A DNA stretch of 64,000 nucleotides from Balneolaceae bacterium. GTDB taxonomy: Bacteria; Bacteroidota; Rhodothermia; Balneolales; Balneolaceae. This document shows positions 1-64,000 of the stretch, one piece after another; position 1 is the first letter of the stretch; every line of letters starts with the position of its first letter. The stretch is taken from NCBI GenBank assembly GCA_017640665.1, contig JAEPQE010000003.1, forward strand, positions 372,001 to 436,000, given 5' to 3'. The notes under the pieces were generated by a model that was not told the DNA's origin, ran no database searches, and worked only from the letters and a program-made list of their open reading frames with translations. Made by a program: the position numbers and the translations under genes.

Positions 1-909
1 CTGAAATTGAGCAGGAGTCACATCATAATAAAAGCCGCTGGTTTTAAGCACATCGGGGTTCATCGCATCAAGCAAACCAAATAAATGACTTTGGTGATAA
101 ACGGTTTGCCCATCAAGCAATACTTGAAATCCATCTGAAGCACTTCCCCGGATATTGATTCCATCATTAACCGCAGAGCTTAATGAAACAGATGGAAGTA
201 TCTGGAGCGACCGAACGGCATTAGTTTCTCCAAGGGGACTAAAAGCTCCGACCTTAATCATACCCGAAAGTACCGTATCGGAAGCGTTATAGAAATTCAC
301 TCCTTTAATCAGGATTTCCTTGCCACTGAAAGGCTCAGGTTCAAGACGAATAGAGACATCCTTCCAAACCTGATCATTCTGGAAAGAAAGTGCAAAAATT
401 TGCGGCTTATACCCCACAAAAGAAACTAAAAAAGAAAGCTTTTTAGAATCCGTATTTGTAGTGATGGTAAATGTGCCGGATGGAGTACTTGAAATACCAA
501 AAAGCTCCCCTTGATCTCTCCAGGAAATTGTAGAATATGGGAGGCGTTCGCCGGTATTTGCATCAAGAACATACCCGGTAATCAAAATCCGTTGAGACTC
601 CTGTTGTTCAGAGGTGGCATAAACCAACGCCTGGAATCTCTCAGAATCTACTTTAAGCCCGATATTCTGCTCTCTGAGGCTCCCCATGAGCTTTTCCAGT
701 ACAGAGTTCTGATTTGCAGTTAAAGTGATTTTGATGTCCGATATTAATGCTTCACGGTAGAGAAAGCGGTAGGGAGTCTGTTTCTCAATATCAGAAATCA
801 CCGAAAGAAGAGGTTCATTGGAATAGGTGAAATTCTGAGCCTTGGTCTCAGACTGAAAAATGAACAGAATCGCGAACAAAACACAGAGTATGCGAATCGG
901 TATTCTCAT
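1..909 (-). CDS. TonB-dependent receptor with STN domain, N-terminal part (runs off window)
   Basis: Reading leftwards from an ATG at 909, the frame is open for 303 codons to the window edge, so only the N-terminal part is present. Residues 1-24 form a signal peptide. Residues about 25-85 resemble an STN (secretin/TonB N-terminal) domain, which in this class contacts the FecR anti-sigma factor. Residues about 108-190 are a carboxypeptidase-like beta-sandwich (motif TGYVLDANTGERLPYSTI). From about 195 the plug domain begins (INIRGSASDGFQVLLDGQTV). The barrel lies outside the window. It starts 6 bp after the FecR stop and belongs to the same sigma/FecR-controlled locus. The likely role is energised uptake of a ligand, or signalling its presence, across the outer membrane; the ligand cannot be told from this part. 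Confidence 0.9.
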   Translation of the reverse strand, partial: MRIPIRILCVLFAILFIFQSETKAQNFTYSNEPLLSVISDIEKQTPYRFLYREALISDIKITLTANQNSVLEKLMGSLREQNIGLKVDSERFQALVYATSEQQESQRILITGYVLDANTGERLPYSTISWRDQGELFGISSTPSGTFTITTNTDSKKLSFLVSFVGYKPQIFALSFQNDQVWKDVSIRLEPEPFSGKEILIKGVNFYNASDTVLSGMIKVGAFSPLGETNAVRSLQILPSVSLSSAVNDGINIRGSASDGFQVLLDGQTVYHQSHLFGLLDAMNPDVLKTSGFYYDVTPAQFQ

Positions 910-915
910 AGGCTG

Positions 916-1875
916 TTAATCCAAACTGATGAAGGTATATTCATTCGGTGAAAGCTCGCGGAAAGTGCCGCCCAATACAAGTCCGAGGTCTTCCAGTGTT
1001 TGGGAAGCTGAATCCAGCCGAAGAGTTCCGTCAAGGGTACTGGTATCATCAAGTTGGTTTATGTTGATAGTAATGTTAAAGTGCTGTCCGATTTCCGCAA
1101 CCACATCTTCGGGATTACTTGCGTTAAACACAATGGTATTAGAAAGCCAGTCGGTATATTCCTCTGCCGTTGCATTTACCGGGTCAGTGATGGTTCCTCC
1201 AAGAAGTTCAGAACGTTGTCCCGGTTGCAGTATCACTGAATTCTGAGAAGAAGATTCAAAGCGGACACTTCCTTCTTCAAGATAAACCTGTGTTAAACTT
1301 CCCCAACTGCTAACATTAAATCGGGTGCCCAGTACGGTTACTAATCCATCTCCGGCCTGAACGCTAAAGGGGCGGTTCACATCTGAGGTCACATCAAAAA
1401 AAGCTTCTCCATTAATGGAGTAACTACGTTCTGAATCGTTTGAAGAAAGTTCATAAAGTTCTGAGTAGGGGCGAAGGGTAACCTCAGTTCCATCTTCCAA
1501 AGTAACTGTTTGGATGATAGAATCACTTTGAGCTACCAATTCGGGAGTTGGACTAAGCGAAATCCAATAAAAACCAATAAAAGCAGCGATTAACAGCACA
1601 GCAGCAGCAGCCCAGGTATAGGCAATTGGGCGTTGATACATGGGGAGAACATTCGCTTTGTGCTTGGTTTGGAATTCGATTGCATTCCAAATTGATGCGG
1701 AATCAGGAGTGTTGGTTTCATAGCTAGTCAGTTCTCTGGTTTTAAAATCCACCAACTTGTCAATCAACTCATCCTTTAGTTCTGTTAAATCGTTCTTCGA
1801 AGCCAGAACTTTTCCAATGCTTTGAGCAAGCATGAGATCGCGGTCGTTATCAGGGAGGTTATGTTCGGTTGCCAT
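916..1875 (-). CDS. FecR-family anti-sigma factor
   Basis: 319 residues. The cytoplasmic N-terminal part (1-82) would bind the sigma factor. One membrane segment lies at about 86-108 (AYTWAAAAVLLIAAFIGFYW). A periplasmic FecR domain follows at about 117-212 (VTLEDGTEVTLRPYSELY, then GEAFFDVTSDVNRPFSV and VLGTRFNVSSW). A DUF4974-like C-terminal domain at about 245-317 resembles an STN fold. It lies 6 bp upstream of the STN receptor, which is the classic anti-sigma/receptor order. In the family this protein relays ligand binding at the receptor to the ECF sigma factor. Here the sigma gene (4465-5049) is two genes upstream rather than adjacent. Domain assignment is firm; pairing with that sigma is inferred from strand and order. 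Confidence 0.93.
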   Translation of the reverse strand: MATEHNLPDNDRDLMLAQSIGKVLASKNDLTELKDELIDKLVDFKTRELTSYETNTPDSASIWNAIEFQTKHKANVLPMYQRPIAYTWAAAAVLLIAAFIGFYWISLSPTPELVAQSDSIIQTVTLEDGTEVTLRPYSELYELSSNDSERSYSINGEAFFDVTSDVNRPFSVQAGDGLVTVLGTRFNVSSWGSLTQVYLEEGSVRFESSSQNSVILQPGQRSELLGGTITDPVNATAEEYTDWLSNTIVFNASNPEDVVAEIGQHFNITININQLDDTSTLDGTLRLDSASQTLEDLGLVLGGTFRELSPNEYTFISLD

Positions 1876-1935
1876 GATGGTGGATAATAGGAAAAGCAGG
1901 TTACTGGGCGCAACCTGCTTTTCGGTGGGTTTTGA

Positions 1936-2853
1936 TCATCTGTCAGGTCGTTCCCGCTTGTCACCATCAACTAATGAGAAGCGAATTACTCGTGGGAGTT
2001 TGTTAAAGCGCATTAGTGCGGTTCCATCTTCCTGAAGATCGATGGTTCCTTCAACTAAGGTTTCTTCCGGTACGCCGTTTGTTGTTTCCGTCATAAGAAT
2101 GCTATAGGTAAGTGTACCGCTAACTGCATTCTCAATACTTCCGTATGCTTCAACGGTGTCTTTATTTACTTCTACGTTCTCAAAGGTGATGTCGATTTCA
2201 TAGTTTTTTGATTTGGTTGTACTGTCCGGTAAAGTACCTTCAGCCTGACCAGATCCCGTATGTGTACCGTCTAAACTCAGGATTGGACTAGTCGCGTGTA
2301 CACCTGAAATCTCAAATACATCGTTTTTAGTGAAACTTGAGCTCCTGTTAGGTCCTTCTGAAGAACCAGACTTCGTTCCCTGGAAAGAAATAGCCTCGAT
2401 ATCATTCTTATTAGCCTTAGGACGTGCAATAAAGGCGTCATCCAGATCGGTAAAGATGATTTCCTGATACAGGCTCACTGATTTATTATAACGATCGTTT
2501 TCTACCGTCCGATCATAAGAAATAGTGTGGATACCGGTAGTGGAGTCATAAGTATGGGTGTAATTACGCTCTACTCCGCGACCACTGTTATGATTTCTTC
2601 GAGGGGCTTTTGATCGTTGGTCTTCTCCATAACTAATACCGGATTCATCGATGCCTGAGAACGCATCATACATGCTGCTCATAGTACCGGATTCATTATC
2701 AGCGAGAGAAACAGCCACGATTTCGGCGGCCAGTGCGATATCTTCTTCAGAAAGAGATTCTACATCGTTATTAACAGAAGAACAGGCCGAGAATAAAACA
2801 GCCAGTGCTACTGCAAAAAGAGGTAGTTGTTTGATTGGGTTAAGGGTTTTCAT
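1936..2853 (-). CDS. Hypothetical lipoprotein in sigma/FecR locus
   Basis: 305 residues from the ATG at 2853, which has AGGTG six bases upstream. A GTG nine bases earlier is an alternative start, but that AGGTG runs into it. Residues 1-24 are a lipoprotein signal ending in the lipobox FSAC, so Cys24 would be lipidated. The mature part is polar, with a basic stretch around GRGVERNYTHTYDSTTG and a predicted beta-rich C-terminal half (repeated strand-like segments such as TYSILMTETTNG and EETLVEGTIDLQEDGTA). No known domain is recognised. It lies 60 bp upstream of fecR on the same strand, so it may be cotranscribed with the receptor locus and act at the cell envelope. Confidence 0.75.
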   Translation of the reverse strand: MKTLNPIKQLPLFAVALAVLFSACSSVNNDVESLSEEDIALAAEIVAVSLADNESGTMSSMYDAFSGIDESGISYGEDQRSKAPRRNHNSGRGVERNYTHTYDSTTGIHTISYDRTVENDRYNKSVSLYQEIIFTDLDDAFIARPKANKNDIEAISFQGTKSGSSEGPNRSSSFTKNDVFEISGVHATSPILSLDGTHTGSGQAEGTLPDSTTKSKNYEIDITFENVEVNKDTVEAYGSIENAVSGTLTYSILMTETTNGVPEETLVEGTIDLQEDGTALMRFNKLPRVIRFSLVDGDKRERPDR

Positions 2854-2988
2854 GTGAGTCACCTGTTGTTGTTTTGTTAAGGATTATTTTTGTGATTCAT
2901 CCTTAATACACATGAGTAGGGAAGTACCCCTAAAAGAAATTTTAAATAAATTTCGAATCCTTAATCCTGCAGTTAATTAGATTAAAGT

Positions 2989-3096
2989 TGTCATGCTGAA
3001 CTTGATTCAACATCTGTAGGAAGTGATGCTTTGATCTGGTGCAAAATGGAATAAACGTTTGTTCTTTACAGATCCCGAAACGAGTTCAGGATGACT
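2989..3096. repeat. Dispersed palindromic repeat, family 1, copy 1
   Basis: About 108 bp with imperfect terminal inverted repeats: the left end TGTCATGCTGAACTTG pairs with the right end GAGTTCAGGATGAC, and inner arms CATCTGT and ACAGAT extend the stem. It lies in the gap between the VCBS lipoprotein and the 305-residue lipoprotein. Three more copies are in the window (4335, 10277, 46807). No coding potential is seen. Confidence 0.7.
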
Positions 3097-3120
3097 CAGA
3101 ATGCTGAGGGAGTCTTGTAA

Positions 3121-4257
3121 TCAATTATAAGATGTCTTACCTAGGAACAACAAATCTGAAGCTCCGGAGCGGGCTGAGACTATATCCATTATTCCGTCGT
3201 GATTAAAATCACCAACCCCGAATCCATACGCTGCCCCCAAACTATCTCCAATCGCTATTTCAACAAGACTGTCAGCTCGGTTAAAGAAAATTCGTGTGGG
3301 GGCTTCTCTGTAACCAATGATGACATCATCTTTGCCATTAGCATCTAAATCAGCAACTTCGAGGGCATAGGGTATCATTTCTCCATCATCAATTCGAATT
3401 CCTTCCTCAAAAAGATGATTCTCGGTTTGATAAAAGAGAGTAGCAGTTCTCTTTCGGTCGTTGATTGCTACAATATCCAACAAATTATCGCTATTCATAT
3501 CTACGGCAATTGCAGCACGATACGACGCATCATTAGGTCCGAATGAAACTCCCCGGACAAAGTTGCCAGTTCCGTCTCCAACATAAACATGACTTTGACC
3601 ACCATCACGATAAGGTATAAGCAAATCCTGAAAACCATCGGCGTTCATATCCGCTACAGAAATAGTAGTCGCTGATCCTGATACGATGGATTTACAATTC
3701 AATGAGAATTCTTCTGTTGTCTCATTTAAACAAACCCAGTTGTTTCCTTCCGGTGAATTGTCGCGGTTAGCAACAACGATATCCGGTAGTCCATCCTGAT
3801 TCAAATCCGCCACCGTACTATTACGAGTCGGCCAGTTTGGATCTCCAAATTCTATGCGTTCAGTAAAATTGCCATTGCCATCATTTAGTAGCACATATTT
3901 GGGATCAGGGCGGTCGTTGGATACGACAAAGTCAGCATCACCATCCATATCCATATCGGCAACAGAAACGGAATAAGTACGATCCCAGGGATTTGATAAG
4001 CTGTCAACCCTTGAAAAACCGCCTGCACCATCTCCCACAAACAAAAGGTTAGGACCGGGCCAATGACGTCCAATCGCCAGAACGACATCATTAAATCCAT
4101 CTCCATTAATATCCACAATTTCACCATTCGCTGATAATCTCGGCTCTTCTTCAACAACGATTACCCTGTCATAGGAGGGGATAGGTGGTTCGGTATCTAT
4201 ATTGCAGGAAGCGGATAGTAGAATCGAAATGCAGAACAAGAGGTGGTGTTTGGGCAT
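3121..4257 (-). CDS. VCBS/FG-GAP repeat lipoprotein
   Basis: 378 residues. The lipoprotein signal ends in LSASC (Cys18). The rest is a series of seven calcium-loop motifs of the VCBS/FG-GAP type: DINGDGFND, DMDMDGDAD, DLNQDGLPD, DMNADGFQD, DMNSDNLLD, DLDANGKDD and DFNHDGIMD. The spacing of roughly 50 residues matches an integrin-alpha-like seven-bladed beta-propeller. The protein should sit on the outer membrane facing outwards or into the periplasm and bind Ca2+, with an adhesion or ligand-binding role. The gene lies inside the sigma/FecR locus, with a family 1 palindromic repeat on each side. The fifth motif lacks the usual DG pair, so its calcium site is probably weaker. Confidence 0.88.
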   Translation of the reverse strand: MPKHHLLFCISILLSASCNIDTEPPIPSYDRVIVVEEEPRLSANGEIVDINGDGFNDVVLAIGRHWPGPNLLFVGDGAGGFSRVDSLSNPWDRTYSVSVADMDMDGDADFVVSNDRPDPKYVLLNDGNGNFTERIEFGDPNWPTRNSTVADLNQDGLPDIVVANRDNSPEGNNWVCLNETTEEFSLNCKSIVSGSATTISVADMNADGFQDLLIPYRDGGQSHVYVGDGTGNFVRGVSFGPNDASYRAAIAVDMNSDNLLDIVAINDRKRTATLFYQTENHLFEEGIRIDDGEMIPYALEVADLDANGKDDVIIGYREAPTRIFFNRADSLVEIAIGDSLGAAYGFGVGDFNHDGIMDIVSARSGASDLLFLGKTSYN

Positions 4258-4334
4258 AATTTATTTAATGCTAGCTTGAGTTTAAATTTGAAGTAACTGA
4301 ATTAATCAGTTAGCGACAAATAGTAAAAAGAGGT

Positions 4335-4443
4335 TGTCATGCTGAATTTGGTTTAGCATCTGTAGGGAGTGGCTCGTTGATTTAAGTATAGGTCAGATCA
4401 ATGTTGCGTACTTCACAGATCCTGAAACGAGTTCAGGATGACA
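4335..4443. repeat. Dispersed palindromic repeat, family 1, copy 2
   Basis: About 109 bp with ends TGTCATGCTGAATTTGG and GAGTTCAGGATGACA. The inner arms GCATCTGT and ACAGAT are also present. It sits just downstream of the sigma factor stop (4465, read leftwards) and upstream of the VCBS lipoprotein, in the same orientation as the copy at 2989. Confidence 0.7.
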
Positions 4444-4464
4444 GCGGAGACTGTATACAGGTAA

Positions 4465-5049
4465 TTACCTAAACCTCTCCAATTTCCCTCTCAATTCCTT
4501 CAAAGCCAATCCCATATGATTTTCAATAGTTTTTACAGAAACGTCCAGAGTTTCAGCGGCTTCTTTATAGGTGAACTCCTGAATAAAGCATAAGCGAAAA
4601 ACTGCCTGACGTTTTTCAGGCATGGAGGAGATAGAGGCTTCAATCGCTTCACCTAATTCCTGGGTTTCTACCTGCTGGTCTGTTTCATGTCCTGATTCTT
4701 CAGTGGTGAAATCCGCGTTTTCATCAAACTTTTTGGTGTCCCGGAATACGTTTAGCATACGGGTGTAGGCAATTCGAAAAAGGTAGGAGCGTAGGGATTT
4801 AGTTTCATCAATGGTATCTCTCTTATCCCAGATCATTACAAAAGCCTGCTGAACCAGATCCTCAGCCTGCTGTTCAGAGACTCCTTTTTTCAACAAAAAA
4901 TGATAGAGAAAGGAGTGATGCTTTTCGAAAAAGGTCTTGAAAGCTGAATGATCTCCGTTTTTGATAGCTATAAGCAGTTCAGGATCATCCTGCTCTGACG
5001 TTCCCCGAACCGCCAGAAGAAACAATAGATAGAGTACATACATGTTCAT
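4465..5049 (-). CDS. ECF RNA polymerase sigma factor
   Basis: About 194 residues. Sigma region 2 is at roughly 30-95 (AEDLVQQAFVMIWDKRD) and region 4 near the C-terminus (MPEKRQAVFRLCFIQEFTYK, then AAETLDVSVKTIENH as the helix-turn-helix). The start is uncertain: ATGs at 5049 and 5043, with AAGG upstream of the second; a GTG at 5082 is also in frame. Any of these gives an odd hydrophobic N-terminus (YVLYLLFLLAV) ahead of the normal opening EQDDPELLIAIKNGDHSAF. It would direct polymerase to the receptor locus and be held by the FecR protein at 916-1875. It is divergent from the M23 gene, with only about 65 bp between them. Confidence 0.9.
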   Translation of the reverse strand: MNMYVLYLLFLLAVRGTSEQDDPELLIAIKNGDHSAFKTFFEKHHSFLYHFLLKKGVSEQQAEDLVQQAFVMIWDKRDTIDETKSLRSYLFRIAYTRMLNVFRDTKKFDENADFTTEESGHETDQQVETQELGEAIEASISSMPEKRQAVFRLCFIQEFTYKEAAETLDVSVKTIENHMGLALKELRGKLERFR

Positions 5050-5114
5050 CCTTAAATATACACGCTCCCTTTCGTATTGCACAAAATTAAAAGAGAATCC
5101 CTACATTTTTATCT

Positions 5115-5924
5115 ATGAAATTGATATCGATCATAACCGCCTTACTATTTGTATTTACCTCATTCCAAGAAAAGCATACGGTAGAAGTATTTAATTTAGA
5201 AAAGGAAAGCAGTATTGAGGTACATGCACGAAATAATAATCCCTTTCCGGTCACCATTGAGCTGGAAATCGACCTCACTAACTTAAATTCCTCAAAAAGG
5301 CTACCTCTGATTCAGGCGATACCACCAGAATCGGAAGTCAAACTGACGGAACTTAGTGTGCAGAAAAGAGCAGAACGGTGGGGATTCAACACCAGCTATC
5401 GATATTATATGGGGAGTATTTTTGCAGATCATAATGATAATTTTGTATACCGACTTCCATACAGACTTGGGACCGATTACAAGATTGCTCAAGGCTATAA
5501 CGGTGATTTCTCTCATTCAGGTCAGCTTGCTTATTCAATCGATTTCGATTTACCGGAAGGAACACCCATTTATTCGGCGAGATCTGGTGTGGTAGTTGAG
5601 CTTCAGGAAGATTATACCGAAGGAGGTTCAGACAAGTTCTACGAGGACAAAGCTAACTACATCACCATAGTTCATAACGATGGTACGTTCGCTGAGTATT
5701 CTCATCTAAGGCATAACGGAGTGAGTGTAAATGTAGGACAAAGAGTGCGAACTGGTCAGTTGATAGGTTATTCTGGTGCAACGGGTTATGCAACGGGACC
5801 TCATTTACATTTTCATGTAAAAAAAGCGGTGAAAGGCGGGGATTTTATCACTATTCCTACCAAATTTTCTACCCAAAATGGAACTATTCAACTCAGAGAA
5901 GGCGAGAGTTATAAGGCACTTTGA
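5115..5924 (+). CDS. M23-family metallopeptidase (LytM-like), secreted
   Basis: 269 residues with an N-terminal signal (MKLISIITALLFVFTSF). The catalytic M23 domain spans about 125-240. The first zinc site is His134...Asp143 (HSGQLAYSIDFD), His197 lies in EYSHLRHNGV, and the HLHFHV motif supplies His230 and His232. The core GQRVRTGQLIGYSGATG is typical. A beta-rich segment at about 20-120 has no recognised domain. Known members cut peptidoglycan cross-links or act as activators of amidases; all key zinc ligands are present, so it is probably active. It stands alone, divergent from the sigma gene and convergent with the SPFH operon. Confidence 0.9.
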   Translation: MKLISIITALLFVFTSFQEKHTVEVFNLEKESSIEVHARNNNPFPVTIELEIDLTNLNSSKRLPLIQAIPPESEVKLTELSVQKRAERWGFNTSYRYYMGSIFADHNDNFVYRLPYRLGTDYKIAQGYNGDFSHSGQLAYSIDFDLPEGTPIYSARSGVVVELQEDYTEGGSDKFYEDKANYITIVHNDGTFAEYSHLRHNGVSVNVGQRVRTGQLIGYSGATGYATGPHLHFHVKKAVKGGDFITIPTKFSTQNGTIQLREGESYKAL

Positions 5925-6005
5925 GAATCAGGAATATTTGAATTAACAAAAAAGAAGTATTTTATAAACATTCTTTATTCGTAATTCCTGATTCTTCTAT
6001 TTTTT
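5924..6005. terminator. Large inverted repeat, possible bidirectional terminator
   Basis: A perfect 12-base inverted repeat (AGAATCAGGAAT at 5924-5935, ATTCCTGATTCT at 5984-5995) separated by a 48-base AT-rich loop. It is followed on the plus strand by TCTATTTTTTATT. It lies between the convergent M23 gene and the SPFH operon. The loop is long for a classic terminator. Confidence 0.4.
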
Positions 6006-6944
6006 ATTGATTTTATTTAACTCATTCAACGACAGTCCTTTCATCACTTCTTCGTAATTCGAGATATCCTGAGGGATAATGATTTGGTTTTCATCACGCC
6101 CCAATCCTTTGAGCTTTCCAAGGTATTTTTCGGCAAGCCGTAATTGCATTGCTTCGGCACCTTTTGGCTGGGAGAGAGCTTCTGCAATCTTCTCAATAGA
6201 AACAGCAGTTGCTTCAGCAAGGGCTTCAATTTCCTGGGCAAGTCCTTCTGCTTCATTGATTCTTCGCTGCATTTCTGCTTCAGAGATATTGATGATTTCA
6301 GCTTTTACTCCCTCTGCATCATTTACTTTAGAGCCTTTTACCCCTTCAGATTTTGCAATAACCGCGCGGCGGTCACGCTCGGCTGTCATCTGACGTTCCA
6401 TAGCTTTCTGAACCGTTCGGGGAGTCATGATATTTTTGATTTCATATCGGTGAACTTTAATTCCCCAAGGCATTTCCATTTCGCTGAGAACAGAAACCAC
6501 TTCCCGGCTCATTTTAGCACGCTCTTCAAAGGTTTCGTCCAAATCCATCAAACCAATAACGGAACGAGTTGTAGTCTGTGCGAGCTGGATAGCTGCATAA
6601 CGGTAATCTGTAACTCCGTAGCTGGCATTTACAGGATCCATCACGCTTAGATAAATCACTCCGTCCACTTCTACTTTTACATTGTCTTTGGTGAAACATT
6701 CCTGAGGTTCTACTTCAATGGTTTCTTCACGTAAATCTTGTTTATAAACTACTTTATCAAGGAAGGGGATGAGTGCATGAAATCCCGGACCAAGAGTTCG
6801 TTGGTAATTTCCGAGCCGCTCTACAATGTAGGCATACTGGTTAGGAACCAACCGAAATGATTGTACTACTCTGAATAGAATAAATACTGAAAAGGCCATG
6901 ACAAGACCAAAACTGACGGTATCTAAAATCTCGAAAAAATCCAT
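5997..6944 (-). CDS. SPFH/stomatin-like membrane protein (paraslipin type)
   Basis: 315 residues. One N-terminal membrane segment (about 10-28) is followed by an SPFH/band-7 domain (about 30-190; VPNQYAYIVERLGNYQRTLG and PGFHALIPF are signature stretches). A long charged coiled coil comes next (about 190-270, many Ala-Glu repeats such as AEMQRRINEAEGLAQEIEAL), with a short C-terminal tail. Members oligomerise into membrane scaffolds or microdomains and regulate proteases. The start overlaps the stop of the upstream SPFH gene by one base (TAATG) and has a strong GGAGGAG ribosome site, so translation is probably coupled. It is the last gene of the nfeD-SPFH-SPFH operon. Confidence 0.93.
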   Translation of the reverse strand: MDFFEILDTVSFGLVMAFSVFILFRVVQSFRLVPNQYAYIVERLGNYQRTLGPGFHALIPFLDKVVYKQDLREETIEVEPQECFTKDNVKVEVDGVIYLSVMDPVNASYGVTDYRYAAIQLAQTTTRSVIGLMDLDETFEERAKMSREVVSVLSEMEMPWGIKVHRYEIKNIMTPRTVQKAMERQMTAERDRRAVIAKSEGVKGSKVNDAEGVKAEIINISEAEMQRRINEAEGLAQEIEALAEATAVSIEKIAEALSQPKGAEAMQLRLAEKYLGKLKGLGRDENQIIIPQDISNYEEVMKGLSLNELNKINKK

Positions 6945-7873
6945 TATTGCTCTCCTCCTGATTCTTTAGTGTGGCCGCTAATGGTGCTCACACCTTCAAA
7001 AAACGTTTTAAGATTGGCTGTTTCTGTAGGTAAAACGGATATTTTCGATGAGGCAATGATTTTTCCAAATTCATCAATGTATTGCTCAACCAATTTGGTT
7101 TTCACAGCCAGATCGCCACCGGGTTTTTGCATTGCTTCTGCGATACGTTGAATACCCTGGGCGGTAGCAGTAGCCACCATTTCAATTTCTTTAGCTTTAC
7201 CCAGTGCTTCGTTAATTCGTTTTTGTCGGTTTGCTTCAGATACCAATACCTGGCTTTGCTGCTCACCTTCCGATTCATTAATTCGAGCCTGCCGGAATCC
7301 TTCGGAGTGAACTATTTCCGCTCTTTTCTCTCTCTCTGCTTCCATTTGCTTTTCCATGGTATCTACAATCTCATTGGAAGGGCGGATATTTTTGATTTCA
7401 TACCTCAAAACCTTGATTCCCCAAGGGTCTGCAGCTTTATCGATTTCCCGGACAATGTTTTCATTCATCATTTCACGTTCAGAAAAAGTGTCGTCTAAAG
7501 TAATTTTACCAACTTCACTTCTCATTGTAGTTTGGGCAAGATTTACAGCCGCCGCCTGATAGTTTGAAATCCCATAACTGGCTTTATAGGCATCCATCAC
7601 CTTGATGTAAACCAATCCATCCACATTCACTTCAATATTATCTTTGGTGATACATGTTTGGCTGGGAACATCCAATACCTGCTCACGCATCTCCCGACTA
7701 TAAGCCGGGCGATCAACAAACGGAACCAGAAAATGAAAGCCTGGCTTCAGGTTTTTCTTGAATTTACCCAATCGTTCCTGTATCACTTCTTCGCGGAACT
7801 CCACGATGATGAAAAGCCGGGTTACTATAAAATAAGTGACCACCAAGGTGATCAGAGTTGCTGTCCAAAACAT
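6944..7873 (-). CDS. SPFH/stomatin-like membrane protein
   Basis: 309 residues with the same layout as the gene that follows it: membrane anchor at about 3-24, SPFH domain at about 25-180 (EFREEVIQERLGKFKKNLK, PGFHFLVPFVDRPAYS), coiled coil at about 180-260, then a tail. The two proteins are clear paralogues and probably form a hetero-oligomer, as HflK/HflC do, although sequence and NfeD neighbourhood place them in the stomatin/paraslipin branch. It follows the NfeD gene after 6 bp. The pairing with NfeD is known to be conserved in bacteria and archaea. Confidence 0.93.
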   Translation of the reverse strand: MFWTATLITLVVTYFIVTRLFIIVEFREEVIQERLGKFKKNLKPGFHFLVPFVDRPAYSREMREQVLDVPSQTCITKDNIEVNVDGLVYIKVMDAYKASYGISNYQAAAVNLAQTTMRSEVGKITLDDTFSEREMMNENIVREIDKAADPWGIKVLRYEIKNIRPSNEIVDTMEKQMEAEREKRAEIVHSEGFRQARINESEGEQQSQVLVSEANRQKRINEALGKAKEIEMVATATAQGIQRIAEAMQKPGGDLAVKTKLVEQYIDEFGKIIASSKISVLPTETANLKTFFEGVSTISGHTKESGGEQ

Positions 7874-7879
7874 AATACT

Positions 7880-8374
7880 CTAGTTTTTTTGTTTAAGTCT
7901 TTGTGTATCCGGCTCATCCAGTTTTCCAACCGGTTCAACAATCCAGGTTGTGTTATCCCGATATACAATACGCACCTGTGTTCCAGCAGGGATTTCACCT
8001 TCCATTGAACGTGCCTGCCATGATATTCCCTGAAAACGGATTCGGCCTTCACTCGTTAAATCATCGATGGGTTCAACTACATCCACAATTTGATCCATAG
8101 CTTCAAAATCTTCATCAGCTACTTTGAAACTGCTTTCTCCACCAAAATACTTTTTTAAAAATGGAAGGGTGGCGATGGTGAGTACCGAAGAGATAATGAA
8201 CCATGCCAAAGTTGCAGTGATAGGATCATCCAAAAATCCAAGAAACCGGATGAGACCAACAAGTAATCCACTGAATCCTAAAATCACAGACATACCGCTA
8301 GGAATCACCCATTCGAGTGCCATTAATACGATTCCACCAATCAAAAAAATCCAGGTAAGCGTTTCTCCATCCAT
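7880..8374 (-). CDS. NfeD-family membrane protein
   Basis: 164 residues. Three hydrophobic segments (about 8-24, 28-45 and 53-75) are followed by a C-terminal OB-fold domain at about 95-155 (GRIRFQGISWQARSMEGEIP, then GTQVRIVYRDNTTWIVEPV). This is the short NfeD1b type, lacking the N-terminal ClpP-like protease. It opens the operon with the two SPFH genes. The OB domain is known to interact with the stomatin partner, so the three proteins probably build one membrane-domain complex. Confidence 0.9.
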   Translation of the reverse strand: MDGETLTWIFLIGGIVLMALEWVIPSGMSVILGFSGLLVGLIRFLGFLDDPITATLAWFIISSVLTIATLPFLKKYFGGESSFKVADEDFEAMDQIVDVVEPIDDLTSEGRIRFQGISWQARSMEGEIPAGTQVRIVYRDNTTWIVEPVGKLDEPDTQRLKQKN

Positions 8375-8446
8375 GATTCTTTAACTCTTGTTCTATTGAA
8401 TAGGTAGATACCAAATTGAGAGCAAAAAATCTCAACTTCTTGGCAT

Positions 8447-8454
8447 TATATTTG
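8447..8454 (+). promoter_or_regulatory. Possible -7 promoter element upstream of ABC exporter
   Basis: TATATTTG matches the Bacteroidota -7 consensus TAnnTTTG exactly and lies 13 bases before the ATG at 8468. No convincing -33 TTG box sits at the usual 19-base distance, and the leader would be very short. Confidence 0.25.
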
Positions 8455-8467
8455 CCAAATTATCGCC

Positions 8468-10252
8468 ATGAGTAAAACTGAGGAAAAAGAGAAGCGAGGT
8501 CTTAAAAGCCTGAAAGAGACGCTCGTTAAAATTTTTGCATTAAGTAAGCCTTATCGTGGACGGTTTTATACTGCGACCGTATTGGTTTTGATTGGATCGG
8601 GAATTTGGCTAACCGTTCCACTGGGACTTAGGGAATTGCTAGACGCTGTTTTTGAGCAAGGGGATGAAGGGCTACTTAATTTATTGGCTGTTGGATTACT
8701 TGGACTGTTCGTGCTACAGGCTGTATTCACATTTACCGGAAATTATTTTTTGGAATGGGTAGGGGAGCGTGTAGTTACCGATTTGAGGAAGAAAGTGTAT
8801 GAGCATCTTCATCGCCTTGGTTTCCGATTTTTTGCAGAGCGTAGATTAGGTGAGATTGCCTCCCGACTTACCAATGATGTGGGCTCTATAAGGACTGCTC
8901 TTACCGATTCACTTCCGCAGTTACTTACCATCACTTTTTCGATGATTGGTTCTGTTTCTTTGATGGTGGTGCTAAACTGGAGATTAAGTGCCGTGATTTT
9001 TGCTACAGTTCCTTTTGTGACTATTGCGACCAGATATTTTGGCCAGAAAATCCGGAAGCTTTCAAAGGGTATTCAGGATGAACTGGCCGATTCTACGGCT
9101 GTAGCAGAGGATGCACTGGGTGCGGTAAGATTGGTTAAAGCATTTGTTCGTGAGGATTATGAAGTCGAACGATATTCATCTGCGATAGAAAAGCTTTTCA
9201 AAACAGTTCGTCGAAAAGTAGTTCTTACACAGTTTTTCTGGTCTGGGGTTGGAATCATGTTCATGGGCACTTTGGTAGTAATTTTTTGGTATGGAGGAAA
9301 AGAAGTACTCGCCGATCGACTAACTGCCGGTGATTTGGTAGCATTCATCATTTATGCTTTGAATATATCCCGATCCATTAGTCAAACGTCCAGGTTATAT
9401 ACTGCCGTGAATACTGCGGCGGGTGCTTCAGAACGCATATTTGAGTTGTTGGAAGAAATTCCGGAAATCAAAGATCAAGAGAACGCAATAGCACTTGATC
9501 ATATTGAAGGTGAGATCAGCGTGGAAGGATTAAACTTTGCTTATGAAGATGATCGGGCTATTCTAAAGGACATTTCTTTTGAAGTAGAAGCTGGGCAGAC
9601 CATTGCATTGGTTGGCCCGAGTGGAGCTGGGAAAACAACTCTCTTAAACTTAATTCCGCGATTCTATGATGCTCAAGAAGGAAGTATAAAAGTTGACGGC
9701 ACTGCGATCGAAAATGTTCAGGTAAAATCGCTGCGAAAGCATATCTCGATAGTACCTCAAGAAGTGCATTTATTTGGAACCAGCATCAAAGAGAATATTA
9801 AATATGGAAATCTGGATGCAACCGATGAAGAGATCGAATCTGCTGCCAGAGATGCGAATGCCCATGATTTCATCTCTGAGATTCCTAAGACCTATGATGC
9901 CATGATTGGAGAAAAAGGGGTGAAGTTGAGTGGTGGTCAAAGACAACGGTTGGCTATTGCCCGCGCAATTCTTAAAAATCCCAAAATCTTATTGTTGGAT
10001 GAAGCTACTTCTTCACTGGATTCTGAATCAGAAGCTCAGGTACAGGACGCCTTATACCGGTTGATGAAAGGGAGGACTACCTTTGTGATTGCCCACCGAC
10101 TTTCAACAGTTCAACACGCAGATCGAATTTTAGTATTGGATAAAGGGGAGATTGTGGAGGATGGAACGCATCAGGAGCTTCTGGCTGCCGGAGGGTTGTA
10201 CAGTCATTTGTATGAGCTCCAGTTCAGAGATCTTGATATGGATGCGGTTTAG
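8468..10252 (+). CDS. ABC exporter, MsbA-like (fused membrane and ATPase domains)
   Basis: 594 residues. The membrane domain (about 25-330) has six hydrophobic segments. The nucleotide-binding domain occupies about 345-590, with Walker A GPSGAGKTT near 383, signature LSGGQRQRLAIARAIL near 487, Walker B ILLLDEATSSLD near 507, and the H-loop AHRLS. It is a half-transporter that should act as a homodimer in the inner membrane, exporting lipid or a hydrophobic compound. The length and the TSSLD/SGGQRQR style fit the MsbA/BmrA group. It is a single-gene unit, divergent from the nfeD operon. The substrate is not determined by sequence. Confidence 0.92.
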   Translation: MSKTEEKEKRGLKSLKETLVKIFALSKPYRGRFYTATVLVLIGSGIWLTVPLGLRELLDAVFEQGDEGLLNLLAVGLLGLFVLQAVFTFTGNYFLEWVGERVVTDLRKKVYEHLHRLGFRFFAERRLGEIASRLTNDVGSIRTALTDSLPQLLTITFSMIGSVSLMVVLNWRLSAVIFATVPFVTIATRYFGQKIRKLSKGIQDELADSTAVAEDALGAVRLVKAFVREDYEVERYSSAIEKLFKTVRRKVVLTQFFWSGVGIMFMGTLVVIFWYGGKEVLADRLTAGDLVAFIIYALNISRSISQTSRLYTAVNTAAGASERIFELLEEIPEIKDQENAIALDHIEGEISVEGLNFAYEDDRAILKDISFEVEAGQTIALVGPSGAGKTTLLNLIPRFYDAQEGSIKVDGTAIENVQVKSLRKHISIVPQEVHLFGTSIKENIKYGNLDATDEEIESAARDANAHDFISEIPKTYDAMIGEKGVKLSGGQRQRLAIARAILKNPKILLLDEATSSLDSESEAQVQDALYRLMKGRTTFVIAHRLSTVQHADRILVLDKGEIVEDGTHQELLAAGGLYSHLYELQFRDLDMDAV

Positions 10253-10276
10253 TCTTCATCAGCTTAAACCCATAAT

Positions 10277-10390
10277 TGTTGACATTCCGGGCTTGACCAG
10301 GAATCTGTTGATGAAGACTCGGTATTTAATAAAATCTATTCATACCCAAGTATCTTTCGTCACAGATGCTGAATCGAGTTCAATATGACA
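10277..10390. repeat. Dispersed palindromic repeat, family 1, copy 3
   Basis: About 114 bp between the convergent ABC exporter and repeat-protein operon. Its right end (CAGATGCTGAATCGAGTTC then ATATGACA) matches the other copies. Its left end reads TTGACATTCCGGGCTTGACC, a diverged variant of the same arm. It may also act as a transcription stop between the two units. Confidence 0.6.
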
Positions 10391-10407
10391 ACTTCAAAAA
10401 AGTAAGT

Positions 10408-11478
10408 TTAATTATCAGCATTATAAGCCTGAATAACTTCAGAATAGCTCATATCAACAAGTAAGCTGCGGTCATCCAATACTTTTAGGAACTCTACAGG
10501 AACATCAGCATTATATAACCCAATTATTCCGGAATAGGAGAAGGTATCTAGAAAGCCAGCTGTGTTAAGTTCATTCAAATAATTGATTGAAACACCACTG
10601 TTAAAGAGCCCGATGATTCCTGAATAGGAAAATTCATCTATGAATCCTGCTTCATTCATTTGATTTAGGTAATCAATAGAAACTGCACTATTGAATAGCC
10701 CAATTACACCTGAGTAGGAAAATTCATCTAAATATCCTGCTTCATTCATCTGATTCAGATAATTAATAGAAACGCCGCTATTATATAAACCAATAATACC
10801 TGAGTAAGAAAATTCATCTAAGTAACCGGCATCATTCATTAAGCCAACATACTCGACTGGAACTCCGCTGCTGTAAAGTCCAATAATTCCTGAATAAGAA
10901 AATTCATCCAGAAATCCAGCCTCATTAAATTGGTCAAGATATTCGATTGGAACTCCGCTACTAAAAAAACCTATGATCGCAGAATATGAGAAATCGTCTA
11001 GGTAGTTTGCATTATTCAAGCTCTCCAAATATGAAAGTGGAACCCCACTTTCATAAAGGGCACGAATACCAGTAGGACTGATATTTATGGTATAACCAGC
11101 TTGATTTGCAGCCTGAAGGTAATCTAAATAAACCTGAGGAACACCATCATTTATTGCAACAGGCGGAGCGGGAGGAGCCGGGAAATTTTGAATATCAGGT
11201 ACATCAGGAACTACAAATTCCGGGACGTTTACTTCTATATTAAAACCATCATCATCAAATACAAAAACGGAGGCGGGGCCACCAATCAGAAACCAAGCCC
11301 CCGCAATAGTGCTGAACAACAAAATTGCAATAAGGTTTCGCTTCTTACTGGGCTTTGGGTAATCAATATCATCTTCAGGTATTTGTTTTTGCCCGGGGAT
11401 TTCATTGGCTTTTTCATCTATGTACTCATCAAGATTAAAGTCTGGTGAGTTGCCGCTATTTCTAAATTTTTGTTCCAT
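10408..11478 (-). CDS. Membrane-anchored tandem-repeat protein (paralogue D)
   Basis: 356 residues, function unknown. The cytoplasmic N-terminus has the family motif PDFNLDEYIDEKA, then one membrane segment (about 48-68). A Pro/Val-rich linker (VPEFVVPDVPDIQNFPAPPA) leads to about seven tandem 30-residue repeats (from about 135 to 345). The consensus is FSYSGIIGLYNSGV then xxxYLNQMNEAGYLDE. Each unit looks like two short helices, so a helical solenoid is likely (inference). The pattern of hydrophobic residues, GV and YL resembles the GVTPEYI-type repeats found in some Bacteroidota and Acidobacteriota membrane proteins (from memory). It is the last gene of a four-gene operon, starting 5 bp after the gene before it. 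Confidence 0.8.
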   Translation of the reverse strand: MEQKFRNSGNSPDFNLDEYIDEKANEIPGQKQIPEDDIDYPKPSKKRNLIAILLFSTIAGAWFLIGGPASVFVFDDDGFNIEVNVPEFVVPDVPDIQNFPAPPAPPVAINDGVPQVYLDYLQAANQAGYTINISPTGIRALYESGVPLSYLESLNNANYLDDFSYSAIIGFFSSGVPIEYLDQFNEAGFLDEFSYSGIIGLYSSGVPVEYVGLMNDAGYLDEFSYSGIIGLYNSGVSINYLNQMNEAGYLDEFSYSGVIGLFNSAVSIDYLNQMNEAGFIDEFSYSGIIGLFNSGVSINYLNELNTAGFLDTFSYSGIIGLYNADVPVEFLKVLDDRSLLVDMSYSEVIQAYNADN

Positions 11479-11483
11479 AGTAT

Positions 11484-12350
11484 TTAATTTCCCACTTCTT
11501 GATATGCTTTTATAATACTTTCTGAACTTACTTTATCCAATAAACCAAGCTCATTAAGCTGTTGAAGAAAACTGGAAGGGACTTTTGCTTCATGGAAACT
11601 TTGAATTGAAGAATCGTTGAATTTTTCGCTCAAACCTAATCTCGTAAGTTCATCTGAATATTGAATAAAACTCGAATTCACTTCACGGGCCTCTTCAGCT
11701 ACTAATTCTGCTCCCGATAGTTCAGTCTCTCTTAGCCTTCGTAATTCTTTAAGGGCTTCCTGAATCCCAAGTTGACTCGCTTCACCTATTGCTTCACCAA
11801 ATTCTGGTGAATTGCCAATTCCTTCAAGAGCTTCCATGGCAGTTCTTAAAGCGAATTCTCTGAGTTCATTCATCTCTTCCATGTTCTCAAGGCCAGCCAT
11901 ACTGTTTTGAAGTTCTTCCAGTTCGCTTAGTCGTTCAAGCTCGGATAATTCGGAAAGACCACCAAGCTCCCGAAGAGTTTCCAATCCTTCTAGTTCAGAT
12001 AGGTTCTCCAAGTCTCTTAAATCCACAATTTGAGCACCATTTTCTGGATTAAGTTCTATCACCAAAGGAGTACCGGCTTCCGAAGACGGAGCAACATAGC
12101 CCGCCTGATATTTTTCAATTCCAAAGATATTACCATATACCTGCAGAGGACTCCAGTTATTAAAATAGAGGAGTGTCAGTATTCCAAACCCAAACAGAAG
12201 CATGGTATTTTTAAACCAACTGGATTTTTTGGGTAAAGATTCTGACTTAGACTGATAAGTTTGTTGTTCAGAGTTCGCTTTTTCCTCGATATAATTATCA
12301 AGATCAAAGTTATCAGGTTGTTGATTTCGATATGAATTTCGTTCGCCCAT
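11484..12350 (-). CDS. Membrane-anchored paralogue with coiled coil, few repeats (paralogue C)
   Basis: 288 residues, function unknown. It shares the N-terminal plan of its neighbours: motif DNFDLDNYIEEKA, a membrane segment (about 49-65, TMLLFGFGILTLLYFNNW) and the post-membrane stretch WSPLQVYGNIFG. Most of the tandem repeat region is replaced by a Leu/Glu-rich run (about 105-170; ELEGLETLRELGGLSELSEL) that should form a coiled coil. Only about one and a half repeats remain at the C-terminus (SSIQSFHEAKVPSSFLQQLN, then ESIIKAYQEVGN). It begins 2 bp after the previous gene's stop. It is probably a diverged subunit of the same assembly; a coiled coil next to repeat subunits suggests oligomerisation (inference). 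Confidence 0.78.
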   Translation of the reverse strand: MGERNSYRNQQPDNFDLDNYIEEKANSEQQTYQSKSESLPKKSSWFKNTMLLFGFGILTLLYFNNWSPLQVYGNIFGIEKYQAGYVAPSSEAGTPLVIELNPENGAQIVDLRDLENLSELEGLETLRELGGLSELSELERLSELEELQNSMAGLENMEEMNELREFALRTAMEALEGIGNSPEFGEAIGEASQLGIQEALKELRRLRETELSGAELVAEEAREVNSSFIQYSDELTRLGLSEKFNDSSIQSFHEAKVPSSFLQQLNELGLLDKVSSESIIKAYQEVGN

Positions 12351-12352
12351 GG

Positions 12353-13459
12353 TTAGTTATTTTGACCGTCGATTCGGTAGGCATCCACAACAGATTGAGA
12401 AGACATATTTTCTAGTAACCCTCTTTCATCCAAAGTCTTTAAGTATGAAATAGGAATATTATTGGTATACAACCTGGAGATAGAAGTACTTCCAAAATCG
12501 TTCATTAATCCTTGCTCAGCTAGTTCGGTTATATAGGAAGCTGGTACATTGTTAGAGTATAATGTAGAGATTGAAGTACCTCCGAATTCATCGAGAACTC
12601 CTGCGTTATTCAGTTCCTGTAGATATTCAAAAGGGATATTATTCTGGTATAACGTTGAAATGGACGTACCACCAAAATTGTCGAGCATTCCTTCTGATTT
12701 TATTCGAGTAATGTATGAAGTGGGGACATTATTCTGATAGAGGGTTGAAATTGAGGAGCCTCCAAAGTTATCTAGTGCTCCAACATCATTTAAATCACTT
12801 AAATACTCAAAAGGAATATTGTTTTGATAAAGAGTAGAAATGGAAGAGCCACCAAAGTAGTTCAGCATTCCTTCCTGCTCTATTTTTGCAATGTATTCTA
12901 ATGGAACCTGATTTGTATATAATGTTGCAATAGAAGAGCCGCCAAAATCATTGAGAGCCCCAATTCTGCCCAAACCATCAATGTACTCAATAGGAACATT
13001 ATTGTTGTATAGAGTAGAAAGGGAAGAGCTTCCAAATTCGTCTAGATACCCAAGTTCATTAAGTTCCGCCATATAATCAGTAAAGCTCATATCTAAGGTA
13101 GAAGTAGCAGATTGGCCTTCACCAAAAGTTATTTCAGGGATATCAACATTAATGTCTGGTATTTGCACATTGATAGGAGGAATTTGGACATTAATACCAC
13201 CAGACTGTTGAGTTTGAGTGATTTCATCCGCAAAAAAGAAGTTATATGCGTTTCTTGGACTCCAATCAAAGTACCAAAGAAAAGAGGCAGCACTAACTGC
13301 GCAGATCAGAATCAAATTTCTGGTAAAAGAAGTAGACTCCGGTTCTTGTTCTACCTGTTCAGGGTTTTGAGATTGATCTGATTGTTCAGCCAGATATTCA
13401 TCCAGATTGAAATCAGGATCGTTTTGTTTTGATGATTCATTAAACCGTTGTTTTGACAT
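12353..13459 (-). CDS. Membrane-anchored tandem-repeat protein (paralogue B)
   Basis: 368 residues, function unknown. N-terminal motif PDFNLDEYLAEQS, membrane segment at about 48-65, then WSPRNAYNFFFADE. A linker of alternating short strands follows (VQIPPINVQIPDINVDIPEI). About seven 30-residue repeats run from about 140 to the end, with consensus FGGSSISTLYQNNVPxxYI then 'xLNxxGMLDN'. The repeats resemble each other much more than they resemble those of the flanking paralogues. No enzyme motif is visible. The topology should be cytoplasmic N-terminus with the repeats in the periplasm. It is separated by 12 bp and 2 bp from its neighbours, so it is surely cotranscribed. Confidence 0.8.
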   Translation of the reverse strand: MSKQRFNESSKQNDPDFNLDEYLAEQSDQSQNPEQVEQEPESTSFTRNLILICAVSAASFLWYFDWSPRNAYNFFFADEITQTQQSGGINVQIPPINVQIPDINVDIPEITFGEGQSATSTLDMSFTDYMAELNELGYLDEFGSSSLSTLYNNNVPIEYIDGLGRIGALNDFGGSSIATLYTNQVPLEYIAKIEQEGMLNYFGGSSISTLYQNNIPFEYLSDLNDVGALDNFGGSSISTLYQNNVPTSYITRIKSEGMLDNFGGTSISTLYQNNIPFEYLQELNNAGVLDEFGGTSISTLYSNNVPASYITELAEQGLMNDFGSTSISRLYTNNIPISYLKTLDERGLLENMSSQSVVDAYRIDGQNN

Positions 13460-13471
13460 AATCTTGTTACT

Positions 13472-14395
13472 TTAATTGCCCTCTGCTGCATATAAATCAA
13501 CGATGTCTACAAAACTAAGCTCGTTAATTAATCCTTTGGATTTTAGTTCATTCAAAAATTCGACGGTTACACCATTTTCATAGAATTCGGTGATATCAAC
13601 AAAAGAAAGAGTTCCAATATAATCGTTTTCTTCAAGCTGTTTCAGATAGTCTATAGATACATTGGCAGAATAAAATTCGGTAATATCAACGAAAGAGAGT
13701 TCGTCAAGAATACCAATCTCGTTTAGTTGGTTCAGATATTCGAAGGGGACGTTGTTTTCATAGAATTCGGTGATATCAACAAAAGAAAGATTGTTCAGAT
13801 ATCCAGACTGTTCTAATGCCTCCAAATATTCTATAGGGATTCTGCTATCGTAGAATTCAGAAATATCAACAAAGGAAAAATTTCCTAAAAGGTTAGCTCC
13901 ATCAAGGGCTTCAATATACGAAACCGGAACTCCCGAACTGTACAACTGTCGTGCGTCGAATGGGGATAATTTCCCTTCTCCTAAAAGGTTTTTTTCTCTT
14001 AGTTCAACAATATAATCTACAGCTGAAGATCCTTCCGAAGGCTCAACGGCTGTTTCAAACTCAGGAAACTGAGGAGCTTCGGCTACCGTTGGGGTAACGT
14101 CAGGTATTACTGTTTGTGATCCTTCTTCAACTACAAAAACCTGGTTTTCTCCTTCAAAGAAATAGTTGTAAGCGTTGCGGGGACTCCAGTCAAAGGTCCA
14201 CAAAAAAATGGTAGTTATAACTGCTACCACCAGTAACGAATTTTTGATAAGATCTGAACGTTCCTCGGATACTATTTCCTCTTGTTCTTCTAATTCAGGG
14301 TGATGAGCTTTTTCGTCCAGATAACCATCCAAATCGAACTCAGAATCGAGGTCATTTTTGAGCGGATGGTTCTTGAAATTTCCTTTATGTGCCAT
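13472..14395 (-). CDS. Membrane-anchored tandem-repeat protein (paralogue A, first of operon)
   Basis: 307 residues from the ATG at 14395. The frame is open to 14542, but that extension crosses the terminator hairpin at 14471-14498 and lacks the family motif, so the internal ATG is preferred. It has SEFDLDGYLDEKA, a membrane segment (about 56-74), then WSPRNAYNYFFEGE. A spacer with EAPQFPEFETAVEPSEG precedes about five 30-residue repeats with consensus LSFVDITEFYENNVPxEYL then 'xQLNExGxLDE'. Function unknown. It heads the four-gene operon. Its nearest upstream gene on the strand is the VWA lipoprotein, but a strong terminator lies between them. Confidence 0.8.
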   Translation of the reverse strand: MAHKGNFKNHPLKNDLDSEFDLDGYLDEKAHHPELEEQEEIVSEERSDLIKNSLLVVAVITTIFLWTFDWSPRNAYNYFFEGENQVFVVEEGSQTVIPDVTPTVAEAPQFPEFETAVEPSEGSSAVDYIVELREKNLLGEGKLSPFDARQLYSSGVPVSYIEALDGANLLGNFSFVDISEFYDSRIPIEYLEALEQSGYLNNLSFVDITEFYENNVPFEYLNQLNEIGILDELSFVDITEFYSANVSIDYLKQLEENDYIGTLSFVDITEFYENGVTVEFLNELKSKGLINELSFVDIVDLYAAEGN

Positions 14396-14470
14396 AGCTG
14401 TTTTTTTGGAAAGAGTTCTGTTGAAAGACGAGTAAAGCACAGTGATTGTTTCAATGAAACAAAAGCTATT

Positions 14471-14498
14471 AAAAAAGCCCTCCGGATATAGGGCTTTT
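14471..14498 (-). terminator. Rho-independent terminator of the VWA lipoprotein gene
   Basis: On the minus strand an eight-pair stem AAAAGCCC/GGGCTTTT with a ten-base loop is followed by TTAATAG. It starts 7 bp after the VWA stop codon. It separates that gene from the repeat-protein operon, whose first ATG is about 75 bp further on. Confidence 0.8.
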
Positions 14499-14504
14499 GA
14501 AGAA

Positions 14505-16034
14505 TTAGTTTTTTGACTGCCCTTGCCAGAGTAAATCGGCAAGTTCGGCTATTTTTATGAACTCAGCCCGGTAGCCCTGATCATCTTCACCTTTTCCATT
14601 CTTTGCAAGTTGATTCACCATTTCGAAAGAGGAAGAACCTTTGAACCTGGAGTCTCTGAGTAACATCCCGAACGAAGCCACTGAGGCTGCGAAGGAGAGA
14701 TTTTCAGAGAGCTCTGTGTTTACTTGTTTTTTATTGATAACTCTGGAAATTAATTTGCTGCTGTCTCCATCCGGTTGTTTGTAGCGGAGTTTCACTGTCA
14801 TGATTTCATCACTGAATCCATCAACAGGATTTGTCGGAGTTTGATACTTGAGTGGGTCTATATCGGTAAGATTGTTATCGATTTCAATTCCGACAGGAAT
14901 TACTTCATAAAGAGCGGTTACAGTATGTCCGGAACCAAGCTCTCCTGCATCTTTCTTATCATCGTTGAAGTCTTCGTCTGCCAATAAGCGGTTTTCGTAG
15001 CCAATCAAGCGATATGCCTGAACGTTCTGAGGATTGAACTCCACCTGAACTTTAACATCCTTAGCAATCGTATGAAGAGTTCCACCCATTTCCGAAACAA
15101 GCACTTTTTTGGCTTCAAGCAGATTATCGATGTAATAGTAGTTCCCATTTCCGTGATTAGCGATTTTTTCCATTTTTGAATCTTTCAGATTACCCGTTCC
15201 AAATCCAAGTACAGAAAGAAAGATCCCGTGCTCACGCTTTTTTTCAATCAATTCAACTAAAGCTTCATCATTAGAGACGCCAACATTAAAGTCTCCGTCG
15301 GTAGCAAGAATCACACGGTTATTGGCGTTTTCCCGGAAGTTTTCCATCGCTACCTGATAAGCTTGTTGAATTCCAGCTGCTCCGGCAGTAGAACCGCCCG
15401 ACTGAAGCTTATCTAAAGATTCCAGAATCGTTTCTTTATCATATCCTGAAGTTGGGGGAAGAACCAAGCCAGAACTCCCGGCATATACCACAATGGATAC
15501 ATAATCTTCTTCCCGAAGTTGATTAACCAACAATTTAAACCCTTTTTTGAGGAGCGGAAGTTTGTCGTAAGAACCCATTGAACCTGACACATCCAGTAAG
15601 AAAACCAGATTACTTGGCGGAAGGTTTTCTGCTTCAACACGTTCTCCCTGAATTCCAATTTGAACCAGATGATGTTCAGGATTCCAGGGAGCAGGAGCTA
15701 TTTCGGTATGAACTGAGAAGGGATTATTTCCTTTTGGTCCCGGATAGTTGTAATTGAAGTAATTGATCATTTCCTCAATACGAACTGCATCAGATGGAGG
15801 GAGGTAGCCGTCGGTAATCATTCGGCGAACATTGGAATAAGAAGCTCCATCAACATCAATAGAAAATGTGGATAATGGAGCTTCATAAACAAAAATGAAT
15901 GAGTTCTCGATAATCTGATCATAATCTTCATCATCGAATACTCGATCTTGTTGGTTGTGTTGAATTGAAGGGTAATACGAACCGGCACAAGCAGAAAAGA
16001 CTAATAAGCTTGCTATGAAACATATGTATCTCAT
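14505..16034 (-). CDS. von Willebrand factor A domain lipoprotein (YfbK-like)
   Basis: 509 residues. The signal ends in the lipobox FSAC (Cys16). A conserved N-terminal segment follows at about 50-130 (STFSIDVDGASYSNVRRMI, then IEEMINYFNYNYPGP). The VWA domain covers about 140-320 with an intact MIDAS motif DVSGS at 148-152 and ILATDGDFNVG. A C-terminal DUF3520-like domain runs from about 330. Members are metal-dependent protein-binding lipoproteins of unknown cellular role; the E. coli relative is YfbK. It is transcribed alone, divergent from the GH3 gene. Domain assignment is firm; the location, inner or outer membrane, is not settled by sequence. Confidence 0.92.
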   Translation of the reverse strand: MRYICFIASLLVFSACAGSYYPSIQHNQQDRVFDDEDYDQIIENSFIFVYEAPLSTFSIDVDGASYSNVRRMITDGYLPPSDAVRIEEMINYFNYNYPGPKGNNPFSVHTEIAPAPWNPEHHLVQIGIQGERVEAENLPPSNLVFLLDVSGSMGSYDKLPLLKKGFKLLVNQLREEDYVSIVVYAGSSGLVLPPTSGYDKETILESLDKLQSGGSTAGAAGIQQAYQVAMENFRENANNRVILATDGDFNVGVSNDEALVELIEKKREHGIFLSVLGFGTGNLKDSKMEKIANHGNGNYYYIDNLLEAKKVLVSEMGGTLHTIAKDVKVQVEFNPQNVQAYRLIGYENRLLADEDFNDDKKDAGELGSGHTVTALYEVIPVGIEIDNNLTDIDPLKYQTPTNPVDGFSDEIMTVKLRYKQPDGDSSKLISRVINKKQVNTELSENLSFAASVASFGMLLRDSRFKGSSSFEMVNQLAKNGKGEDDQGYRAEFIKIAELADLLWQGQSKN

Positions 16035-16211
16035 TTAGCTTTGATTAATTAATAGAATAAATGACTTACTTCTGATGAAATGTTTTGTTCCCGGGATAAA
16101 TCAAAGTTCAACTTAAACTATCGTGAAAATTCTTATCACGTTTATTTTGTACTAAAAAAGTTATTTTTCGAAATCAGCAAATGTGAACACACAAAGTATA
16201 ACTGACTGATT

Positions 16212-18512
16212 ATGAAAAAATCCATTTCCAGCATTTTATTGATAACGATGATAATTCTAACTAAGGGGACAATACACGCTCAGGACCAGCTCATCAAACC
16301 TGAAATTGAAGAAAAAATAGACAGCCTGTTAGCATTGATGACCTTGGAAGAAAAAGCAGGTCAGCTTAACCAACATAATGGAAGTTGGGATTTTACAGGA
16401 CCTGTTCCTGAAGACAATGAATATGCAGAAGCCAGAGCCAGGCTTTTAAAGAACGGCGGGGTTGGCTCACTTCTTAATGTGGTTGGAGCTGACGCAACTT
16501 ATGAAGCCCAGAAACTAGCCGTGGAAAACAGCAGGCTTGGGATTCCTTTGATCTTCGGCTTTGATGTAATACACGGATTTAAAACTATTTTCCCCATTCC
16601 ATTGGCAGAAGCTTCCAGTTGGGATGTGGATGCAGTTCAAAAATCTGCCAGAGTCGCTGCAATTGAAGCATCAGCAGCAGGGATTAATTGGACATTCGCT
16701 CCGATGGTAGATGTAGGAAGAGATGCCCGATGGGGAAGAGTGATGGAAGGTTCCGGAGAAGATCCATATCTGGGCTCTCAAATGGCTGTGGCAAGAGTGA
16801 ATGGATTTCAAACTTCAGATTTATCAGATCCCAGCTCTATTATGGCAACGGCGAAGCATTTTGCAGGCTATGGATTTTCTGAATCAGGCCGCGATTACAA
16901 TACAGTTGATGTAGGTATAAATACGTTACTGAATATTATTCTACCTCCTTTCGAGGCCGCTGCTAAAGCAGGAGTTGGTACTTTTATGAATTCCTTTAAT
17001 GACTTGAACGGAATTCCGGCTAACGGAGATACCTATCTGCAAAGAGAAATCCTGAAAGAAGACTGGGGTTTTAATGGGTTTATTATTTCCGATTGGGGAT
17101 CAATCCGGCAGATGATCAACCACGGATACTCTAAAGACCTTCGACAATCTGCTTACCACGCAATCACCAGTGGAAATGATATGGATATGGAATCAGAAGC
17201 CTACCAAATGCATTTGGTAGAATTGGTTGAATCCGGCGAAGTAGATATCGAGATGGTAGATGAAGCAGTTCGCAGAGTTCTTAGGATGAAGTTTTTGTTA
17301 GGGCTTTTCGATGACCCATACAAATATTCTGATGAAGACAGAGAAGATAGGCTTATCTATAACGATGAAAATCGCGCTGCTGCAAGAGACGTTGCAAAAC
17401 GTTCTATTGTTCTGCTTAAAAACGAAAGTGAACTTCTTCCTTTATCAAAAGAAACAAAACAAATTGCAGTGATTGGTCATTTGGCTAACGATAAAGACAG
17501 CCCATTAGGGAACTGGAGGGGAAGAGGAGAATCAAACTCTGCCGTTTCATTATTAGAAGGAATCCGAAATGCGGTAGGCTCTGATGTTGAGGTAACCTAC
17601 GCAGAAGGATACACTATGTCTGAAACAAACGGGTCTTTCTCAAGCCCGCTCAATTTTCCGAAAGATGATGGAGCAGGTTTTGAAGAAGCTATAAATAATG
17701 CTAAAGAGGCTGATGTAGTAATCATGGTTGTGGGCGAGAAGGCGTTGCAATCAGGTGAGGGAAGAAGCCAGGTTGATATTAGCCTGAAAGGACGACAGCT
17801 GGAATTATTTAAAGAAATCAGTGCTGTAAACGATAATGTGGTTACGGTACTGATGGCAGGCAGACCTATTATTGAACCTGAACTTTATGAAGGAGCTACT
17901 ACACTGCTTAATACATGGCATTTGGGTTCAGAAGCCGGTAACGCTATTGCAGATGTTGTTTTTGGGGATTATAACCCGTCCGGTAAGCTTCCAATGTCGA
18001 TTCCGAGAGATGTCGGTCAAATCCCGATTTACTACAATTTCCGAAGCCCTGGCCGTCCTTCTCCTGGACCAGGTGATGCAGGTTCTGTTTTCTGGAGTCA
18101 GTATAACGACATGGATAACAGCCCTCAGTTTATCTTTGGATATGGACTCAGTTACACCGAATTCGAATACTCAAACTTCGAAGTAAGTGCAGAAACCATG
18201 ACAATGAGTGAAACAGTAGAAGTTTCTGTTGATGTTACTAATACTGGTTCTGTAGCAGGTGAAGAAGTAGTTCAGTTTTACATTAAAGACCATTTTGCTA
18301 CGGCTATGCGGCCAGTAAAAGAGTTAAAAGGCTTTGAAAAAGTAATGCTTAATCCCGGTGAGACTAAATCCATCACTTTTATGGTAGACTGGGAAACTCT
18401 GGCTTATTATGCAGCCGATGAACAGTTTAAAGCGGAGCCGGGAATGTTTTCATTAATGGTTGGTACCAACTCAAACGATTTGATGATAACCGATCTGGAG
18501 CTGACCAGGTAA
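16212..18512 (+). CDS. bglX: Periplasmic beta-glucosidase, GH3 family (BglX-like)
   Basis: 766 residues with a signal peptide (1-23, ending IHAQ). The GH3 N-terminal TIM barrel has the opening LMTLEEKAGQLNQH, and KHFAGYGFSESGRDYN is the substrate-site KH region. The nucleophile is Asp294 in FNGFIISDWGSI. The GH3 C-terminal alpha/beta sandwich lies at about 395-620 and a fibronectin-III-like domain at about 655-755. The layout and length match E. coli BglX, which hydrolyses beta-linked gluco-oligosaccharides in the periplasm. It is a single gene with a clear terminator behind it. Substrate range within GH3 (glucoside, xyloside) cannot be fixed from sequence alone. Confidence 0.93.
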   Translation: MKKSISSILLITMIILTKGTIHAQDQLIKPEIEEKIDSLLALMTLEEKAGQLNQHNGSWDFTGPVPEDNEYAEARARLLKNGGVGSLLNVVGADATYEAQKLAVENSRLGIPLIFGFDVIHGFKTIFPIPLAEASSWDVDAVQKSARVAAIEASAAGINWTFAPMVDVGRDARWGRVMEGSGEDPYLGSQMAVARVNGFQTSDLSDPSSIMATAKHFAGYGFSESGRDYNTVDVGINTLLNIILPPFEAAAKAGVGTFMNSFNDLNGIPANGDTYLQREILKEDWGFNGFIISDWGSIRQMINHGYSKDLRQSAYHAITSGNDMDMESEAYQMHLVELVESGEVDIEMVDEAVRRVLRMKFLLGLFDDPYKYSDEDREDRLIYNDENRAAARDVAKRSIVLLKNESELLPLSKETKQIAVIGHLANDKDSPLGNWRGRGESNSAVSLLEGIRNAVGSDVEVTYAEGYTMSETNGSFSSPLNFPKDDGAGFEEAINNAKEADVVIMVVGEKALQSGEGRSQVDISLKGRQLELFKEISAVNDNVVTVLMAGRPIIEPELYEGATTLLNTWHLGSEAGNAIADVVFGDYNPSGKLPMSIPRDVGQIPIYYNFRSPGRPSPGPGDAGSVFWSQYNDMDNSPQFIFGYGLSYTEFEYSNFEVSAETMTMSETVEVSVDVTNTGSVAGEEVVQFYIKDHFATAMRPVKELKGFEKVMLNPGETKSITFMVDWETLAYYAADEQFKAEPGMFSLMVGTNSNDLMITDLELTR

Positions 18513-18532
18513 CTCGATCAGTCTTAAATCAT

Positions 18533-18569
18533 AAAAGCCTTCTTCAAAATCTTGGGGAAGGCTTTTTTA
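18533..18569. terminator. Bidirectional Rho-independent terminator
   Basis: A ten-pair stem AAAAGCCTTC/GAAGGCTTTT with a loop of about 14 bases has a T run on the plus-strand side and TTTTAT on the other. It sits between the convergent GH3 gene and dehydratase gene and serves both. Confidence 0.8.
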
Positions 18570-18570
18570 G

Positions 18571-19527
18571 TTACCAGGGAAGGTTACCCAAATCTACATT
18601 TCCCCCGGTTATAATAATCCCAATTTTTTTCCCTGCAACATCCACTTTACCCTCGAATACAGCAGCTACAGGAACCGCACATGAAGGTTCGATAATAATA
18701 TTCATCCGTTCCCAAATGTATCTCATAGCTTCTATTATTGAAGATTCACTCACCGTTGCGATATCATCCACATGAGTTTTGATAATGGAAAAGGGAAGTG
18801 CTCCTAGTGAAGTTCTAAGCCCATCTGCAATTGTATTGGTGCTGTAAGCAGGAATAAGTTTCCCGGCTTTGAAGGATTTATAAGCATCGTCAGCTTGTTC
18901 CGGTTCTGCACCAATTACCTGTATTTTGGGTTTAATTGACTTTGCCGCAAGTACTGTTCCGCTTAGAAGTCCACCCCCGCCAACTGGTGTGAGAATTATA
19001 TCCAAATCAGGGTTAGTTTCCAGTAACTCAAGTGCAGCAGTTCCTTGCCCGGCTACAATTCGTGGATCGTTATACGGATGGATGATGACTGCTCCGGTCC
19101 GTGCGACCACTTTTTCGAGCGTGCTTTCGCGGCTTTCTAAATTCGATTCACAAAACGTAATTTCCGCGCCATACCCTTTAACGGCTTCAACTTTAACTTT
19201 TGGAGCGTTATCGGGCATCACTACATAAGCGGGCACACCCTTAATTTTTGCCGCAAGTGCCAAAGCCTGAGCATGATTTCCTGAAGAATGAGTCGCCACT
19301 CCCTTTTGAGCTTCTTCATCACTTAAAGTAAGAACTGCATTGCTTGCACCTCGAAATTTAAAAGCTCCAACTTTTTGAAAGTTCTCGCATTTAAAAAAGA
19401 CATCAGCTTTGGTTCTTTTGTTTACATGCTCACTTCTTAATACAGGTGTTAAACGGGCATACGGTTTAATTACCTCGTGTGCTTTTTTGATATCTGAAAG
19501 CGTAGGAATAGTCAAAGGAGTAGTCAT
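18571..19527 (-). CDS. Threonine/serine dehydratase (PLP-dependent)
   Basis: 318 residues from the ATG at 19527. The frame is open to 19629, but the extra 34 residues are hydrophobic and outside the family; the preferred protein starts MTTPLTIPTLSDIKKAH. The PLP lysine is Lys57 in the signature VGAFKFRGA. The glycine loop PVGGGGLLSG binds the phosphate. The length and lack of a C-terminal ACT regulatory domain place it with the catabolic TdcB / serine racemase-like group rather than biosynthetic IlvA. The reaction is deamination of threonine to 2-oxobutanoate, or of serine to pyruvate; racemase activity is an alternative. Monocistronic. Confidence 0.9.
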   Translation of the reverse strand: MTTPLTIPTLSDIKKAHEVIKPYARLTPVLRSEHVNKRTKADVFFKCENFQKVGAFKFRGASNAVLTLSDEEAQKGVATHSSGNHAQALALAAKIKGVPAYVVMPDNAPKVKVEAVKGYGAEITFCESNLESRESTLEKVVARTGAVIIHPYNDPRIVAGQGTAALELLETNPDLDIILTPVGGGGLLSGTVLAAKSIKPKIQVIGAEPEQADDAYKSFKAGKLIPAYSTNTIADGLRTSLGALPFSIIKTHVDDIATVSESSIIEAMRYIWERMNIIIEPSCAVPVAAVFEGKVDVAGKKIGIIITGGNVDLGNLPW

Positions 19528-19674
19528 AAAGTTTAATTTCTGGAAAATAATAAGAATGAATATGTAAATCAGAACGTTTCTTAAGCAACTGAGGTGTAAA
19601 AATTGGAAATATGACTTCCTTTTTGACATCGAAAAGCTCTAAGTTCTCCCACCTAAAATTTTGGAGCTACACTT

Positions 19675-21933
19675 GTGATCAGATTATTTCTTGTTGGATG
19701 CTTTATCTTATTATTTTCGTTGCCGCTTTTAGCACAAAACAATATTGAAATTGTTAGACTTAATACACCTGTCGTATTGGATGGCATTATTGATGAACCA
19801 GCCTGGAACCAAGTAGAGGCACTTCCCTTAGTTCAGTATGAGCCTACTTTTCAAGGTGTAATGAATGAGGAAACCCGAATTAAGGTCGCTTATGATGAAA
19901 ACTTCATATATGTAGCAGGACAAATGTTTACCAAGGATGTAAACACCATTGCTACTAACTCTTTATACCGAGATCGGTATAGCAGCGATGATGTTCTTGC
20001 CATTGTAATTGACGGCTTTAATGATAACCAAAACGCGACCTGGTTTTTTACTAATCCCGCCGGAGTACGTTTTGATGTAGCCCTTGCAAACGATGCTGAT
20101 TTTAGCGGAGGAAGAAACTCGTTCAACCCAAGCTACAATACCTTCTGGGATGTAGCTACCACACAAACGGAAGAGGGCTGGTTCGCTGAAATGCGAATAC
20201 CATTTTCCAGCATCGGCATACTGGTGGAAGACGATGTCGCTGAAATTGGATTTATCACCTATCGCTGGATTTCGAATATTAACGAACGACATATTTTTCC
20301 AGCAATTCCGCCAAACTGGAATCTTGGGAATGCAAAACCATCTCAGGCGCATGATGTTCGTCTCGAAGGAGTTCAATCTAAGAATCCTGTGTATATAACT
20401 CCTTATGGACTCGGAGGGTATTCCTCCTTTTCGGATCTGAGTGCAGACTCAAGCGCCTACCGGTTTGATGACGACCCTAAAGCTGAATTAGGTTTCGACC
20501 TTAAATATAATGTTACCAATAACCTTACCCTGGATGTTACCGTAAATACGGATTTTGCTCAGGTTGAAGCGGATGATCAGCAGCTTAATTTATCCAGGTT
20601 TTCATTGTTTTTTCCTGAGAAAAGGCAATTCTTCCAACAGCGTTCTGGGCTTTTCGATTATACTTTTGGTAGAGACAGAGTATTTTACAGCCGTAGAATT
20701 GGATTGGATGGAGACGGTAATCCGGTCAGAATTTTAGGAGGAGGACGAGTAACAGGCCGGGTTGGAGGGATGGATATTGGTGTGCTGAACATGCAAACCG
20801 CCGATACCGATAATCTTCCTTCAGAAAACTTTGGTGTGGTCAGGCTGCGACAACAAGTAGTAAATGAACGTTCTTTTGTTGGGGGGATTTTTACTAGCAG
20901 AACTGCTTCCGATGGGTCTTCTAATTTAGTATACGGTTTAGATGGAGACATCAATGTACATAAAAACAAATTTTTTGAATTCAGAACTGCCCGTTCAGTG
21001 GATAGTGACTTGCAGGGACCTACTCAAAGTGATGTGAAAGAAACCGGAGCGCTACGTCTTTCTTTTAGAAATCAGACAAGCACAGGACTTCTTTACGAGT
21101 TTATGTTCAGTCGGTTTGGGGATGATTATAATCCCGAGCTTGGTTTTGTAAGAGTTGGTGGTATTACACAAAAATTTACTCGAATTGGCTATGGATGGCT
21201 TGCTAAAGAAGAGTCTGTATTCCAAAGAAATCAAATTAGGGCATCCTATTATGGGCGTTTTTACAATGATGGACATAAGTTTTTCTCTTTCGATGAAAAT
21301 CTTCAGGATCGTTCCGTCAGTGTTAATTGGGATGCCCGGTTTAAGCAATATGGAGGAATGAACCTTCAATTTCGATCAGGTAAGGAGAGGATACTTCCCG
21401 GAGATGATTTTGATTTAGTAGGCAAAATTCTCATTCCTTCAGGTGAATATTCAGACCAAAGGTTTCAGGTTAGTTATGAGTTTTCAGAAGCCTGGAAAAT
21501 CGGAGGTGGAATAAATACTTCTTTCGGTACTTTATACGATGGACAGATTCAGGAATTGGATTTAAATCCTCGTTTTTTTGCCTCCTCAAAACTAGAACTT
21601 GGGGGAAGTTATCGTATCACGAAACTACAGTTCCCGGATCGAGCGGGACGACAAAAAACAGAGTTTACTTCACACTTAGGTCAGTTCAGAAGTCAGTATG
21701 CCTTCAATAAAAAAGCTTCGATTAATATGTTTGTGCAGTACAGTAATGTAAGCGAATTAGTAGGCGCAAATGTTCGCTTCCGGTACAATTTCAGTGAAGG
21801 CAGGGATTTGTGGTTTGTATTTAACGAGCAATCTTACTCAAATCGTGACCCCTTAGAACCTGGCTTACCAAGACTGCCGTACTTGCAAAGCAGATCTATT
21901 CTGTTGAAGTACACGCACACCTTTATTTTCTAG
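19675..21933 (+). CDS. CBM9-like / DUF5916 outer-membrane protein
   Basis: 752 residues. The start is GTG at 19675, with GGAG eight bases upstream. Signal peptide 1-20 (LPLLAQ). Residues about 25-215 form a carbohydrate-binding module 9-like domain (VVLDGIIDEPAWNQVEALPL; RIKVAYDENFIYVAGQMF). The rest (about 230-752) is a DUF5916 region with repeated amphipathic strands and a C-terminal aromatic residue (KYTHTFIF), as expected for an outer-membrane beta-barrel. The motif FFPEKRQFFQQRSGLFDY is typical of this family. The family is common in Bacteroidota and is thought to act at the outer membrane on carbohydrate or a related ligand; its role is not established. Confidence 0.87.
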   Translation: MIRLFLVGCFILLFSLPLLAQNNIEIVRLNTPVVLDGIIDEPAWNQVEALPLVQYEPTFQGVMNEETRIKVAYDENFIYVAGQMFTKDVNTIATNSLYRDRYSSDDVLAIVIDGFNDNQNATWFFTNPAGVRFDVALANDADFSGGRNSFNPSYNTFWDVATTQTEEGWFAEMRIPFSSIGILVEDDVAEIGFITYRWISNINERHIFPAIPPNWNLGNAKPSQAHDVRLEGVQSKNPVYITPYGLGGYSSFSDLSADSSAYRFDDDPKAELGFDLKYNVTNNLTLDVTVNTDFAQVEADDQQLNLSRFSLFFPEKRQFFQQRSGLFDYTFGRDRVFYSRRIGLDGDGNPVRILGGGRVTGRVGGMDIGVLNMQTADTDNLPSENFGVVRLRQQVVNERSFVGGIFTSRTASDGSSNLVYGLDGDINVHKNKFFEFRTARSVDSDLQGPTQSDVKETGALRLSFRNQTSTGLLYEFMFSRFGDDYNPELGFVRVGGITQKFTRIGYGWLAKEESVFQRNQIRASYYGRFYNDGHKFFSFDENLQDRSVSVNWDARFKQYGGMNLQFRSGKERILPGDDFDLVGKILIPSGEYSDQRFQVSYEFSEAWKIGGGINTSFGTLYDGQIQELDLNPRFFASSKLELGGSYRITKLQFPDRAGRQKTEFTSHLGQFRSQYAFNKKASINMFVQYSNVSELVGANVRFRYNFSEGRDLWFVFNEQSYSNRDPLEPGLPRLPYLQSRSILLKYTHTFIF

Positions 21934-21937
21934 TTGA

Positions 21938-23521
21938 TTATTTGATAGTTTCTTCAAGTCCACTTTGGATTGATTTCCACCAATAGCCAAAAATAGCTTT
22001 GTCTTTGGGGCGGGGGTAATCAATCTCGGCAACTTTCATGTCTTCACCCATATTGTCAGATCGCATCACAAAGGTATTTGCAATTAAACTCTTGAGCCGG
22101 GTTTTGAAATTGGTGTTCGTAGCATCATTTTCATCTAAGGCAGTTATTTTGAGATCTTCATACTCCAGCCACATTTTCCCTCGCGCATAAGAATCGGTAA
22201 GAGTGAGATCAATCAATAAATTATGGATATAACCACGATCTATCCGAGTGAAGGCAGTATTTACAAGCATACCATTCAGGACTGTTCCATCCATTTCATT
22301 GAGAGAAGCTTTTAGTGTATGCGTTTCATCTTTATCCTGTACTGCATAAGCAAGGTCTACATTTAAGATGCTGGCATCCATAAAACGGGTCATGACATCA
22401 AGCCGAAGCGAATCTTCACCAAACTTTGGGTGCTCAGCCGTATAAAAACCGGTTATGGTCGCATCAAGATCAGCGAAAGTAATAAAGCCTGGGTTATCAG
22501 AACCTGGCAGATGTTCGCCGTAGGCTATGTTGGAATTTTTTACTTCCAATTTATCAATCCCAAAAGAAAATCCGAATTGCTTTGCTACATCATTTAAAAG
22601 CGGTTTGAACCGGATGCCTGGTCCTGGAGGCATGTGCTTGTCATGGAATACTTCAAGATTGGCGCTTTCGATAATAATGTTTGAAAGATTGATAGATGGA
22701 ATAAACAGCGAGTCCAAATCTACATTTTCCATTTGAATGCTTTGTACCGTCAGATCAAAGCGATCAAGTTGCTGTCCCTTGAACTTTGCGAAGTCATATT
22801 TGGGAACGATTGGAGTAAACGAAAGGCCTTCAACTCGTGCAGCCTTACTTTCTTTATTAAAGGCAAAATCATCAACAGTGAAATGGTAGAATTCTTCTTC
22901 AAGATTCCAGAAAAGTCCGGCTCCCGAAAACGATAAATCCTGAAGATAAGGCACATAAGCTCCCTGGAGAATAGTATTAAGATTCACCTCTCTGGCACTT
23001 AAATCAAAACTTTCCAATGAAAACACAACATTCCCATCCCGTTCTACAATTTTGCCTTTTCCACTTTTAATGAAAACATCAAAAGTGGAAAGTGTGATAT
23101 CAGAGTTATTGGCAGAGGGCGATTCAGGATTCGGTTTTGCCGAGGAAATCCTACGTGTATACAGTTCCGCATCAGGCTCTGAAACAGTAACAGACCGAAA
23201 TCTTGGGAACCGTTGAGAAAATAGTGTAAACCACTGAATGCCGTCTATCAATATAGAAGAGGCTTTTATATGTTTGATTTCCAGAGATTCATCCGTTGTT
23301 TTAACCGCAATGCTGTCAGCAGAAATCTCCCGCCCCCAAATCGAAATATTGATAGAAGCCAACTCTAACTGATATTGTTCATTGCTTTGCTCGTAGAACT
23401 CTCCGATTAATGCTCTTCGCAATTTGGGCTCTAGTATATCCGGTAAAATAAAACTCGAAGCTAAAATGACGAGACCAAGTGCAGCTAAAACAGAGAGGAG
23501 AATCTTAGTGGCGTTTTTCAT
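21938..23521 (-). CDS. AsmA/DUF748-like envelope protein
   Basis: 527 residues. One N-terminal membrane anchor (about 7-27, ILLSVLAALGLVILASSFIL) precedes a long beta-rich periplasmic part. Segments such as LASINISIWGREISADSIAV and FPRFRSVTVSEPDAELYTRR resemble the opening of AsmA/TamB/DUF748 proteins, which form beta-groove bridges for lipid transfer between membranes. The similarity is judged by eye from the anchor, the 'I(x)I(x)pe(x)e' rhythm and the length, so the family call is moderate. It converges with the DUF5916 gene, 4 bp from its stop, and is divergent from the M14 peptidase gene. Confidence 0.6.
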   Translation of the reverse strand: MKNATKILLSVLAALGLVILASSFILPDILEPKLRRALIGEFYEQSNEQYQLELASINISIWGREISADSIAVKTTDESLEIKHIKASSILIDGIQWFTLFSQRFPRFRSVTVSEPDAELYTRRISSAKPNPESPSANNSDITLSTFDVFIKSGKGKIVERDGNVVFSLESFDLSAREVNLNTILQGAYVPYLQDLSFSGAGLFWNLEEEFYHFTVDDFAFNKESKAARVEGLSFTPIVPKYDFAKFKGQQLDRFDLTVQSIQMENVDLDSLFIPSINLSNIIIESANLEVFHDKHMPPGPGIRFKPLLNDVAKQFGFSFGIDKLEVKNSNIAYGEHLPGSDNPGFITFADLDATITGFYTAEHPKFGEDSLRLDVMTRFMDASILNVDLAYAVQDKDETHTLKASLNEMDGTVLNGMLVNTAFTRIDRGYIHNLLIDLTLTDSYARGKMWLEYEDLKITALDENDATNTNFKTRLKSLIANTFVMRSDNMGEDMKVAEIDYPRPKDKAIFGYWWKSIQSGLEETIK

Positions 23522-23628
23522 ATTAAAAGAAAGGATTTAAAAAGCAGAACACAAAGCGATACAAAAATTTATTTACTCCATTTTACCGGATTTTTTGTTA
23601 GCCTCTTGTAAACTAAACTAACTCTTTT

Positions 23629-26229
23629 ATGAAACGACTATCACTGCTTGCAATCGCACTTCTATTTTCTTTTCCTTTAACAGCTCAAATTCAGGAGGCT
23701 ATCGACAGATTTCAGTTTGAAACAGATGTTGCTTATGACGCTTCTATCCCTTCACCGGCTGATTTTTTAGGCTATGAACTTGGGGAAGAATACACCTTCC
23801 ATCATCAGGTGATGGATTATTTCGAAACGCTGGCTGAACTTTCCGATAAGATCACTTTTCACGAATATGCGCGGACTTATGAAAATCGGTCGGTGAATTA
23901 TGCGATCATTACATCGGAAGAGAATCACGGAAATCTGGAGGCAATTCAGGCCCAAAACCTGAAAATAGCCAACGATCCTGGTTCAGTACGAGTAGGAGAA
24001 GAACCTGTAGTAGTATGGATGAGCTATAATGTTCATGGGAACGAGCCATCCAGTAGTGAAGCCGCCATGCAAACAGCTTATCGTTTAGTAGCAGCTACTG
24101 ATTCTGAAACACAGAACTGGCTCGAAAACTCAGTGATTATTATCGACCCGATGATTAACCCCGATGGACGTGATCGGTACGTCTATTGGTACAAATCGAG
24201 CAGAGCAAATGTACTTAATACGAATTACGAAGACCTGGAGCATGATGAAATTTGGCCGGGAGGCCGTACCAACCATTATTGGTTCGATTTAAACCGTGAC
24301 TGGGTTTGGTTGGTTCACCCCGAATCGAGAGGAAGAATTTCTGTGTACCAGGAATGGATGCCACAGGTTCATATCGATTTTCACGAGCAAGGATTTAATA
24401 ACAATTACTTCACCATGCCGGGCACCACACCAAGAAATCACGAGCTTCCTGAAGCTTACGAAGGCTGGGCAGATGCATTTGGTCGTGGAGCAATAGAAGA
24501 GTTTGATAAGGCGCAGGTTAATTTTGAAACCAGAGAACGTTTCGATTTCTTCTATCCGGGATATGGTTCATCTTATCCGAGTATAATGGGCGGTATTGGA
24601 ATGCTTGCTGAGCAAGGCGGCCACAGTATGGGGGGAAGAGCGGTAGAAACAGATGATGGCTATGTACTTACGCTTCGACAACGCGTTTTCGATCACTACA
24701 AAAATGGAGTTTCCATTGTTAAAACATCCGTTGAGAACAGGGAAGATCTGGTGGAATATTTCCAGTCAGCCCGTGCGCAGGGAACTCAAAAGGGTAATAC
24801 CAAAGCATATATTCTCCCTAATAACTCTGACGATTATACCTACGATGTGGTAAATCTGATGTTGAGACATAATGTTCAGGTAGAACAGGCTTCAGAGGAT
24901 TTCACTGTTCGGAACGCGATGAGTTACTGGGATGGGAGTTCTTCCTCAAGAAGTTTTGAAGAAGGTGATTTCATCATCAAAACTGATCAGTCGGCGCATT
25001 TATTTATCAATACCATTATGAGAAGGCAGCTTGAGATCAAAGACTCTGTGATGTACGATATGAGTACATGGTCAGCTCCTCAGGCCTTTAATCTGGATGC
25101 GGCATGGACAACATCGAATGTTGGGGTTAATACCTCTGCGGTGAATGAAGAGTTAAGCCATCCTGATGGGGTTACAAACAATAGAGCAAGCTATGCTTAT
25201 GTGGTAGATTGGAATCAAAGACATGCTCCGAAAGCTTTGGCGAAACTATGGGAAAACGGATACAAAGTCCGTTCTTCACTTAAAGGCTTTACCAAAGATG
25301 GGATTAGTTACTCCCGTGGAAGTTTAGTGGTTCTGCTGGGTAGAAATAAACACAAAGAAGGTTCCATCCACGAAGATATGCGTTCTATCGCTGAATCCAC
25401 AGATGTTCAAATCGCCGGTTTTAATACCGGACGAATGGATGAAGGGAGTGATCTAGGTTCTCCCAGCATGAGACCTCTTGAAGAGCCCAAAGTAGGCCTG
25501 ATGATGGATTCAGGATTCAGTTCTTATACTGCTGGGCAAATCTGGTTTTTATTTGACCAATGGACAGAGTTTGGAATCTCGCGAATCCGTTCAGACAGAG
25601 TGGGAGGAAACTTAAACCTGAATGAATATGATGTAATTATTTTACCGGGTGGATTTGGCTTAAACCGCATTTTCAGCGAAAACACCAGAGAACAATTAGA
25701 AGCATGGGTTAGAGGTGGCGGGACTTTGATTGGAACAGAATCGAGTGCATCGTGGCTTACTGAGGGACAATCCGGGATAAGTTCAGCAAAACTTTTTGAT
25801 GAAGATGAGGAAGAAGGCGAAGATGATGGAGAAGTTGATCCTGCGGCGTATACTCGTTACGCAGATTTGGAAGATTCTTCTGGTTTGAGAAGGATCCCGG
25901 GCTCTTCCTTTAAAGCGATGATCGATAATACACATCCATTGGCTTTTGGAATGCCGGAAAAAATGTATTCGCTAAAATTCAGAACGGATGCCTTGATGCC
26001 CGATCCATCTTTTAACACTGTTGGGTATTATGTTAAGGATGATGTACTTGCTTCAGGTTATGCATCAGAAGAAAACAAAGCAGATGCCGAAGGGATGGCT
26101 TTTGCTGCCGTAGACGACATGGGACAGGGTAGAGTAGTCTTCCTGTTTGATAATACCCAATATCGGATGTTTTGGGTTGGGCCAGCCAGGCTAATGCAAA
26201 ATGCAGTAATGATACTACCGGGATTTTAA
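23629..26229 (+). CDS. Secreted M14 zinc carboxypeptidase-like protein with amidotransferase-like C-terminus
   Basis: 866 residues. Signal peptide 1-20. The M14 catalytic domain covers about 50-375. Zinc ligands are His136 and Glu139 (VHGNEPSSSEA) with a third His at 248 (QVHIDFHEQG). The substrate carboxylate region NPDGRDR is present, and Glu328 in GMLAEQGG fits the general base. A long C-terminal part (about 390-866) includes DVIILPGGFGLNR, a glutamine-amidotransferase-like fold without an obvious nucleophilic cysteine in that motif. This architecture is frequent in Bacteroidota. It should trim peptides in the periplasm or outside the cell. The next gene, a tricorn-like peptidase, follows after 22 bp, so the two probably form a peptide-degrading operon. 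Confidence 0.88.
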   Translation: MKRLSLLAIALLFSFPLTAQIQEAIDRFQFETDVAYDASIPSPADFLGYELGEEYTFHHQVMDYFETLAELSDKITFHEYARTYENRSVNYAIITSEENHGNLEAIQAQNLKIANDPGSVRVGEEPVVVWMSYNVHGNEPSSSEAAMQTAYRLVAATDSETQNWLENSVIIIDPMINPDGRDRYVYWYKSSRANVLNTNYEDLEHDEIWPGGRTNHYWFDLNRDWVWLVHPESRGRISVYQEWMPQVHIDFHEQGFNNNYFTMPGTTPRNHELPEAYEGWADAFGRGAIEEFDKAQVNFETRERFDFFYPGYGSSYPSIMGGIGMLAEQGGHSMGGRAVETDDGYVLTLRQRVFDHYKNGVSIVKTSVENREDLVEYFQSARAQGTQKGNTKAYILPNNSDDYTYDVVNLMLRHNVQVEQASEDFTVRNAMSYWDGSSSSRSFEEGDFIIKTDQSAHLFINTIMRRQLEIKDSVMYDMSTWSAPQAFNLDAAWTTSNVGVNTSAVNEELSHPDGVTNNRASYAYVVDWNQRHAPKALAKLWENGYKVRSSLKGFTKDGISYSRGSLVVLLGRNKHKEGSIHEDMRSIAESTDVQIAGFNTGRMDEGSDLGSPSMRPLEEPKVGLMMDSGFSSYTAGQIWFLFDQWTEFGISRIRSDRVGGNLNLNEYDVIILPGGFGLNRIFSENTREQLEAWVRGGGTLIGTESSASWLTEGQSGISSAKLFDEDEEEGEDDGEVDPAAYTRYADLEDSSGLRRIPGSSFKAMIDNTHPLAFGMPEKMYSLKFRTDALMPDPSFNTVGYYVKDDVLASGYASEENKADAEGMAFAAVDDMGQGRVVFLFDNTQYRMFWVGPARLMQNAVMILPGF

Positions 26230-26251
26230 TATTAATATTTAAGGGAAAATT

Positions 26252-29200
26252 ATGAAGTCATTCATTTATACGACTGTTGCTTGTTTAATAATAAGCATAT
26301 CAGCTTTTGCTCAAAATGAGGCTTTGATGCCACGAAATCCATCAATAAGTCCTGACGGAGAAATGATTTCGTTCTCCTATCAGGGAGATATCTGGACAGC
26401 AGGAATTAATGGAATGGGTAGCAAAAGATTAACCGTGCATGAAGGGTATGAAACTGCTCCAAAGTGGAACAGAGATGGTTCTGAAATTGCATTTTCAGGA
26501 AACCGTTTTGGAAATAATGACATCTTTAAGATTAATTCCAGAGGGGGAGAGTCTAAGCGACTTACCTATCATTCTTCCAATGATTTAATTACTGATTGGG
26601 CTCCAGACAATACACTACTATTCGAAACTTTCAGAACATTCAGACAAGTAGAAAGAGATGCTGAAATCTATCATATCCGTTCTCATGGAGGAACTCCAAG
26701 CAGACATTTAGATTCTTTTGGTAACTACGCTAACGTTTCTCCAAACGGAAGGTTCATTGCTCATACAAGAGGAAATTGCAGAATATCGAGAGAGGCTTAT
26801 GATGGGCCTGCCGACCGGGATATCTGGATTTATGATACTGAGACCGATGAATATTTTGAGCTAACCGACAACTCTATCAATGACTTTATGCCGGTATGGG
26901 GAAATCAAAATACGCTCTATTTCATTAGTGCCAGATCGGGTCGGTACAATATTTATAAATATCAGATTGGTGCCGATGGTAAAACTATAGGTGAACCTGA
27001 AATGCTCACAAATTTTAGCGACGAAGGCATTAGAGCAATGGATGTAAGTGCCGACAACTCTACGATCGTGTTTGAACGGGGAGTGGATTTGTATAGCATC
27101 AATACGGATGGTGAGGAACTCAGGAAGATTGAATTAGACCTTAAAGCAGATACGAAATTCGATGAAATTGAAAGCATTACCTACTCCAATAATGTTTCTG
27201 ATTTTGACCTTTCTCCAAATGGAGAGTTCCTGGCTATGACCATCCGTGGAGAAATTTTTGTAAAGGAAAACGATAGCAAAAAGAATAAAACAGTTAATAT
27301 TTCAGATCATCAGTACAGAGATAGAAATGTTTCTTGGTTGAATGATTCAACGGTGATTTTCAGTTCAGACAGAAATGGTCAATATGATCTGTATTTAGGA
27401 AAATCAGCTGATCCTAAAAAGTCTGACCTTTTAAAGTCATTAAAACACGAAGTAAAAAGGTTAACTAATTCCCAGGAAGATGAGATGGATTTTATCATCT
27501 CCCCGGACGGAAATAAAATCGCTTATGTAATAGGCAGAGGAAAACTTGTTACTGCTGATATTAACGAGAAAGGAGAGTTCGATAACGAAAAAACATTGCT
27601 GGCTGGCTGGGATACCCCAAGGGGAATTTCATGGAGTCCGGATAGCAAATGGCTTGCCTATTCGTTGTCTGACCTGAATTTTGACAGCGAAGTATTTATA
27701 CATGCCGCTGATAACAGCAGGGAGCCGGTAAATGTAAGCATGCATCCAAAAGGGGATTTTTCGCCTGTCTGGAGTAAAGACGGAAGTAAGCTCGGTTTCA
27801 TTTCAGGAAGGAATAACGGAGATAATGACATTTGGTTTGTTTGGCTGACTAAAGAAGATTACGAGAAAACAAGCCTGGATCACGAGGAAGGTTATTATTT
27901 CGAAACCTCGGACGAGAGTGATGATGAAACAATAAAAATCGACTTTGAAAATATTCATAATCGAGTGTATCAGTTAACCTTTTTACCGGGAAACGAAAAT
28001 AATTTGGTGATCTCAGAAGATGGAGAAACCTTCTATTTCACCAGTTCCGATCCTGATGTAAGAGGCTCTGACATTTACAGTATTAAATTTGATCGGTCTG
28101 ACCTAACTCAGGTAACATCAGGAGGACAAAATATATTTGGTCTGGCACTCACTAAAGATGGCAAATCGCTCATTGGTTTTAAACAAGGCAGAGTCACCCT
28201 TGTAGATCCATCTTCTGGAAAACTAACTAACCAACCGTTTTCTGCGGAAATGGAAGTGGATATATTAACCGAGCGAGAGCAGATTTTTGAGGAGATGTGG
28301 AGAGAGCTGGACAAAGGCTTCTACGATCCTGAATTCCATGGGCAGGATTGGAAAGCCTTGAAGGACAAATACAAGCCATGGGCTTTGTCGGCTTCTACCC
28401 GGCAAGACTTCGTATTTATGGCAAACTGGATGCTGGGACAGCTCAATGCCAGCCACATGGGTTTACGCGGAGGGGACAACCCCGAGGATACTCAAACAGA
28501 AAGTACAGGATTACTGGGTGTGGAAGTAACCATGGTTGAAGAAGGCGTGAGAATCACCCGGATCGTTTCAGGGTCACCTGCAGATAAAGAACAAAGTAAA
28601 CTAATGGTTGGAGATGTTATTACTCATGTAAACGGCACTCAAATAACTCATGACATCAACTTTTATTCAACACTGAAGAACAAAGCTTCGGAACAAGTGT
28701 TGTTAACCGTAAAACCGGAACGAGGAAATTCTAAAGAAATCGTGATCCAACCAACGAATTCGTTAAGCACAACTCTATACGAAGAGTATGTGGCTTCAAG
28801 AAAAGAACTGGTGGATAAATATTCGGATGGGAAACTTGGATATATTCATATTCGGGCAATGAACTTTTCCAGCTTTGAGCGATTTGAAAGAGAGCTGAAG
28901 GCTTCAGGATATGGAAAAGAAGGAATTGTAATTGATGTACGCTGGAATGGCGGGGGAAGCACCACCGATTTATTGATGGCGGTTCTTAATGTTACCCAAC
29001 ATGCGTATACCGTTCCTCGGGGAGCCACTGAAAGTCTCGATAATCACAAAGATTTCGAAGACTATTATCCGCTTTCAAGATTGCCGCTGTCTGCCTGGTT
29101 AAAACCATCTATCGCCCTATGTAATGAAACCTCTTATTCCAACGCTGAGATATTCTCTCATGCGTTTAAGAATGTAGGAATTGGAAAGCTAGTTGGAATG

Positions 29201-29422
29201 CCGACATTCGGTGCAGTGATTTCTACAGGAGGCGCAGGATTAATCGATGGCTCTTTTGTAAGAATGCCATTTCGTGGCTGGTATGTGAAGAGCACTGGAG
29301 AGAATATGGAGCATGGTCCAGCAGTTCCGGATATCTTAGTACAAAATACTCCAGATGGAAAAGCGAATGGAGAAGATCTTCAACTTAAACGAGCAGTAGA
29401 AGAATTGCTTAAAGACATCTGA
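26252..29422 (+). CDS. Tricorn-like S41 peptidase with beta-propeller and PDZ domain
   Basis: 1056 residues. Signal peptide 1-20. WD40/TolB-like beta-propeller repeats run at about 25-340 (NPSISPDGEMISFSYQGDIW; APKWNRDGSEIAFSGNRFG), and a second propeller at about 345-660. A tricorn C1-like helical region follows (about 680-745). The PDZ domain is at about 750-835 (GLLGVEVTMVEEGVRITRIV; VGDVITHVNGTQI) and the S41 serine-protease core at about 850-1050. The probable nucleophile is Ser963 in TSYSNAEIFSHAF; VIDVRWNGGGSTTD forms the nearby core loop. It would degrade oligopeptides in the envelope together with the upstream M14 enzyme. Confidence 0.92.
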   Translation: MKSFIYTTVACLIISISAFAQNEALMPRNPSISPDGEMISFSYQGDIWTAGINGMGSKRLTVHEGYETAPKWNRDGSEIAFSGNRFGNNDIFKINSRGGESKRLTYHSSNDLITDWAPDNTLLFETFRTFRQVERDAEIYHIRSHGGTPSRHLDSFGNYANVSPNGRFIAHTRGNCRISREAYDGPADRDIWIYDTETDEYFELTDNSINDFMPVWGNQNTLYFISARSGRYNIYKYQIGADGKTIGEPEMLTNFSDEGIRAMDVSADNSTIVFERGVDLYSINTDGEELRKIELDLKADTKFDEIESITYSNNVSDFDLSPNGEFLAMTIRGEIFVKENDSKKNKTVNISDHQYRDRNVSWLNDSTVIFSSDRNGQYDLYLGKSADPKKSDLLKSLKHEVKRLTNSQEDEMDFIISPDGNKIAYVIGRGKLVTADINEKGEFDNEKTLLAGWDTPRGISWSPDSKWLAYSLSDLNFDSEVFIHAADNSREPVNVSMHPKGDFSPVWSKDGSKLGFISGRNNGDNDIWFVWLTKEDYEKTSLDHEEGYYFETSDESDDETIKIDFENIHNRVYQLTFLPGNENNLVISEDGETFYFTSSDPDVRGSDIYSIKFDRSDLTQVTSGGQNIFGLALTKDGKSLIGFKQGRVTLVDPSSGKLTNQPFSAEMEVDILTEREQIFEEMWRELDKGFYDPEFHGQDWKALKDKYKPWALSASTRQDFVFMANWMLGQLNASHMGLRGGDNPEDTQTESTGLLGVEVTMVEEGVRITRIVSGSPADKEQSKLMVGDVITHVNGTQITHDINFYSTLKNKASEQVLLTVKPERGNSKEIVIQPTNSLSTTLYEEYVASRKELVDKYSDGKLGYIHIRAMNFSSFERFERELKASGYGKEGIVIDVRWNGGGSTTDLLMAVLNVTQHAYTVPRGATESLDNHKDFEDYYPLSRLPLSAWLKPSIALCNETSYSNAEIFSHAFKNVGIGKLVGMPTFGAVISTGGAGLIDGSFVRMPFRGWYVKSTGENMEHGPAVPDILVQNTPDGKANGEDLQLKRAVEELLKDI

Positions 29423-29444
29423 TTAGGATTATTCTAAGAAAGTG

Positions 29445-29478
29445 AAAGCTCATTAGTTAAAAACTGATGGGCTTTTTT
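29445..29478. terminator. Rho-independent terminator behind the peptidase operon
   Basis: AAAGCTCATTAGT and ACTGATGGGCTTT form a stem with one or two mismatches and a short A-rich loop, followed by a T run. It lies between the convergent tricorn-like gene and PepSY gene. Confidence 0.7.
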
Positions 29479-29493
29479 AATGCTTTTTAATTG

Positions 29494-30054
29494 CTACAAA
29501 GCACTCTCTTCTTTAACCGAATCTTTCTGTTGTTGTTCTTTCCGAATTCGGTTTCTTCTTTTGTTGAGGTAGGGGATGAAGAACATATAGATTCCGGTAA
29601 TCCAAAGAATGGTGACAATAATTCCGGTTGGTAGGAAAATCCAAAGCTTGGCGGATTCGTGAAACCAGGAGCCATCATGAATCATTTCTATAATGTCGGA
29701 ACGGCGGTATTCAGCCTGCAACACTTCTCCGGTTTGGGTATCAATCTGGATTTCCCAGTGATTGATGGCACGTACTTTTACCATGCCTTTGTCCGGTCGG
29801 ACATCCAACCGGTCAATGTCTTCCCAGGATGAAATCTGTGCTTCTGGAATGGTTTTGGCAGAGACCAAAATCTCATCAAAAGAAATAGAGGGGATAGTTG
29901 AAACCCCTTCCTGAGATTCGGGCTGAATCCAGGCTACGTCTTTTTTGAGTTGCAGGAATAATCCGGAAATCAATACAATAAGAAAGGGGAGCGCGATTAT
30001 AATTGCTCCCCATCGGTGAATTTTACGTGAATCCCTTCGGGAGTGCCAGCTCAT
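29494..30054 (-). CDS. PepSY-domain transmembrane protein
   Basis: 186 residues. The first membrane segment (about 13-36, RWGAIIIALPFLIVLISGLF) follows a basic N-terminus. A single PepSY domain covers about 50-118 (WEDIDRLDVRPDKGMVKVRA, then VQIDTQTGEVLQAEYRR-like). The second membrane segment is at about 143-165. A Lys/Arg/Glu-rich tail ends the protein. Short PepSY-TM proteins of this type often accompany iron or copper reduction and transport. Here the neighbours are a small barrel protein and an amidohydrolase, so the function is open. It follows the barrel gene by 19 bp. Confidence 0.82.
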   Translation of the reverse strand: MSWHSRRDSRKIHRWGAIIIALPFLIVLISGLFLQLKKDVAWIQPESQEGVSTIPSISFDEILVSAKTIPEAQISSWEDIDRLDVRPDKGMVKVRAINHWEIQIDTQTGEVLQAEYRRSDIIEMIHDGSWFHESAKLWIFLPTGIIVTILWITGIYMFFIPYLNKRRNRIRKEQQQKDSVKEESAL

Positions 30055-30073
30055 GAATAGTCTTTCTTTTAAA

Positions 30074-30541
30074 TTAGAACCTGTATCTGAAGCCGAGAGA
30101 ACTATCGAAGGTAAAGGCTGCGGGGTCAGTCACCGTAATAAATGGACCGATATCCATATAGACCTCGATTGGAGAGTTATCAATCATGTATTCGATTCCA
30201 AAAGGGACACGTAAAGAAACTACGGCATCCTGATTTTCAGCGAATCGAAAAGATACACCTGCTCCTATGTAAGGTGACAGATCTCCTGACCCTATATTGA
30301 TGTTTTCATTATCACGGTAAGAGAGATAATTAACTTCAAAGCGTGAAGAGCTAAACCCGTCGGTAACGAAAAGTCCGAATGCTCCTGTGACTGCAGAATT
30401 TTCATTAATTGGTACTTTATAAGAAATACCGGTAGGTGAAATAAGCTCACCTCCTAAACCAACACCATCCTGGGCATAGGTTTTCGAAGCGGTTAACATA
30501 AAAACGGCAGATAGCACTGCAATTAGAAATCTAGTTTTCAT
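30074..30541 (-). CDS. Small outer-membrane beta-barrel protein
   Basis: 155 residues from the ATG at 30541. The frame is open to 30577, but that start lies within the upstream coding sequence, and the internal ATG begins a clean signal peptide (MKTRFLIAVLSAVFMLTASK, cut after TYA). The mature part alternates hydrophobic and polar residues, carries glycine-rich turns, and ends with Phe (LGFRYRF). This fits an eight-stranded OmpW/OmpX-like barrel (inference). The ligand is unknown. It lies 25 bp downstream of the amidohydrolase gene and 19 bp upstream of the PepSY gene. Confidence 0.75.
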   Translation of the reverse strand: MKTRFLIAVLSAVFMLTASKTYAQDGVGLGGELISPTGISYKVPINENSAVTGAFGLFVTDGFSSSRFEVNYLSYRDNENINIGSGDLSPYIGAGVSFRFAENQDAVVSLRVPFGIEYMIDNSPIEVYMDIGPFITVTDPAAFTFDSSLGFRYRF

Positions 30542-30566
30542 AATGTTTGATTGGTTAGGTTTGGAT

Positions 30567-32150
30567 TTAATAATCAAGTCCGGGTTGTGTTATGGTGAAA
30601 TCTTCTTTCCGCTTTTCAGTGTTCACCATTTCTTCCACATCTTTTAATAATTGTTTAGCATCAAATACAATTCCATCTTTTATGGTGAATACAACACCGC
30701 CATGTCGGCCGACATTATTTTGCTCGTCCACAAGTATCGCGCCGGTACCGTATAGTACTTTTAAGTTTGCCATGGGATTGGCATCCACAATCACCATATC
30801 AGCGAGTTTCCCAACTTCAATGGTTCCAAGCTGATCATCAACTCCTAAAACTTCCGCTCCTTTAAGTGATGCAGACTGAAAGATCTCAAGAGGGTGGAAA
30901 CCAGCTTCCCGCATCATTTCCATTTCCTGTATATAGGCAAAACCATAGAGCTTGTAGATGTATCCCGCATCGGAACCTAAAGTTACACGCCCACCTTTGT
31001 TCTTAAACTCATTGATGAACTGCATCCATATACGATAGTTTTCTTTCCAGGCTATTTCCTGCTCAGTTCCCCAGTCTAGCCAGTAGGAACCATGTGAAAT
31101 TCTACTTGGGGCATAAAATCGCCATAAAGAGGGAAGAGTATATTTCTCATGCCATTCTGCCCGGCGCTGGGTCATCAAATCGCGACTGGCTTCATAAATA
31201 GTCATAGTTGGATTAATGCTGAAATCCAGTTCCACCATCTCATCCATTACAGCGTTCCATTTTTCAGAGCCAGGTTTTGCTGATTGTTTCCATAGTCTTC
31301 CGGCCTCTTCAAAACGATGTTGTTCATTGTTGTAATTGTAATCAAGAGGATAATCCTGGATGATTTTGTCTTCAAAAAGAGCCTCAGGTAGTCCATACCA
31401 ATGGGTCATACTTGTGAGTCCGAGTCGGGCAGAGGTAAGCGCATTATTGTACACTACTCGTGTTTGTGCATGGTGAGTCATTGTTCCCAAACCAAGCTTA
31501 TTGGCTTCATCAATAGTAGCAGCATATACTTCCGGTGAAGCTCCGAAGAGCTTGATTCCGTCCGCTCCTTCCTTTTGGATCATCTGAACCCATTTACGAG
31601 CGTCCTCAGCATTGGTGATTGGTCCGTCATTACCCTGACCGAATCCAATCCATGCTGAAATTCTTGGGGCAGTAATTTCATTCTTAGCACTCAACTCACG
31701 ATGCTTTAATGTCCAGTTCATACCATTAAAAGAACCGGGTTCTCTGATGGAAGTTATTCCATGAGCCAGCCAGAGTTTGTACACATATTCAGGGGTAGTT
31801 CCCTGAGCACCACCACCAGTATGTGCATGCATGTCAAAAAAACCTGGGAGGAGATACATGCCTGATGCATCAATTACTTTGTCATTGGGGCCGGCTTCGG
31901 GTCTGCGGTTTTCATTGATGGGAAGTCCCGGATAACCTACAGTTCTGATACTCGCAATTCGATTTCCTTCTACTACAATATCTACCGGACCAGTAGCAGG
32001 AGAGCCTGTTCCATCGATTAAATGAACACCCCGGATAATAAGCCGCTCGAAAGGTCCTTCACCCTCAGCCCGAGGGGGAGCATCCGACATTTGAGCAAGT
32101 GAAAGAGTGGAAATGAAGATCGAAAAGATCAGGAGTAGTAGCTTTTTCAT
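30567..32150 (-). CDS. Secreted amidohydrolase (imidazolonepropionase-like)
   Basis: 527 residues with a signal peptide (1-20, STLSLAQ). It is an amidohydrolase-superfamily TIM barrel. His108 and His110 are the HxH metal pair (PGFFDMHAHTGG), further His residues lie in MTHHAQTR, and the metal-binding Asp is in GSDAGYIYKLYG. The C-terminal strand ADMVIVDANPMANLKVLYG closes the small beta-sandwich domain. Substrates of the secreted branch (prolidase-like, imidazolonepropionase-like) are varied, so none is assigned. No Shine-Dalgarno sequence is visible before the ATG; the leader is AT-rich. Confidence 0.88.
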   Translation of the reverse strand: MKKLLLLIFSIFISTLSLAQMSDAPPRAEGEGPFERLIIRGVHLIDGTGSPATGPVDIVVEGNRIASIRTVGYPGLPINENRRPEAGPNDKVIDASGMYLLPGFFDMHAHTGGGAQGTTPEYVYKLWLAHGITSIREPGSFNGMNWTLKHRELSAKNEITAPRISAWIGFGQGNDGPITNAEDARKWVQMIQKEGADGIKLFGASPEVYAATIDEANKLGLGTMTHHAQTRVVYNNALTSARLGLTSMTHWYGLPEALFEDKIIQDYPLDYNYNNEQHRFEEAGRLWKQSAKPGSEKWNAVMDEMVELDFSINPTMTIYEASRDLMTQRRAEWHEKYTLPSLWRFYAPSRISHGSYWLDWGTEQEIAWKENYRIWMQFINEFKNKGGRVTLGSDAGYIYKLYGFAYIQEMEMMREAGFHPLEIFQSASLKGAEVLGVDDQLGTIEVGKLADMVIVDANPMANLKVLYGTGAILVDEQNNVGRHGGVVFTIKDGIVFDAKQLLKDVEEMVNTEKRKEDFTITQPGLDY

Positions 32151-32209
32151 AAATAAAATTTTGTGACTGGCTGAAAGTATAAAATGATGAGTTAACCCAC
32201 CGTAAATAG

Positions 32210-32668
32210 TTATAAAAGTAGTGCCCCTTCATGTTTTAGCAACCACTCTTTTCGCTGGAGTCCACCTGCATATCCTACAAGTTTATTATCTGAACCAATA
32301 ACACGGTGACAAGGAATTACGACAGCAATTGGGTTTTTACCGTTGGCATTTCCAACCGCTTGTGAGAAGTTCGTATCCCCAATTTTCTTTGCAATAGTAC
32401 CATAGGTAGTAGTGGAGCCGAAAGGTATGGTAGTCAACTCATTCCAAACCTGATGTTCAAAATTTGTCCCATCTTGCTGAATAACTAAATCAAACTTATT
32501 TCTTGTACCCTCAAAATACTCCCGTAATTGAGTTCGCGCAGATTCGGTATGGATATCAGGATCTTCGGGACCATCAGTATCCTGGAATTTAATTTCAGTG
32601 ATACCATCTCCGTTTGAGAGAATCCTGAGGTAGCCGATGGGTGTTTCAAGGTAGCTTTGATAGGTCAA
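32210..32668 (-). CDS. ogt: Methylated-DNA--protein-cysteine methyltransferase
   Basis: 152 residues. The C-terminal domain carries the active-site motif IPCHRVIGSDNKLVGYAGGL with acceptor Cys120. The helix-turn-helix and arginine-finger region is SQAVGNANGKNPIAVV, and the N-terminal domain is the short Ogt type. It removes alkyl groups from O6-alkylguanine (and O4-alkylthymine) by suicide transfer to the cysteine. The length and absence of an AdaA domain make it Ogt-like rather than Ada. It lies 16 bp downstream of the LEA-2 lipoprotein gene, probably in one transcript. Confidence 0.93.
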   Translation of the reverse strand: MTYQSYLETPIGYLRILSNGDGITEIKFQDTDGPEDPDIHTESARTQLREYFEGTRNKFDLVIQQDGTNFEHQVWNELTTIPFGSTTTYGTIAKKIGDTNFSQAVGNANGKNPIAVVIPCHRVIGSDNKLVGYAGGLQRKEWLLKHEGALLL

Positions 32669-32684
32669 TGTAGAATTAGTTTAG

Positions 32685-33542
32685 TTATCTGAGGATATCA
32701 ACCACGCCGGTTTTATCAAAATTAAATGATGAAGATTCAAAGAAAGGTAGGGTAGCTCCAATATTCGCAGATCCAGTTAGATTGTACTCAAAAGGATCAT
32801 CACTGGTTAATGCGTTATAGGCAGCCAACCCTAAATCAGCAAAGCTGAAAGAAGCGGGGATTTTAAAGGTTTGGGACTCGTTTCCCCCAATCTCAATCCG
32901 ATCAATTATTTCTCCGGATATTGTACTTAATCCATCTATATCTACCCCATAGTCCAGTTGATTTAGTATCAATCCGAAAGTATTTGGGTTAGCAACATTT
33001 AATTCAACTTCTATATCTGCTTTGGTAAAAGAGATGTCTTTTAAAGAAAAATTAGCAACTGAAATAGTAGGAGCCTTAACAACTGGGAAAGTTCCGTTTT
33101 TTTCGATGGGGACTTCAATTAATCCCAATACCGGGACATTTATCTGTACATTTGCGATGAATGCATAGGCACCTTCATTCTTGCTGTTGATGGAAGTAAA
33201 CGTATTATACAATTCCTTAAAGGTGAAAATTACAGGGACTGAGACATTATTTCGTCCTTTAGAGGGGATAGTAGTGTTAAGAGGTTGAGAGCCTTTTACA
33301 AAGGAGCTGTTCTCGATTTGCAAATCGTAATCATAAGATGAAAGCGTAACGGCAACTGGATTAGGGTTATCAATCTGAAGATCAAAGGTTAGTTCAATAT
33401 CCTGTAGCGAGAGACCTGAAATACGAAAATCATCTACTGAAATAGTTGGTTTTTGAGCATCAGCAAGTTCTTTTAATTCAGAGCAACTCACCATTAGAAA
33501 TACAAATAGTAATAAGTAGAAGGGGGTTTTATAGGGTTTCAT
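32685..33542 (-). CDS. LEA type 2 (WHy domain) lipoprotein
   Basis: 285 residues. The lipoprotein signal ends VSC (Cys20). Two LEA-2/WHy beta-sandwich domains follow at about 35-150 (FRISGLSLQDIELTFDLQID, NPNPVAVTLSSYDYDLQI) and 155-280 (FSLKDISFTKADIEVELNVA, NPNTFGLILNQLDYGVDI). Each carries the hallmark NPN motif. These domains occur in desiccation- or stress-related proteins, and their bacterial lipoprotein form is common in Bacteroidota with no proven role. It heads a minus-strand run with ogt, amidohydrolase, barrel and PepSY genes. Confidence 0.88.
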   Translation of the reverse strand: MKPYKTPFYLLLFVFLMVSCSELKELADAQKPTISVDDFRISGLSLQDIELTFDLQIDNPNPVAVTLSSYDYDLQIENSSFVKGSQPLNTTIPSKGRNNVSVPVIFTFKELYNTFTSINSKNEGAYAFIANVQINVPVLGLIEVPIEKNGTFPVVKAPTISVANFSLKDISFTKADIEVELNVANPNTFGLILNQLDYGVDIDGLSTISGEIIDRIEIGGNESQTFKIPASFSFADLGLAAYNALTSDDPFEYNLTGSANIGATLPFFESSSFNFDKTGVVDILR

Positions 33543-33712
33543 TGACTCTCTTAAAGATTAGTTTTTGATCAATGAATCTACCGATAAAAAAAATTTAAAA
33601 AAAAATGTAACAACCGGGTTTTGGCTTACTCTTGAGCCTAGCTAAGAGAGCATCTGTATTTACCTACAGAAGTTAGTCAACTAGTCACTCCTTAAGCTAA
33701 AAACCTAAAGCT

Positions 33713-33745
33713 AAAGCCCCGGTTTGAACCCCGGGGCTTTTTTTA
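33713..33745 (+). terminator. Strong Rho-independent terminator (plus strand) with no plus-strand gene before it
   Basis: Stem AAAGCCCCGG/CCGGGGCTTT with a short loop is followed by seven T residues. The nearest genes on both sides are on the minus strand and only the weaker reverse reading would serve the 33743-33985 gene. It therefore suggests an unannotated plus-strand transcript in 33590-33712. Confidence 0.75.
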
Positions 33746-33985
33746 TAAGTTTTTTTTGATAATAAATAGGGTTAACCCTTTTTCAAGTTCTCTCATCTTT
33801 GAATCTGATAGTGCTGAATTGTTCCCTTTTAAAGCGCTATTCATTGCGTTTATAACTGAATCATAATTCATACTCACGCTTTCAATTACATCCTTATAGC
33901 TTAAATCGTTGGAAACACATTCTGCTTTCCAGCTTCTAATTCGTTGAGGAATATCAGTTTTACCTTGTGTATGCATTTTATACAT
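33743..33985 (-). CDS. Small hypothetical protein next to HTH regulator
   Basis: 80 residues from the ATG at 33985; the frame extends to a TTG at 34021, giving 92 residues, and the start is undecided. The protein is polar and probably all-helical (WKAECVSNDLSYKDVIESVS, then NYDSVINAMNSALKGNNSAL), with no signal or membrane segment and no known domain. It is divergent from the HTH gene: if both use their outermost TTG starts, only 13 bp separate them. Such a pairing suggests a small regulatory module, but nothing in the sequence proves toxin-antitoxin or phage origin. Confidence 0.5.
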   Translation of the reverse strand: MYKMHTQGKTDIPQRIRSWKAECVSNDLSYKDVIESVSMNYDSVINAMNSALKGNNSALSDSKMRELEKGLTLFIIKKNL

Positions 33986-34034
33986 TTGGTTAATCAAATT
34001 ATGATTATCAATAATATACAATTAAATACAACTA

Positions 34035-34505
34035 TTGTCAACTTTAAAGTCTAATAGATTCCACAGTTTCGGGCTAGCTTTAAAAGAAACTTTGAATAAA
34101 GCCGGGGTTACCCCTGCATGGCTTGCAAGAACTACCGGAAAAGATAAAGGACAGATCAGTAAGTACCTTAATGATAAAATTCTTCCTAAAAGGATTACTC
34201 GTCTCGAGCTAACTAGTCCTATTGGTTATGATATAATTGAGATTGAAGGGGAGTGGGAGGTGCATAAGCAATCCGGTTCTGCTGACAAAGTTGAGGAAAT
34301 CATAGTCGACTATTCCGTAGAAGATTTTTCTAACGAAAAACAAAACTTAGAATCAGTTTTCGCAGAAATACTGGCTCTAAACAAATTATTTAATGAGATG
34401 ATTTTGAATGATAAACTCTCAGAAAAAGAGAAAAAGATTCAACTGGAGATGATTAAACAAAAGCTTGTATTACTTATCAGAAGTATACCCTATACAACAA
34501 GCTAA
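34035..34505 (+). CDS. Helix-turn-helix (lambda repressor-like) regulator
   Basis: 156 residues. An in-frame stop lies at 34023, and no ATG or GTG precedes the HTH, so a TTG at 34035 is the only plausible start. Residues about 12-55 are a Cro/C1-type HTH (FGLALKETLNKAGVTPAWLA, then GKDKGQISKYLNDK as the recognition region). The rest is acidic and helical, with a Lys/Glu-rich C-terminal coiled-coil-like part (LSEKEKKIQLEMIKQKLVLL). It probably regulates itself and the divergent small gene. The 3' end overlaps the end of the convergent TonB receptor gene by 29 bp. Confidence 0.65.
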   Translation: MSTLKSNRFHSFGLALKETLNKAGVTPAWLARTTGKDKGQISKYLNDKILPKRITRLELTSPIGYDIIEIEGEWEVHKQSGSADKVEEIIVDYSVEDFSNEKQNLESVFAEILALNKLFNEMILNDKLSEKEKKIQLEMIKQKLVLLIRSIPYTTS

Positions 34506-36701
34506 TATTTCTACCCGGCTCGGGTCTTAAGTCCTTAATTCTTGAAAGATGGTTTCTATACTCTGTATTTAAAAGATTATTGAAGTTTACAGAAAGGGTA
34601 TGAAGAAGTTTTTTTGAATTGAATCGATATTGAAGAAAAGTATCCAACAAAGTGTAAGAATCTGTAGAAGTTTCAAACTCACCTGTTCTGTTTTGTTCAG
34701 CAGCGTATTGTACTCTGCCCCCAATCTCAAACCCGTTGATCACATATTTTAGAGAAGACTTAATCTTTAAGGGAGGAATCTGTGGCAAAGGGCGATCTCC
34801 GGTACCCGACCCATTCACTGAAACAGTATCCTGTGTTCCAATAGTAAAGCTACCAGAAGCAGTTAATACAAGGCTTTTTGTTAACTGTGCTTCGGTAGCA
34901 ACTTCAAAGCCATAAAGCTGAGCCTTGGTACCTGCAAATTGATAGTTATCCAATGTCGGGAAGCGATTATTTTGTTCGCCCGTATTTCTTGCATAATTAA
35001 AATTAGAAAAATCGTTATGGAAGAGTGTAAGTCTTGCCGTTGCTTTTTTCCCCTGCCACTTAGTAAAAATTTCTTTAGCTAAGCTTCTTTCGGGTTCAAG
35101 CTCGGGATTACCTATTTCAAAGCTAAAAGAAGCTAAGTGAGGTCCTTCAGAATATAGTTCTTCAAGTGATGGAGCTCTGAATGAATGAAGAAGAATAGTA
35201 CCAATTGAAAAGCCTTTACCAAGCTCATATGAAGCATTCAGGGAACTTGAAAGAGCGTTGTACTTCCTTTCTCTGATAAAACCAATATCAGAATCGGGGT
35301 CGTCTTCCACGGGTTTGTTTAGTACAAAGTCGTATCTAACACCAGTTTCTATTCGTAATGCGTCAAAATCTAGTTCTTCTATCAAAAATAGTCCAAACTT
35401 GTAGCTATTGGCGTCGGGTGTACTCGCACCTCTTACAGCATAGTCTTCGAACTCCCCCAAACTCCAATTTTCCCGTTTTCAAGTAAACCGATTTCCCCAT
35501 GACTGATGTCAATCTGAGAAGTAGTAGTAACAAGGCCAAATTCGGTACCTACGGAGCTGGTAGTCTCGAACTCTTTATGATTATAATTGTTGATAGCAAA
35601 ATCGGCCTCAATAGTTTTAAAAAATGAATTATCAAGTAAGTATTCACCCTTTAATGAGTAGTTGAATTTTCTCATTTCAATATCAACACCATCAGGATGT
35701 CCATTCGGATCTGGTGGAATACCATAATTACTTAGATAGGTACCTAGTGAGCCTCCAATATATCCCCAGTTGCGTACATAGCTTAAACCTAACGCACTAT
35801 TTGTTGTCGCATATTGAGTGTTCTCGATTTTACCCAAAGGAGTATTAGTATCACCTCCAATTTTTCCATTCAAGTGTGTGTTAAGCTCAAAGCTTCCAAA
35901 TGGAACTGATACATTAATTGCACCGGATGTACTTGTATTTACGGTTTGACCACCTATGGTAGCTGCTCCGTTTATGTTTGCTGATTGAGATGTGCTTATC
36001 AAATTGTTTACAACATTGATTATTCCACCCACAGCATTAGCTCCATATTCGAGAGCGACCGCACCTTTTGCTATTTCAATCTCTGAACTTGCAATTGGAT
36101 CTACCGAAACTGCATGGTCGGCGGATTGGTCTGATACATCTCCAGTAGAAAGGCCGTCCTGTAAAATGATAACTCTTTCGTCTCCAAGTCCACGAATTAC
36201 AGGTCTGCTAGTACTATTTCCTAATGATCTTTGATCGAATCCCGGAACATTAGCCAGGGTATTTGCGAGAGTGTTGCCTAAGTTTCTTCTTAACGAAGCT
36301 CCGGAAACAGTCTCAGAAATATGCCCAATATTCGATCCTGTTAATTCGCTGTTGGATGAGACAACTTCAATTGTTTCAGAAGATAGTATGGTAGGTGTAA
36401 GTTCTATTTTAAGGGAAAGATTATCAGAAACATTAATTTCTCTTTTTTGCGTTTTATAGCCTATTCTATGAATACTAATTGTATAACTACCTTCGGGGAC
36501 ATTTTTAAGTTCAAAATTACCATCAATATCAGAAGTAGTGGTTCTGTTGAGCTCTTCGAGATGTATGTAGGCGAAGGGGATTGTTTCTTGTGCTTCCTTA
36601 TCGAAAACTGTGCCTGATAAAATAAAAGAACCCTCCCCGGAAAATTCTGTAGTACCAGAAAAAACTCCGAGAAGGGTTAAAAAGATTAAGATAGAATTCA
36701 T
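34477..36701 (-). pseudogene. ZnuD-like TonB-dependent receptor, interrupted by a frameshift
   Basis: Two overlapping frames together encode one receptor of about 740 residues. The N-terminal part (36701 to 35433) has a weak signal, a carboxypeptidase-like domain at about 28-115 and a plug at about 120-235. Its plug motif RPVIRGLGDERVIILQDGL and SADHAVSVDPIASSEIEI match the ZnuD zinc-receptor branch closely. The C-terminal part (35460 to 34477) is the barrel, ending LLYRVYF. The break is at a run of five G (minus strand) at 35454-35458: one more G would join VWG to EFEDYAVRG with no other change. It could be a sequencing error, a recent mutation or slippage. Neighbours are a His-rich lipoprotein and a Cys/His small protein, supporting metal uptake. 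Confidence 0.85.
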
Positions 36702-36707
36702 GGATTA

Positions 36708-37184
36708 TTAAGGCTGACTTTCTTCAGCTTCTACATGAACATGGATATCTTGAGAGTTGAAGTCAGAGTGACCATTGTGCATGAGCATTAGTGTCATATC
36801 AGTAATACCTTCAGCTTCAGCATGAATATGGAAACTCCATTTGCCATCTTCTTCATGTTGTTCAAATTCTGCAATTCCGTCGGTTTCGAATTCTGCTCCA
36901 AGACTATATTCGGGTTCATCCGGCTGGAATTCATCACCATCATGATCTATAAAGAAAATAGTTATCAGAGCAGTTTCTTCTCCAGGTGCTAATTCAAATT
37001 CACCAGTTAATGTCTGATCTGGTAACTGCTCAACTACGGTTTGACCGTTCATTTTGAGCCTGAAGCCTTCTGGTTCAGAATGGTCATCTTCAGAACCGGT
37101 TGAATTATCGCAGGAAATAAATAGACCTGCTACTAACAATAATGTAAGGGCAGTTTTTGCCGAGTAAATGAATGATTTTTTCAT
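36708..37184 (-). CDS. His/Asp/Glu-rich lipoprotein, probable metal-binding
   Basis: 158 residues. The lipoprotein signal ends LFISC (Cys25). The mature protein is very acidic and His-rich (DHSEPEGF, FFIDHDGDEFQPDEPE, KWSFHIHAEAEGITDMTLML, MHNGHSDF, DIHVHVEAE). The spaced HxH and HxxH patterns suit Zn2+ or Cu2+ binding (inference). No named domain is certain. It lies 6 bp upstream of the ZnuD-like receptor, surely cotranscribed, and may capture or hand over metal at the outer membrane, as lipoprotein partners of TonB receptors do. Confidence 0.78.
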   Translation of the reverse strand: MKKSFIYSAKTALTLLLVAGLFISCDNSTGSEDDHSEPEGFRLKMNGQTVVEQLPDQTLTGEFELAPGEETALITIFFIDHDGDEFQPDEPEYSLGAEFETDGIAEFEQHEEDGKWSFHIHAEAEGITDMTLMLMHNGHSDFNSQDIHVHVEAEESQP

Positions 37185-37236
37185 CGTTTAAAAAAATTAA
37201 GTTAAAGAAATTGTTTATAAGAACTTCGATCGAAAA

Positions 37237-37548
37237 TCAGGCTATAAAAGGAGGCGCCCTGGGTGATTTAAAGTCAGTTCTATATTTCTCAACATATTTT
37301 TTTTCAAAACAGATAACTGATTCACAAATATCAGCTAATAGATGTGTAAAAGTATAATTTTCGGGTGTACTACTTTGAACAGGAATACAAACAGGACAAA
37401 AGAATTCTTCATCTTGAGTAAAATGCTTTTCATCAGCATGCTGTAAACATTCCATGCTTTCGCTATGGTAATGAGTCAACGACCCAAACAAGCCTGTTAC
37501 AACAAGCAAAGAAAGGCAGGTGAAAAGATATTTAAGCTTTACGTTCAA
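37237..37548 (-). CDS. Small Cys/His exported protein of the metal locus
   Basis: 103 residues. The start is probably a TTG at 37548; no ATG or GTG lies in frame between the upstream stop and residue 31. One N-terminal hydrophobic segment (about 6-24) precedes a short periplasmic part with THYHSESMECLQHADEKH, a CPVC motif (EEFFCPVCIP) and two further Cys. The pattern is like DUF2946-type small proteins found beside metal and TonB loci (recollection). It is 52 bp upstream of the His-rich lipoprotein. It may be a metal sensor or shuttle; the function is not known. Confidence 0.6.
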   Translation of the reverse strand: MNVKLKYLFTCLSLLVVTGLFGSLTHYHSESMECLQHADEKHFTQDEEFFCPVCIPVQSSTPENYTFTHLLADICESVICFEKKYVEKYRTDFKSPRAPPFIA

Positions 37549-37646
37549 TTTAATATGATTCTTCTGTGATCTCTTAAACCAATTAATTCGCTATTATATT
37601 CTCGAATTATTTACTCAAAGTAAAAGGCATTTAAATAGTATTACAA

Positions 37647-37991
37647 ATGGCTGAATTGTTTGAATCATTAAAGATCTGGTTTTTGGGATTGGGCGAAAAT
37701 TATGGAGTCAATCCAATCATTTTTGGGTCTATTTATGTAGGTGCTATCCCATTTTTTACCCTTTCAGTTGGATGGATAGTAAAGAACTATCGAAAGAATA
37801 AATCTATTGTGCTACCTGCAATAAGCACAGGATTCTTTTTTGTCTCAGCCTATTTATATTTGATTATAGCCGGAAAGAATGTCCCTTTCTGGGTGTATCT
37901 GTTTATCATAGTATTAGTTGTAGGTGGGGGTATTTCGGCCTACAAAAAAATTCAGGGCAAAATTGAAGCGGTAGATACCAAAGAGGAGTGA
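37647..37991 (+). CDS. Small membrane protein, tandem paralogue 1
   Basis: 114 residues, three hydrophobic segments (about 24-43, 54-73, 79-98). The central motifs YGVNPIIFGSIYVGAIPFF and KNKSIVLPAISTGFFF recur in the next gene (VDPILFAILYFGSIPPY and KQKGIALPVISTLFFF). No known function. The start of the next gene overlaps its last four bases (ATGA), so the two are translationally coupled and their products may form a hetero-oligomer in the inner membrane. Confidence 0.72.
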   Translation: MAELFESLKIWFLGLGENYGVNPIIFGSIYVGAIPFFTLSVGWIVKNYRKNKSIVLPAISTGFFFVSAYLYLIIAGKNVPFWVYLFIIVLVVGGGISAYKKIQGKIEAVDTKEE

Positions 37992-38329
37992 TGGACTTTC
38001 TGCAAAACTTTTGGCAAAGTATTACAGAACTTGGAGTAACACACAACGTTGACCCGATTCTTTTCGCGATACTCTATTTTGGTAGTATTCCACCGTATAT
38101 GGGTTCAATGGTGTGGGCTGTTAGGAATCATCGCAAGCAAAAAGGAATTGCACTGCCTGTTATAAGCACACTGTTCTTCTTTATTCTGCCGGCACTTTAT
38201 GTAGCCATTTTTGGAAGAGATGTAGCCTGGTGGGTATACGCGATTATTGTTTTTATGGTGGTTTATGGTTCGTATTCAGTGATTGTTAAGCTGAAAACCA
38301 GGTTTGAAGAGTCTCTTCCCGAAGAGTAG
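37988..38329 (+). CDS. Small membrane protein, tandem paralogue 2
   Basis: 113 residues with three hydrophobic segments in the same positions as the preceding gene, and the shared endings of segment 3 (PFWVYLFII in the first, AWWVYAIIV here). It is a product of tandem duplication with substantial divergence. An acidic tail (ESLPEE) ends the protein, like the DTKEE tail of its partner. No enzymatic motif. It is coupled to the preceding gene by an ATGA overlap; pyruvate phosphate dikinase follows 122 bp later and is probably separate. Confidence 0.72.
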   Translation: MMDFLQNFWQSITELGVTHNVDPILFAILYFGSIPPYMGSMVWAVRNHRKQKGIALPVISTLFFFILPALYVAIFGRDVAWWVYAIIVFMVVYGSYSVIVKLKTRFEESLPEE

Positions 38330-38451
38330 AAATTTATTCTACATCGTTTCTTCATATTCGATTGTCAAATTAAGAGCGGAAAAATAAATCGACTCTTGAA
38401 CCACGTCTTTTACTGATTTGAGAGCCAAATAAATCAAATAGAGGTTTAATT

Positions 38452-41115
38452 ATGGCTGATTCAAAATTTGTATTCCGTTTCGGATCTATCACAGATGGCA
38501 ATCGCAAAATGCGGGAATTAATTGGGGGAAAAGGGGCAAACCTTGCCGAAATGTGTAACATTGGCATTCCAGTGCCTCCGGGATTTACAATCTCAACCGA
38601 AGCCTGTAAACATACGATCGATCATGGTTTGGAGTGGCCGGAAGGTTTGGAGCAACAGATTAGTGAAGGTGTATTTCATATAGAAAACGAAATGGGAGCC
38701 AAATTTGGTGATCAGAATAATCCACTACTCGTTTCAGTTCGCTCGGGAGCTGCAGTTTCTATGCCTGGAATGATGGATACCATTCTAAATCTGGGAATCA
38801 ACGATCATGTTGTAGACGCGCTTATCAAAAAAACAGGAAATGAGCGATTTGTTTACGATAGCTATCGCCGTTTCATTGATATGTTCGGCGACGTGGTGAT
38901 GGGAGTAAGCCACGAATACTTTGAAGATGCAATCGAACATTTGAAAGAAGAAGTAGGGGTGAGAAATGACATCAACCTGAATACAGAACATCTGAAGGAT
39001 TTAGTAGATCGCTACAAAGCCATTTACCGTAAACATACCGGGCACATGTTCCCTGAAGATCCTATGGAACAGCTCAAGTTCGCAGTAAATGCGGTATTTA
39101 AATCCTGGAACAGCAGCCGTGCAATAAAATACCGCGAGGTTAGTCATATTTCCGGGTTGATAGGAACCGGTGTGAATGTACAGGCGATGGTGTTTGGTAA
39201 CATGAGCGATAAAAGTGCAACCGGCGTGTGCTTTACCCGAAACCCGTCAACAGGAGAAAATGAACTGTACGGTGAGTACTTATTGAATGCACAGGGAGAA
39301 GATGTGGTAGCAGGAATCAGAACTCCGAAACCAATCCATCTTATGAGAAAAGCAATGCCTGATGTGTATGAAGAATTGCTTGGATATACCAATAAGCTGG
39401 AAGCTCATTACAAAAATATGCAGGATATTGAGTTTACTATTCAGGAAGGAAAACTCTTTATTCTTCAAACCCGAAACGGAAAAAGAACGGGAGCTGCAGC
39501 TGTAAAAATAGCTGTAGATTTGGTAAATCAAGGTGTGATTACAAAAGAAGAAGCCATTAGTAACTTGGTTGATCCGGAGCATATCGAACAGCTTCTTCAC
39601 CCACAGTTTTCTTCAGTAGATGTTCTTGAAAAAGAAGTGGTTGGCAGAGGATTACCCGCTTCGCCGGGCGCTGCTGTTGGTAAAGTAGTATTCAGTTCAA
39701 AAGAAGCTGAAAAAGCAGTCGAAAAAGGGGAAATGGTAATTCTGGTTCGTATCGAAACAAGCCCGGAAGATGTTGGAGGGATGTCTTCAGCTGAAGGAAT
39801 TCTCACCTCAAGAGGAGGAATGACTAGCCACGCTGCAGTAGTAGCCAGAGGTTGGGGGAAACCATGTGTAGCCGGTTGCAGCGATATCATTATCAACTAT
39901 AAAGCTAAAACTTTTACCAACGGCGTGGTTACTATTCATGAAGGAGATTGGATTTCCATTGATGGTACCAGAGGATTGGTAATGGAAGGTCAGCGCGAGA
40001 TGTTTCCACCGGTTTTAAGCGAAGAATATGAGACCTTTATGCGTTGGGTTTCAGCCTTTGAGAGTATGGATGTTCGCGCTAATGCCGAAACTCCTGAGGA
40101 TGCTGAATTAGCCCGTAATTTAGGAGCAAAAGGAATTGGTTTAGCAAGAACGGAACATATGTTCTTTAAAGACGATCGTGTTACAGCCGTTCGAAGAATG
40201 ATTATAGCTGAAAGTGAATCAGAAAGAAGGAATGCTATTCACCAGCTTCTGCCTTATCAAAAAGAAGATTTTAAGGGCATCTTCAAAACAATGGATGGAC
40301 TTCCGGTTACTGTAAGACTACTGGATCCACCACTTCACGAGTTTCTTCCTCATACCAAAGAAGAAATCAAAGAAGTTGCCGCCCAGCTGGGAATTGGAAA
40401 AGATCAGTTGAAAAGAAAAGTGACTGCACTTAAAGAATTCAACCCAATGTTAGGACACAGGGGATGCCGTTTGGGGATAACTCATCCCGAAATCACTGAA
40501 ATGCAGACACGGGCTATCATGGAAGCAGCGTTAGAGTTAAAAGTAGACGGTATTGAAGCTATCCCTGAAATAATGGTACCACTTGTTGGATCTGTCCGGG
40601 AATTTATCAATCAGCGAAGAATTATTGAGCAAACTGCGGAAGAAGTGTTTGATGAACTTGAAGATCGCATCACGTTCAAAATTGGAACAATGATTGAAGT
40701 ACCAAGAGCTGCTTTGGTAGCTAACGAAATAGCAGGAGAAGCCGAGTTTTTCTCTTTTGGTACCAACGATTTAACCCAAATGGCCCTTGGTTACAGTCGC
40801 GATGACGCTGCGAAGTTCATCCCATATTATCTGGAAGAAGGAATCCTGAAAGAGGATCCATTTCAAACTCTGGATATCAAAGGGGTTGGGCAACTAGTTC
40901 AAATGGGAACTGAGCTAGGTCGTGCAGGAAACCCTGAGCTTAAAATCGGAATCTGCGGAGAACATGGAGGAGACCCCGCAAGTATTGAATTCTGTTATTC
41001 TCTTGGGATGAACTATGTGTCTTGTTCTCCTTACAGAGTGCCGATTGCTCACCTTGCAATCGCTCAAGCAGTAATAAAATCGGGAAAAACGACCAGACAA
41101 TCAGAGTTAGCCTGA
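38452..41115 (+). CDS. ppdK: Pyruvate, phosphate dikinase
   Basis: 887 residues, the normal length. The N-terminal ATP-binding domain begins GGKGANLAEMCNIGIPVPPG. The phosphohistidine domain carries GGMTSHAAVVARGWGKPC with catalytic His460. The C-terminal PEP/pyruvate TIM barrel has FGTNDLTQMALGYSRDD and GICGEHGGDP with the catalytic Cys. The reaction is ATP + phosphate + pyruvate to AMP + diphosphate + PEP, reversible, in the cytoplasm. It can serve gluconeogenesis or a diphosphate-linked glycolysis. No regulatory kinase/phosphatase (PDRP) gene is adjacent. A MerA-like flavoprotein follows after 93 bp. Confidence 0.97.
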   Translation: MADSKFVFRFGSITDGNRKMRELIGGKGANLAEMCNIGIPVPPGFTISTEACKHTIDHGLEWPEGLEQQISEGVFHIENEMGAKFGDQNNPLLVSVRSGAAVSMPGMMDTILNLGINDHVVDALIKKTGNERFVYDSYRRFIDMFGDVVMGVSHEYFEDAIEHLKEEVGVRNDINLNTEHLKDLVDRYKAIYRKHTGHMFPEDPMEQLKFAVNAVFKSWNSSRAIKYREVSHISGLIGTGVNVQAMVFGNMSDKSATGVCFTRNPSTGENELYGEYLLNAQGEDVVAGIRTPKPIHLMRKAMPDVYEELLGYTNKLEAHYKNMQDIEFTIQEGKLFILQTRNGKRTGAAAVKIAVDLVNQGVITKEEAISNLVDPEHIEQLLHPQFSSVDVLEKEVVGRGLPASPGAAVGKVVFSSKEAEKAVEKGEMVILVRIETSPEDVGGMSSAEGILTSRGGMTSHAAVVARGWGKPCVAGCSDIIINYKAKTFTNGVVTIHEGDWISIDGTRGLVMEGQREMFPPVLSEEYETFMRWVSAFESMDVRANAETPEDAELARNLGAKGIGLARTEHMFFKDDRVTAVRRMIIAESESERRNAIHQLLPYQKEDFKGIFKTMDGLPVTVRLLDPPLHEFLPHTKEEIKEVAAQLGIGKDQLKRKVTALKEFNPMLGHRGCRLGITHPEITEMQTRAIMEAALELKVDGIEAIPEIMVPLVGSVREFINQRRIIEQTAEEVFDELEDRITFKIGTMIEVPRAALVANEIAGEAEFFSFGTNDLTQMALGYSRDDAAKFIPYYLEEGILKEDPFQTLDIKGVGQLVQMGTELGRAGNPELKIGICGEHGGDPASIEFCYSLGMNYVSCSPYRVPIAHLAIAQAVIKSGKTTRQSELA

Positions 41116-41148
41116 TTTGTAATGTTACAGAAACGTTAAGCTTCGGAA

Positions 41149-41180
41149 TTTGGTAGTAAGATTCAACAGGTTATCTTTTG
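41149..41180 (+). promoter_or_regulatory. Possible Bacteroidota-type promoter for the flavoprotein gene
   Basis: TTTGG at 41149-41153 and TATCTTTTG at 41172-41180 are 18 bases apart, close to the TTTG / TAnnTTTG pattern with 19-base spacing. It lies 28 bases before the ATG at 41209. One base off consensus. Confidence 0.3.
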
Positions 41181-41208
41181 AATTGTATTACTAACCCGGA
41201 GCTTTTCT

Positions 41209-42690
41209 ATGTCTGAATTTGAATTTGATAGTATTGTTATTGGTGGAGGGGCAGCCGGACTAACAGCCTCAGGTATTTCTGCAAATGTGGGTGCTAAAAC
41301 CATGATGATCGAGCGTCATAGACTTGGCGGAGATTGTACCTGGACCGGCTGTGTGCCAAGTAAAGTATTACTTAAAGCCGGAAAAGTAGCCCGGAATATT
41401 CGTGAAGCAAGTAAGTTTGGATTGATTGATGATGAACCCAAAATCAATTTCGAAAAGGTGATAGAACATGTTCACAAGATCCGCCAGGAGGTTTACGAAG
41501 AGGCGGACGACCCAAAAATTTACGAAGACCAGCATATAGAAGTAGTTTTTGGAGAGGCGAGGTTCAGAGACAAACACACAATTGAAATCGATTTAGAGGA
41601 GGGCGGTAAAAGAACCGTTAGCTCGAAATATATTTTTATTGCGAGTGGTGCAAGGGCAGCCGTACCTCCAATTAATGGATTAGATAAGGTTGAATATCTA
41701 ACCAATGAATCACTTTTCGAAGTCAATAATCTTCCTGAAGAACTAGTGATTATTGGCGGCGGTCCAATAGGGATTGAAATGAGCCAGGCTTTTACCAATC
41801 TGGGTTCGAAGGTAACTGTGATTGATATGGCTGACCGGATCATGCAGAATGATGATGAAGAACTTGTGGAAATTCTGATGGCTGAATTGCAAGGTCAGGG
41901 AGTAAATTTTGAGTTGAATGCCACCATCAAAGAAGTAAGTAAAGAAGACGGTAAAACCTCAGTCGAAGTAGATAAAGAAGGGAGCATCAAAAAAATTAAG
42001 GGAACGCATTTATTGATAGCTACGGGAAGAATCCCAAATACAGAACAGCTCGATTTGGAGAAAGCGGGTGTCTATTCAGATAAAAAAGGGATCAGAGTTA
42101 ATAACTCATGCCAGACCAATGTGAGCCATATATATGCAATTGGAGATGTTAACGGAAGGTATCAATTCACCCACATGAGTGAGCATACGGCAAAGGTGGC
42201 AACAACAAGAGCCTTACTCAAAATCCCTATGAAAATTGATGAAAAACACGTCCCTTGGGTAACATTTACAGACCCTGAACTCGCACATGTCGGTCAAACG
42301 GAGGAGCAATTAAAAATAAGTGGGACCAGTTTTGAAGTCTACCGATTTCCTTATTCAAAGATAGATCGGGCCCTTACCGATAATGAGCCAGCCGGATTAA
42401 TTAAGCTTTTTGCAAATAAACTAACCGGAAAATTATATGGAGCTACAGTAGTAGGAGCCCATGCCGGAGAACTAATATCAGAATATGCCGTTGCGATAAA
42501 AAATGGTGTGAGTTTGAGGAATCTGGCTGATACCATTCATCCATATCCAAGTTGGGGGTTGGGAGCCCGAAGAGCAGCCGATCAGTGGTATATAAAGAAT
42601 CAGAGCGAGTGGTCTGTTAAATTGATTAAAAAAGTATTCGGTTATAGAGGTAAGATTCCGGATTTCAGCGACCCTGATAGGGTGGTTTAA
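41209..42690 (+). CDS. FAD-dependent disulfide oxidoreductase (MerA/dihydrolipoamide dehydrogenase-like)
   Basis: 493 residues. FAD-binding GGGAAG is at residues 12-17. The redox-active disulfide Cys43/Cys48 is in GGDCTWTGCVPSK. A second nucleotide fold has IIGGGPIGIEMSQ for NAD(P)H, and FAD contacts are near YAIGDVNGRYQFTHMS. The C-terminal dimer domain has TIHPYPSWGLG in place of the HAHPT motif of true dihydrolipoamide dehydrogenase. There is no HMA domain and no C-terminal Cys pair, so mercury reduction is not indicated. This matches the uncharacterised mercuric-reductase-like group; physiological substrate unknown. The 3' end overlaps a convergent lipoprotein gene by 4 bp. Confidence 0.88.
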   Translation: MSEFEFDSIVIGGGAAGLTASGISANVGAKTMMIERHRLGGDCTWTGCVPSKVLLKAGKVARNIREASKFGLIDDEPKINFEKVIEHVHKIRQEVYEEADDPKIYEDQHIEVVFGEARFRDKHTIEIDLEEGGKRTVSSKYIFIASGARAAVPPINGLDKVEYLTNESLFEVNNLPEELVIIGGGPIGIEMSQAFTNLGSKVTVIDMADRIMQNDDEELVEILMAELQGQGVNFELNATIKEVSKEDGKTSVEVDKEGSIKKIKGTHLLIATGRIPNTEQLDLEKAGVYSDKKGIRVNNSCQTNVSHIYAIGDVNGRYQFTHMSEHTAKVATTRALLKIPMKIDEKHVPWVTFTDPELAHVGQTEEQLKISGTSFEVYRFPYSKIDRALTDNEPAGLIKLFANKLTGKLYGATVVGAHAGELISEYAVAIKNGVSLRNLADTIHPYPSWGLGARRAADQWYIKNQSEWSVKLIKKVFGYRGKIPDFSDPDRVV

Positions 42691-43241
42691 TGCAGACTTG
42701 CTTCACTAGTGAGTATTTTAAATCCTGAATTTTTACTCATAACTACATTCCCCTTTTCTTTAGGACGGGGTATATCGATAGATAAGGTGTTGCTCACAAC
42801 ACCATCGTGATCTGTAATACTTCTTTTTATCTTTAGAATAGTTTGCTCACCATAAGTAAAGCATCCAAGAATTCGAATGGTACCTTCATTTAACTCGGTA
42901 TCTTCGATAGGCATAGTCCAGAACCCTGCGTTTCCATCAGGAAAGAATTCCCAGTCTACACGCGTAGTGGATCCATCTTCTAATCCAGCAGGAGCTTTAA
43001 ATTTCGTATCAATCTGGATGAGTCGATCATAAACCTGACATTCCTGATCAGGAAAATCATAGTCGATAGAAGAAAGAAGAAGGGCGCAGTCACCCGAATT
43101 AGTATTCTCTTGACAGGCGGGTACGTTTTGTTTGTTTTGTTCATTGATGGGGAATGTTCCGTCACTTTCAGTTGAAACTGGTGAAGCCTGGCAGGCTAAC
43201 AGAATCAAACAAGGGATTAATATGTAATAAAGGTTTGACAT
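42687..43241 (-). CDS. Hypothetical lipoprotein
   Basis: 184 residues. The signal ends LLAC (Cys17). The mature part contains several Cys (PACQENTNSGDCALLL, QECQVYDRL, LGCFTYG), which may form disulfides, and a beta-rich C-terminal half (RVDWEFFPDGNAGFWTMPIE). No known domain is recognised. It lies between the convergent flavoprotein gene and the amt gene, and is probably transcribed alone. Confidence 0.65.
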   Translation of the reverse strand: MSNLYYILIPCLILLACQASPVSTESDGTFPINEQNKQNVPACQENTNSGDCALLLSSIDYDFPDQECQVYDRLIQIDTKFKAPAGLEDGSTTRVDWEFFPDGNAGFWTMPIEDTELNEGTIRILGCFTYGEQTILKIKRSITDHDGVVSNTLSIDIPRPKEKGNVVMSKNSGFKILTSEASLH

Positions 43242-43310
43242 GGTTTTTAAGACATGCCAATATATTATAAAATACTAACATTAGAAAATTTTAATATATA
43301 AAATACTCTC

Positions 43311-43346
43311 AAAAAAAAGCCCGATCAGAATTAACTGACGGGCTTG
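43311..43346 (-). terminator. Rho-independent terminator of amt
   Basis: On the minus strand AAGCCCGTCAG and CTGATCGGGCTT form a stem with a bulge, followed by eight T. It lies about 30 bp after the amt stop. Confidence 0.8.
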
Positions 43347-43374
43347 CAGTAGGTTAGCGCTGTGTCAAAATTTA

Positions 43375-44682
43375 TCAGACGAGTTGAGTTTCTTCCATAA
43401 CCATGTGTTGTTCGCCATGAAATCCGATATCCATACCTTCCAGTTCCAGATCTTCTTCGATTCTACCGCCTTGAGTGATAAGCGATGAAACCTTCCAGAC
43501 AACATAGGTGCCCGCTGCAGAATACGCGATAGTAATTAAAACAGCTTTTGCTTGTACCCAAACCTGAATTGCATTTCCATAAAGCAAACCGGCTCCTCCG
43601 TTTATTTCAGGATTGGCAAAAACCCCGGTTAGAATTGCACCGGCAATTCCAACAAGACCATGAATTCCAAAAGCATCCAGTGTATCATCATGTTTGATCA
43701 TCGATTTCAAATGAACAACTCCCCAGTATCCAACTATTCCTGAGATAACACCGATTGCGAGAGCTCCGCTTACATCAACAAAGCCAGATGCAGGGGTAAT
43801 ACCTACTAATCCGGAAACAGCACCGGATGCCATTCCAATTAATGTTGGTTTTTTAACAATGAACCATTCAATAGTTAACCAGATTAAGGCACCTGCACAG
43901 GCAGCAACATTGGTTACTAATAAGGCATTGGCGGCGATTCCATCTGCAGCAAGTTGACTTCCGCCATTGAATCCAAACCATCCGAACCAAAGCAGGGCAG
44001 ATCCGAGGATCATGAATTTGATAGACGAAGGTTTTCTGACTTCCTCAAGGCTGTGCTCCATTCGTTTTCCAACTAAGTAAGAAAGAACGAGTCCGGCTAC
44101 CCCGGCATTAATGTGAATTACGGTTCCTCCCGCAAAATCCATTTCTCCTGATTCACTTAGAAAACCTCCTCCCCAAACCCAATGGGCGATTGGGGCATAC
44201 ACGGCGATTACCCAAAGAACACTGAAAATCCCCCAGGTTGAAAATCGTACCCGCTCTATTATGGAGCCACTTACAATAGCAACGGCAATAGCAGCGAAGG
44301 TTCCCTGGAAAACAACAAACAATAAGGTAGGGATGGTACCACTAACATCATTTACGCCAATACCGCTGAGTAGAACGTTGCTAAAGTCTCCAATAAAAGC
44401 GTTGCCTTCTCCAAAAGCCAAAGAGTATGCTACAACTACCCAAACGATAGTTCCTGTACAAAAAGCCATGTAGCTCATACCAATGGTATTAAGCACGTGT
44501 TTGTTTTGTGTGAGACCGCCATAGAAGAGTGCTAGTCCGGCGGGAGTCATAAGCATGACGAGTGCCGTTGCGATTAGAAGCCAGGCGGTATCACCTGCGT
44601 TAATTGTTGCTTCTGCTTCCTGAGCCAGCGCAGATACCGCTCCAAATAAAGACAGCAGAAGTGTTGCTGTGATTTTTTTCAT
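43375..44682 (-). CDS. amt: Ammonium transporter
   Basis: 435 residues. A cleavable N-terminal signal-like segment (1-20, AVSALAQ) precedes eleven hydrophobic segments. Family stretches include MTPAGLALFYGGLTQNKH, DFAGGTVIHINAGVAGLVLS (first conserved His of the pore) and DTLDAFGIHGLVGIAG (second His). FGWFGFNGGSQ is also diagnostic. It conducts ammonium/ammonia across the inner membrane. A PII gene (glnK) is commonly adjacent in bacteria but is not found here on either side. The strong terminator behind it makes it monocistronic. Confidence 0.96.
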   Translation of the reverse strand: MKKITATLLLSLFGAVSALAQEAEATINAGDTAWLLIATALVMLMTPAGLALFYGGLTQNKHVLNTIGMSYMAFCTGTIVWVVVAYSLAFGEGNAFIGDFSNVLLSGIGVNDVSGTIPTLLFVVFQGTFAAIAVAIVSGSIIERVRFSTWGIFSVLWVIAVYAPIAHWVWGGGFLSESGEMDFAGGTVIHINAGVAGLVLSYLVGKRMEHSLEEVRKPSSIKFMILGSALLWFGWFGFNGGSQLAADGIAANALLVTNVAACAGALIWLTIEWFIVKKPTLIGMASGAVSGLVGITPASGFVDVSGALAIGVISGIVGYWGVVHLKSMIKHDDTLDAFGIHGLVGIAGAILTGVFANPEINGGAGLLYGNAIQVWVQAKAVLITIAYSAAGTYVVWKVSSLITQGGRIEEDLELEGMDIGFHGEQHMVMEETQLV

Positions 44683-44848
44683 TAATTGTACTCCAATGAT
44701 TATTCCGTGTTGAGATGGGGAGGAGTATAAAGAATGAAAAACAAAATTACTTTAGGAGAAATGTAATATAACCTAATTTAATTAAGTTTATGTGTATTGG
44801 AAGGGCTTTTCTGAATTATATAAGGTTATTGTTATTAAAAAAATTAAT

Positions 44849-45556
44849 TTAAACTTTTTGAATCTCATTTAACTTGGATAGAGCTCTTTCTTTTAAGTTG
44901 TTGAACTGATCTTCCGGAATATGCCCTGTTGTGAATTGCATATACAGCCAGACGATATAGGTAGCCATCACATCTTCGTAGCAGTAGTGTTCGATTAAGT
45001 CCAGTTCATCCCGCTTAAACATTTCATATACCTGGTTACCTTCTCCGGTTTGTTTGAAGGGGATACCAATGAGTTGACCAAGGTGCTTTAATTTTGGCCA
45101 TGAACTGGCTCCGTAATTACTGAATTCATCCACTAAATCGATATTATGGCGGCTGTAGCGATACCGGATATCGTAATCACTCATTCGAACCGGCATCTGG
45201 AGTCCGTGTTTCATGGCGCGATAAGTGAGAACAGGAATATCAAAACCTTTACCGTTATGGTGGATGAGCCCAAAGTCTTTATAAGTACCAATGGCTTCGA
45301 AAATCTTTCCCAATCCTTTTTTTTCATCAGCTCCATTCCAGGCTATTTTCTGTCGGGGCTGACCCGTATTCTCAATCCAAAGCCCAACCCAGGAAACCAT
45401 TCGGTGATACATAGGAGGGAGGAAACCGGATTTATTTCGTGCCAGTTCTTCGCTTGCATTTTCAAGCAACAGCTCTTCATCAGATTCCTGATCATTTAAT
45501 ACCGTTCGAATGAAATCGATATCTGGAATAGTTTCTAAGTCGAAGATAAAATACAT
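44849..45556 (-). CDS. 3'-5' exonuclease, PolB-like (DNA_pol_B_exo2 family)
   Basis: 235 residues, DEDD-type nuclease fold. The first motif is FDLETIP (Asp6, Glu8). The second region is IHHNGKGFDIPVLTYRAMKH with its Asp, and the third lies near HYCYEDVMATYIVWL. This matches the family of stand-alone exonucleases related to the PolB proofreading domain. Members are presumed to act in DNA repair or RNA turnover; substrate is not settled. It starts about 100 bp downstream of the asparaginase gene, with an AT-rich perfect hairpin between them. Confidence 0.85.
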   Translation of the reverse strand: MYFIFDLETIPDIDFIRTVLNDQESDEELLLENASEELARNKSGFLPPMYHRMVSWVGLWIENTGQPRQKIAWNGADEKKGLGKIFEAIGTYKDFGLIHHNGKGFDIPVLTYRAMKHGLQMPVRMSDYDIRYRYSRHNIDLVDEFSNYGASSWPKLKHLGQLIGIPFKQTGEGNQVYEMFKRDELDLIEHYCYEDVMATYIVWLYMQFTTGHIPEDQFNNLKERALSKLNEIQKV

Positions 45557-45597
45557 GAAGGCTTTTGTTTTCTGAAAGGAATGAATTCAATATTTAA

Positions 45598-45647
45598 AAT
45601 TCAAAATTAAAAATGAGATACCTTCAAACCATTTTTAATTTTGAATT
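45598..45647 (-). repeat. Perfect 18-bp inverted repeat, AT-rich hairpin
   Basis: AATTCAAAATTAAAAATG (45598-45615) and its exact complement (45630-45647) are separated by 14 bases. It lies 9 bp after the asparaginase stop and before the exonuclease start, both on the minus strand. It could stop transcription or be a dispersed element; only one copy is seen. Confidence 0.7.
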
Positions 45648-45655
45648 TGTAATTC

Positions 45656-46654
45656 TTAATTCGAACTAAGTTCGCCGGCTAAACTACTTAGATACAATTT
45701 CTTAATTATGTCTGAATCTTCATAATTTCCCAGCAGCCACATCATTTTGGTAAGGGCTGCTTCCAGCGTCATATCTCCACCTGAGATGGCACCCACTTCC
45801 AGTGCTTTTCTTCCGGCTGGATATTTTGTTAAATCAACCGCATCGTAATCCGCCTGAGAAATGAAGACAACTATCACGTCATTTTCTTTGCATTTTTTCA
45901 GAAAGGGTAAAAGACTGAACTCTCCTTTCATCGGGAAGTTTCCACTTCCGAATGACCGAACGATAATTGCTTTAAGTTTTGACAGGTCAAGCTTCATCAG
46001 GAAGTCGGTATTTAAAGAAGGGAAGACTGTGAGAACAACTATTGAATTATCGAATTTAGGTTGTACATCCAGGGGAGCGGCAGGGGTTGGGAGATTCGAA
46101 TTCATCTCAATATTCAATCCTATTTCAGCTACTATTGGAAAGTTGGGCGAACCAAAAGCATCGAAATCTCCTATGCTGAGTTTAGTCGTCCTGTTACCCC
46201 GATATACATGATCGTTAAAGCAGATCGCTACTTCATGTAAATCGGTCGTAGCCATCTCAACCGAGTTGATAAGATTTCGACGGGCATCACTACGAATGCT
46301 GCTAAGCGGAACCTGACTACCGGTCAGAATTACAGGCTTTGCCAGATTCATTAAAGCAAAAGAAAGTGCAGAAGCGGTGTACGCCATGGTATCGGTACCG
46401 TGAAGAATTACAAAACCATCGTATTGCTCATAATTAGATCGAATACACTTCGCTAATTCCTTCCAGTGGGAGGTGTTTAAATCAGAACTATCTTCAAAAA
46501 AAAGAGGATGCGTTTGAATTTCGGCAAGTTCATTGAGCTCGGTCACACGATCTACTAGAGTATCCGACCATGCTTCGGGATTGAGTTCCACGCCTTCCCC
46601 TTTTGCGCTCATGGCGATGGTTCCACCAGTTTGGATTAAGAGGATTTTTTTCAT
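45656..46654 (-). CDS. ansA: L-asparaginase, type I
   Basis: 332 residues. The first active-site threonine is Thr12 in TGGTIAMS. The second triad part is HGTDTMAYTASALSF with Thr87 and Asp88. The glycine-rich closing part RSFGSGNFP is also conserved. The absence of a signal peptide and the length place it with cytoplasmic type I enzymes. It converts asparagine to aspartate and ammonium. Starts ATG with AAGAATCAAG upstream, a moderate ribosome site. Single gene. Confidence 0.93.
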   Translation of the reverse strand: MKKILLIQTGGTIAMSAKGEGVELNPEAWSDTLVDRVTELNELAEIQTHPLFFEDSSDLNTSHWKELAKCIRSNYEQYDGFVILHGTDTMAYTASALSFALMNLAKPVILTGSQVPLSSIRSDARRNLINSVEMATTDLHEVAICFNDHVYRGNRTTKLSIGDFDAFGSPNFPIVAEIGLNIEMNSNLPTPAAPLDVQPKFDNSIVVLTVFPSLNTDFLMKLDLSKLKAIIVRSFGSGNFPMKGEFSLLPFLKKCKENDVIVVFISQADYDAVDLTKYPAGRKALEVGAISGGDMTLEAALTKMMWLLGNYEDSDIIKKLYLSSLAGELSSN

Positions 46655-46806
46655 CTTGATTCTTTCCGTCAGTCGGTTAAATTATTTCTTCACATTCACT
46701 TCACGAATGTTCCGCATGTTCATTGACAAATCAAAGCGCAGATTTTGAAAGCGCTTTTTTATTTATGCTTTTGAAATAAGTTTAGTGATTCTTTCTTCAT
46801 TGAAGT

Positions 46807-46908
46807 TGTCACCCTGAACTTGTTTCGGGGTCTGTAGTGTGTTCGCAGTAGCTCTCGTTCTTAGTTTAAACAACGCTTCACAGATGCTGAATCAAGTTCA
46901 GCATGACA
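46807..46908. repeat. Dispersed palindromic repeat, family 1, copy 4
   Basis: About 102 bp. Left end TGTCACCCTGAACTTGTTTC; right end GAATCAAGTTCAGCATGACA. It lies in the 331-bp gap between ansA and the EF-G-like gene (divergent). The rest of the gap holds a short hairpin at 46733-46761 and no coding sequence. Confidence 0.7.
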
Positions 46909-46985
46909 AGTTAGAGGTTCCAGAAAGATCAGATACTAAGATCAAAATCATCTCTATAAAATAGCAATCAAAAACGGAGTTCACC

Positions 46986-49112
46986 ATGAAAGTATATAAT
47001 CCCACGCGAGTTAGAAATGTTGTGTTGTTGGGGCATTCCGGCTCCGGTAAAACAACACTAGCCGAAACCATGTTGTTTGAAGCCGGAGCCATAAACCGAA
47101 GAGGAAATATAGAAGAAAAGAATACAGTATCAGATTACCACGAATTGGAGAGAGAAAAAGAGAAGTCAATTTTCTCGTCGTTCATGAATTTAGATTGGAG
47201 GGGACATAAAATTAACCTGATAGACACTCCTGGAACTTCAGATTATATCGGAGAAGTGGTTGGAGCATTGAGAGTAGCCGATACTGCGATCTTTACTTTA
47301 AATGCAGAAAATGGTGTAGAAGTCGCTACGGATTCGCTTTGGAAATACACTCGAAAGTATAACGTACCTTCCATGTTTGTGGTGAACAAGCTGGATAACG
47401 AGCGTTCCGATTTTTGGAAAGCTGTGGAAGAAGCAAAAGAGCATTTTGGCAGAGAAGTAACAGTGGTTCAGTATCCGTTTAGTGAAGGTGGAGATTTTCA
47501 TGCTATAATTGATGTGCTCCGAATGACTATGTATGAATTTCCAGAAAGCGGTGGAAAACCGGATAAACTTCCGATTCCGGATTCTGAAAAAGAACGTGCT
47601 GCTCGTCTCCATCAGGAATTGGTAGAGGTAATCGCCGAGAACGATGAAACACTCATGGATATTTATTTTGAACATGGAGAACTGGATGAAGAGCAGATGC
47701 AGAAGGGACTTCATCTTTCTTTAGTGAAGGGGAATATCTACCCATTATTCTGCGCCTGTGCTTCAAGAAATATGGGAACCGGGCGCATCATGGGTTTTAT
47801 TGATGATGTGGCGCCCAATCCATTGGAAGCTAATCCCCCAAAGACCGAAAATGGAGAAGAATTTGCTCTGGATCCGGATGGAAAACCGGTGATTTTTCTC
47901 TTTAAAACACATTCCGAATCTCATGTTGGAGACTTAATTTATTTTAAAGTATACGGGGGGGCGGTTAGCCCGGGAATGGATTTAGTAAATGAAAGCAACT
48001 CCAACTCTGTTCGTCTGGGAAACCTCTATGTAACCGAAGGACAAAAACGCATTGAAGTGCCCGAAGTTAACACCGGGGATATTGGTGCGGTGGTTAAGCT
48101 AAAAGACAGTGAGGTTAATGATACGCTCCATGAAAAAGGGCATGCTGTAAAACTCGATCCCATCCATTTCCCATCCACAACCATTCGTACAGCAGTGAAG
48201 CTTACCAAAGAAGGGGATGAGGATAAACTTGGAAACGCATTGCATCAAATCCATCGGGAAGATCCTTCTGCAGTAATTGAACACAGTCAGGAGTTAAAAC
48301 AGATACTGATTCATGGTCAAGGAGAGGAGCATCTGGCAACGATTGAACATATGCTTACAAATAGATTCAACCTGGATGTAGAATTTGTAACTCCAAGAAT
48401 TCCTTATCGGGAAACCATCACAAGTGCAGTTAAAACTCAGTACAAGCACAAAAAGCAATCCGGAGGTGCAGGGCAATATGCGGAGGTTCATCTGCTCATT
48501 GAGCCTTTTGAAGAAGGTATGCCCGATCCTTCAGATATGAAAGTTCGAAAGGTAGAAGAATACGAACTCCCATGGGGAGGCAAACTTGTATTCCAGAATT
48601 GTATTGTAGGGGGTGTGATTGATAATCGTTTCATGCCGGCAATTGTTAAAGGAATAATGGAAAAAATGGAGAGCGGACCAATGAGTGGTTGTCGTTCGCG
48701 GGATATACGTGTATCGGTGTTTGATGGATCCATGCATTCTGTCGACTCCAATGAAGCAGCTTTTAAAACGGCAGCACGAATGGCATTTAGAGACGGTTTT
48801 ATGAAAGCTAATCCTAAGCTGATGGAACCAATGTATCAAATTGAAGTAACGGTACCCTCGGAATATATGGGGGATGTGATGAGTGATCTGGGAACACGCC
48901 GTGGACAAATTCAAGGAATGGATGCTGAAGGAGCACTCCAGAAAATTAAAGCGCACGTGCCATTGGAAGAACTGGATCATTATTCAACGCGTTTGAAATC
49001 TATGACGCAAGGCAGCGCGACCTACACCCGCGAATTTGCTCACTATGCCCCGGTTCCGTTTGATGTTCAGGAACGCGTGGTGAAAGAAAATCTGGAGCCG
49101 GAAGAAGCGTGA
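46986..49112 (+). CDS. Elongation factor G-like GTPase (EF-G-2 type paralogue)
   Basis: 708 residues with the five-domain EF-G layout. The P-loop is GHSGSGKTT (16-24), and NKLD (134-137) is the guanine-specificity motif. Two points separate it from housekeeping EF-G: switch I reads REKEKSIFSS where EF-G has the ERGITI motif, and switch II is DTPGTSDY with Thr84 replacing the catalytic His of DTPGH. These features are known in EF-G-like proteins of the EF-G-2 branch. The C-terminal domains IV/V are intact (GGAGQYAEVHLLIEPFEEG, PSEYMGDVMSDLGTRRGQIQ). Role probably in ribosome function under special conditions, with slow or absent GTP hydrolysis (inference). Confidence 0.88.
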   Translation: MKVYNPTRVRNVVLLGHSGSGKTTLAETMLFEAGAINRRGNIEEKNTVSDYHELEREKEKSIFSSFMNLDWRGHKINLIDTPGTSDYIGEVVGALRVADTAIFTLNAENGVEVATDSLWKYTRKYNVPSMFVVNKLDNERSDFWKAVEEAKEHFGREVTVVQYPFSEGGDFHAIIDVLRMTMYEFPESGGKPDKLPIPDSEKERAARLHQELVEVIAENDETLMDIYFEHGELDEEQMQKGLHLSLVKGNIYPLFCACASRNMGTGRIMGFIDDVAPNPLEANPPKTENGEEFALDPDGKPVIFLFKTHSESHVGDLIYFKVYGGAVSPGMDLVNESNSNSVRLGNLYVTEGQKRIEVPEVNTGDIGAVVKLKDSEVNDTLHEKGHAVKLDPIHFPSTTIRTAVKLTKEGDEDKLGNALHQIHREDPSAVIEHSQELKQILIHGQGEEHLATIEHMLTNRFNLDVEFVTPRIPYRETITSAVKTQYKHKKQSGGAGQYAEVHLLIEPFEEGMPDPSDMKVRKVEEYELPWGGKLVFQNCIVGGVIDNRFMPAIVKGIMEKMESGPMSGCRSRDIRVSVFDGSMHSVDSNEAAFKTAARMAFRDGFMKANPKLMEPMYQIEVTVPSEYMGDVMSDLGTRRGQIQGMDAEGALQKIKAHVPLEELDHYSTRLKSMTQGSATYTREFAHYAPVPFDVQERVVKENLEPEEA

Positions 49113-49153
49113 TGAATAATTGACGAATAAAGAATAGCGGATTTTATTTAAGG

Positions 49154-49269
49154 GAAGTACAAACCTGACGAAGCAATCTTATGCAATAGATTTGGGTGCG
49201 TTGATAGGGAGATCACTTCGTCGAGGTTTATCTAAATAATTGTTCAATTTATGGACTCCTCGTGATGAC
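49154..49269 (+). repeat. Dispersed nested-palindrome repeat, family 2, copy A (5' end missing)
   Basis: About 116 bp. It begins inside the element (GACGAAGCAATCTTATGCAA) and lacks the outer-left GTCATTGCGAGGAGC arm. The inner right arm GATCACTTCGTCGAGG and the outer right arm ACTCCTCGTGATGACA are present. Copy B follows after 15 bp in the same direction. Confidence 0.7.
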
Positions 49270-49284
49270 ATTTCTTTTTAATTA

Positions 49285-49432
49285 TCATTGCGAGGAGCTT
49301 TTGACTTTAAATTAGACCTGTAAAGAACTCGACGAAGCAATCTCATGGAATAGATTTGTGAACTTTGATAGGCAGGTCACGTCGTCGAGTTTTATAGAAA
49401 CCGAATTCCATTCAAGGACTCCTCGTGATGAC
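49285..49432 (+). repeat. Dispersed nested-palindrome repeat, family 2, copy B
   Basis: About 148 bp. The outer arms TCATTGCGAGGAGC and ACTCCTCGTGATGAC pair, and the inner arms CGACGAAGCAATCTC and CAGGTCACGTCGTCG pair. Together with copy A it fills most of the 352-bp gene-free stretch after the EF-G-like gene. Confidence 0.75.
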
Positions 49433-49464
49433 GATCCTTTAGTTGTTTTACCACCAACGAATTT

Positions 49465-49743
49465 CTAGTACACACCTGCTATTTTGAAAAAACCATCTTC
49501 TTCCAGGAAATCAAATTCAAATGATCGTTTCCATCGTTGGATTGCCTGAGTGGAGGTGTCTTCCAGATTATTTGGCTTATCCGGTGAAGAATAATTTAGG
49601 TCCTGCTTTCTTATACTCTTTGGCAGGGTGGCAATAAATACCCGGTTCGATATTTTTTCATTAATCTTACCATCAAGTAAAATGATTTCCAGTCTCGCAG
49701 CAGGGTAGTTATCCGTATATAAAATGCAGGTATTATATGACAT
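49465..49743 (-). CDS. Small hypothetical protein
   Basis: 92 residues from an ATG at 49743. It begins MSYNTCILYTDNYPAARLEI and contains a polar middle (SSPDKPNNLEDTSTQ) and an aromatic/acidic end (FEFDFLEEDGFFKIAGVY). There is no signal, membrane segment or known domain. It is divergent from the 113-residue hypothetical gene at 50058, and the region between them is rich in hairpins. Coding status is supported only by the open frame and composition. Confidence 0.45.
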   Translation of the reverse strand: MSYNTCILYTDNYPAARLEIILLDGKINEKISNRVFIATLPKSIRKQDLNYSSPDKPNNLEDTSTQAIQRWKRSFEFDFLEEDGFFKIAGVY

Positions 49744-49767
49744 AGTTTTCTGGCTTAGTTAAAAGAA

Positions 49768-49791
49768 TCACCCGGGGTTCAAGCCGGGTGA
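49768..49791. other. Stable hairpin in gene-free stretch 49744-50057
   Basis: TCACCCGG and CCGGGTGA form a perfect 8-bp stem with an eight-base loop. There is no T run on the plus strand and only a weak one on the minus. It lies upstream of the 49465-49743 start. The remainder of the 314-bp gap holds the inverted repeat at 49966 and no convincing gene. Confidence 0.5.
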
Positions 49792-49965
49792 CCTGGAAGG
49801 ACATTGGAGATCATCTCTCCTATGTGTTTTGTCTCTATCTCTATACCCCAAAAAGCCTTTGTTAAAGCTTTGTTTTTCCCTAAACAGTATTTGTTTTCAT
49901 AAGTCGTTGGCTGTATGTTTGCCGTTGACTTCGGTAGCTAAGATGTCATCTCGGGTCACTAAATG

Positions 49966-50019
49966 CATCGCCAGAAAGTTTGAATCTGTATACCACTTTT
50001 GTGGTATTACCTGGCGATG
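49966..50019. promoter_or_regulatory. Double inverted repeat upstream of hypothetical gene 50058
   Basis: CATCGCCAG and CTGGCGATG form outer arms of 9 bp, and ATACCAC/GTGGTAT form an inner 7-bp stem with a four-base loop. The structure ends about 40 bp before the ATG at 50058. It may be a leader RNA structure or protein-binding site controlling the 50058-53439 genes. Confidence 0.45.
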
Positions 50020-50057
50020 TGCAAATCGTTCAACCTAATGCTTAATCACTTACTATT

Positions 50058-50399
50058 ATGAGCACCCCAAATACTTCTTTTATTCAATATTCTCCTTATA
50101 TCCGTCTCACTAAAGATGCATCCAATAATTACAATTTATGGCTGGTAACATTTATCCCAGATAACTTTACAGTGCCTAACGAGCCAACCGTTAGTTCTTC
50201 AGGTTCAGATACACAAGTGAGTTTGTATGTTGAAAGCGGCGGAGCACAACCTTCTGATTCCTGGGAAGCACATTCTTTTAAAGTTGGTTTACCGGCTCCG
50301 TCAAGTCCAAATTCATCTGTAAACGCAACGGTGTATCTGGATGATCCCGAAGATGAAGGAAGTTCTAAAATGCCTTTTGATGATGCAGAGGAGGAATAG
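50058..50399 (+). CDS. Small hypothetical protein preceding TPR histidine kinase
   Basis: 113 residues, no signal or membrane segment. Ser/Thr/Pro-rich, beta-type composition (YIRLTKDASNNYNLWLVTFI; TQVSLYVESGGAQPSDSWEA) and a strongly acidic tail (DDPEDEGSSKMPFDDAEEE). The middle could be a small beta-sandwich. No family is recognised. It lies 24 bp upstream of the histidine kinase gene and is probably in its transcript; it could be an input protein or target. A double inverted repeat sits upstream. Confidence 0.55.
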   Translation: MSTPNTSFIQYSPYIRLTKDASNNYNLWLVTFIPDNFTVPNEPTVSSSGSDTQVSLYVESGGAQPSDSWEAHSFKVGLPAPSSPNSSVNATVYLDDPEDEGSSKMPFDDAEEE

Positions 50400-50423
50400 C
50401 ATTTCTTTTCATAGAGAAAAACT

Positions 50424-52784
50424 ATGGTTAGTACTCTTTTAATAATACTCTCCTTTTTGAATTGCTTAGAAACTTCAGTTGTATCAAACGAATTCGTCGT
50501 TCAGGATCAACTGGAGTTTTTAGCAAACAAGGCAGAAGACGCGTATCCGGCTAAGCTGGATTCCACGGTTATTTATGCCAATGAATTGATCGATAAAATA
50601 AGAGATGAAGGACTGATTTCTGGTTTTGAAGAGCAAATGCTTGACTTATTAGGACGTACCTATCGCAGAATGCGAAATGCTGAACGCTCTGAAGAATACT
50701 TCCTCGAAGCGATTGAACTAAGTGAGCATAGAGGTAATAATGCTCAATTAGGTGATTCTTATAATCGTATCGGGTTGCTATATCGTGGAATTGGGAGATA
50801 CGAAGAAGCTTTGGAGAGTTATAAGAGAAGTTTGGATTTTAAGCTTCAGGTTGGCAACGAAAACAGTGCTGCAGGAACCCTTAACAATATGGGTGCTTTG
50901 TACAGAGCAATGGGGCAGAAGGAGGAGGCTTATGATAGTTTTATTCAAAGTATTGAAATCAGAAAACGAATCGGTGAAGAAGATCGTGCTGCGGCAGCCT
51001 ATTTAAATTTGGGTAACTGGATGGCAGACGAAGCTGATTATGATACAGCGCTCGAACTTTATGACAATTATTACGAAATAGTCTCTTCTCAAAAAGATAC
51101 GCTGGCCATGTCTTCTGTTTCTAACAACATGGGTAATATTTTCAATTTGAAAGGAGATTTAGATGAGGCTCTTAAATTCTATATAAAAGGAGATTCCTTG
51201 TTTAAATCTTCTGGAATAAAGGACAATCTGGAAGCTATTCTTAATATTAATATTGGAATAATTCTTTCCAAAACGGGAAATCTTGAACAAGCAATTGATT
51301 TTTATAAAAGAGCTTGGGTTATATCAGAAGAATATGATGACAAAGAAAGTATTGGAACGGTATTTCAAAATATAGGCCAGGCTTTTGAAAACCTGGATGA
51401 GCCGGATTCCTCCTTGCATTACTATGAGCGAGCAATCGAAGTATTTGAACCCTTGGGAAATCAAGAGCAACTGGCTCAGATTTATGAAAACATCGGAGTG
51501 ATTTATAATCAGGAATCTGCTCCTGAGTTTGCACTAAATTATTTATTAAAAGCAGTTGAGATCTTCGAAGAGGCTGAAAATGATCGTTCTCTTGCTAATC
51601 TGTACAATAATATTGGTTTGAGTTACTATTACCTGAGACAATATAATCAAGCAATCAGCTACTTTCGTCAAAGTCTTGAAAAAGCCACAGAGACACAGTA
51701 TCTGGAAGTAGAAGAACGAGTTACCTCAGGCTTGGCAGAAGCTTACAACGAGATAGGTGACTTCGAAAATGCCTTTAAATATCAACAGCTGAATGATGTA
51801 TATGAAGACAGCCTGTTAAACCTGGAACGAGTAAAAGTAATCGAAGAGCTCATCACCAAATACGAAACAGAAAAAGTAGAAGCAGAGAATAACCTTTTGC
51901 TAGCTGAACAGGCTCAGAATGAAGCGATTATCGAACGAAGAAATGCAGAAAACAGAGCTTTACTAACCGGAATACTGGCCCTTGTGGCTGCGGTTCTGGG
52001 AATCATAGCATGGATGAGTTACAGCAACCGAAAGAAAAGGATCATTGCGGAACAAAAAGAATCGCTCTACCAAACTAAGATAGATTCTCTGCTCGATCGG
52101 CAGCAACTGGAATCAGTTTCGGCAATGCTGGAGGGGCAGGAGAAAGAGCGGAAACGATTGGCAGCTGAATTGCATGATCGTTTGGGAAGTATTCTATCAT
52201 TGGTAAAAATGTACTTCAGTTCATTGGATGATGACATCAAAGAAAAGCAGCCGGAATTGCATGCTTCTTTTACCGAGGGGAATCAGTTTCTGGATGATGC
52301 CTTTAAAGAAGTACGGGCATTGATCAAGGAGATGCAGGAAGGAGCGGCATCAGGGGAAGGACTGGAAAAAGACCTGAATGAATTGCTGGATAAAATCGCC
52401 AAGCTGGGCATTGAGATAAAAAGCAGAATAGAGCTGGACAAGAAACTGGATACGATTGTGGAGATGAATGTCTATCGCGTTATTCAGGAGGCACTCAGTA
52501 ATTCTCTTAAATATTCGAAAGCCGAACTCATCGAATTGGTGTTGAGTGATACGGATCAACTTACAGTAATGATAAAGGACAATGGCGTAGGTTTTGATCC
52601 TGAAAAGGTTCCACATAAAGAAGACGGAGATGCAAGCTACGGTGTTGGAAATATGGAAAACAGGGTTAAATTACTGGGCGGAGAATTTGAGTTAAAAACA
52701 AAGGAAGGACAAGGTGTAACCATAGATATTCATATCCCTTTGGTAGATAATGAGGGAATCTGGGGGACACCCGATTTAAATTAA
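50424..52784 (+). CDS. TPR-domain sensor histidine kinase (HisKA_3 type)
   Basis: 786 residues. An N-terminal signal-like segment (1-20) is followed by about nine tetratricopeptide repeats at roughly 65-460 (for example YNRIGLLYRGIGRYEEALES). A coiled coil then leads to one membrane segment at about 515-535 (LLTGILALVAAVLGIIAWMS). The cytoplasmic HisKA_3 dimerisation helix carries phospho-acceptor His584 (KRLAAELHDRLGSILS), and the HATPase_c domain has VIQEALSNSLKYS, DNGVGFD and GVGNMENRVKLLGG. It senses a periplasmic signal through TPR contacts and phosphorylates the NarL-type regulator encoded 1 bp downstream. This layout is common in Bacteroidota. Confidence 0.93.
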   Translation: MVSTLLIILSFLNCLETSVVSNEFVVQDQLEFLANKAEDAYPAKLDSTVIYANELIDKIRDEGLISGFEEQMLDLLGRTYRRMRNAERSEEYFLEAIELSEHRGNNAQLGDSYNRIGLLYRGIGRYEEALESYKRSLDFKLQVGNENSAAGTLNNMGALYRAMGQKEEAYDSFIQSIEIRKRIGEEDRAAAAYLNLGNWMADEADYDTALELYDNYYEIVSSQKDTLAMSSVSNNMGNIFNLKGDLDEALKFYIKGDSLFKSSGIKDNLEAILNINIGIILSKTGNLEQAIDFYKRAWVISEEYDDKESIGTVFQNIGQAFENLDEPDSSLHYYERAIEVFEPLGNQEQLAQIYENIGVIYNQESAPEFALNYLLKAVEIFEEAENDRSLANLYNNIGLSYYYLRQYNQAISYFRQSLEKATETQYLEVEERVTSGLAEAYNEIGDFENAFKYQQLNDVYEDSLLNLERVKVIEELITKYETEKVEAENNLLLAEQAQNEAIIERRNAENRALLTGILALVAAVLGIIAWMSYSNRKKRIIAEQKESLYQTKIDSLLDRQQLESVSAMLEGQEKERKRLAAELHDRLGSILSLVKMYFSSLDDDIKEKQPELHASFTEGNQFLDDAFKEVRALIKEMQEGAASGEGLEKDLNELLDKIAKLGIEIKSRIELDKKLDTIVEMNVYRVIQEALSNSLKYSKAELIELVLSDTDQLTVMIKDNGVGFDPEKVPHKEDGDASYGVGNMENRVKLLGGEFELKTKEGQGVTIDIHIPLVDNEGIWGTPDLN

Positions 52785-52785
52785 T

Positions 52786-53439
52786 ATGACAAAATTAGTG
52801 CTTGTTGACGACCACAAGGTGTTTTTGCAGGGGATGGAGGCATTGCTGTCGCGAACAGAAGATTTTGAGGTGATTGCTACCTATACTGATGGTCTGGATT
52901 TGATGCGATTTCTTGCAGAAGGCGAACTTCCTGATGTATTGCTTCTTGATATCGAAATGAAAAGTATAAGCGGGGTAGAGGTCGCCGATAATGTATTGAA
53001 GCAATATCCTTCCATTCGGGTGATTATGCTTAGCACCTATTTCGATGAAGATTTTGTGCAGCATTTAATGGAAAGTGGGATTTCAGGCTACCTGCTTAAA
53101 AGCACCGGTTTCCCTGACCTGAAAGCAGCCATTACCAAAGTAGCAGAAGGGAGTTTTGCATTCAGTCCCGAGGTGATGGATGTAATTGTTAAGGGCTTTG
53201 GTTCCAAAGAGAAAAATTCGGGCTCTGCTCAACGTGTTGAATCCAATCCGCTAACCGATCGAGAAGTTGAACTTATTCGTTTGATTGCGGACGAACTCAC
53301 TATGAAAGAAATCGCTGAAAAACTCTTTCTCAGTGAACATACGGTGAAGACTCATCGCAAAAACATCATGGCTAAGATGGAAGTAAAAAACACCGCAGGA
53401 ATGATCAAAAAGGCATTTATTCTTGGGTTGATTGAATGA
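52786..53439 (+). CDS. NarL/LuxR-family response regulator
   Basis: 217 residues. Receiver domain 1-125 with the acidic pair Asp8/Asp9 (VDDHK), phospho-acceptor Asp55 (VLLLDIEM), Ser/Thr switch and Lys (GYLLKSTG). The LuxR helix-turn-helix is at about 153-215 (LTDREVELIRLIADELTMKE, then AEKLFLSEHTVKTHRKNIMA). It is the cognate partner of the preceding kinase, with one base between the genes. Target genes are not in evidence. No terminator is obvious; a degenerate repeat and family 2 copy C follow. Confidence 0.95.
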   Translation: MTKLVLVDDHKVFLQGMEALLSRTEDFEVIATYTDGLDLMRFLAEGELPDVLLLDIEMKSISGVEVADNVLKQYPSIRVIMLSTYFDEDFVQHLMESGISGYLLKSTGFPDLKAAITKVAEGSFAFSPEVMDVIVKGFGSKEKNSGSAQRVESNPLTDREVELIRLIADELTMKEIAEKLFLSEHTVKTHRKNIMAKMEVKNTAGMIKKAFILGLIE

Positions 53440-53472
53440 CTCACTGCAGAGTTAAGAATGATTGTTTAACTA

Positions 53473-53503
53473 TCAATCGAATAGATCAAATGACGGAAGA
53501 TGC
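53473..53503 (+). repeat. Fragment of repeat family 3
   Basis: ATCAATCGAATAGATCAAAT then GACGGAAGATG matches the right half of the element at 62162-62217. It is degenerate and lies between the response regulator and family 2 copy C. Confidence 0.45.
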
Positions 53504-53551
53504 CAGGGCTCAATTTTAACCTGGTGAGATACTAATATTTCTTACTGCACG

Positions 53552-53702
53552 TGTCATTGCGAGGAGCTTTTGATTCTAAGTTATGTCTGGAAAGAACCCG
53601 ACGAGCAATCTCATGGAATAGGTTTAGGAGCGTTGATTAGGAGATCACGTCGTCGAGGGTTGTCGAAATCGTAGTTCAGTTTACGGGCTCCTCGTGATGA
53701 CC
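53552..53702 (+). repeat. Dispersed nested-palindrome repeat, family 2, copy C (upstream flank of GIY-YIG gene)
   Basis: About 151 bp, complete: outer arms GTCATTGCGAGGAGC / GGCTCCTCGTGATGAC, inner arms CGACGAGCAATCTC / GAGATCACGTCGTCG. It ends 23 bp before the ATG of the GIY-YIG gene. Confidence 0.8.
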
Positions 53703-53725
53703 GAAAAGATTTATTATTATTTGCT

Positions 53726-54025
53726 ATGAAGAAGAAATCACTTTGTGTGTATATAGTTACAAATAAGAATCATACGGTTCTCTACACAGGTGTAACGAGC
53801 GATTTAGTCAATAGAGTAATTCAACATAAGAACAAGCGGGTTAAGGGGTTTACAGCAAGATATAATGTTGATAAGCTAGTTTACTATGAAGAGGTTGGCG
53901 ATCCTGAGTTCGCCATAAAAAGGGAAAAACAAATTAAAGCAGGTTCCAGACAGAAAAAGATCGATTTGATCAATTCTATTAATTCAGATTGGAAGGATTT
54001 GTTTGAGGATATTATTCCACATTAA
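53726..54025 (+). CDS. Stand-alone GIY-YIG nuclease-family protein
   Basis: 99 residues, the usual length of the YhbQ/UPF0213-like group. The first strand is CVYIVTNKNHTVL, the second half of the signature LYTGVTSDLVNRVIQHK with the conserved Arg, and the catalytic Glu lies in FAIKREKQIKAG. It is a predicted single-domain endonuclease or nicking enzyme; cellular roles of stand-alone members are poorly known. A family 2 palindromic repeat ends 23 bp before it and another begins 11 bp after it, with a further copy behind. The layout resembles a REP-associated enzyme gene (inference). Confidence 0.9.
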   Translation: MKKKSLCVYIVTNKNHTVLYTGVTSDLVNRVIQHKNKRVKGFTARYNVDKLVYYEEVGDPEFAIKREKQIKAGSRQKKIDLINSINSDWKDLFEDIIPH

Positions 54026-54036
54026 AATAAAAAATG

Positions 54037-54186
54037 GTCTTTGCGAGGAGTATCTGACTAATAATTAAGGCAGGTACAAATTCGACGAAGCAATCTCATG
54101 GAATAGGTTTAGGAGCGTTGATAGGGAGATCACGTCGTCGAGGGTTATTGAAATCGTAGTTCAGTTTACGGCTCCTCGTGATGACC
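54037..54186 (+). repeat. Dispersed nested-palindrome repeat, family 2, copy D (downstream flank of GIY-YIG gene)
   Basis: About 150 bp. Outer arms GTCTTTGCGAGGAG / CTCCTCGTGATGAC; inner arms CGACGAAGCAATCTC / GAGATCACGTCGTCG. It begins 11 bp after the GIY-YIG stop and is followed 14 bp later by copy E in the same direction. Confidence 0.8.
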
Positions 54187-54200
54187 GCCTATTTTTTAAT

Positions 54201-54352
54201 TGTCATTGCGAGAAGCTTTGGTTTTAAATCAGGTCTGGAAAGAAATCGACGAAACAATCTCGTGGAATAGGTTTGGGAGCGTTGATAGGGAGATCACGTC
54301 GTCGAGGGTTGTCGAAATCGTAGTTCAATTTACGGGCTCCTCGTGATGACGG
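54201..54352 (+). repeat. Dispersed nested-palindrome repeat, family 2, copy E
   Basis: About 152 bp, complete. The left arm varies (TGTCATTGCGAGAAGC) in the same way as copy F at 61863, including the following TTTGGTTTTAAATCAGGTCT, so copies E and F are the closest pair. Confidence 0.8.
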
Positions 54353-54366
54353 TCTTTTGGAACTCG

Positions 54367-54456
54367 TTCCGAACGTCTCGTTCGGAATGCCTGACTGAGG
54401 CTTTTCCTCAGTGGAAGCGGAGCTTCCGAGGGGCATCACGCAGCAGAGCTACGTGA
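54367..54456. repeat. Four consecutive hairpins (repeat family 4)
   Basis: Back-to-back stems: TTCCGAACG/CGTTCGGAA (54367-54387), ACTGAGG/CCTCAGT (54394-54412), GGAAGC/GCTTCC (54413-54427) and TCACG/CGTGA (54436-54456). The end of the cluster has a degenerate relative around 62272-62315 (GAGCTACATGACAAG there, GAGCTACGTGACGAG here). It lies between family 2 copy E and the attC-like site, in the 550-bp gene-free stretch 54026-54575. Confidence 0.6.
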
Positions 54457-54469
54457 CGAGGGAAAGGCT

Positions 54470-54558
54470 TACTAACGACCCGGTGTTTAAGCGGCGAGTC
54501 TGGTTTTAGTTATAAAGTTCCGAACCCTAAACGAGTCCGCTTGAAACGCTTGTTATAC
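54470..54558 (-). other. attC-like integron recombination site
   Basis: On the minus strand the site reads GTATAAC (R'' box), AAGCGTTT spacer, CAAGCGGA (L''), a central part of about 40 bases, CCGCTTA (L'), a spacer of about ten bases, then GTTAGTA (R'). AAGCGG and CCGCTT pair, GTTA and TAAC pair, and an unpaired A follows the L'' arm, as in attC sites. At 89 bp it is within the known range. It begins 17 bp after the stop of the 54576-55166 gene and in the same direction, which is exactly the cassette arrangement. No integrase gene is in the window. Confidence 0.65.
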
Positions 54559-54575
54559 CTCTTTTCTTTGAGATC

Positions 54576-55166
54576 TTAACTTACTGTTAGCATCTTTTCA
54601 TGAGCAAGTATCCATTTATTATCTACGTTTTCTAAATAATAAAACCAAGTACTACCACACAATGGGCCACAATTTATACTTACGAAAAGTAGCGCCTTAT
54701 CTTTCTGGGTATTTAAACCCACCCTTGAAAAGCCTAGAATAGATTTAACGTTTGTGAATCTTTCCTCAAATATTAACCAAGAAAAAGAGTTTTTAAAAAT
54801 TTCATCAATTTCATTGGTCACTACTATTTGATACTTAAGTTCAGTCTCAAAATGATCTTGAATAAAGTGTTTTGAGCTGTTTTTTGTAATAAAATCATTT
54901 ATAAGCTCCTTCGATAATTCAAACCCCCATTCCTTTTGTAGCATAGTAATGCGTTCAATGTTCAGTGAAAGATCTTTCCGAATAGAAGTTGAATCTAAAA
55001 TTGCTATGCTAACACTGTCTATTTCAACTTCATCACTTTCAGTAATGTGGTTAAAGAAGTCATTATAAACAGCATATTCGTTAGGAGGAATATTAGATTC
55101 TATTTTATTACAGTTGAGTAGAAATGCAATTGTAAAGAAAAATATTACTGCAAATTTAAATCTCAT
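54576..55166 (-). CDS. Hypothetical lipoprotein, probable integron-cassette gene
   Basis: 196 residues. The signal ends FLLNC (Cys19). The mature protein is Ile/Glu/Lys-rich with no known domain; a C-terminal segment with paired Cys (SINCGPLCGSTWFYYLENV, then NKWILAHEKML) resembles a beta-sheet that other small Bacteroidota proteins use. The composition is more AT-rich than its neighbours. It is the only gene between the attC-like site and the GTATAAC/hairpin element upstream, and has a very short leader (about 15 bp from GTTATAC to the ATG), both typical of gene cassettes. Function unknown. Confidence 0.7.
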   Translation of the reverse strand: MRFKFAVIFFFTIAFLLNCNKIESNIPPNEYAVYNDFFNHITESDEVEIDSVSIAILDSTSIRKDLSLNIERITMLQKEWGFELSKELINDFITKNSSKHFIQDHFETELKYQIVVTNEIDEIFKNSFSWLIFEERFTNVKSILGFSRVGLNTQKDKALLFVSINCGPLCGSTWFYYLENVDNKWILAHEKMLTVS

Positions 55167-55181
55167 TTAGAAGCTTAAGAG

Positions 55182-55240
55182 GTATAACATATTATTAAGC
55201 GAACAAGGGGACTTGGATATTGTTCGGATAATATTTTCAA
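55182..55240. other. Possible degenerate second recombination site upstream of cassette gene
   Basis: GTATAAC at 55182-55188 repeats, inverted, the box at the other end of the cassette. It is followed by nested arms ATATTAT/ATAATAT and CGAACAA/TTGTTCG, which fold into a 14-pair hairpin. The far R box is not recognisable, so this is at best a half or decayed site. Confidence 0.3.
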
Positions 55241-55332
55241 ACGTATCTTCAGTGCCTGTAAGCCTAGGGTTTAGGATTTATTGCGAACGCAAGTTCGTAT
55301 AAAATCCCTAAAAGGACAAAACGCGAACTATT

Positions 55333-58300
55333 TTAATCCAATCTCAGCCAGTTGTCTTGTCGTACCAGATCGGGTCGGGTTCCATAGGGATCAATACTTA
55401 CGTATTGGGGAAGGGAGTCAACCCGGAACGTTAGCGTTTGTGTTCCGCTGGTAATCTTCCTTGGTTTTAGTTGCAAAATCTGTTCTTTGGAAGCTCGGGA
55501 TGGATGAGTAGTAAATAGTCCCACAGGAACGGGCTCATTCATGGAAACCGGAGTTTCTATTCCGTTCACCGATTCAAATTTAGTAGCATCAATGGTCATA
55601 GTAATTTCATAGTCGCCATTTTCGAGTTCAGTGTAATCTACTTCTTCAACCGAAAGGTCATAGGTGACGATTTTCTTAAACCAGTCATCAATAAGTGGTT
55701 GGTATTCCTCAGGAGTTACCGCGTACACTTCGTTCAAAAACTCGGGAGAAGTTACCGTTGCATCGATTTCGTTTTTATGTCGTTGCACCAAAGTTTTTAA
55801 AATCTGGTTTAATGCTTCTTCGCCAATGAGTTCTTTAAGGGCTACCATCACTATATAACTTTTGCCATAGAGCATATAGCGTTCTCCCTGCTCCAGGTAC
55901 AGAGGTTGTTCGGGGGTGGAGGCATAAGAGCGACCATTAAAATAGGCTCGATTGGCTGTTTCACTCAGTTGAAACAAAGAAGCCATTCCATAGTGTTTTT
56001 CCATCACTACAGCTTCGGTGTATTTGGCAAAGCCTTCCACAAAAATAGCACCTCCGCTTACATTCTGCGTGCTGAGCATGTGTCCCCACCATTGGTGTGC
56101 TACTTCGTGAATGGTGCGTTTTGCAACCAGGCTGAATTCCTCAGGATCGCGTTCATCCACTAGATACAAATTGTCTTCCACCATGCTGATCATTCCTGAA
56201 GCGGCATACCCACCAAATCTCCAGAAAGAGGGAATTTCTGCTATTCGTAGGTGATCAAGATGGTATTCACCAAATTCCCTCTGAGCATAATCCAGTGTGT
56301 GTTTCATGCTGTTCATGATGGTGGAATTATTGAAGGCGTGTTCCGGATGGAAGTAATGCTCCAGGATTATCCCTTTATACTCTTCCTGCTCAACTTTATA
56401 CACCCCGGAATGATAACTGATGGCAGGAGCCACTGGTTTTTTAGATTTAAACCGATAATAATTTCGGTTGTTTTCGGTCCATTCTTCTTCAAGTCGGCCC
56501 ACGGTGACACCTGTCTGAGAAACAGGTACTGATAGTATCGTTTCGAAATCAACCCGACCAAAACCGGATTCCATGACCTCAAAATCAGCAGCTGAAGGTT
56601 GTTCAAATGGTTTTTCTGGAAGACCACGTTGATTCCGTTCGGTATTGTTTCGGATTTCAAGACTTTGAGTATACCCGAGGAACGGACTGAAATCACGGAG
56701 GTGGATAAAACTTCCATTATCTGTCAGGTCATTTCCGGATTGCAGGCTTCTATGACTTCCATCTGCCGAGAATTCAAGTCTGACGGTATCTCCGGGTTGT
56801 ACCGGCACATCGAATTGAAATTCAAAAATTCCATGTATGGGATCTGTATTCACTAATGTAGCTTGTTCGAGCTTTATGTTGGTGATCGATTCCTTCTCAA
56901 TAATCAGTGCCCGGGTTACTACCGAATTGCTTTTATTCATAAGTGTGTAAACGGCATCAACGTTGTAGCTTCTTTCATCAGGATAAAGTGCTACATCCGT
57001 GAAAATGGAAACCGGGTACAACCAACTTACCTCATCATAATGTTTGTATTTTTTTTCATAGTCCGCCTGTCGGTCGAGAAATTCATCCGATGAAAGATAT
57101 TCAACCTCGATATTGGTTTTGTAAAAGATCATCCCCGAAGTACTAAGGAAAGCCAATCCCAGAACAGCAAGAGCGACCAGCTTTTTGAGTGACCAGTTCC
57201 TAAATACCTGTTTGCTAAGAATCACAAAGCTTTCAATAATACCCCTTCGCCAACCATGAAGAGCGATGACCGACAGAATGAATCCTAATAAAAGCCAGTG
57301 TATAGAGAAGAGATGAAAAGCTGAGGCGTTGTTGCTCAGTCCGGACATATCAGAGAAAGTAACAGTTGGCATAGATCCAATTCTTAGCAGTGGATGTTCA
57401 ATACCCAGCGTACCTGACAAAGGAGTTGCAAAGACAACAACAATCAATCCGGTTATCGCCATCCCGAGGTATTTGCCAGGGGAGAACGATTGGATAAACA
57501 GAGCAACCAGAATATAGAAAGCAAGTGGAGCACCGTGGAAATAATACAGCGAGGCATAGGTGCTCAGGTCGAATTTAGTGTAGTCCAGCACAATCTGGAA
57601 AATCATAGCGATCACGATTTCGAGTGTGACAAACAGAAACGGAATGCACATCAACACTGAAACCTTAGACCAAAAGAAAGATGCATTGGAAGCAGGGGTT
57701 GCATCAAGGATAAGATGCATATTTTCACTTCGTTCTTTCCAGCCCCATTCTCCACTAAAGAAAACGATTATCATCACACCAAAAATAAAGATGGCTGTGC
57801 TGTTTAATCCCGCCAACAAAGCAGTTACCGGATACAGACTTTCAGAATAGCTGCCGCCATCAACTAGTCTTGAGTAAAATTCGGAGCACATCACAAAAAC
57901 GATAAAAACCATCATCACCTGAAAAGGGAGGCTTTTAAATAACTGCTTAATGCCCATTCTACTCTGGGAAAAGAAAGCATACCAAAAGGTTCTTTGAGTG
58001 AAGGGAGGGAGGTCCAACGACTGGTAACTACTAACCGTAGCAATATCCTTTAGTTGTATTTTTTCTAATGAAGTTTTTTGCTTTTTTCGCTGCAAGACCC
58101 GGAATGAGAAAAAATGATACGTCGCTCCAAGAATAGCGAATGTTATCCCAATCCAGAGTAAACGATTGTACAGGAAATTCCCTGTTAGTGATACTAAGGT
58201 ACTGTTTTTCTGGAAGGGAGTAAGGAACTGACTTTGCTCCATGAAAGCCGAAATACCAAAAGGATCGCCCAGTGCAGCAATCGTCATATTATCAGTGTGA

Positions 58301-58905
58301 CTTGGGGTTGAGCCTGCCAGCATCGGGGAATCGAAATAAAAAGAACACACAAAGTAGAGTACATAGGCAAACAGCGCCGAAGCATAGACCGACATTCTGT
58401 TTTTAGTCAGGAGTCCCACTGAAAAAATGAAGCCCGAGCAAATAAAGACATTCGGAAGTACGAAAACCAACCAGTTCCAGAAATAGTGAAACAGGTTGAA
58501 AGGAGCCAGACGATCGGGGTCAAGATTCATTAGCTGACTCCCGGTAATCATTCCGACTATTAAGGGGCTAACTGCAAGCAGACTGAAGATGAAAACCCCG
58601 GAAAAACGACTGATAAAGAACTGATATTTACGAACACCGGTACTGAAAATGATTTCCTGCATCCGATGAGTGCTGTCGCGCAAAACGCCGTTGATCACAA
58701 AAAACATAATCGCGAAAACAGCTCCTAGAGTGAAAATGGATGTATAATAGCTGATCTGATAAGGTGCGTTGAAGTTCACCAGGTCAGGAGCGAAGGCTTG
58801 TCCACTGACCTGAAGTCCGGATATAAAGAAAAGCAGCATGGCTGCGGGAAGTGCCCAGAGTTTCCTTTGGTAAATAAGTTCAAATTTTAAAAGCGCAACG
58901 ATCAT
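55333..58905 (-). CDS. ABC-2 permease fused to M1-family peptidase domain
   Basis: 1190 residues. The N-terminal half (about 1-600) holds some twelve hydrophobic segments of the ABC-2 permease type. The C-terminal half is an M1 metallopeptidase domain. The zinc motif is H933-E934-xx-H937 (TIHEVAHQWWGH), and the third ligand Glu lies about 20 residues on in FVEGFAKYTE, one residue further than in classic M1 enzymes but as in other fused members. This fusion is a recognised Bacteroidota architecture of unknown substrate. Its start overlaps the stop of the ATPase gene by 4 bp (ATGA). A LytS/LytR pair is divergent upstream. Probably processes or exports a peptide. Confidence 0.9.
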   Translation of the reverse strand: MIVALLKFELIYQRKLWALPAAMLLFFISGLQVSGQAFAPDLVNFNAPYQISYYTSIFTLGAVFAIMFFVINGVLRDSTHRMQEIIFSTGVRKYQFFISRFSGVFIFSLLAVSPLIVGMITGSQLMNLDPDRLAPFNLFHYFWNWLVFVLPNVFICSGFIFSVGLLTKNRMSVYASALFAYVLYFVCSFYFDSPMLAGSTPSHTDNMTIAALGDPFGISAFMEQSQFLTPFQKNSTLVSLTGNFLYNRLLWIGITFAILGATYHFFSFRVLQRKKQKTSLEKIQLKDIATVSSYQSLDLPPFTQRTFWYAFFSQSRMGIKQLFKSLPFQVMMVFIVFVMCSEFYSRLVDGGSYSESLYPVTALLAGLNSTAIFIFGVMIIVFFSGEWGWKERSENMHLILDATPASNASFFWSKVSVLMCIPFLFVTLEIVIAMIFQIVLDYTKFDLSTYASLYYFHGAPLAFYILVALFIQSFSPGKYLGMAITGLIVVVFATPLSGTLGIEHPLLRIGSMPTVTFSDMSGLSNNASAFHLFSIHWLLLGFILSVIALHGWRRGIIESFVILSKQVFRNWSLKKLVALAVLGLAFLSTSGMIFYKTNIEVEYLSSDEFLDRQADYEKKYKHYDEVSWLYPVSIFTDVALYPDERSYNVDAVYTLMNKSNSVVTRALIIEKESITNIKLEQATLVNTDPIHGIFEFQFDVPVQPGDTVRLEFSADGSHRSLQSGNDLTDNGSFIHLRDFSPFLGYTQSLEIRNNTERNQRGLPEKPFEQPSAADFEVMESGFGRVDFETILSVPVSQTGVTVGRLEEEWTENNRNYYRFKSKKPVAPAISYHSGVYKVEQEEYKGIILEHYFHPEHAFNNSTIMNSMKHTLDYAQREFGEYHLDHLRIAEIPSFWRFGGYAASGMISMVEDNLYLVDERDPEEFSLVAKRTIHEVAHQWWGHMLSTQNVSGGAIFVEGFAKYTEAVVMEKHYGMASLFQLSETANRAYFNGRSYASTPEQPLYLEQGERYMLYGKSYIVMVALKELIGEEALNQILKTLVQRHKNEIDATVTSPEFLNEVYAVTPEEYQPLIDDWFKKIVTYDLSVEEVDYTELENGDYEITMTIDATKFESVNGIETPVSMNEPVPVGLFTTHPSRASKEQILQLKPRKITSGTQTLTFRVDSLPQYVSIDPYGTRPDLVRQDNWLRLD

Positions 58906-59798
58906 GATACACCCACGGTTTGTTGTTCTGTGTTTGAGACCACTGAGAAATAGAAATCCTCTAGCGTGGGAGCGACGGACTCGAAATCATTTCCCGGAGC
59001 GTGATCGGCTAATACATGAATTTGAGTATTTCCGGCAGCTAGTCTGGTGGAGATAACCTGATGAGATTCCCGATAGTCGGAAAGTTCAGTCGCGGGAACA
59101 GTCTTTTTCCAGATTTTACCTTCCAATGTGCTTACGAGTTCTGAAGGATTTCCCTGAACTACCAGCGAACCTTTATCCAGAACCGCCATATTTGAGCATA
59201 AATTGTAGATATCAGCCACAATATGAGTGGATAAAATCACGATGACATTTTCTCCGATTTTACTAAGCAGATTCAGGAAGCGATGTCTTTCTTCCGGGTC
59301 TAATCCGGCTGTGGGTTCATCCACAATGATGATTTGAGGGTTCCCAAGGAGCGCCTGAGCAATCCCAAATCGCTGTCGCATTCCTCCTGAATAAGTATGA
59401 ACATGTTTCTTCCGATGGTCATATAAATTGGTTTGATGCAGTAGCTCCTCGATTTGTCGGCTTCGATCTTTTTTATTTGTGATCCCCTTCAGAACGGCAA
59501 TGTGATGTAGCAATTCAACTGCGGAAACTTTGGGATAGACACCGAATTCCTGGGGCAGATAACCCAAACCTTTTCGTACTACATCGGGATTGTCTTGAAT
59601 GTCTGCTCCATTGAACAGGATTTTACCGGAAGACGGTGATTGAAGGGTAGCGATAGTTCGCATCAAGGAGGATTTACCTGCACCGTTGGCTCCCAGTAGC
59701 CCGTACATTCCATTGCTGATTTCTAGTGACACTTCGTTTAACGCCTGAACCCCGTTGGGATAGGTTTTTGAAATATTTTGAATGTCTAGTGTGTGCAT
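58902..59798 (-). CDS. ABC transporter ATP-binding protein
   Basis: 298 residues from the ATG at 59798, which has AGGTG just upstream; a GTG two codons earlier is less likely. Walker A GANGAGKSS, signature YSGGMRQRFGIAQALL, Walker B IIIVDEPTAGLDPEE, H-loop STHIVADI. The style (GLLGANGAGKSSLMRTIATL) is that of drug/multidrug ATPases paired with ABC-2 permeases. The C-terminal extension (about 225-298) is typical of that group. It is coupled to the downstream permease-peptidase gene by an ATGA overlap, so the two form one transporter. Confidence 0.93.
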   Translation of the reverse strand: MHTLDIQNISKTYPNGVQALNEVSLEISNGMYGLLGANGAGKSSLMRTIATLQSPSSGKILFNGADIQDNPDVVRKGLGYLPQEFGVYPKVSAVELLHHIAVLKGITNKKDRSRQIEELLHQTNLYDHRKKHVHTYSGGMRQRFGIAQALLGNPQIIIVDEPTAGLDPEERHRFLNLLSKIGENVIVILSTHIVADIYNLCSNMAVLDKGSLVVQGNPSELVSTLEGKIWKKTVPATELSDYRESHQVISTRLAAGNTQIHVLADHAPGNDFESVAPTLEDFYFSVVSNTEQQTVGVS

Positions 59799-60007
59799 AA
59801 TCACCTATTAAATGTTGAATTTTGGCAAAACTACGGGGTGTAAATCCCTTTGTTTGGGTGTATAGACGGACAGTACTTTTTTTGCTATCGACAGCATGAA
59901 AACCTGGTTGAACACGGTTCATGTGAAAAAAGAATGGGCTCATGCTAAAAAGGAAACTGTTCGTCATGAAGTAGAGTATCAGTGCCGGATTTCATCTATT
60001 TTTGGTT

Positions 60008-61138
60008 ATGAAAAACCTCTTTCTGAAATACCAGGCCTTTGTAATCGGACCGGTCATTACTTTTGCAATGATTTTGTTTATGCAATACATCGATCTCATC
60101 AGAGTTCCCGGAAACGCATGGATCAGCAATACTTTGGGTTTCTTGTTCTATGCGTATTTTATTTCTCTGGCCGTACATCGCTATCTGAAAAGTGGTGGGA
60201 ATGTATTAAAGGTAGGTACCAGCTTCGTGACGTTAGTAATTGTGATTTTCAGTATCGGGTATTTTACGAGTCATCTTCAGGACAACCCGTTGATGATTTT
60301 GCTGATGATCTCATTCTGGCTGATGTTGTTCTATTTCATTCTCCCGGGTTTCTTTCAAAAGTATCGGATCCTGATTTTTGGACTTTACGGCGGATCAGCG
60401 CTGTTTTTTTTATATGTCAGATTATTCTCAGGTAGTTTCGAGCTTTATGAAACTACCTATAAGGTCTGGGCATTAAGCCTGTTTGTGCTCCCAATTCCCA
60501 TACTTATAATGCTTTGGTTTTACGAGCAATGGAAATGGTTCAGAACATTGAAAGCCGAAAAGGCAGAAGCTGAGTTAGCTCTCTTGAGGAGTCAGGTAAA
60601 CCCTCATTTCTTTTTTAATACACTAAATAATCTGTATTCGTTAGTCGTCCATCAATCGGAAAAAGCACCTGAGGTGATTCTCAAGCTTTCGGATATGATG
60701 CGCTATACCATCTATGAAGGGAAGAAAGATAAAGTCAGCCTGAAAGAAGAAATCGAGTACCTGCAAGGGTATATCGATCTGCATAAAATACGATATCAGA
60801 AAGAGGTTGATATCCGGTTTGAAACTTCTGAGGAATCAGAGCTTCAGATAGCACCCTTACTTTTTATCGTGCCTCTGGAGAACGCCTTCAAACACGGAGT
60901 GGAATCATTACGGGAGGGAGCCTATATCCATGCTTCTGTCAAAACAGATATTCAAAACGAGAAACTGGTTTTTGAAATCAGTAACAATTTTGAAGAAAAG
61001 GAATCGGAGTCTAAAAAAGGGATCGGACTGGAAAATCTACGTCAGCGTTTGGAACTGTTATATCCTGAACAACACCAACTGGATATTGTTAAAGAAGAAG
61101 GCGTATTTACAGTAACACTTCAGCTTGATACGCTATGA
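60008..61138 (+). CDS. LytS-type sensor histidine kinase (His_kinase family)
   Basis: 376 residues from the ATG at 60008; a TTG two codons earlier is in frame. Six membrane segments (about 10-30, 40-60, 72-92, 97-117, 122-142, 152-170) are followed by a short linker helix. The His_kinase domain has phospho-acceptor His200 (LLRSQVNPHFFFNTLNNLY). The HATPase part has PLLFIVPLENAFKHG and KKGIGLENLRQRLELLYP. It is the sensor partner of the LytTR regulator, with which it overlaps by 4 bp. It is divergent from the ABC/M1 transporter operon, which it probably controls. Confidence 0.93.
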   Translation: MKNLFLKYQAFVIGPVITFAMILFMQYIDLIRVPGNAWISNTLGFLFYAYFISLAVHRYLKSGGNVLKVGTSFVTLVIVIFSIGYFTSHLQDNPLMILLMISFWLMLFYFILPGFFQKYRILIFGLYGGSALFFLYVRLFSGSFELYETTYKVWALSLFVLPIPILIMLWFYEQWKWFRTLKAEKAEAELALLRSQVNPHFFFNTLNNLYSLVVHQSEKAPEVILKLSDMMRYTIYEGKKDKVSLKEEIEYLQGYIDLHKIRYQKEVDIRFETSEESELQIAPLLFIVPLENAFKHGVESLREGAYIHASVKTDIQNEKLVFEISNNFEEKESESKKGIGLENLRQRLELLYPEQHQLDIVKEEGVFTVTLQLDTL

Positions 61139-61845
61139 TCAGATGTATAATTGTAGATGACGAACCCTTGGCACATGACCTCGTGAGCACCTTTTGCAAG
61201 CGATTGCCACACCTGGAAGTCGTTGCTCAATGTTACGATGCACTTGAGGCTCTGGAATGGCTCAATTCAAATAAGGTTGACCTCATTTTTTTGGATTTAA
61301 ATATGCCAAAGCTTAAGGGGTTTGAGTTTCTCCGAACGCTTCAGAATCCACCGAAGGTGATTGTCACCACTGCCTATAAAGAACATGCCCTGGAAGGCTA
61401 TGAACTGGCTATAGAAGATTATCTTGTTAAACCTTTCGGTTTCGAGCGCTTTTTGAAGGCGGTAAATAAAGCCATCAGGAGTACATCATTTGAAGCTCCC
61501 AAAGCAGAGATCAGTGAAGAAGAACAAAAGTCTGTATCACGGTTTTTTGTGAAGGGAGAGAAGGAATATCATCAAGTCAATCCGGAGGAGATTCTATTTG
61601 TGGAAGCAAGGGGGAATTATGCCGCTTTATTTATGAAAGAAGGGGAGATTTTAATCCATGAAAAGATATCTGATCTGGAAGAGCTGCTGCCCGGTTCGGA
61701 TTTTATGCGAGTTCATCGGTCATTTATAGTATCCATAGACAAAATCACCACCATTAAGGGCGATATTATAAATATCAGAAACCACGAAGTTCCAATCGGG
61801 CAAACTTATAGTAAAACCATTCGTGAAGTGCTGTTGAAGAGATAA
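61135..61845 (+). CDS. LytTR-family response regulator
   Basis: 236 residues. Receiver domain 1-118 with Asp8/Asp9 (VDDEP), phospho-acceptor Asp54 (LIFLDLNMPKLKGFEFL) and Lys in EDYLVKPF. The LytTR DNA-binding domain is at about 135-236 (ILFVEARGNYAALFMKEGEI; FMRVHRSFIVSIDKIT). It binds direct repeats near promoters in this family. It is translationally coupled to its kinase. Family 2 repeat copy F begins 18 bp after the stop. Confidence 0.95.
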   Translation: MIRCIIVDDEPLAHDLVSTFCKRLPHLEVVAQCYDALEALEWLNSNKVDLIFLDLNMPKLKGFEFLRTLQNPPKVIVTTAYKEHALEGYELAIEDYLVKPFGFERFLKAVNKAIRSTSFEAPKAEISEEEQKSVSRFFVKGEKEYHQVNPEEILFVEARGNYAALFMKEGEILIHEKISDLEELLPGSDFMRVHRSFIVSIDKITTIKGDIINIRNHEVPIGQTYSKTIREVLLKR

Positions 61846-61862
61846 TAGTTGATTTGCTTATT

Positions 61863-62012
61863 TGTCATTGCGAGAAGCTTTGGTTTTAAATCAGGTCTGG
61901 AAAGAAATCGACGAAACAATCTCGTGGAATAGGTTTGGGAGCGTTGATAGGGAGATCACGTCGTCGAGGGTTATTGAAATCGTAGTTTAGTTTACGGGCT
62001 CCTCGTGATGAC
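61863..62012 (+). repeat. Dispersed nested-palindrome repeat, family 2, copy F
   Basis: About 150 bp, complete, nearly identical to copy E at 54201. It occupies the first part of the 480-bp gene-free stretch 61846-62325. Confidence 0.8.
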
Positions 62013-62028
62013 CGTCTGTTTTTTTAAT

Positions 62029-62160
62029 CGTCTTTGCGAGGAGTATATGACTTATAATTAAGACTGGTAAAAAACCGACGAAGCAATCTCATGGAATAGG
62101 TTTAGGAGCGTTGATAGGGAGGTCACGTCGTCGAGGGTTATTGAAATCGTAGTTTAGTAT
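62029..62160 (+). repeat. Dispersed nested-palindrome repeat, family 2, copy G (3' end replaced)
   Basis: It begins CGTCTTTGCGAGGAGTATA, like copy D, 16 bp after copy F. The inner arms are intact, but the outer right arm (GCTCCTCGTGATGAC) is replaced at about 62160 by the family 3 element, a truncation or insertion junction. Confidence 0.75.
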
Positions 62161-62161
62161 A

Positions 62162-62217
62162 AGTCCTCCTTTGAAGGAGGTGGCATTTGATCGATAGATC
62201 AAATGGCGGAGGATGTA
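62162..62217 (+). repeat. Palindromic repeat, family 3
   Basis: TCCTCCTTTGAAGGAGG followed by GCATTTGATCGATAGATCAA then ATGGCGGAGGATG: nested palindromes. A degenerate fragment is at 53473. Between here and 62325 nothing but a degenerate family 4 relative is seen. Confidence 0.6.
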
Positions 62218-62325
62218 AAGGTTTAATTAGAATCCGAAATGCCTTATGATAAGTTGCATCAACAGAATCAGGAGCTTATGGGAATGCGTTACTGAACTGA
62301 GCTACATGACAAGAAGGAAGATTAG

Positions 62326-63027
62326 TTAGGATTCTGTTTCAGTTGAATCTAAAAGATTTTTAGCAGCAATTTGAGCTTCTTTTCTGAAACTTTTGCTTTG
62401 GGTAATACTTTCCAGTTTAGCAATTGAATACTTCTCATATCTTTTTTCGAAACGTTCTATAAGTACTTTATTAGGGCTTTCATCTCTGATCTCTTCCCTT
62501 ACTACCCAAATCTCTTCTTTTTTTATTGATGGAAATAAGGTGTAAACATGAGAAGGCTCTTCTTTAAAAAAGTTTACGAGGTTGATTTCCTCAGCTAAGA
62601 ATCGACTGATATTGAGTGGAGGTTTATTCTCTATATAAAGTTTGTAATACCAATATTCGGAATGAATAGCTCCGGGAGTATATTTACCACCTAAACCTCC
62701 GATATAACTACTTATACATTCAATCTTTTGAATCTGATCTCTTAAATCAAAGGAATAAAGTGCCTTGAATTTCTTTAATGCATCCTGGTCAGATTTATAA
62801 TAATCTCTGCTTAGTAAAAGACCGGGAACTAACTCAAATAACAGAAACGAAAATAGAAGACTTCCAATTATGATCCAGATGGTTGTAATGTCAGAATAGT
62901 CTAAATTCTTAAATCCGGAATATGTTATTATAAATTCAGGACGAAGAACAATAAAGATAAAGCCTAGAATAGCCAAAAATGGCAATGTGCGTTTAACTGG
63001 AGCTATGTAGGTAGAATATTCTGGCAT
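62326..63027 (-). CDS. Hypothetical two-segment membrane protein
   Basis: 233 residues from the ATG at 63027. Two hydrophobic segments (about 13-31 and 48-70) precede a cytoplasmic part of about 160 residues. That part begins with a PH-like stretch (FDLRDQIQKIECISSYIGGL; YWYYKLYIENKPPLNISRFL) and ends in a Lys/Arg/Glu-rich helix. The layout of paired helices followed by a beta-rich domain recalls bacterial PH-domain membrane proteins, but the match is weak. No operon partner; repeats lie downstream. Confidence 0.65.
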   Translation of the reverse strand: MPEYSTYIAPVKRTLPFLAILGFIFIVLRPEFIITYSGFKNLDYSDITTIWIIIGSLLFSFLLFELVPGLLLSRDYYKSDQDALKKFKALYSFDLRDQIQKIECISSYIGGLGGKYTPGAIHSEYWYYKLYIENKPPLNISRFLAEEINLVNFFKEEPSHVYTLFPSIKKEEIWVVREEIRDESPNKVLIERFEKRYEKYSIAKLESITQSKSFRKEAQIAAKNLLDSTETES

Positions 63028-63104
63028 CAATTAAGTAAGTTCAATAACTAAAATTGTATTTCTTAAGAGTGAGTTGGTTTCATAATTTATTTAGTATCAG
63101 GTCT

Positions 63105-63599
63105 TCAATCCAGATTATAATTTACTTGCCAGTAGCCCACATCCATCCATTTGTTGAATTTAAACCCCATTTTCGGGAAGTGAGCAACTTTTTTCATTCC
63201 GAATTTTTCATGTAAAGCGATACTGGCTTCATTAGGTAAACCGATGACTGCTATAATTACTTTAATCCCTTTTTTCTTTAGTCGTTCAAAGAGTTCAGTA
63301 TATAATTTGGTTCCCCATCCTTTGGTAATGATAGCAGGAGAGAGGTAGACCGAAACTTCACACGTTTGTTTATAGCCTTCCCTTGGATTCCATGCTGCTG
63401 AATACGCGTACCCGATGATTTCACTTTCTTCCTCTGCAACTAACCAGAAATGCCCTGAGCTCTGAACCTGTTTTATCTTTTCTCCAAAAAATGCCACATC
63501 CGATTTTTCACACTGCATAGTAGCGTACGAGTGTTCTACGTAATGATTGTAGATCGAAGTAATTGTGGGAGCATCAGAAAGTGTAGCCTCTCTAATCAT
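63105..63599 (-). CDS. GNAT-family N-acetyltransferase (phosphinothricin acetyltransferase-like)
   Basis: 164 residues. The GNAT fold shows IREATLSDAPTITSIYNHYV at the start, ESEIIGYAYSAAWNPREGY in the centre, the acetyl-CoA loop SPAIITKGWGTKLYTELFER (the usual 'Q/RxxGxG/A' appears as KGWGTKL) and GLPNEASIALHEKFGMKKVA. These are hallmarks of the Pat/Bar subfamily, which acetylates phosphinothricin or, in many members, methionine sulfoximine or other amino-acid analogues. The substrate here is not proven. It begins 6 bp after the DUF1080 gene's stop and is probably cotranscribed with it. Confidence 0.9.
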   Translation of the reverse strand: MIREATLSDAPTITSIYNHYVEHSYATMQCEKSDVAFFGEKIKQVQSSGHFWLVAEEESEIIGYAYSAAWNPREGYKQTCEVSVYLSPAIITKGWGTKLYTELFERLKKKGIKVIIAVIGLPNEASIALHEKFGMKKVAHFPKMGFKFNKWMDVGYWQVNYNLD

Positions 63600-63605
63600 G
63601 CTTGC

Positions 63606-64000
63606 TTAAAGTTCACGTATCCTGATATTTCTAAAAGCCACATAATCCCCATGATCTTGTAGACTAATATGACCAGTATTAGATTTGCCCCAGTCGGGGA
63701 AGTCACGGGAAAATTTGCTGTTGGCATAGGCTTCTTCCCACTCATGACTTCCTTCCGTGAATTCCAGCACTTTCAGGCCGTTCAGCCAGTGTTCCACACG
63801 ACCGTTATCGTACACTAATCGTACTTTATTCCATTCTCCGGCAGGATTTAGTTTCTTTTTTTCCGGATCAGGGATAAACATGTCATAGCTGGAGGCGGCC
63901 ATTCGAATGGGTTCAGTTTCTGTTGCTGAGAATTCATCATCAAGTACCTGGTATTCGGGTGCTGTCTCATAATCCTGTCCATACTTTGGATCTTCGACCA
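63606..64000 (-). CDS. DUF1080 (3-keto-disaccharide hydrolase-like) protein, C-terminal part
   Basis: The frame is open across the right window edge, leaving 131 codons of the 3' end. The visible part has YGQDYETAPEYQVLDDEF, EWNKVRLVYDNGRVEHWLNG and ends GHISLQDHGDYVAFRNIRIR, all typical of the DUF1080/LamG-like sandwich. The family binds or cleaves glycosides, including 3-keto-glycosides. Its N-terminus, and any signal peptide, lie outside. An internal ATG at 63902 is not the true start. Confidence 0.9.
   Translation of the reverse strand, partial: VEDPKYGQDYETAPEYQVLDDEFSATETEPIRMAASSYDMFIPDPEKKKLNPAGEWNKVRLVYDNGRVEHWLNGLKVLEFTEGSHEWEEAYANSKFSRDFPDWGKSNTGHISLQDHGDYVAFRNIRIREL

Follow-up and report, generated by a model that had tools for sequence, protein, structure and literature searches.

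TonB and TolA, like the inner-membrane vWA proteins that resemble YfbK, consist of a membrane helix, a Pro-rich linker and an end domain (PMC12204202). The same layout, with an end domain that is probably periplasmic, recurs in four proteins, here termed A–D, which are encoded in a 64,000-nucleotide stretch of the genome of a Balneolaceae bacterium (hereafter the window) and which differ from TonB/TolA in that their end domain is a predicted repeat solenoid. In sequence, their known relatives include the GVTPEYI repeats at the C-terminus of BlaR1-type M56 peptidases from other families of the phylum, which our family profile (A1) matched with E values of 1e-10 to 1e-18; most of the matched peptidases have a BlaI-like gene beside them.

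The four genes are transcribed in the order D, C, B, A from the minus strand, on which all window features described below lie, and span positions 14395-10408. Gene D (13472..14395; 307 aa) encodes an N-terminal motif, a transmembrane segment, a linker and five full 30-residue repeats of the LSFVDITEFY type; gene C (12353..13459; 368 aa) encodes the motif, a transmembrane segment, an IPxIxVxIP linker and seven repeats of the FGGSSISTLYxNNVP type; gene B (11484..12350; 288 aa) encodes the motif, a transmembrane segment, a segment with leucine at every third residue and one C-terminal repeat; and gene A (10408..11478; 356 aa) encodes the motif, a transmembrane segment lacking the WSP stretch, a Pro-rich linker and seven repeats of the type FSYSGIIGLYNSGV, the array forming a predicted α/α solenoid. 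We place the start of gene D at the ATG at 14395, because the resulting N-terminus aligns with that of the ortholog L038_8458 and because a longer ORF with a TTG start (14542) overlaps the stop of the adjacent YfbK gene. The gaps between the genes measured 12, 2 and 5 bp, the values given in the initial annotation. Using a repeat model built from other genera only, protein A scored 318 bits, C 250, D 165 and B 24, while the maximum among 500 shuffles of each protein was 8.9 bits. These scores and the translations bear out the shared architecture originally proposed, i.e. a common motif, one membrane segment and repeats in three of the proteins; A–D are four paralogs with repeats. The assignment of arrays to three of the four stands for A (residues 133-342, seven units; 10453..11082), C (residues 142-351, seven units; 12407..13036) and D (residues 143-292, five units; 13520..13969), as delineated by a unit scan, and has to be extended by a single C-terminal unit in B (residues 244-273; 11532..11621).

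The motif common to all four proteins, F(D/N)LDxY(I/L)xE, sits in a short N-terminal part preceding the one hydrophobic segment. In the translations, and conserved in the paralog alignment, it reads FDLDGYLDE in D (14312..14338), FNLDEYLAE in C (13385..13411), FDLDNYIEE in B (12282..12308) and FNLDEYIDE in A (11413..11439), where residues 16-24 are predicted as a short helix. The membrane segment of A (residues 45-66; 11281..11346) is helical in the structure model and coincides with a hydropathy peak at residues 49-67. In B, C and D, a WSPxxxY stretch comes directly after this segment. Across 67 homologs, the membrane helix is flanked by a mean of 2.7 K/R residues on its N-terminal side versus 0.5 on its C-terminal side; 55 of the 67 have more K/R on the N-side and nine are ties, among them C and D of the window. 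This positive-inside bias suggests that the proteins have their N-terminus inside and their repeats on the periplasmic side, as had been supposed from the outset, and that A–D are therefore probably type II (N-in) single-pass inner-membrane proteins. When the motif was sought in other proteins, the sole candidates outside the family were weak matches to the RelA/SpoT N-terminus (YNLDEYILEKA; E 0.3 in the window genome, 0.03 in genome G039), which we treated as chance. The RelA/SpoT protein of the window genome (L146 3607-5850) starts with IEKYNLDEYILEKA and thus resembles the cytoplasmic motif, a resemblance that at an E value of 0.3 may be fortuitous.

The repeat array of A is also apparent at the DNA level, where TRF detected a period of 90 with 72-78% matches. 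We modeled A with AlphaFold2 from 17 aligned sequences, those of A itself and of 16 natural homologs; structure prediction drew on sequences from the window and from loci retrieved as related to it. The model has a mean pLDDT of 80.5, and values within the array reach about 91-97; every unit of 30 residues consists of two helices of about nine residues, regularly repeated and followed by a longer cap helix at the end, while the cytoplasmic motif appears as a short low-confidence helix and the linker as disordered. A regular solenoid of two-helix units is thus predicted with confidence for A (pLDDT 92-97 in the repeats), in agreement with the initial annotation. The accompanying idea that the four proteins have related folds holds in part, in that C and D share the repeat profile with A at the sequence level, whereas B is modeled mostly as low-confidence helix with one repeat. 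The arrangement in A is also found in TAL effectors, MTERF and designed α/α solenoids, all chains of two-helix repeats, to which VIA-align gave Z scores of 5-9, within the range that its notes give for a common repeat arrangement; absence from its list proves nothing. In contrast to such shared geometry, the rmsd values are mostly large (about 12 Å for TAL), there is no sequence kinship, the periods differ (30 versus 33-35 residues for TAL) and a profile search of PDB sequences gave no TAL chain. A Foldseek search of the PDB with the A model returned no chain below an E value of 0.001 (best, 0.33). We therefore read the likeness to these solenoids as only a common repeat arrangement. Likewise, no Pfam or NCBIfam model covered the repeat in the proteins tested, and a relation of A–D to families in these collections was dropped, as the matches were sub-threshold and at chance level. 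In the papers searched for the repeat motif, neither GVTPEYI nor HGVTPE occurred.

Each paralog has its own repeat type, with the consensus FSYSaIIGLYnsgVp in A, FGgtSIsxLYxNnVP in C and lSFVxIxexYxnxVp in D. Between genera, repeat units are 54-55% identical in A and C and 39% in D, about the same as within one protein, while units of A, C and D from one genome are 30-33% alike. The arrays are therefore kept uniform inside each protein, and each paralog retains its own surface. Such paralog-specific types argue for distinct putative partners of A, C and D; by themselves they do not demonstrate contact among A–D.

Protein B stands apart. In its residues 101-165 (11856..12050), every third position is hydrophobic, in a strict leucine pattern (LExLExLE) that misfits a heptad or standard coiled coil; a spacing count gave 17 pairs at spacing 3, compared with 5.7 in shuffles and a count as high in 0 of 2000 shuffles, and the pattern is present in B orthologs, too. 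In the model of B (mean pLDDT 63), an N-terminal helix and a membrane helix as in A are followed by long low-confidence helices and by one confident C-terminal repeat with helices at residues 246-254 and 259-267. A relative of 403 residues (L105 7815-9026), which comes from a different family within the order, has a stretch similar to the LExLExLE segment.

A resemblance to GVTPEYI repeats had been noted in the initial annotation. The unit consensus, FSYSaIIGLYnsgVpidYLn.LneaGyLDe, can be set against the GVTPEYI type, isld.lvsLr.hGVtPeyir.m.eaGyknl, and the 30-residue repeat with a GV(T/S)xxY(I/L) core that marks this type was found. In the reverse direction, a profile of a single-copy GVT-repeat protein described below (A6), built without window-type sequences, matched A of the window with an E value of 2e-4 and its orthologs with 3e-8, and since matches were thus obtained both ways, the noted kinship is supported. 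A profile of M56 units alone was weaker, giving 17.6 bits for A, 7.8 for C and 7.1 for D, none of which was reached by 500 shuffles, and leaving B indistinguishable from shuffles. A–D share with the M56 tails the 30-residue period and a core GV(T/S/P)xxY(I/L)xx(L/M)xxxGY, but differ in that their first helix is rich in Ser and Tyr and in that they have, in place of the peptidase domain, a short cytoplasmic motif; PF05569 had no match in A–D and matched clearly in the relatives. No BlaI-type repressor gene was found beside the cluster, the neighbors being genes for YfbK, GH3, an MsbA-like ABC protein, NfeD and SPFH. We conclude that the A–D repeats are real, conserved and uncatalogued, and that they form a branch of a repeat class that already exists. 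The BlaR1-type context, too, has repeat proteins grouped in tandem: in L107 (754-6414), the first of three consecutive GVTPEYI-repeat genes encodes an M56 peptidase.

The family profile also matched a single-copy protein of 230 residues (MSTKFKNLRNDLED...), which is present in 60 of the 92 genomes of the window's bacterial family (C3:213566-214252 in the window genome). It resembles A–D in its GVT repeats and its one membrane helix close to the N-terminus, which in two of these proteins is preceded by an LDDYL motif, and it differs in its fewer repeats, its different neighbors and the lack of a multi-gene cluster. Its gene belongs to a conserved group that encodes a lipoprotein-like 285-residue protein, a CheY-like response regulator, the GVT protein and an outer membrane β-barrel (L113-L116, L150; around C3 212000-216000 in the window genome). 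By analogy, A–D might be signal-receptor modules, in which the solenoid would sense a periplasmic ligand, as the M56 repeat tails presumably do, and the cytoplasmic motif would relay the signal. This notion draws on the profile kinship with tails adjoining BlaI-like repressors and on the response regulator beside the 230-residue relative in several genomes, including that of the window; A–D contain no peptidase, kinase or regulator domain, and the response-regulator neighbor of the relative is missing in L117 and L118. We consider a signaling role unlikely.

Using C as the query, matches were found in 28 of the 92 genomes of the bacterial family, in eight of 21 genera, often as the syntenic D-C-B-A set, and solo paralogs occur at other places. 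A scan of the genome collection with A alone yielded no loci, and a profile of A orthologs yielded 19. The main locus comprises all four genes, D-C-B-A, in the window and in G040, G036, G032 and G033; three genes remain in G039 and G003 (C-B-A) and in G006 (D-C-A), and one or two in genera g4, g5 and g7, so that A–D are not an obligate set. The conservation of the cluster was borne out in that the D-C-B-A order is kept in other genera, where neighboring genes overlap or lie a few bases apart, and in named genomes including Balneola sp. EhC07. A quick tree of the ends outside the repeats, which is based on a short alignment and has some long branches, resolved separate groups with SH-aLRT supports of 96 (B), 95 (C), 99 (D) and 95 (A together with solo paralogs), the D group also taking in both genes of the g4 loci. 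The window genome has one solo paralog (C2:318768-319739), which adjoins a glycosyltransferase gene, as it does in several other genomes. In two genomes of the window's genus, a divergent paralog lies behind a block of FliG, TPR, MotA and MotB genes (L057 3829-10409, L059 3847-10538). In G091 (L053 9831-10603), the gene is split into two ORFs of 114 and 132 residues, perhaps through decay or a sequencing fault.

These patterns can be read in two ways. A–D could be separate periplasmic binding proteins or receptors, each with its own ligand and grouped by tandem duplication, which would not require a single complex; the variation from one to four copies per locus, the solo paralogs elsewhere and the strong differences in repeat type between paralogs fit this picture, while the preservation across genera of the D-C-B-A order and of close spacing, with overlaps in part, and the retention of B despite its almost complete lack of repeats, speak against it, and we regard it as possible but doubtful. 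Alternatively, the proteins may assemble with one another into the single hetero-oligomer proposed in the initial annotation, a reading that we base on the conserved gene order, the tight spacing and the paralog-specific repeat types.

Upstream of D lies a gene for a YfbK-type vWA protein (14505..16034; 509 aa; PF12034, PF12450, PF00092) with a lipobox-like N-terminus (LVFSAC). Its membership in this group is evident from YfbK_C, vWF_A and VWA domains with E values of 6.8e-74, 4.6e-41 and 1.3e-20, respectively. YfbK_C occurs in only 10 of the 92 family genomes (that of the window, G001-G005, G007, G036, G039 and G040), all 10 of which have the cluster, and each of the 14 YfbK genes is found no more than about 4 kb away from it (hypergeometric probability 2e-6, with kinship ignored). 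YfbK is thus a candidate for a linked partner of A–D. The 509-residue versions resemble lipoproteins, while a longer version (L120, 627 aa) has an N-terminal CarboxypepD_reg-like domain; some genomes carry both in tandem. Between the YfbK gene and D, a terminator-like hairpin followed by T residues (14473..14498; RNA fold -12 kcal/mol, z -2.07), which a consensus terminator scan did not pick up, makes a shared transcript doubtful. On the downstream side, a special functional tie to the MsbA-NfeD-SPFH genes was rejected: two genomes that lack the cluster (L152, L153) also have the MsbA-like and NfeD/SPFH genes grouped, and hence these genes only flank it.

The three-part layout shared with TonB/TolA and YfbK-like vWA proteins (PMC12204202), together with the two paralogs behind FliG-MotA-MotB blocks, might indicate that A–D are motor-driven force transducers, whose terminal domain would pull on an outer-membrane partner. 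We consider this very improbable, given that the end domain is a predicted solenoid, that the nearest neighbors of the window cluster include no MotA/ExbB-type gene and that no SHLS motif was seen in the membrane helices of the N-terminal sequences read by eye.

With an anchor inside, a flexible stalk and a solenoid outside, the layout rather points to a scaffold or tether in the periplasm that would bind a partner through its repeat face. We tentatively favor, while giving it less than an even chance, the idea that A–D are inner-membrane-anchored periplasmic binding scaffolds working as one joint envelope scaffold. In this scenario, flexible stalks, most of them rich in Pro, would hold the α/α solenoids in the periplasm, and the short cytoplasmic motif would dock to a common partner located in the inner membrane or the cytoplasm. 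A, C and D, whose repeat surfaces differ, would use these surfaces to bind either a separate periplasmic partner each or one another, B being the odd subunit of what would probably act as a single scaffold, and the YfbK vWA protein would be a likely ligand in those genera that have it. In favor of a joint scaffold are the predicted solenoid of A, the N-in charge bias, the D-C-B-A order, the repeat types, the YfbK linkage and the common N-terminal motif; against it are the genera with only one or two genes (g4, g5, g7), the two genomes with D-C-B-A but without YfbK (G032, G033), the hairpin between YfbK and D and the solo paralogs in other neighborhoods. A bolder version, which we hold to be quite unlikely, would be a new trans-envelope machine of the Balneolaceae, in which the anchored solenoids of A, C and D form a heteromeric bundle, B serves as its spacer, and the bundle, built from a repeat class that has neither a catalogued family nor a significant PDB match, engages YfbK.

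An uncatalogued repeat, which is also the tail of BlaR1-type sensor peptidases, is hereby defined as a protein family that has four conserved paralog classes and for which a fold is predicted. Isolates carrying the family are Balneola sp. EhC07 and Gracilimonas mengyeensis DSM 21985, and the cluster offers a concrete test bed for the ligands of the repeat as well as a lead on what YfbK-type vWA proteins do.

Follow-up and report, generated by a model that had tools for sequence, protein, structure and literature searches.

A single integron gene cassette at a putative attI site without an adjoining integrase in a Balneolaceae bacterium

The locus described here raises the question of how one gene cassette came to its place in a genome in which no integron integrase gene (intI) was found, and what kind of site it was inserted into. 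In the window, i.e. the whole 64-kb stretch of DNA that was analysed, a first-pass annotation had noted an attC-like site behind a lipoprotein gene and had taken both for a lone, CALIN-like cassette, either captured in trans or left from a lost integron. Our preferred reading, with a probability of about 0.83, is that the element represents an integron platform with one cassette but no integrase, the cassette having been inserted at an attI site by IntI-type recombination.

The attC-like site behind the minus-strand lipoprotein gene could be confirmed in all its parts: all boxes are present, R'' follows the stop codon of the gene at a distance of 17 bp, the site spans 89 bp, and the extrahelical A is in place.

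54470-54558, minus strand: attC recombination site (R''-L''-loop-L'-R'), 89 bp, matched by covariance model R1
54552-54558, minus strand: R'' box GTATAAC, read from the sequence and aligned to model R1
54470-54476, minus strand: R' box GTTAGTA, likewise read and aligned; its TTAGTA part is flank and lies outside the cassette

The inner boxes are L'' (TCAAGCGG), which is followed by the extrahelical A, and L' (CCGCTTA); in the alignment to the model, two bases (C and A) are extrahelical. Model R1 was built from 38 attC sites of arrays adjoining intI in relatives, with the window excluded from training. In the stem of this training set 95.4% of the cells are paired and 11 pairs carry changes in both partners, a level which none of 500 shuffles attained. 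This lineage-specific model matched positions 54470-54558 with 72.7 bits (E 1.5e-15), a mid-range value for attC sites of arrays, and it found no second attC on either strand of the window, even at E<=10. BLAST gave 80-92% identity between the site and 89-bp attC sites from arrays of relatives. One stem pair is broken in the alignment to R1, where the L' side has A in place of G, and a strict attC regular expression missed the site because of its L'-R' spacer of 12 nt. The DNA folding energy of the 91-nt strand alone was uninformative, being no better than that of shuffles (recombinogenic plus strand, z +0.40). Since Rfam gave no match in the window and the folding energy is unremarkable, the attC call rests on sequence and covariation, by which 54470-54558 is a real attC site.

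The gene in front of this site forms a cassette together with it, and the limits of the cassette can be drawn to the base.

54476-55187, minus strand: integron gene cassette, 712 bp, from the TT of the cassette start (55187) to the G of R' (54476), with G^TT at both ends
54576-55166, minus strand: cassette gene (open reading frame) for a putative lipoprotein of 196 amino acids, its start codon 21 bp into the cassette
55177-55188, minus strand: junction box GTTATACCTCTT between attI and cassette, of the R' type, repeating 54552-54563 perfectly in inverted orientation; recombination falls between G at 55188 and T at 55187

The cassette consists of a 21-bp leader, the lipoprotein gene and the 89-bp attC. 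Integron cassettes are excised as circles, and the first bases of a cassette should be complementary to its own R''. Here, GTTATACCTCTT at the cassette start and AAGAGGTATAAC are complementary over 12 nt, so that an excised circle would restore the attC, and this complementarity sets the limits at 54476 and 55187. Counted from GTT, the perfect match between start and R'' averaged 9.7 nt over 99 cassettes of arrays in relatives, in comparison to 4.6 nt in mispaired controls, and only 0.35% of the mispaired controls reached 12 nt. A second GTATAAC box had been reported just upstream of the gene. The box (within 55177-55188) and the short leader do exist, but the strand has to be corrected: GTATAAC is its plus-strand reading, and on the strand of the gene it reads GTTATAC, i.e. 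an R'-type box, oriented as a cassette start requires. Judged by its sequence, 54476-55187 is a genuine integron gene cassette.

The lipoprotein itself matched no Pfam or NCBIfam family, and its structure model is weak (mean pLDDT 59.5). Two good matches were obtained among 92 genomes of the family, with 54% identity in G018 and 47% in G014, genomes of a Balneolaceae bacterium and a Rhodothermia bacterium; both homologues are cassette genes which lie between attC sites of arrays. A scan of the genome collection with the lipoprotein yielded the same two homologues only (Balneolaceae bacterium UBA3186 and Rhodothermia bacterium 7_bin.32).

On the other side of the cassette, the sequence in front of the gene has the features of an attI site.

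55188-55302, minus strand: putative attI-type site, about 115 bp, ending GTTCGCTTAATAATATG; matches the attI of relatives, no intI beyond
55274-55307, no strand assigned: inverted repeat GGATTTATTGCGAACGCAAGTTCGTATAAAATCC with CGAAC-N4-GTTCG, the outer box pair of attI; counterpart upstream of intI in G005 and G042
55333-58905, minus strand: gene (open reading frame) for a fusion of ABC-2 permease and M1 peptidase (Pfam Peptidase_M1), its stop codon 30 bp from the attI edge

A search of the family with the flank only (55170-55335) found 86% identity over 50 bp in genome G099 (E 2.5e-10), directly upstream of an N-terminal intI fragment of 76 amino acids (61-71% identity). Beside the intact intI of G005 and G042, attI ends with ATTCGTATAATATTATG^TTA and ATTCGTCTAATAATATG^TTA, respectively, in the window with GTTCGCTTAATAATATG^TTATACC. 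Between the attI end and intI of both genomes lies a similar inverted repeat with CGAAC boxes. Because of the match in G099 and because the end and the inverted repeat are common with the attI of G005 and G042, the flank is regarded as a putative attI-type site, which the counts of the attI end pattern given below also support. Architecture and insertion point are as in intI-linked attI, with the strongest agreement over the last 50 bp; the site is one of the more divergent ones, in that good alignment to other attI sites is confined to about 50 bp and its outer boxes were identified from their architecture. The repeat at 55274-55307 is possibly a box for the integrase or a LexA-type factor. 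Short matches of the flank in five further genomes (G086, G103, G006, G048 and G007) look like chance and were rejected, as they are without the attI end.

The end of the M1-peptidase gene falls on that side of attI where intI would be expected. An ortholog of this gene occurs only in G019 (73% identity), the sole syntenic relative; in G019 no attI-like sequence follows the M1 gene, and the intergenic region downstream of it is not alignable to the window. The fusion protein comprises 1190 amino acids, its gene adjoins an ABC ATPase gene, and four similar stretches are found in the genome.

Beyond the attC end of the cassette, a repeat with CGACGAAGCAATCTC in it occurs twice, in direct orientation, at 54080-54360. 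The genome holds 27 copies of it (up to 2 mismatches) in comparison to 5 for the reversed pattern, and further copies lie close by (C3 421166-421344 and 433909-434090). A small gene for a GIY-YIG nuclease (53726-54025, Pfam 6.8e-16) adjoins both repeat and cassette, and a small open reading frame of GIY-YIG-like appearance was also seen at the cassette locus L104 (10161-10451).

No integrase had been reported nearby, and none was found in the rest of the genome either. With the profile TIGR02249 (cut-off 265 bits) no intI was detected over the cut-off in this genome (G000), the best match reaching 82 bits; the assembly consists of 9 contigs and is 98.8% complete, and an intI in a gap is still conceivable. 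Matches below the threshold were also obtained in 14 of 14 control genomes and are probably ordinary tyrosine recombinases. Neither of two genus mates (G001, G002) has an intI over the TIGR02249 cut-off, and loci L191-L193 contain no intI fragment. Within the family, 50 of 92 genomes possess an intI over the cut-off. Among genomes at least 95% complete, attC sites are present in 41 of 42 with and in 11 of 15 without intI; four genomes without intI over the cut-off (G039, G020, G093 and G048) have 17-25 attC sites each.

The cassette is not a lone one, as had been assumed, since the genome has three other cassette loci.

C1, 1015015-1017971: attC locus with three strong and two weak sites
C3, 577524: attC locus separate from that of the window
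C4, 35926-37547: attC locus with three sites; one of its cassettes encodes a ParE-like toxin (Pfam E 2e-7)

Altogether, about 10 attC sites at four loci and three attI-type sites were counted in the genome, the genus mates having one and three attC sites. The gene of the ParE-like toxin lies at L105 8027-8317, in the C4 cluster. Two cassette clusters of the same genome (L103 and L105) open with the right half of an attC only, not with attI, as though the array had been severed at this point; the half sites are found upstream of the first cassette gene at about L103 10820-10870 and L105 9870-9930.

From these features the following course of events is proposed. The attI-type site 55188-55302 lies directly behind the M1-peptidase gene, and the 712-bp cassette would have been inserted at ATG^TTA of this site by IntI-type recombination, with strand transfer at G^TT, as the junctions suggest. 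Before insertion the site, without 54476-55187, would read ...TAATAATATG followed directly by TTAGTAAGCC. The inserting IntI would by now have disappeared from the genome. The cassette would be frozen, because it has no intI beside it and the search of the remaining genome revealed none, and it could move only if an integrase arrived in trans. A putative promoter, either inside attI or ahead of it, probably drives expression of the lipoprotein.

The usual description of an integron has a single intI and, next to it, a single attI. Here, several attI-type sites of a genome hold cassettes with no integrase adjoining. The attI end pattern TTCGNNTAATANTATGTTA, with up to one mismatch, gave 79 matches in 89 genomes in comparison to about 8 for the reversed control (3 and 0, respectively, in the own genome). 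Forty attI-type loci, nearly all of them exact matches to the pattern, were examined: intI or a fragment of it adjoined the site at 5 of the 40, and none at the other 35, of which 25 are followed by attC on the same strand within 3 kb. Behind 31 of 41 sites a gene starts within 60 bp. Orphan and intI-linked attI mostly have about 100-146 bp in common up to the insertion point and differ in their outer flanks; at two orphan sites the homology runs somewhat further, into the intI leader. Since some flanks of orphan sites are common to different species (L164/L176, L165/L183 and L167/L175), such sites can persist over speciation. Genome G019 contains four closely similar attI copies (L195, L196, L197 and L198), two beside a truncated intI and one with no intI found upstream; the remaining copy has a different tyrosine recombinase on its cassette side.

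Two readings compete with insertion at an attI site. The elements could be no integron feature at all, i.e. an unrelated hairpin or terminator behind the lipoprotein gene that resembles attC by chance. The folding energy, no better than that of shuffles, would agree with this, but it is refuted by the model score in the range of array sites, the identity of 80-92% to array attC, the cassette-end signature and the homologues of the gene in arrays, and is considered extremely improbable. Less improbable, though still unlikely, is an insertion in trans into ordinary genomic sequence, at an attG-type or other secondary site. Such insertions have been described (Loot et al. 2024, as cited in PMC12901181 and PMC11023631), and a single cassette without intI is in agreement with them. 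However, attG targets differ from classical att sites, whereas the flank here is of the attI type, with repeated CGAAC boxes and an end common with intI-linked attI. Capture in trans at a random site, as proposed in the first-pass annotation, is disfavoured for the same reason.

If insertion at attI is accepted, we infer one of two origins for the site, loss of a former intI or arrival as an attI already without one; the two are weighted similarly, each with somewhat less than an even chance. A complete integron may have decayed: intI, to the right of attI where the M1-peptidase gene now ends, would have been deleted together with the leader and possibly the remainder of the array, so that attI and one cassette were left. 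This origin agrees with the order intI-attI-cassettes in the relatives bearing intI, with the intermediate in G099, where attI stands beside the 76-aa intI remnant, with L169, which keeps an intI-type leader without intI, and with the attC sites still present in 25 intI-negative genomes of the family. On the other hand, the window has neither an intI remnant nor a clear intI leader, the deletion would need an endpoint in the stretch from the peptidase stop codon to the outer box of attI, and a former intI need not be assumed, as most of the examined attI-type sites in the family are without intI. The earlier suggestion that the cassette was left from a lost integron fits the locus, but an orphan attI platform which never stood beside intI fits equally. 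In that case attI would have been copied to this place as a discrete unit without intI and filled in trans by an integrase later lost from the lineage. Beside the 35 intI-free loci, 25 of them with downstream attC, this is suggested by G057, in which an orphan attI and the intI-linked one show 97% identity over -131..+2 but have unrelated flanks, and by the window's own genome, in which two of the three attI-type sites are 79% alike over about 97 bp. Against it stands that we know of no mechanism for the copying of attI, and that a conserved functional attI core between diverged flanks could mimic a discrete unit, the case with 97% identity excepted.

It may be speculated, with less confidence than is given to either origin, that attI of the Balneolaceae is a dispersed intI-free unit of about 100-146 bp, and that one integrase serves many platforms in trans across the chromosome, each with a single cassette or a small number of them (a "distributed integron"); the window would then show such a platform in a lineage since without integrase. 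Should attI multiply independently of intI, landing sites for single cassettes would become available all over the chromosome, and some "orphan" cassettes elsewhere could have the same explanation. Integrons are common but little described in Balneolaceae. In the open-access literature searched, no paper mentioning both integrons and Balneolaceae and no description of the frequency of intI-free attI sites within one family were found, and Salinibacter ruber M1 is the sole complete integron named for Bacteroidetes themselves in the IntegronFinder survey of 2022 (PMC9024848).

Among known systems, the single attC lacking an integrase (SALIN, PMC12690207) is closest by definition. A CALIN in IntegronFinder 2 needs two attC sites, although single ones may be real (PMC9024848); loci L103 and L105 would qualify. 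As the locus in the window has exactly one attC and no integron integrase, "CALIN-like" gives way to SALIN (PMC12690207), which the element formally is, here still joined to attI. It resembles both classes in its attC-bearing cassette in a genome in which no intI was found, and differs in the attI-type site at its head, since the definitions are without attI (PMC12690207, PMC9024848). In Treponema phagedenis, too, intI was lost while attC sites and cassettes remain; that study centred on attC, whereas the window also has an attI-type site (PMC3607928). With attG insertions (Loot et al. 2024, as cited in PMC12901181) the element has in common that single cassettes occur outside integrons; according to this citation their targets are non-classical, whereas the target in the window is attI-like. 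A CALIN headed by its own attI was described in the Shewanella prophage M16-3; this attI ends ...CTAATAAAATGTT, much like the ...TAATAATATGTT of the window (PMC9892861). That prophage also contains a complete integron with the same attI (PMC9892861), whereas no intI was found in the genome of the window, and dispersed attI-type sites are numerous in its family. The chromosomal integrons of the Balneolaceae (G005, G014, G018, G057 and others) have the same attC family, a similar attI end, the same cassette-end signature and homologous cassette genes; they carry intI beside attI, whereas the locus in the window holds its cassette at an attI-type site without it.
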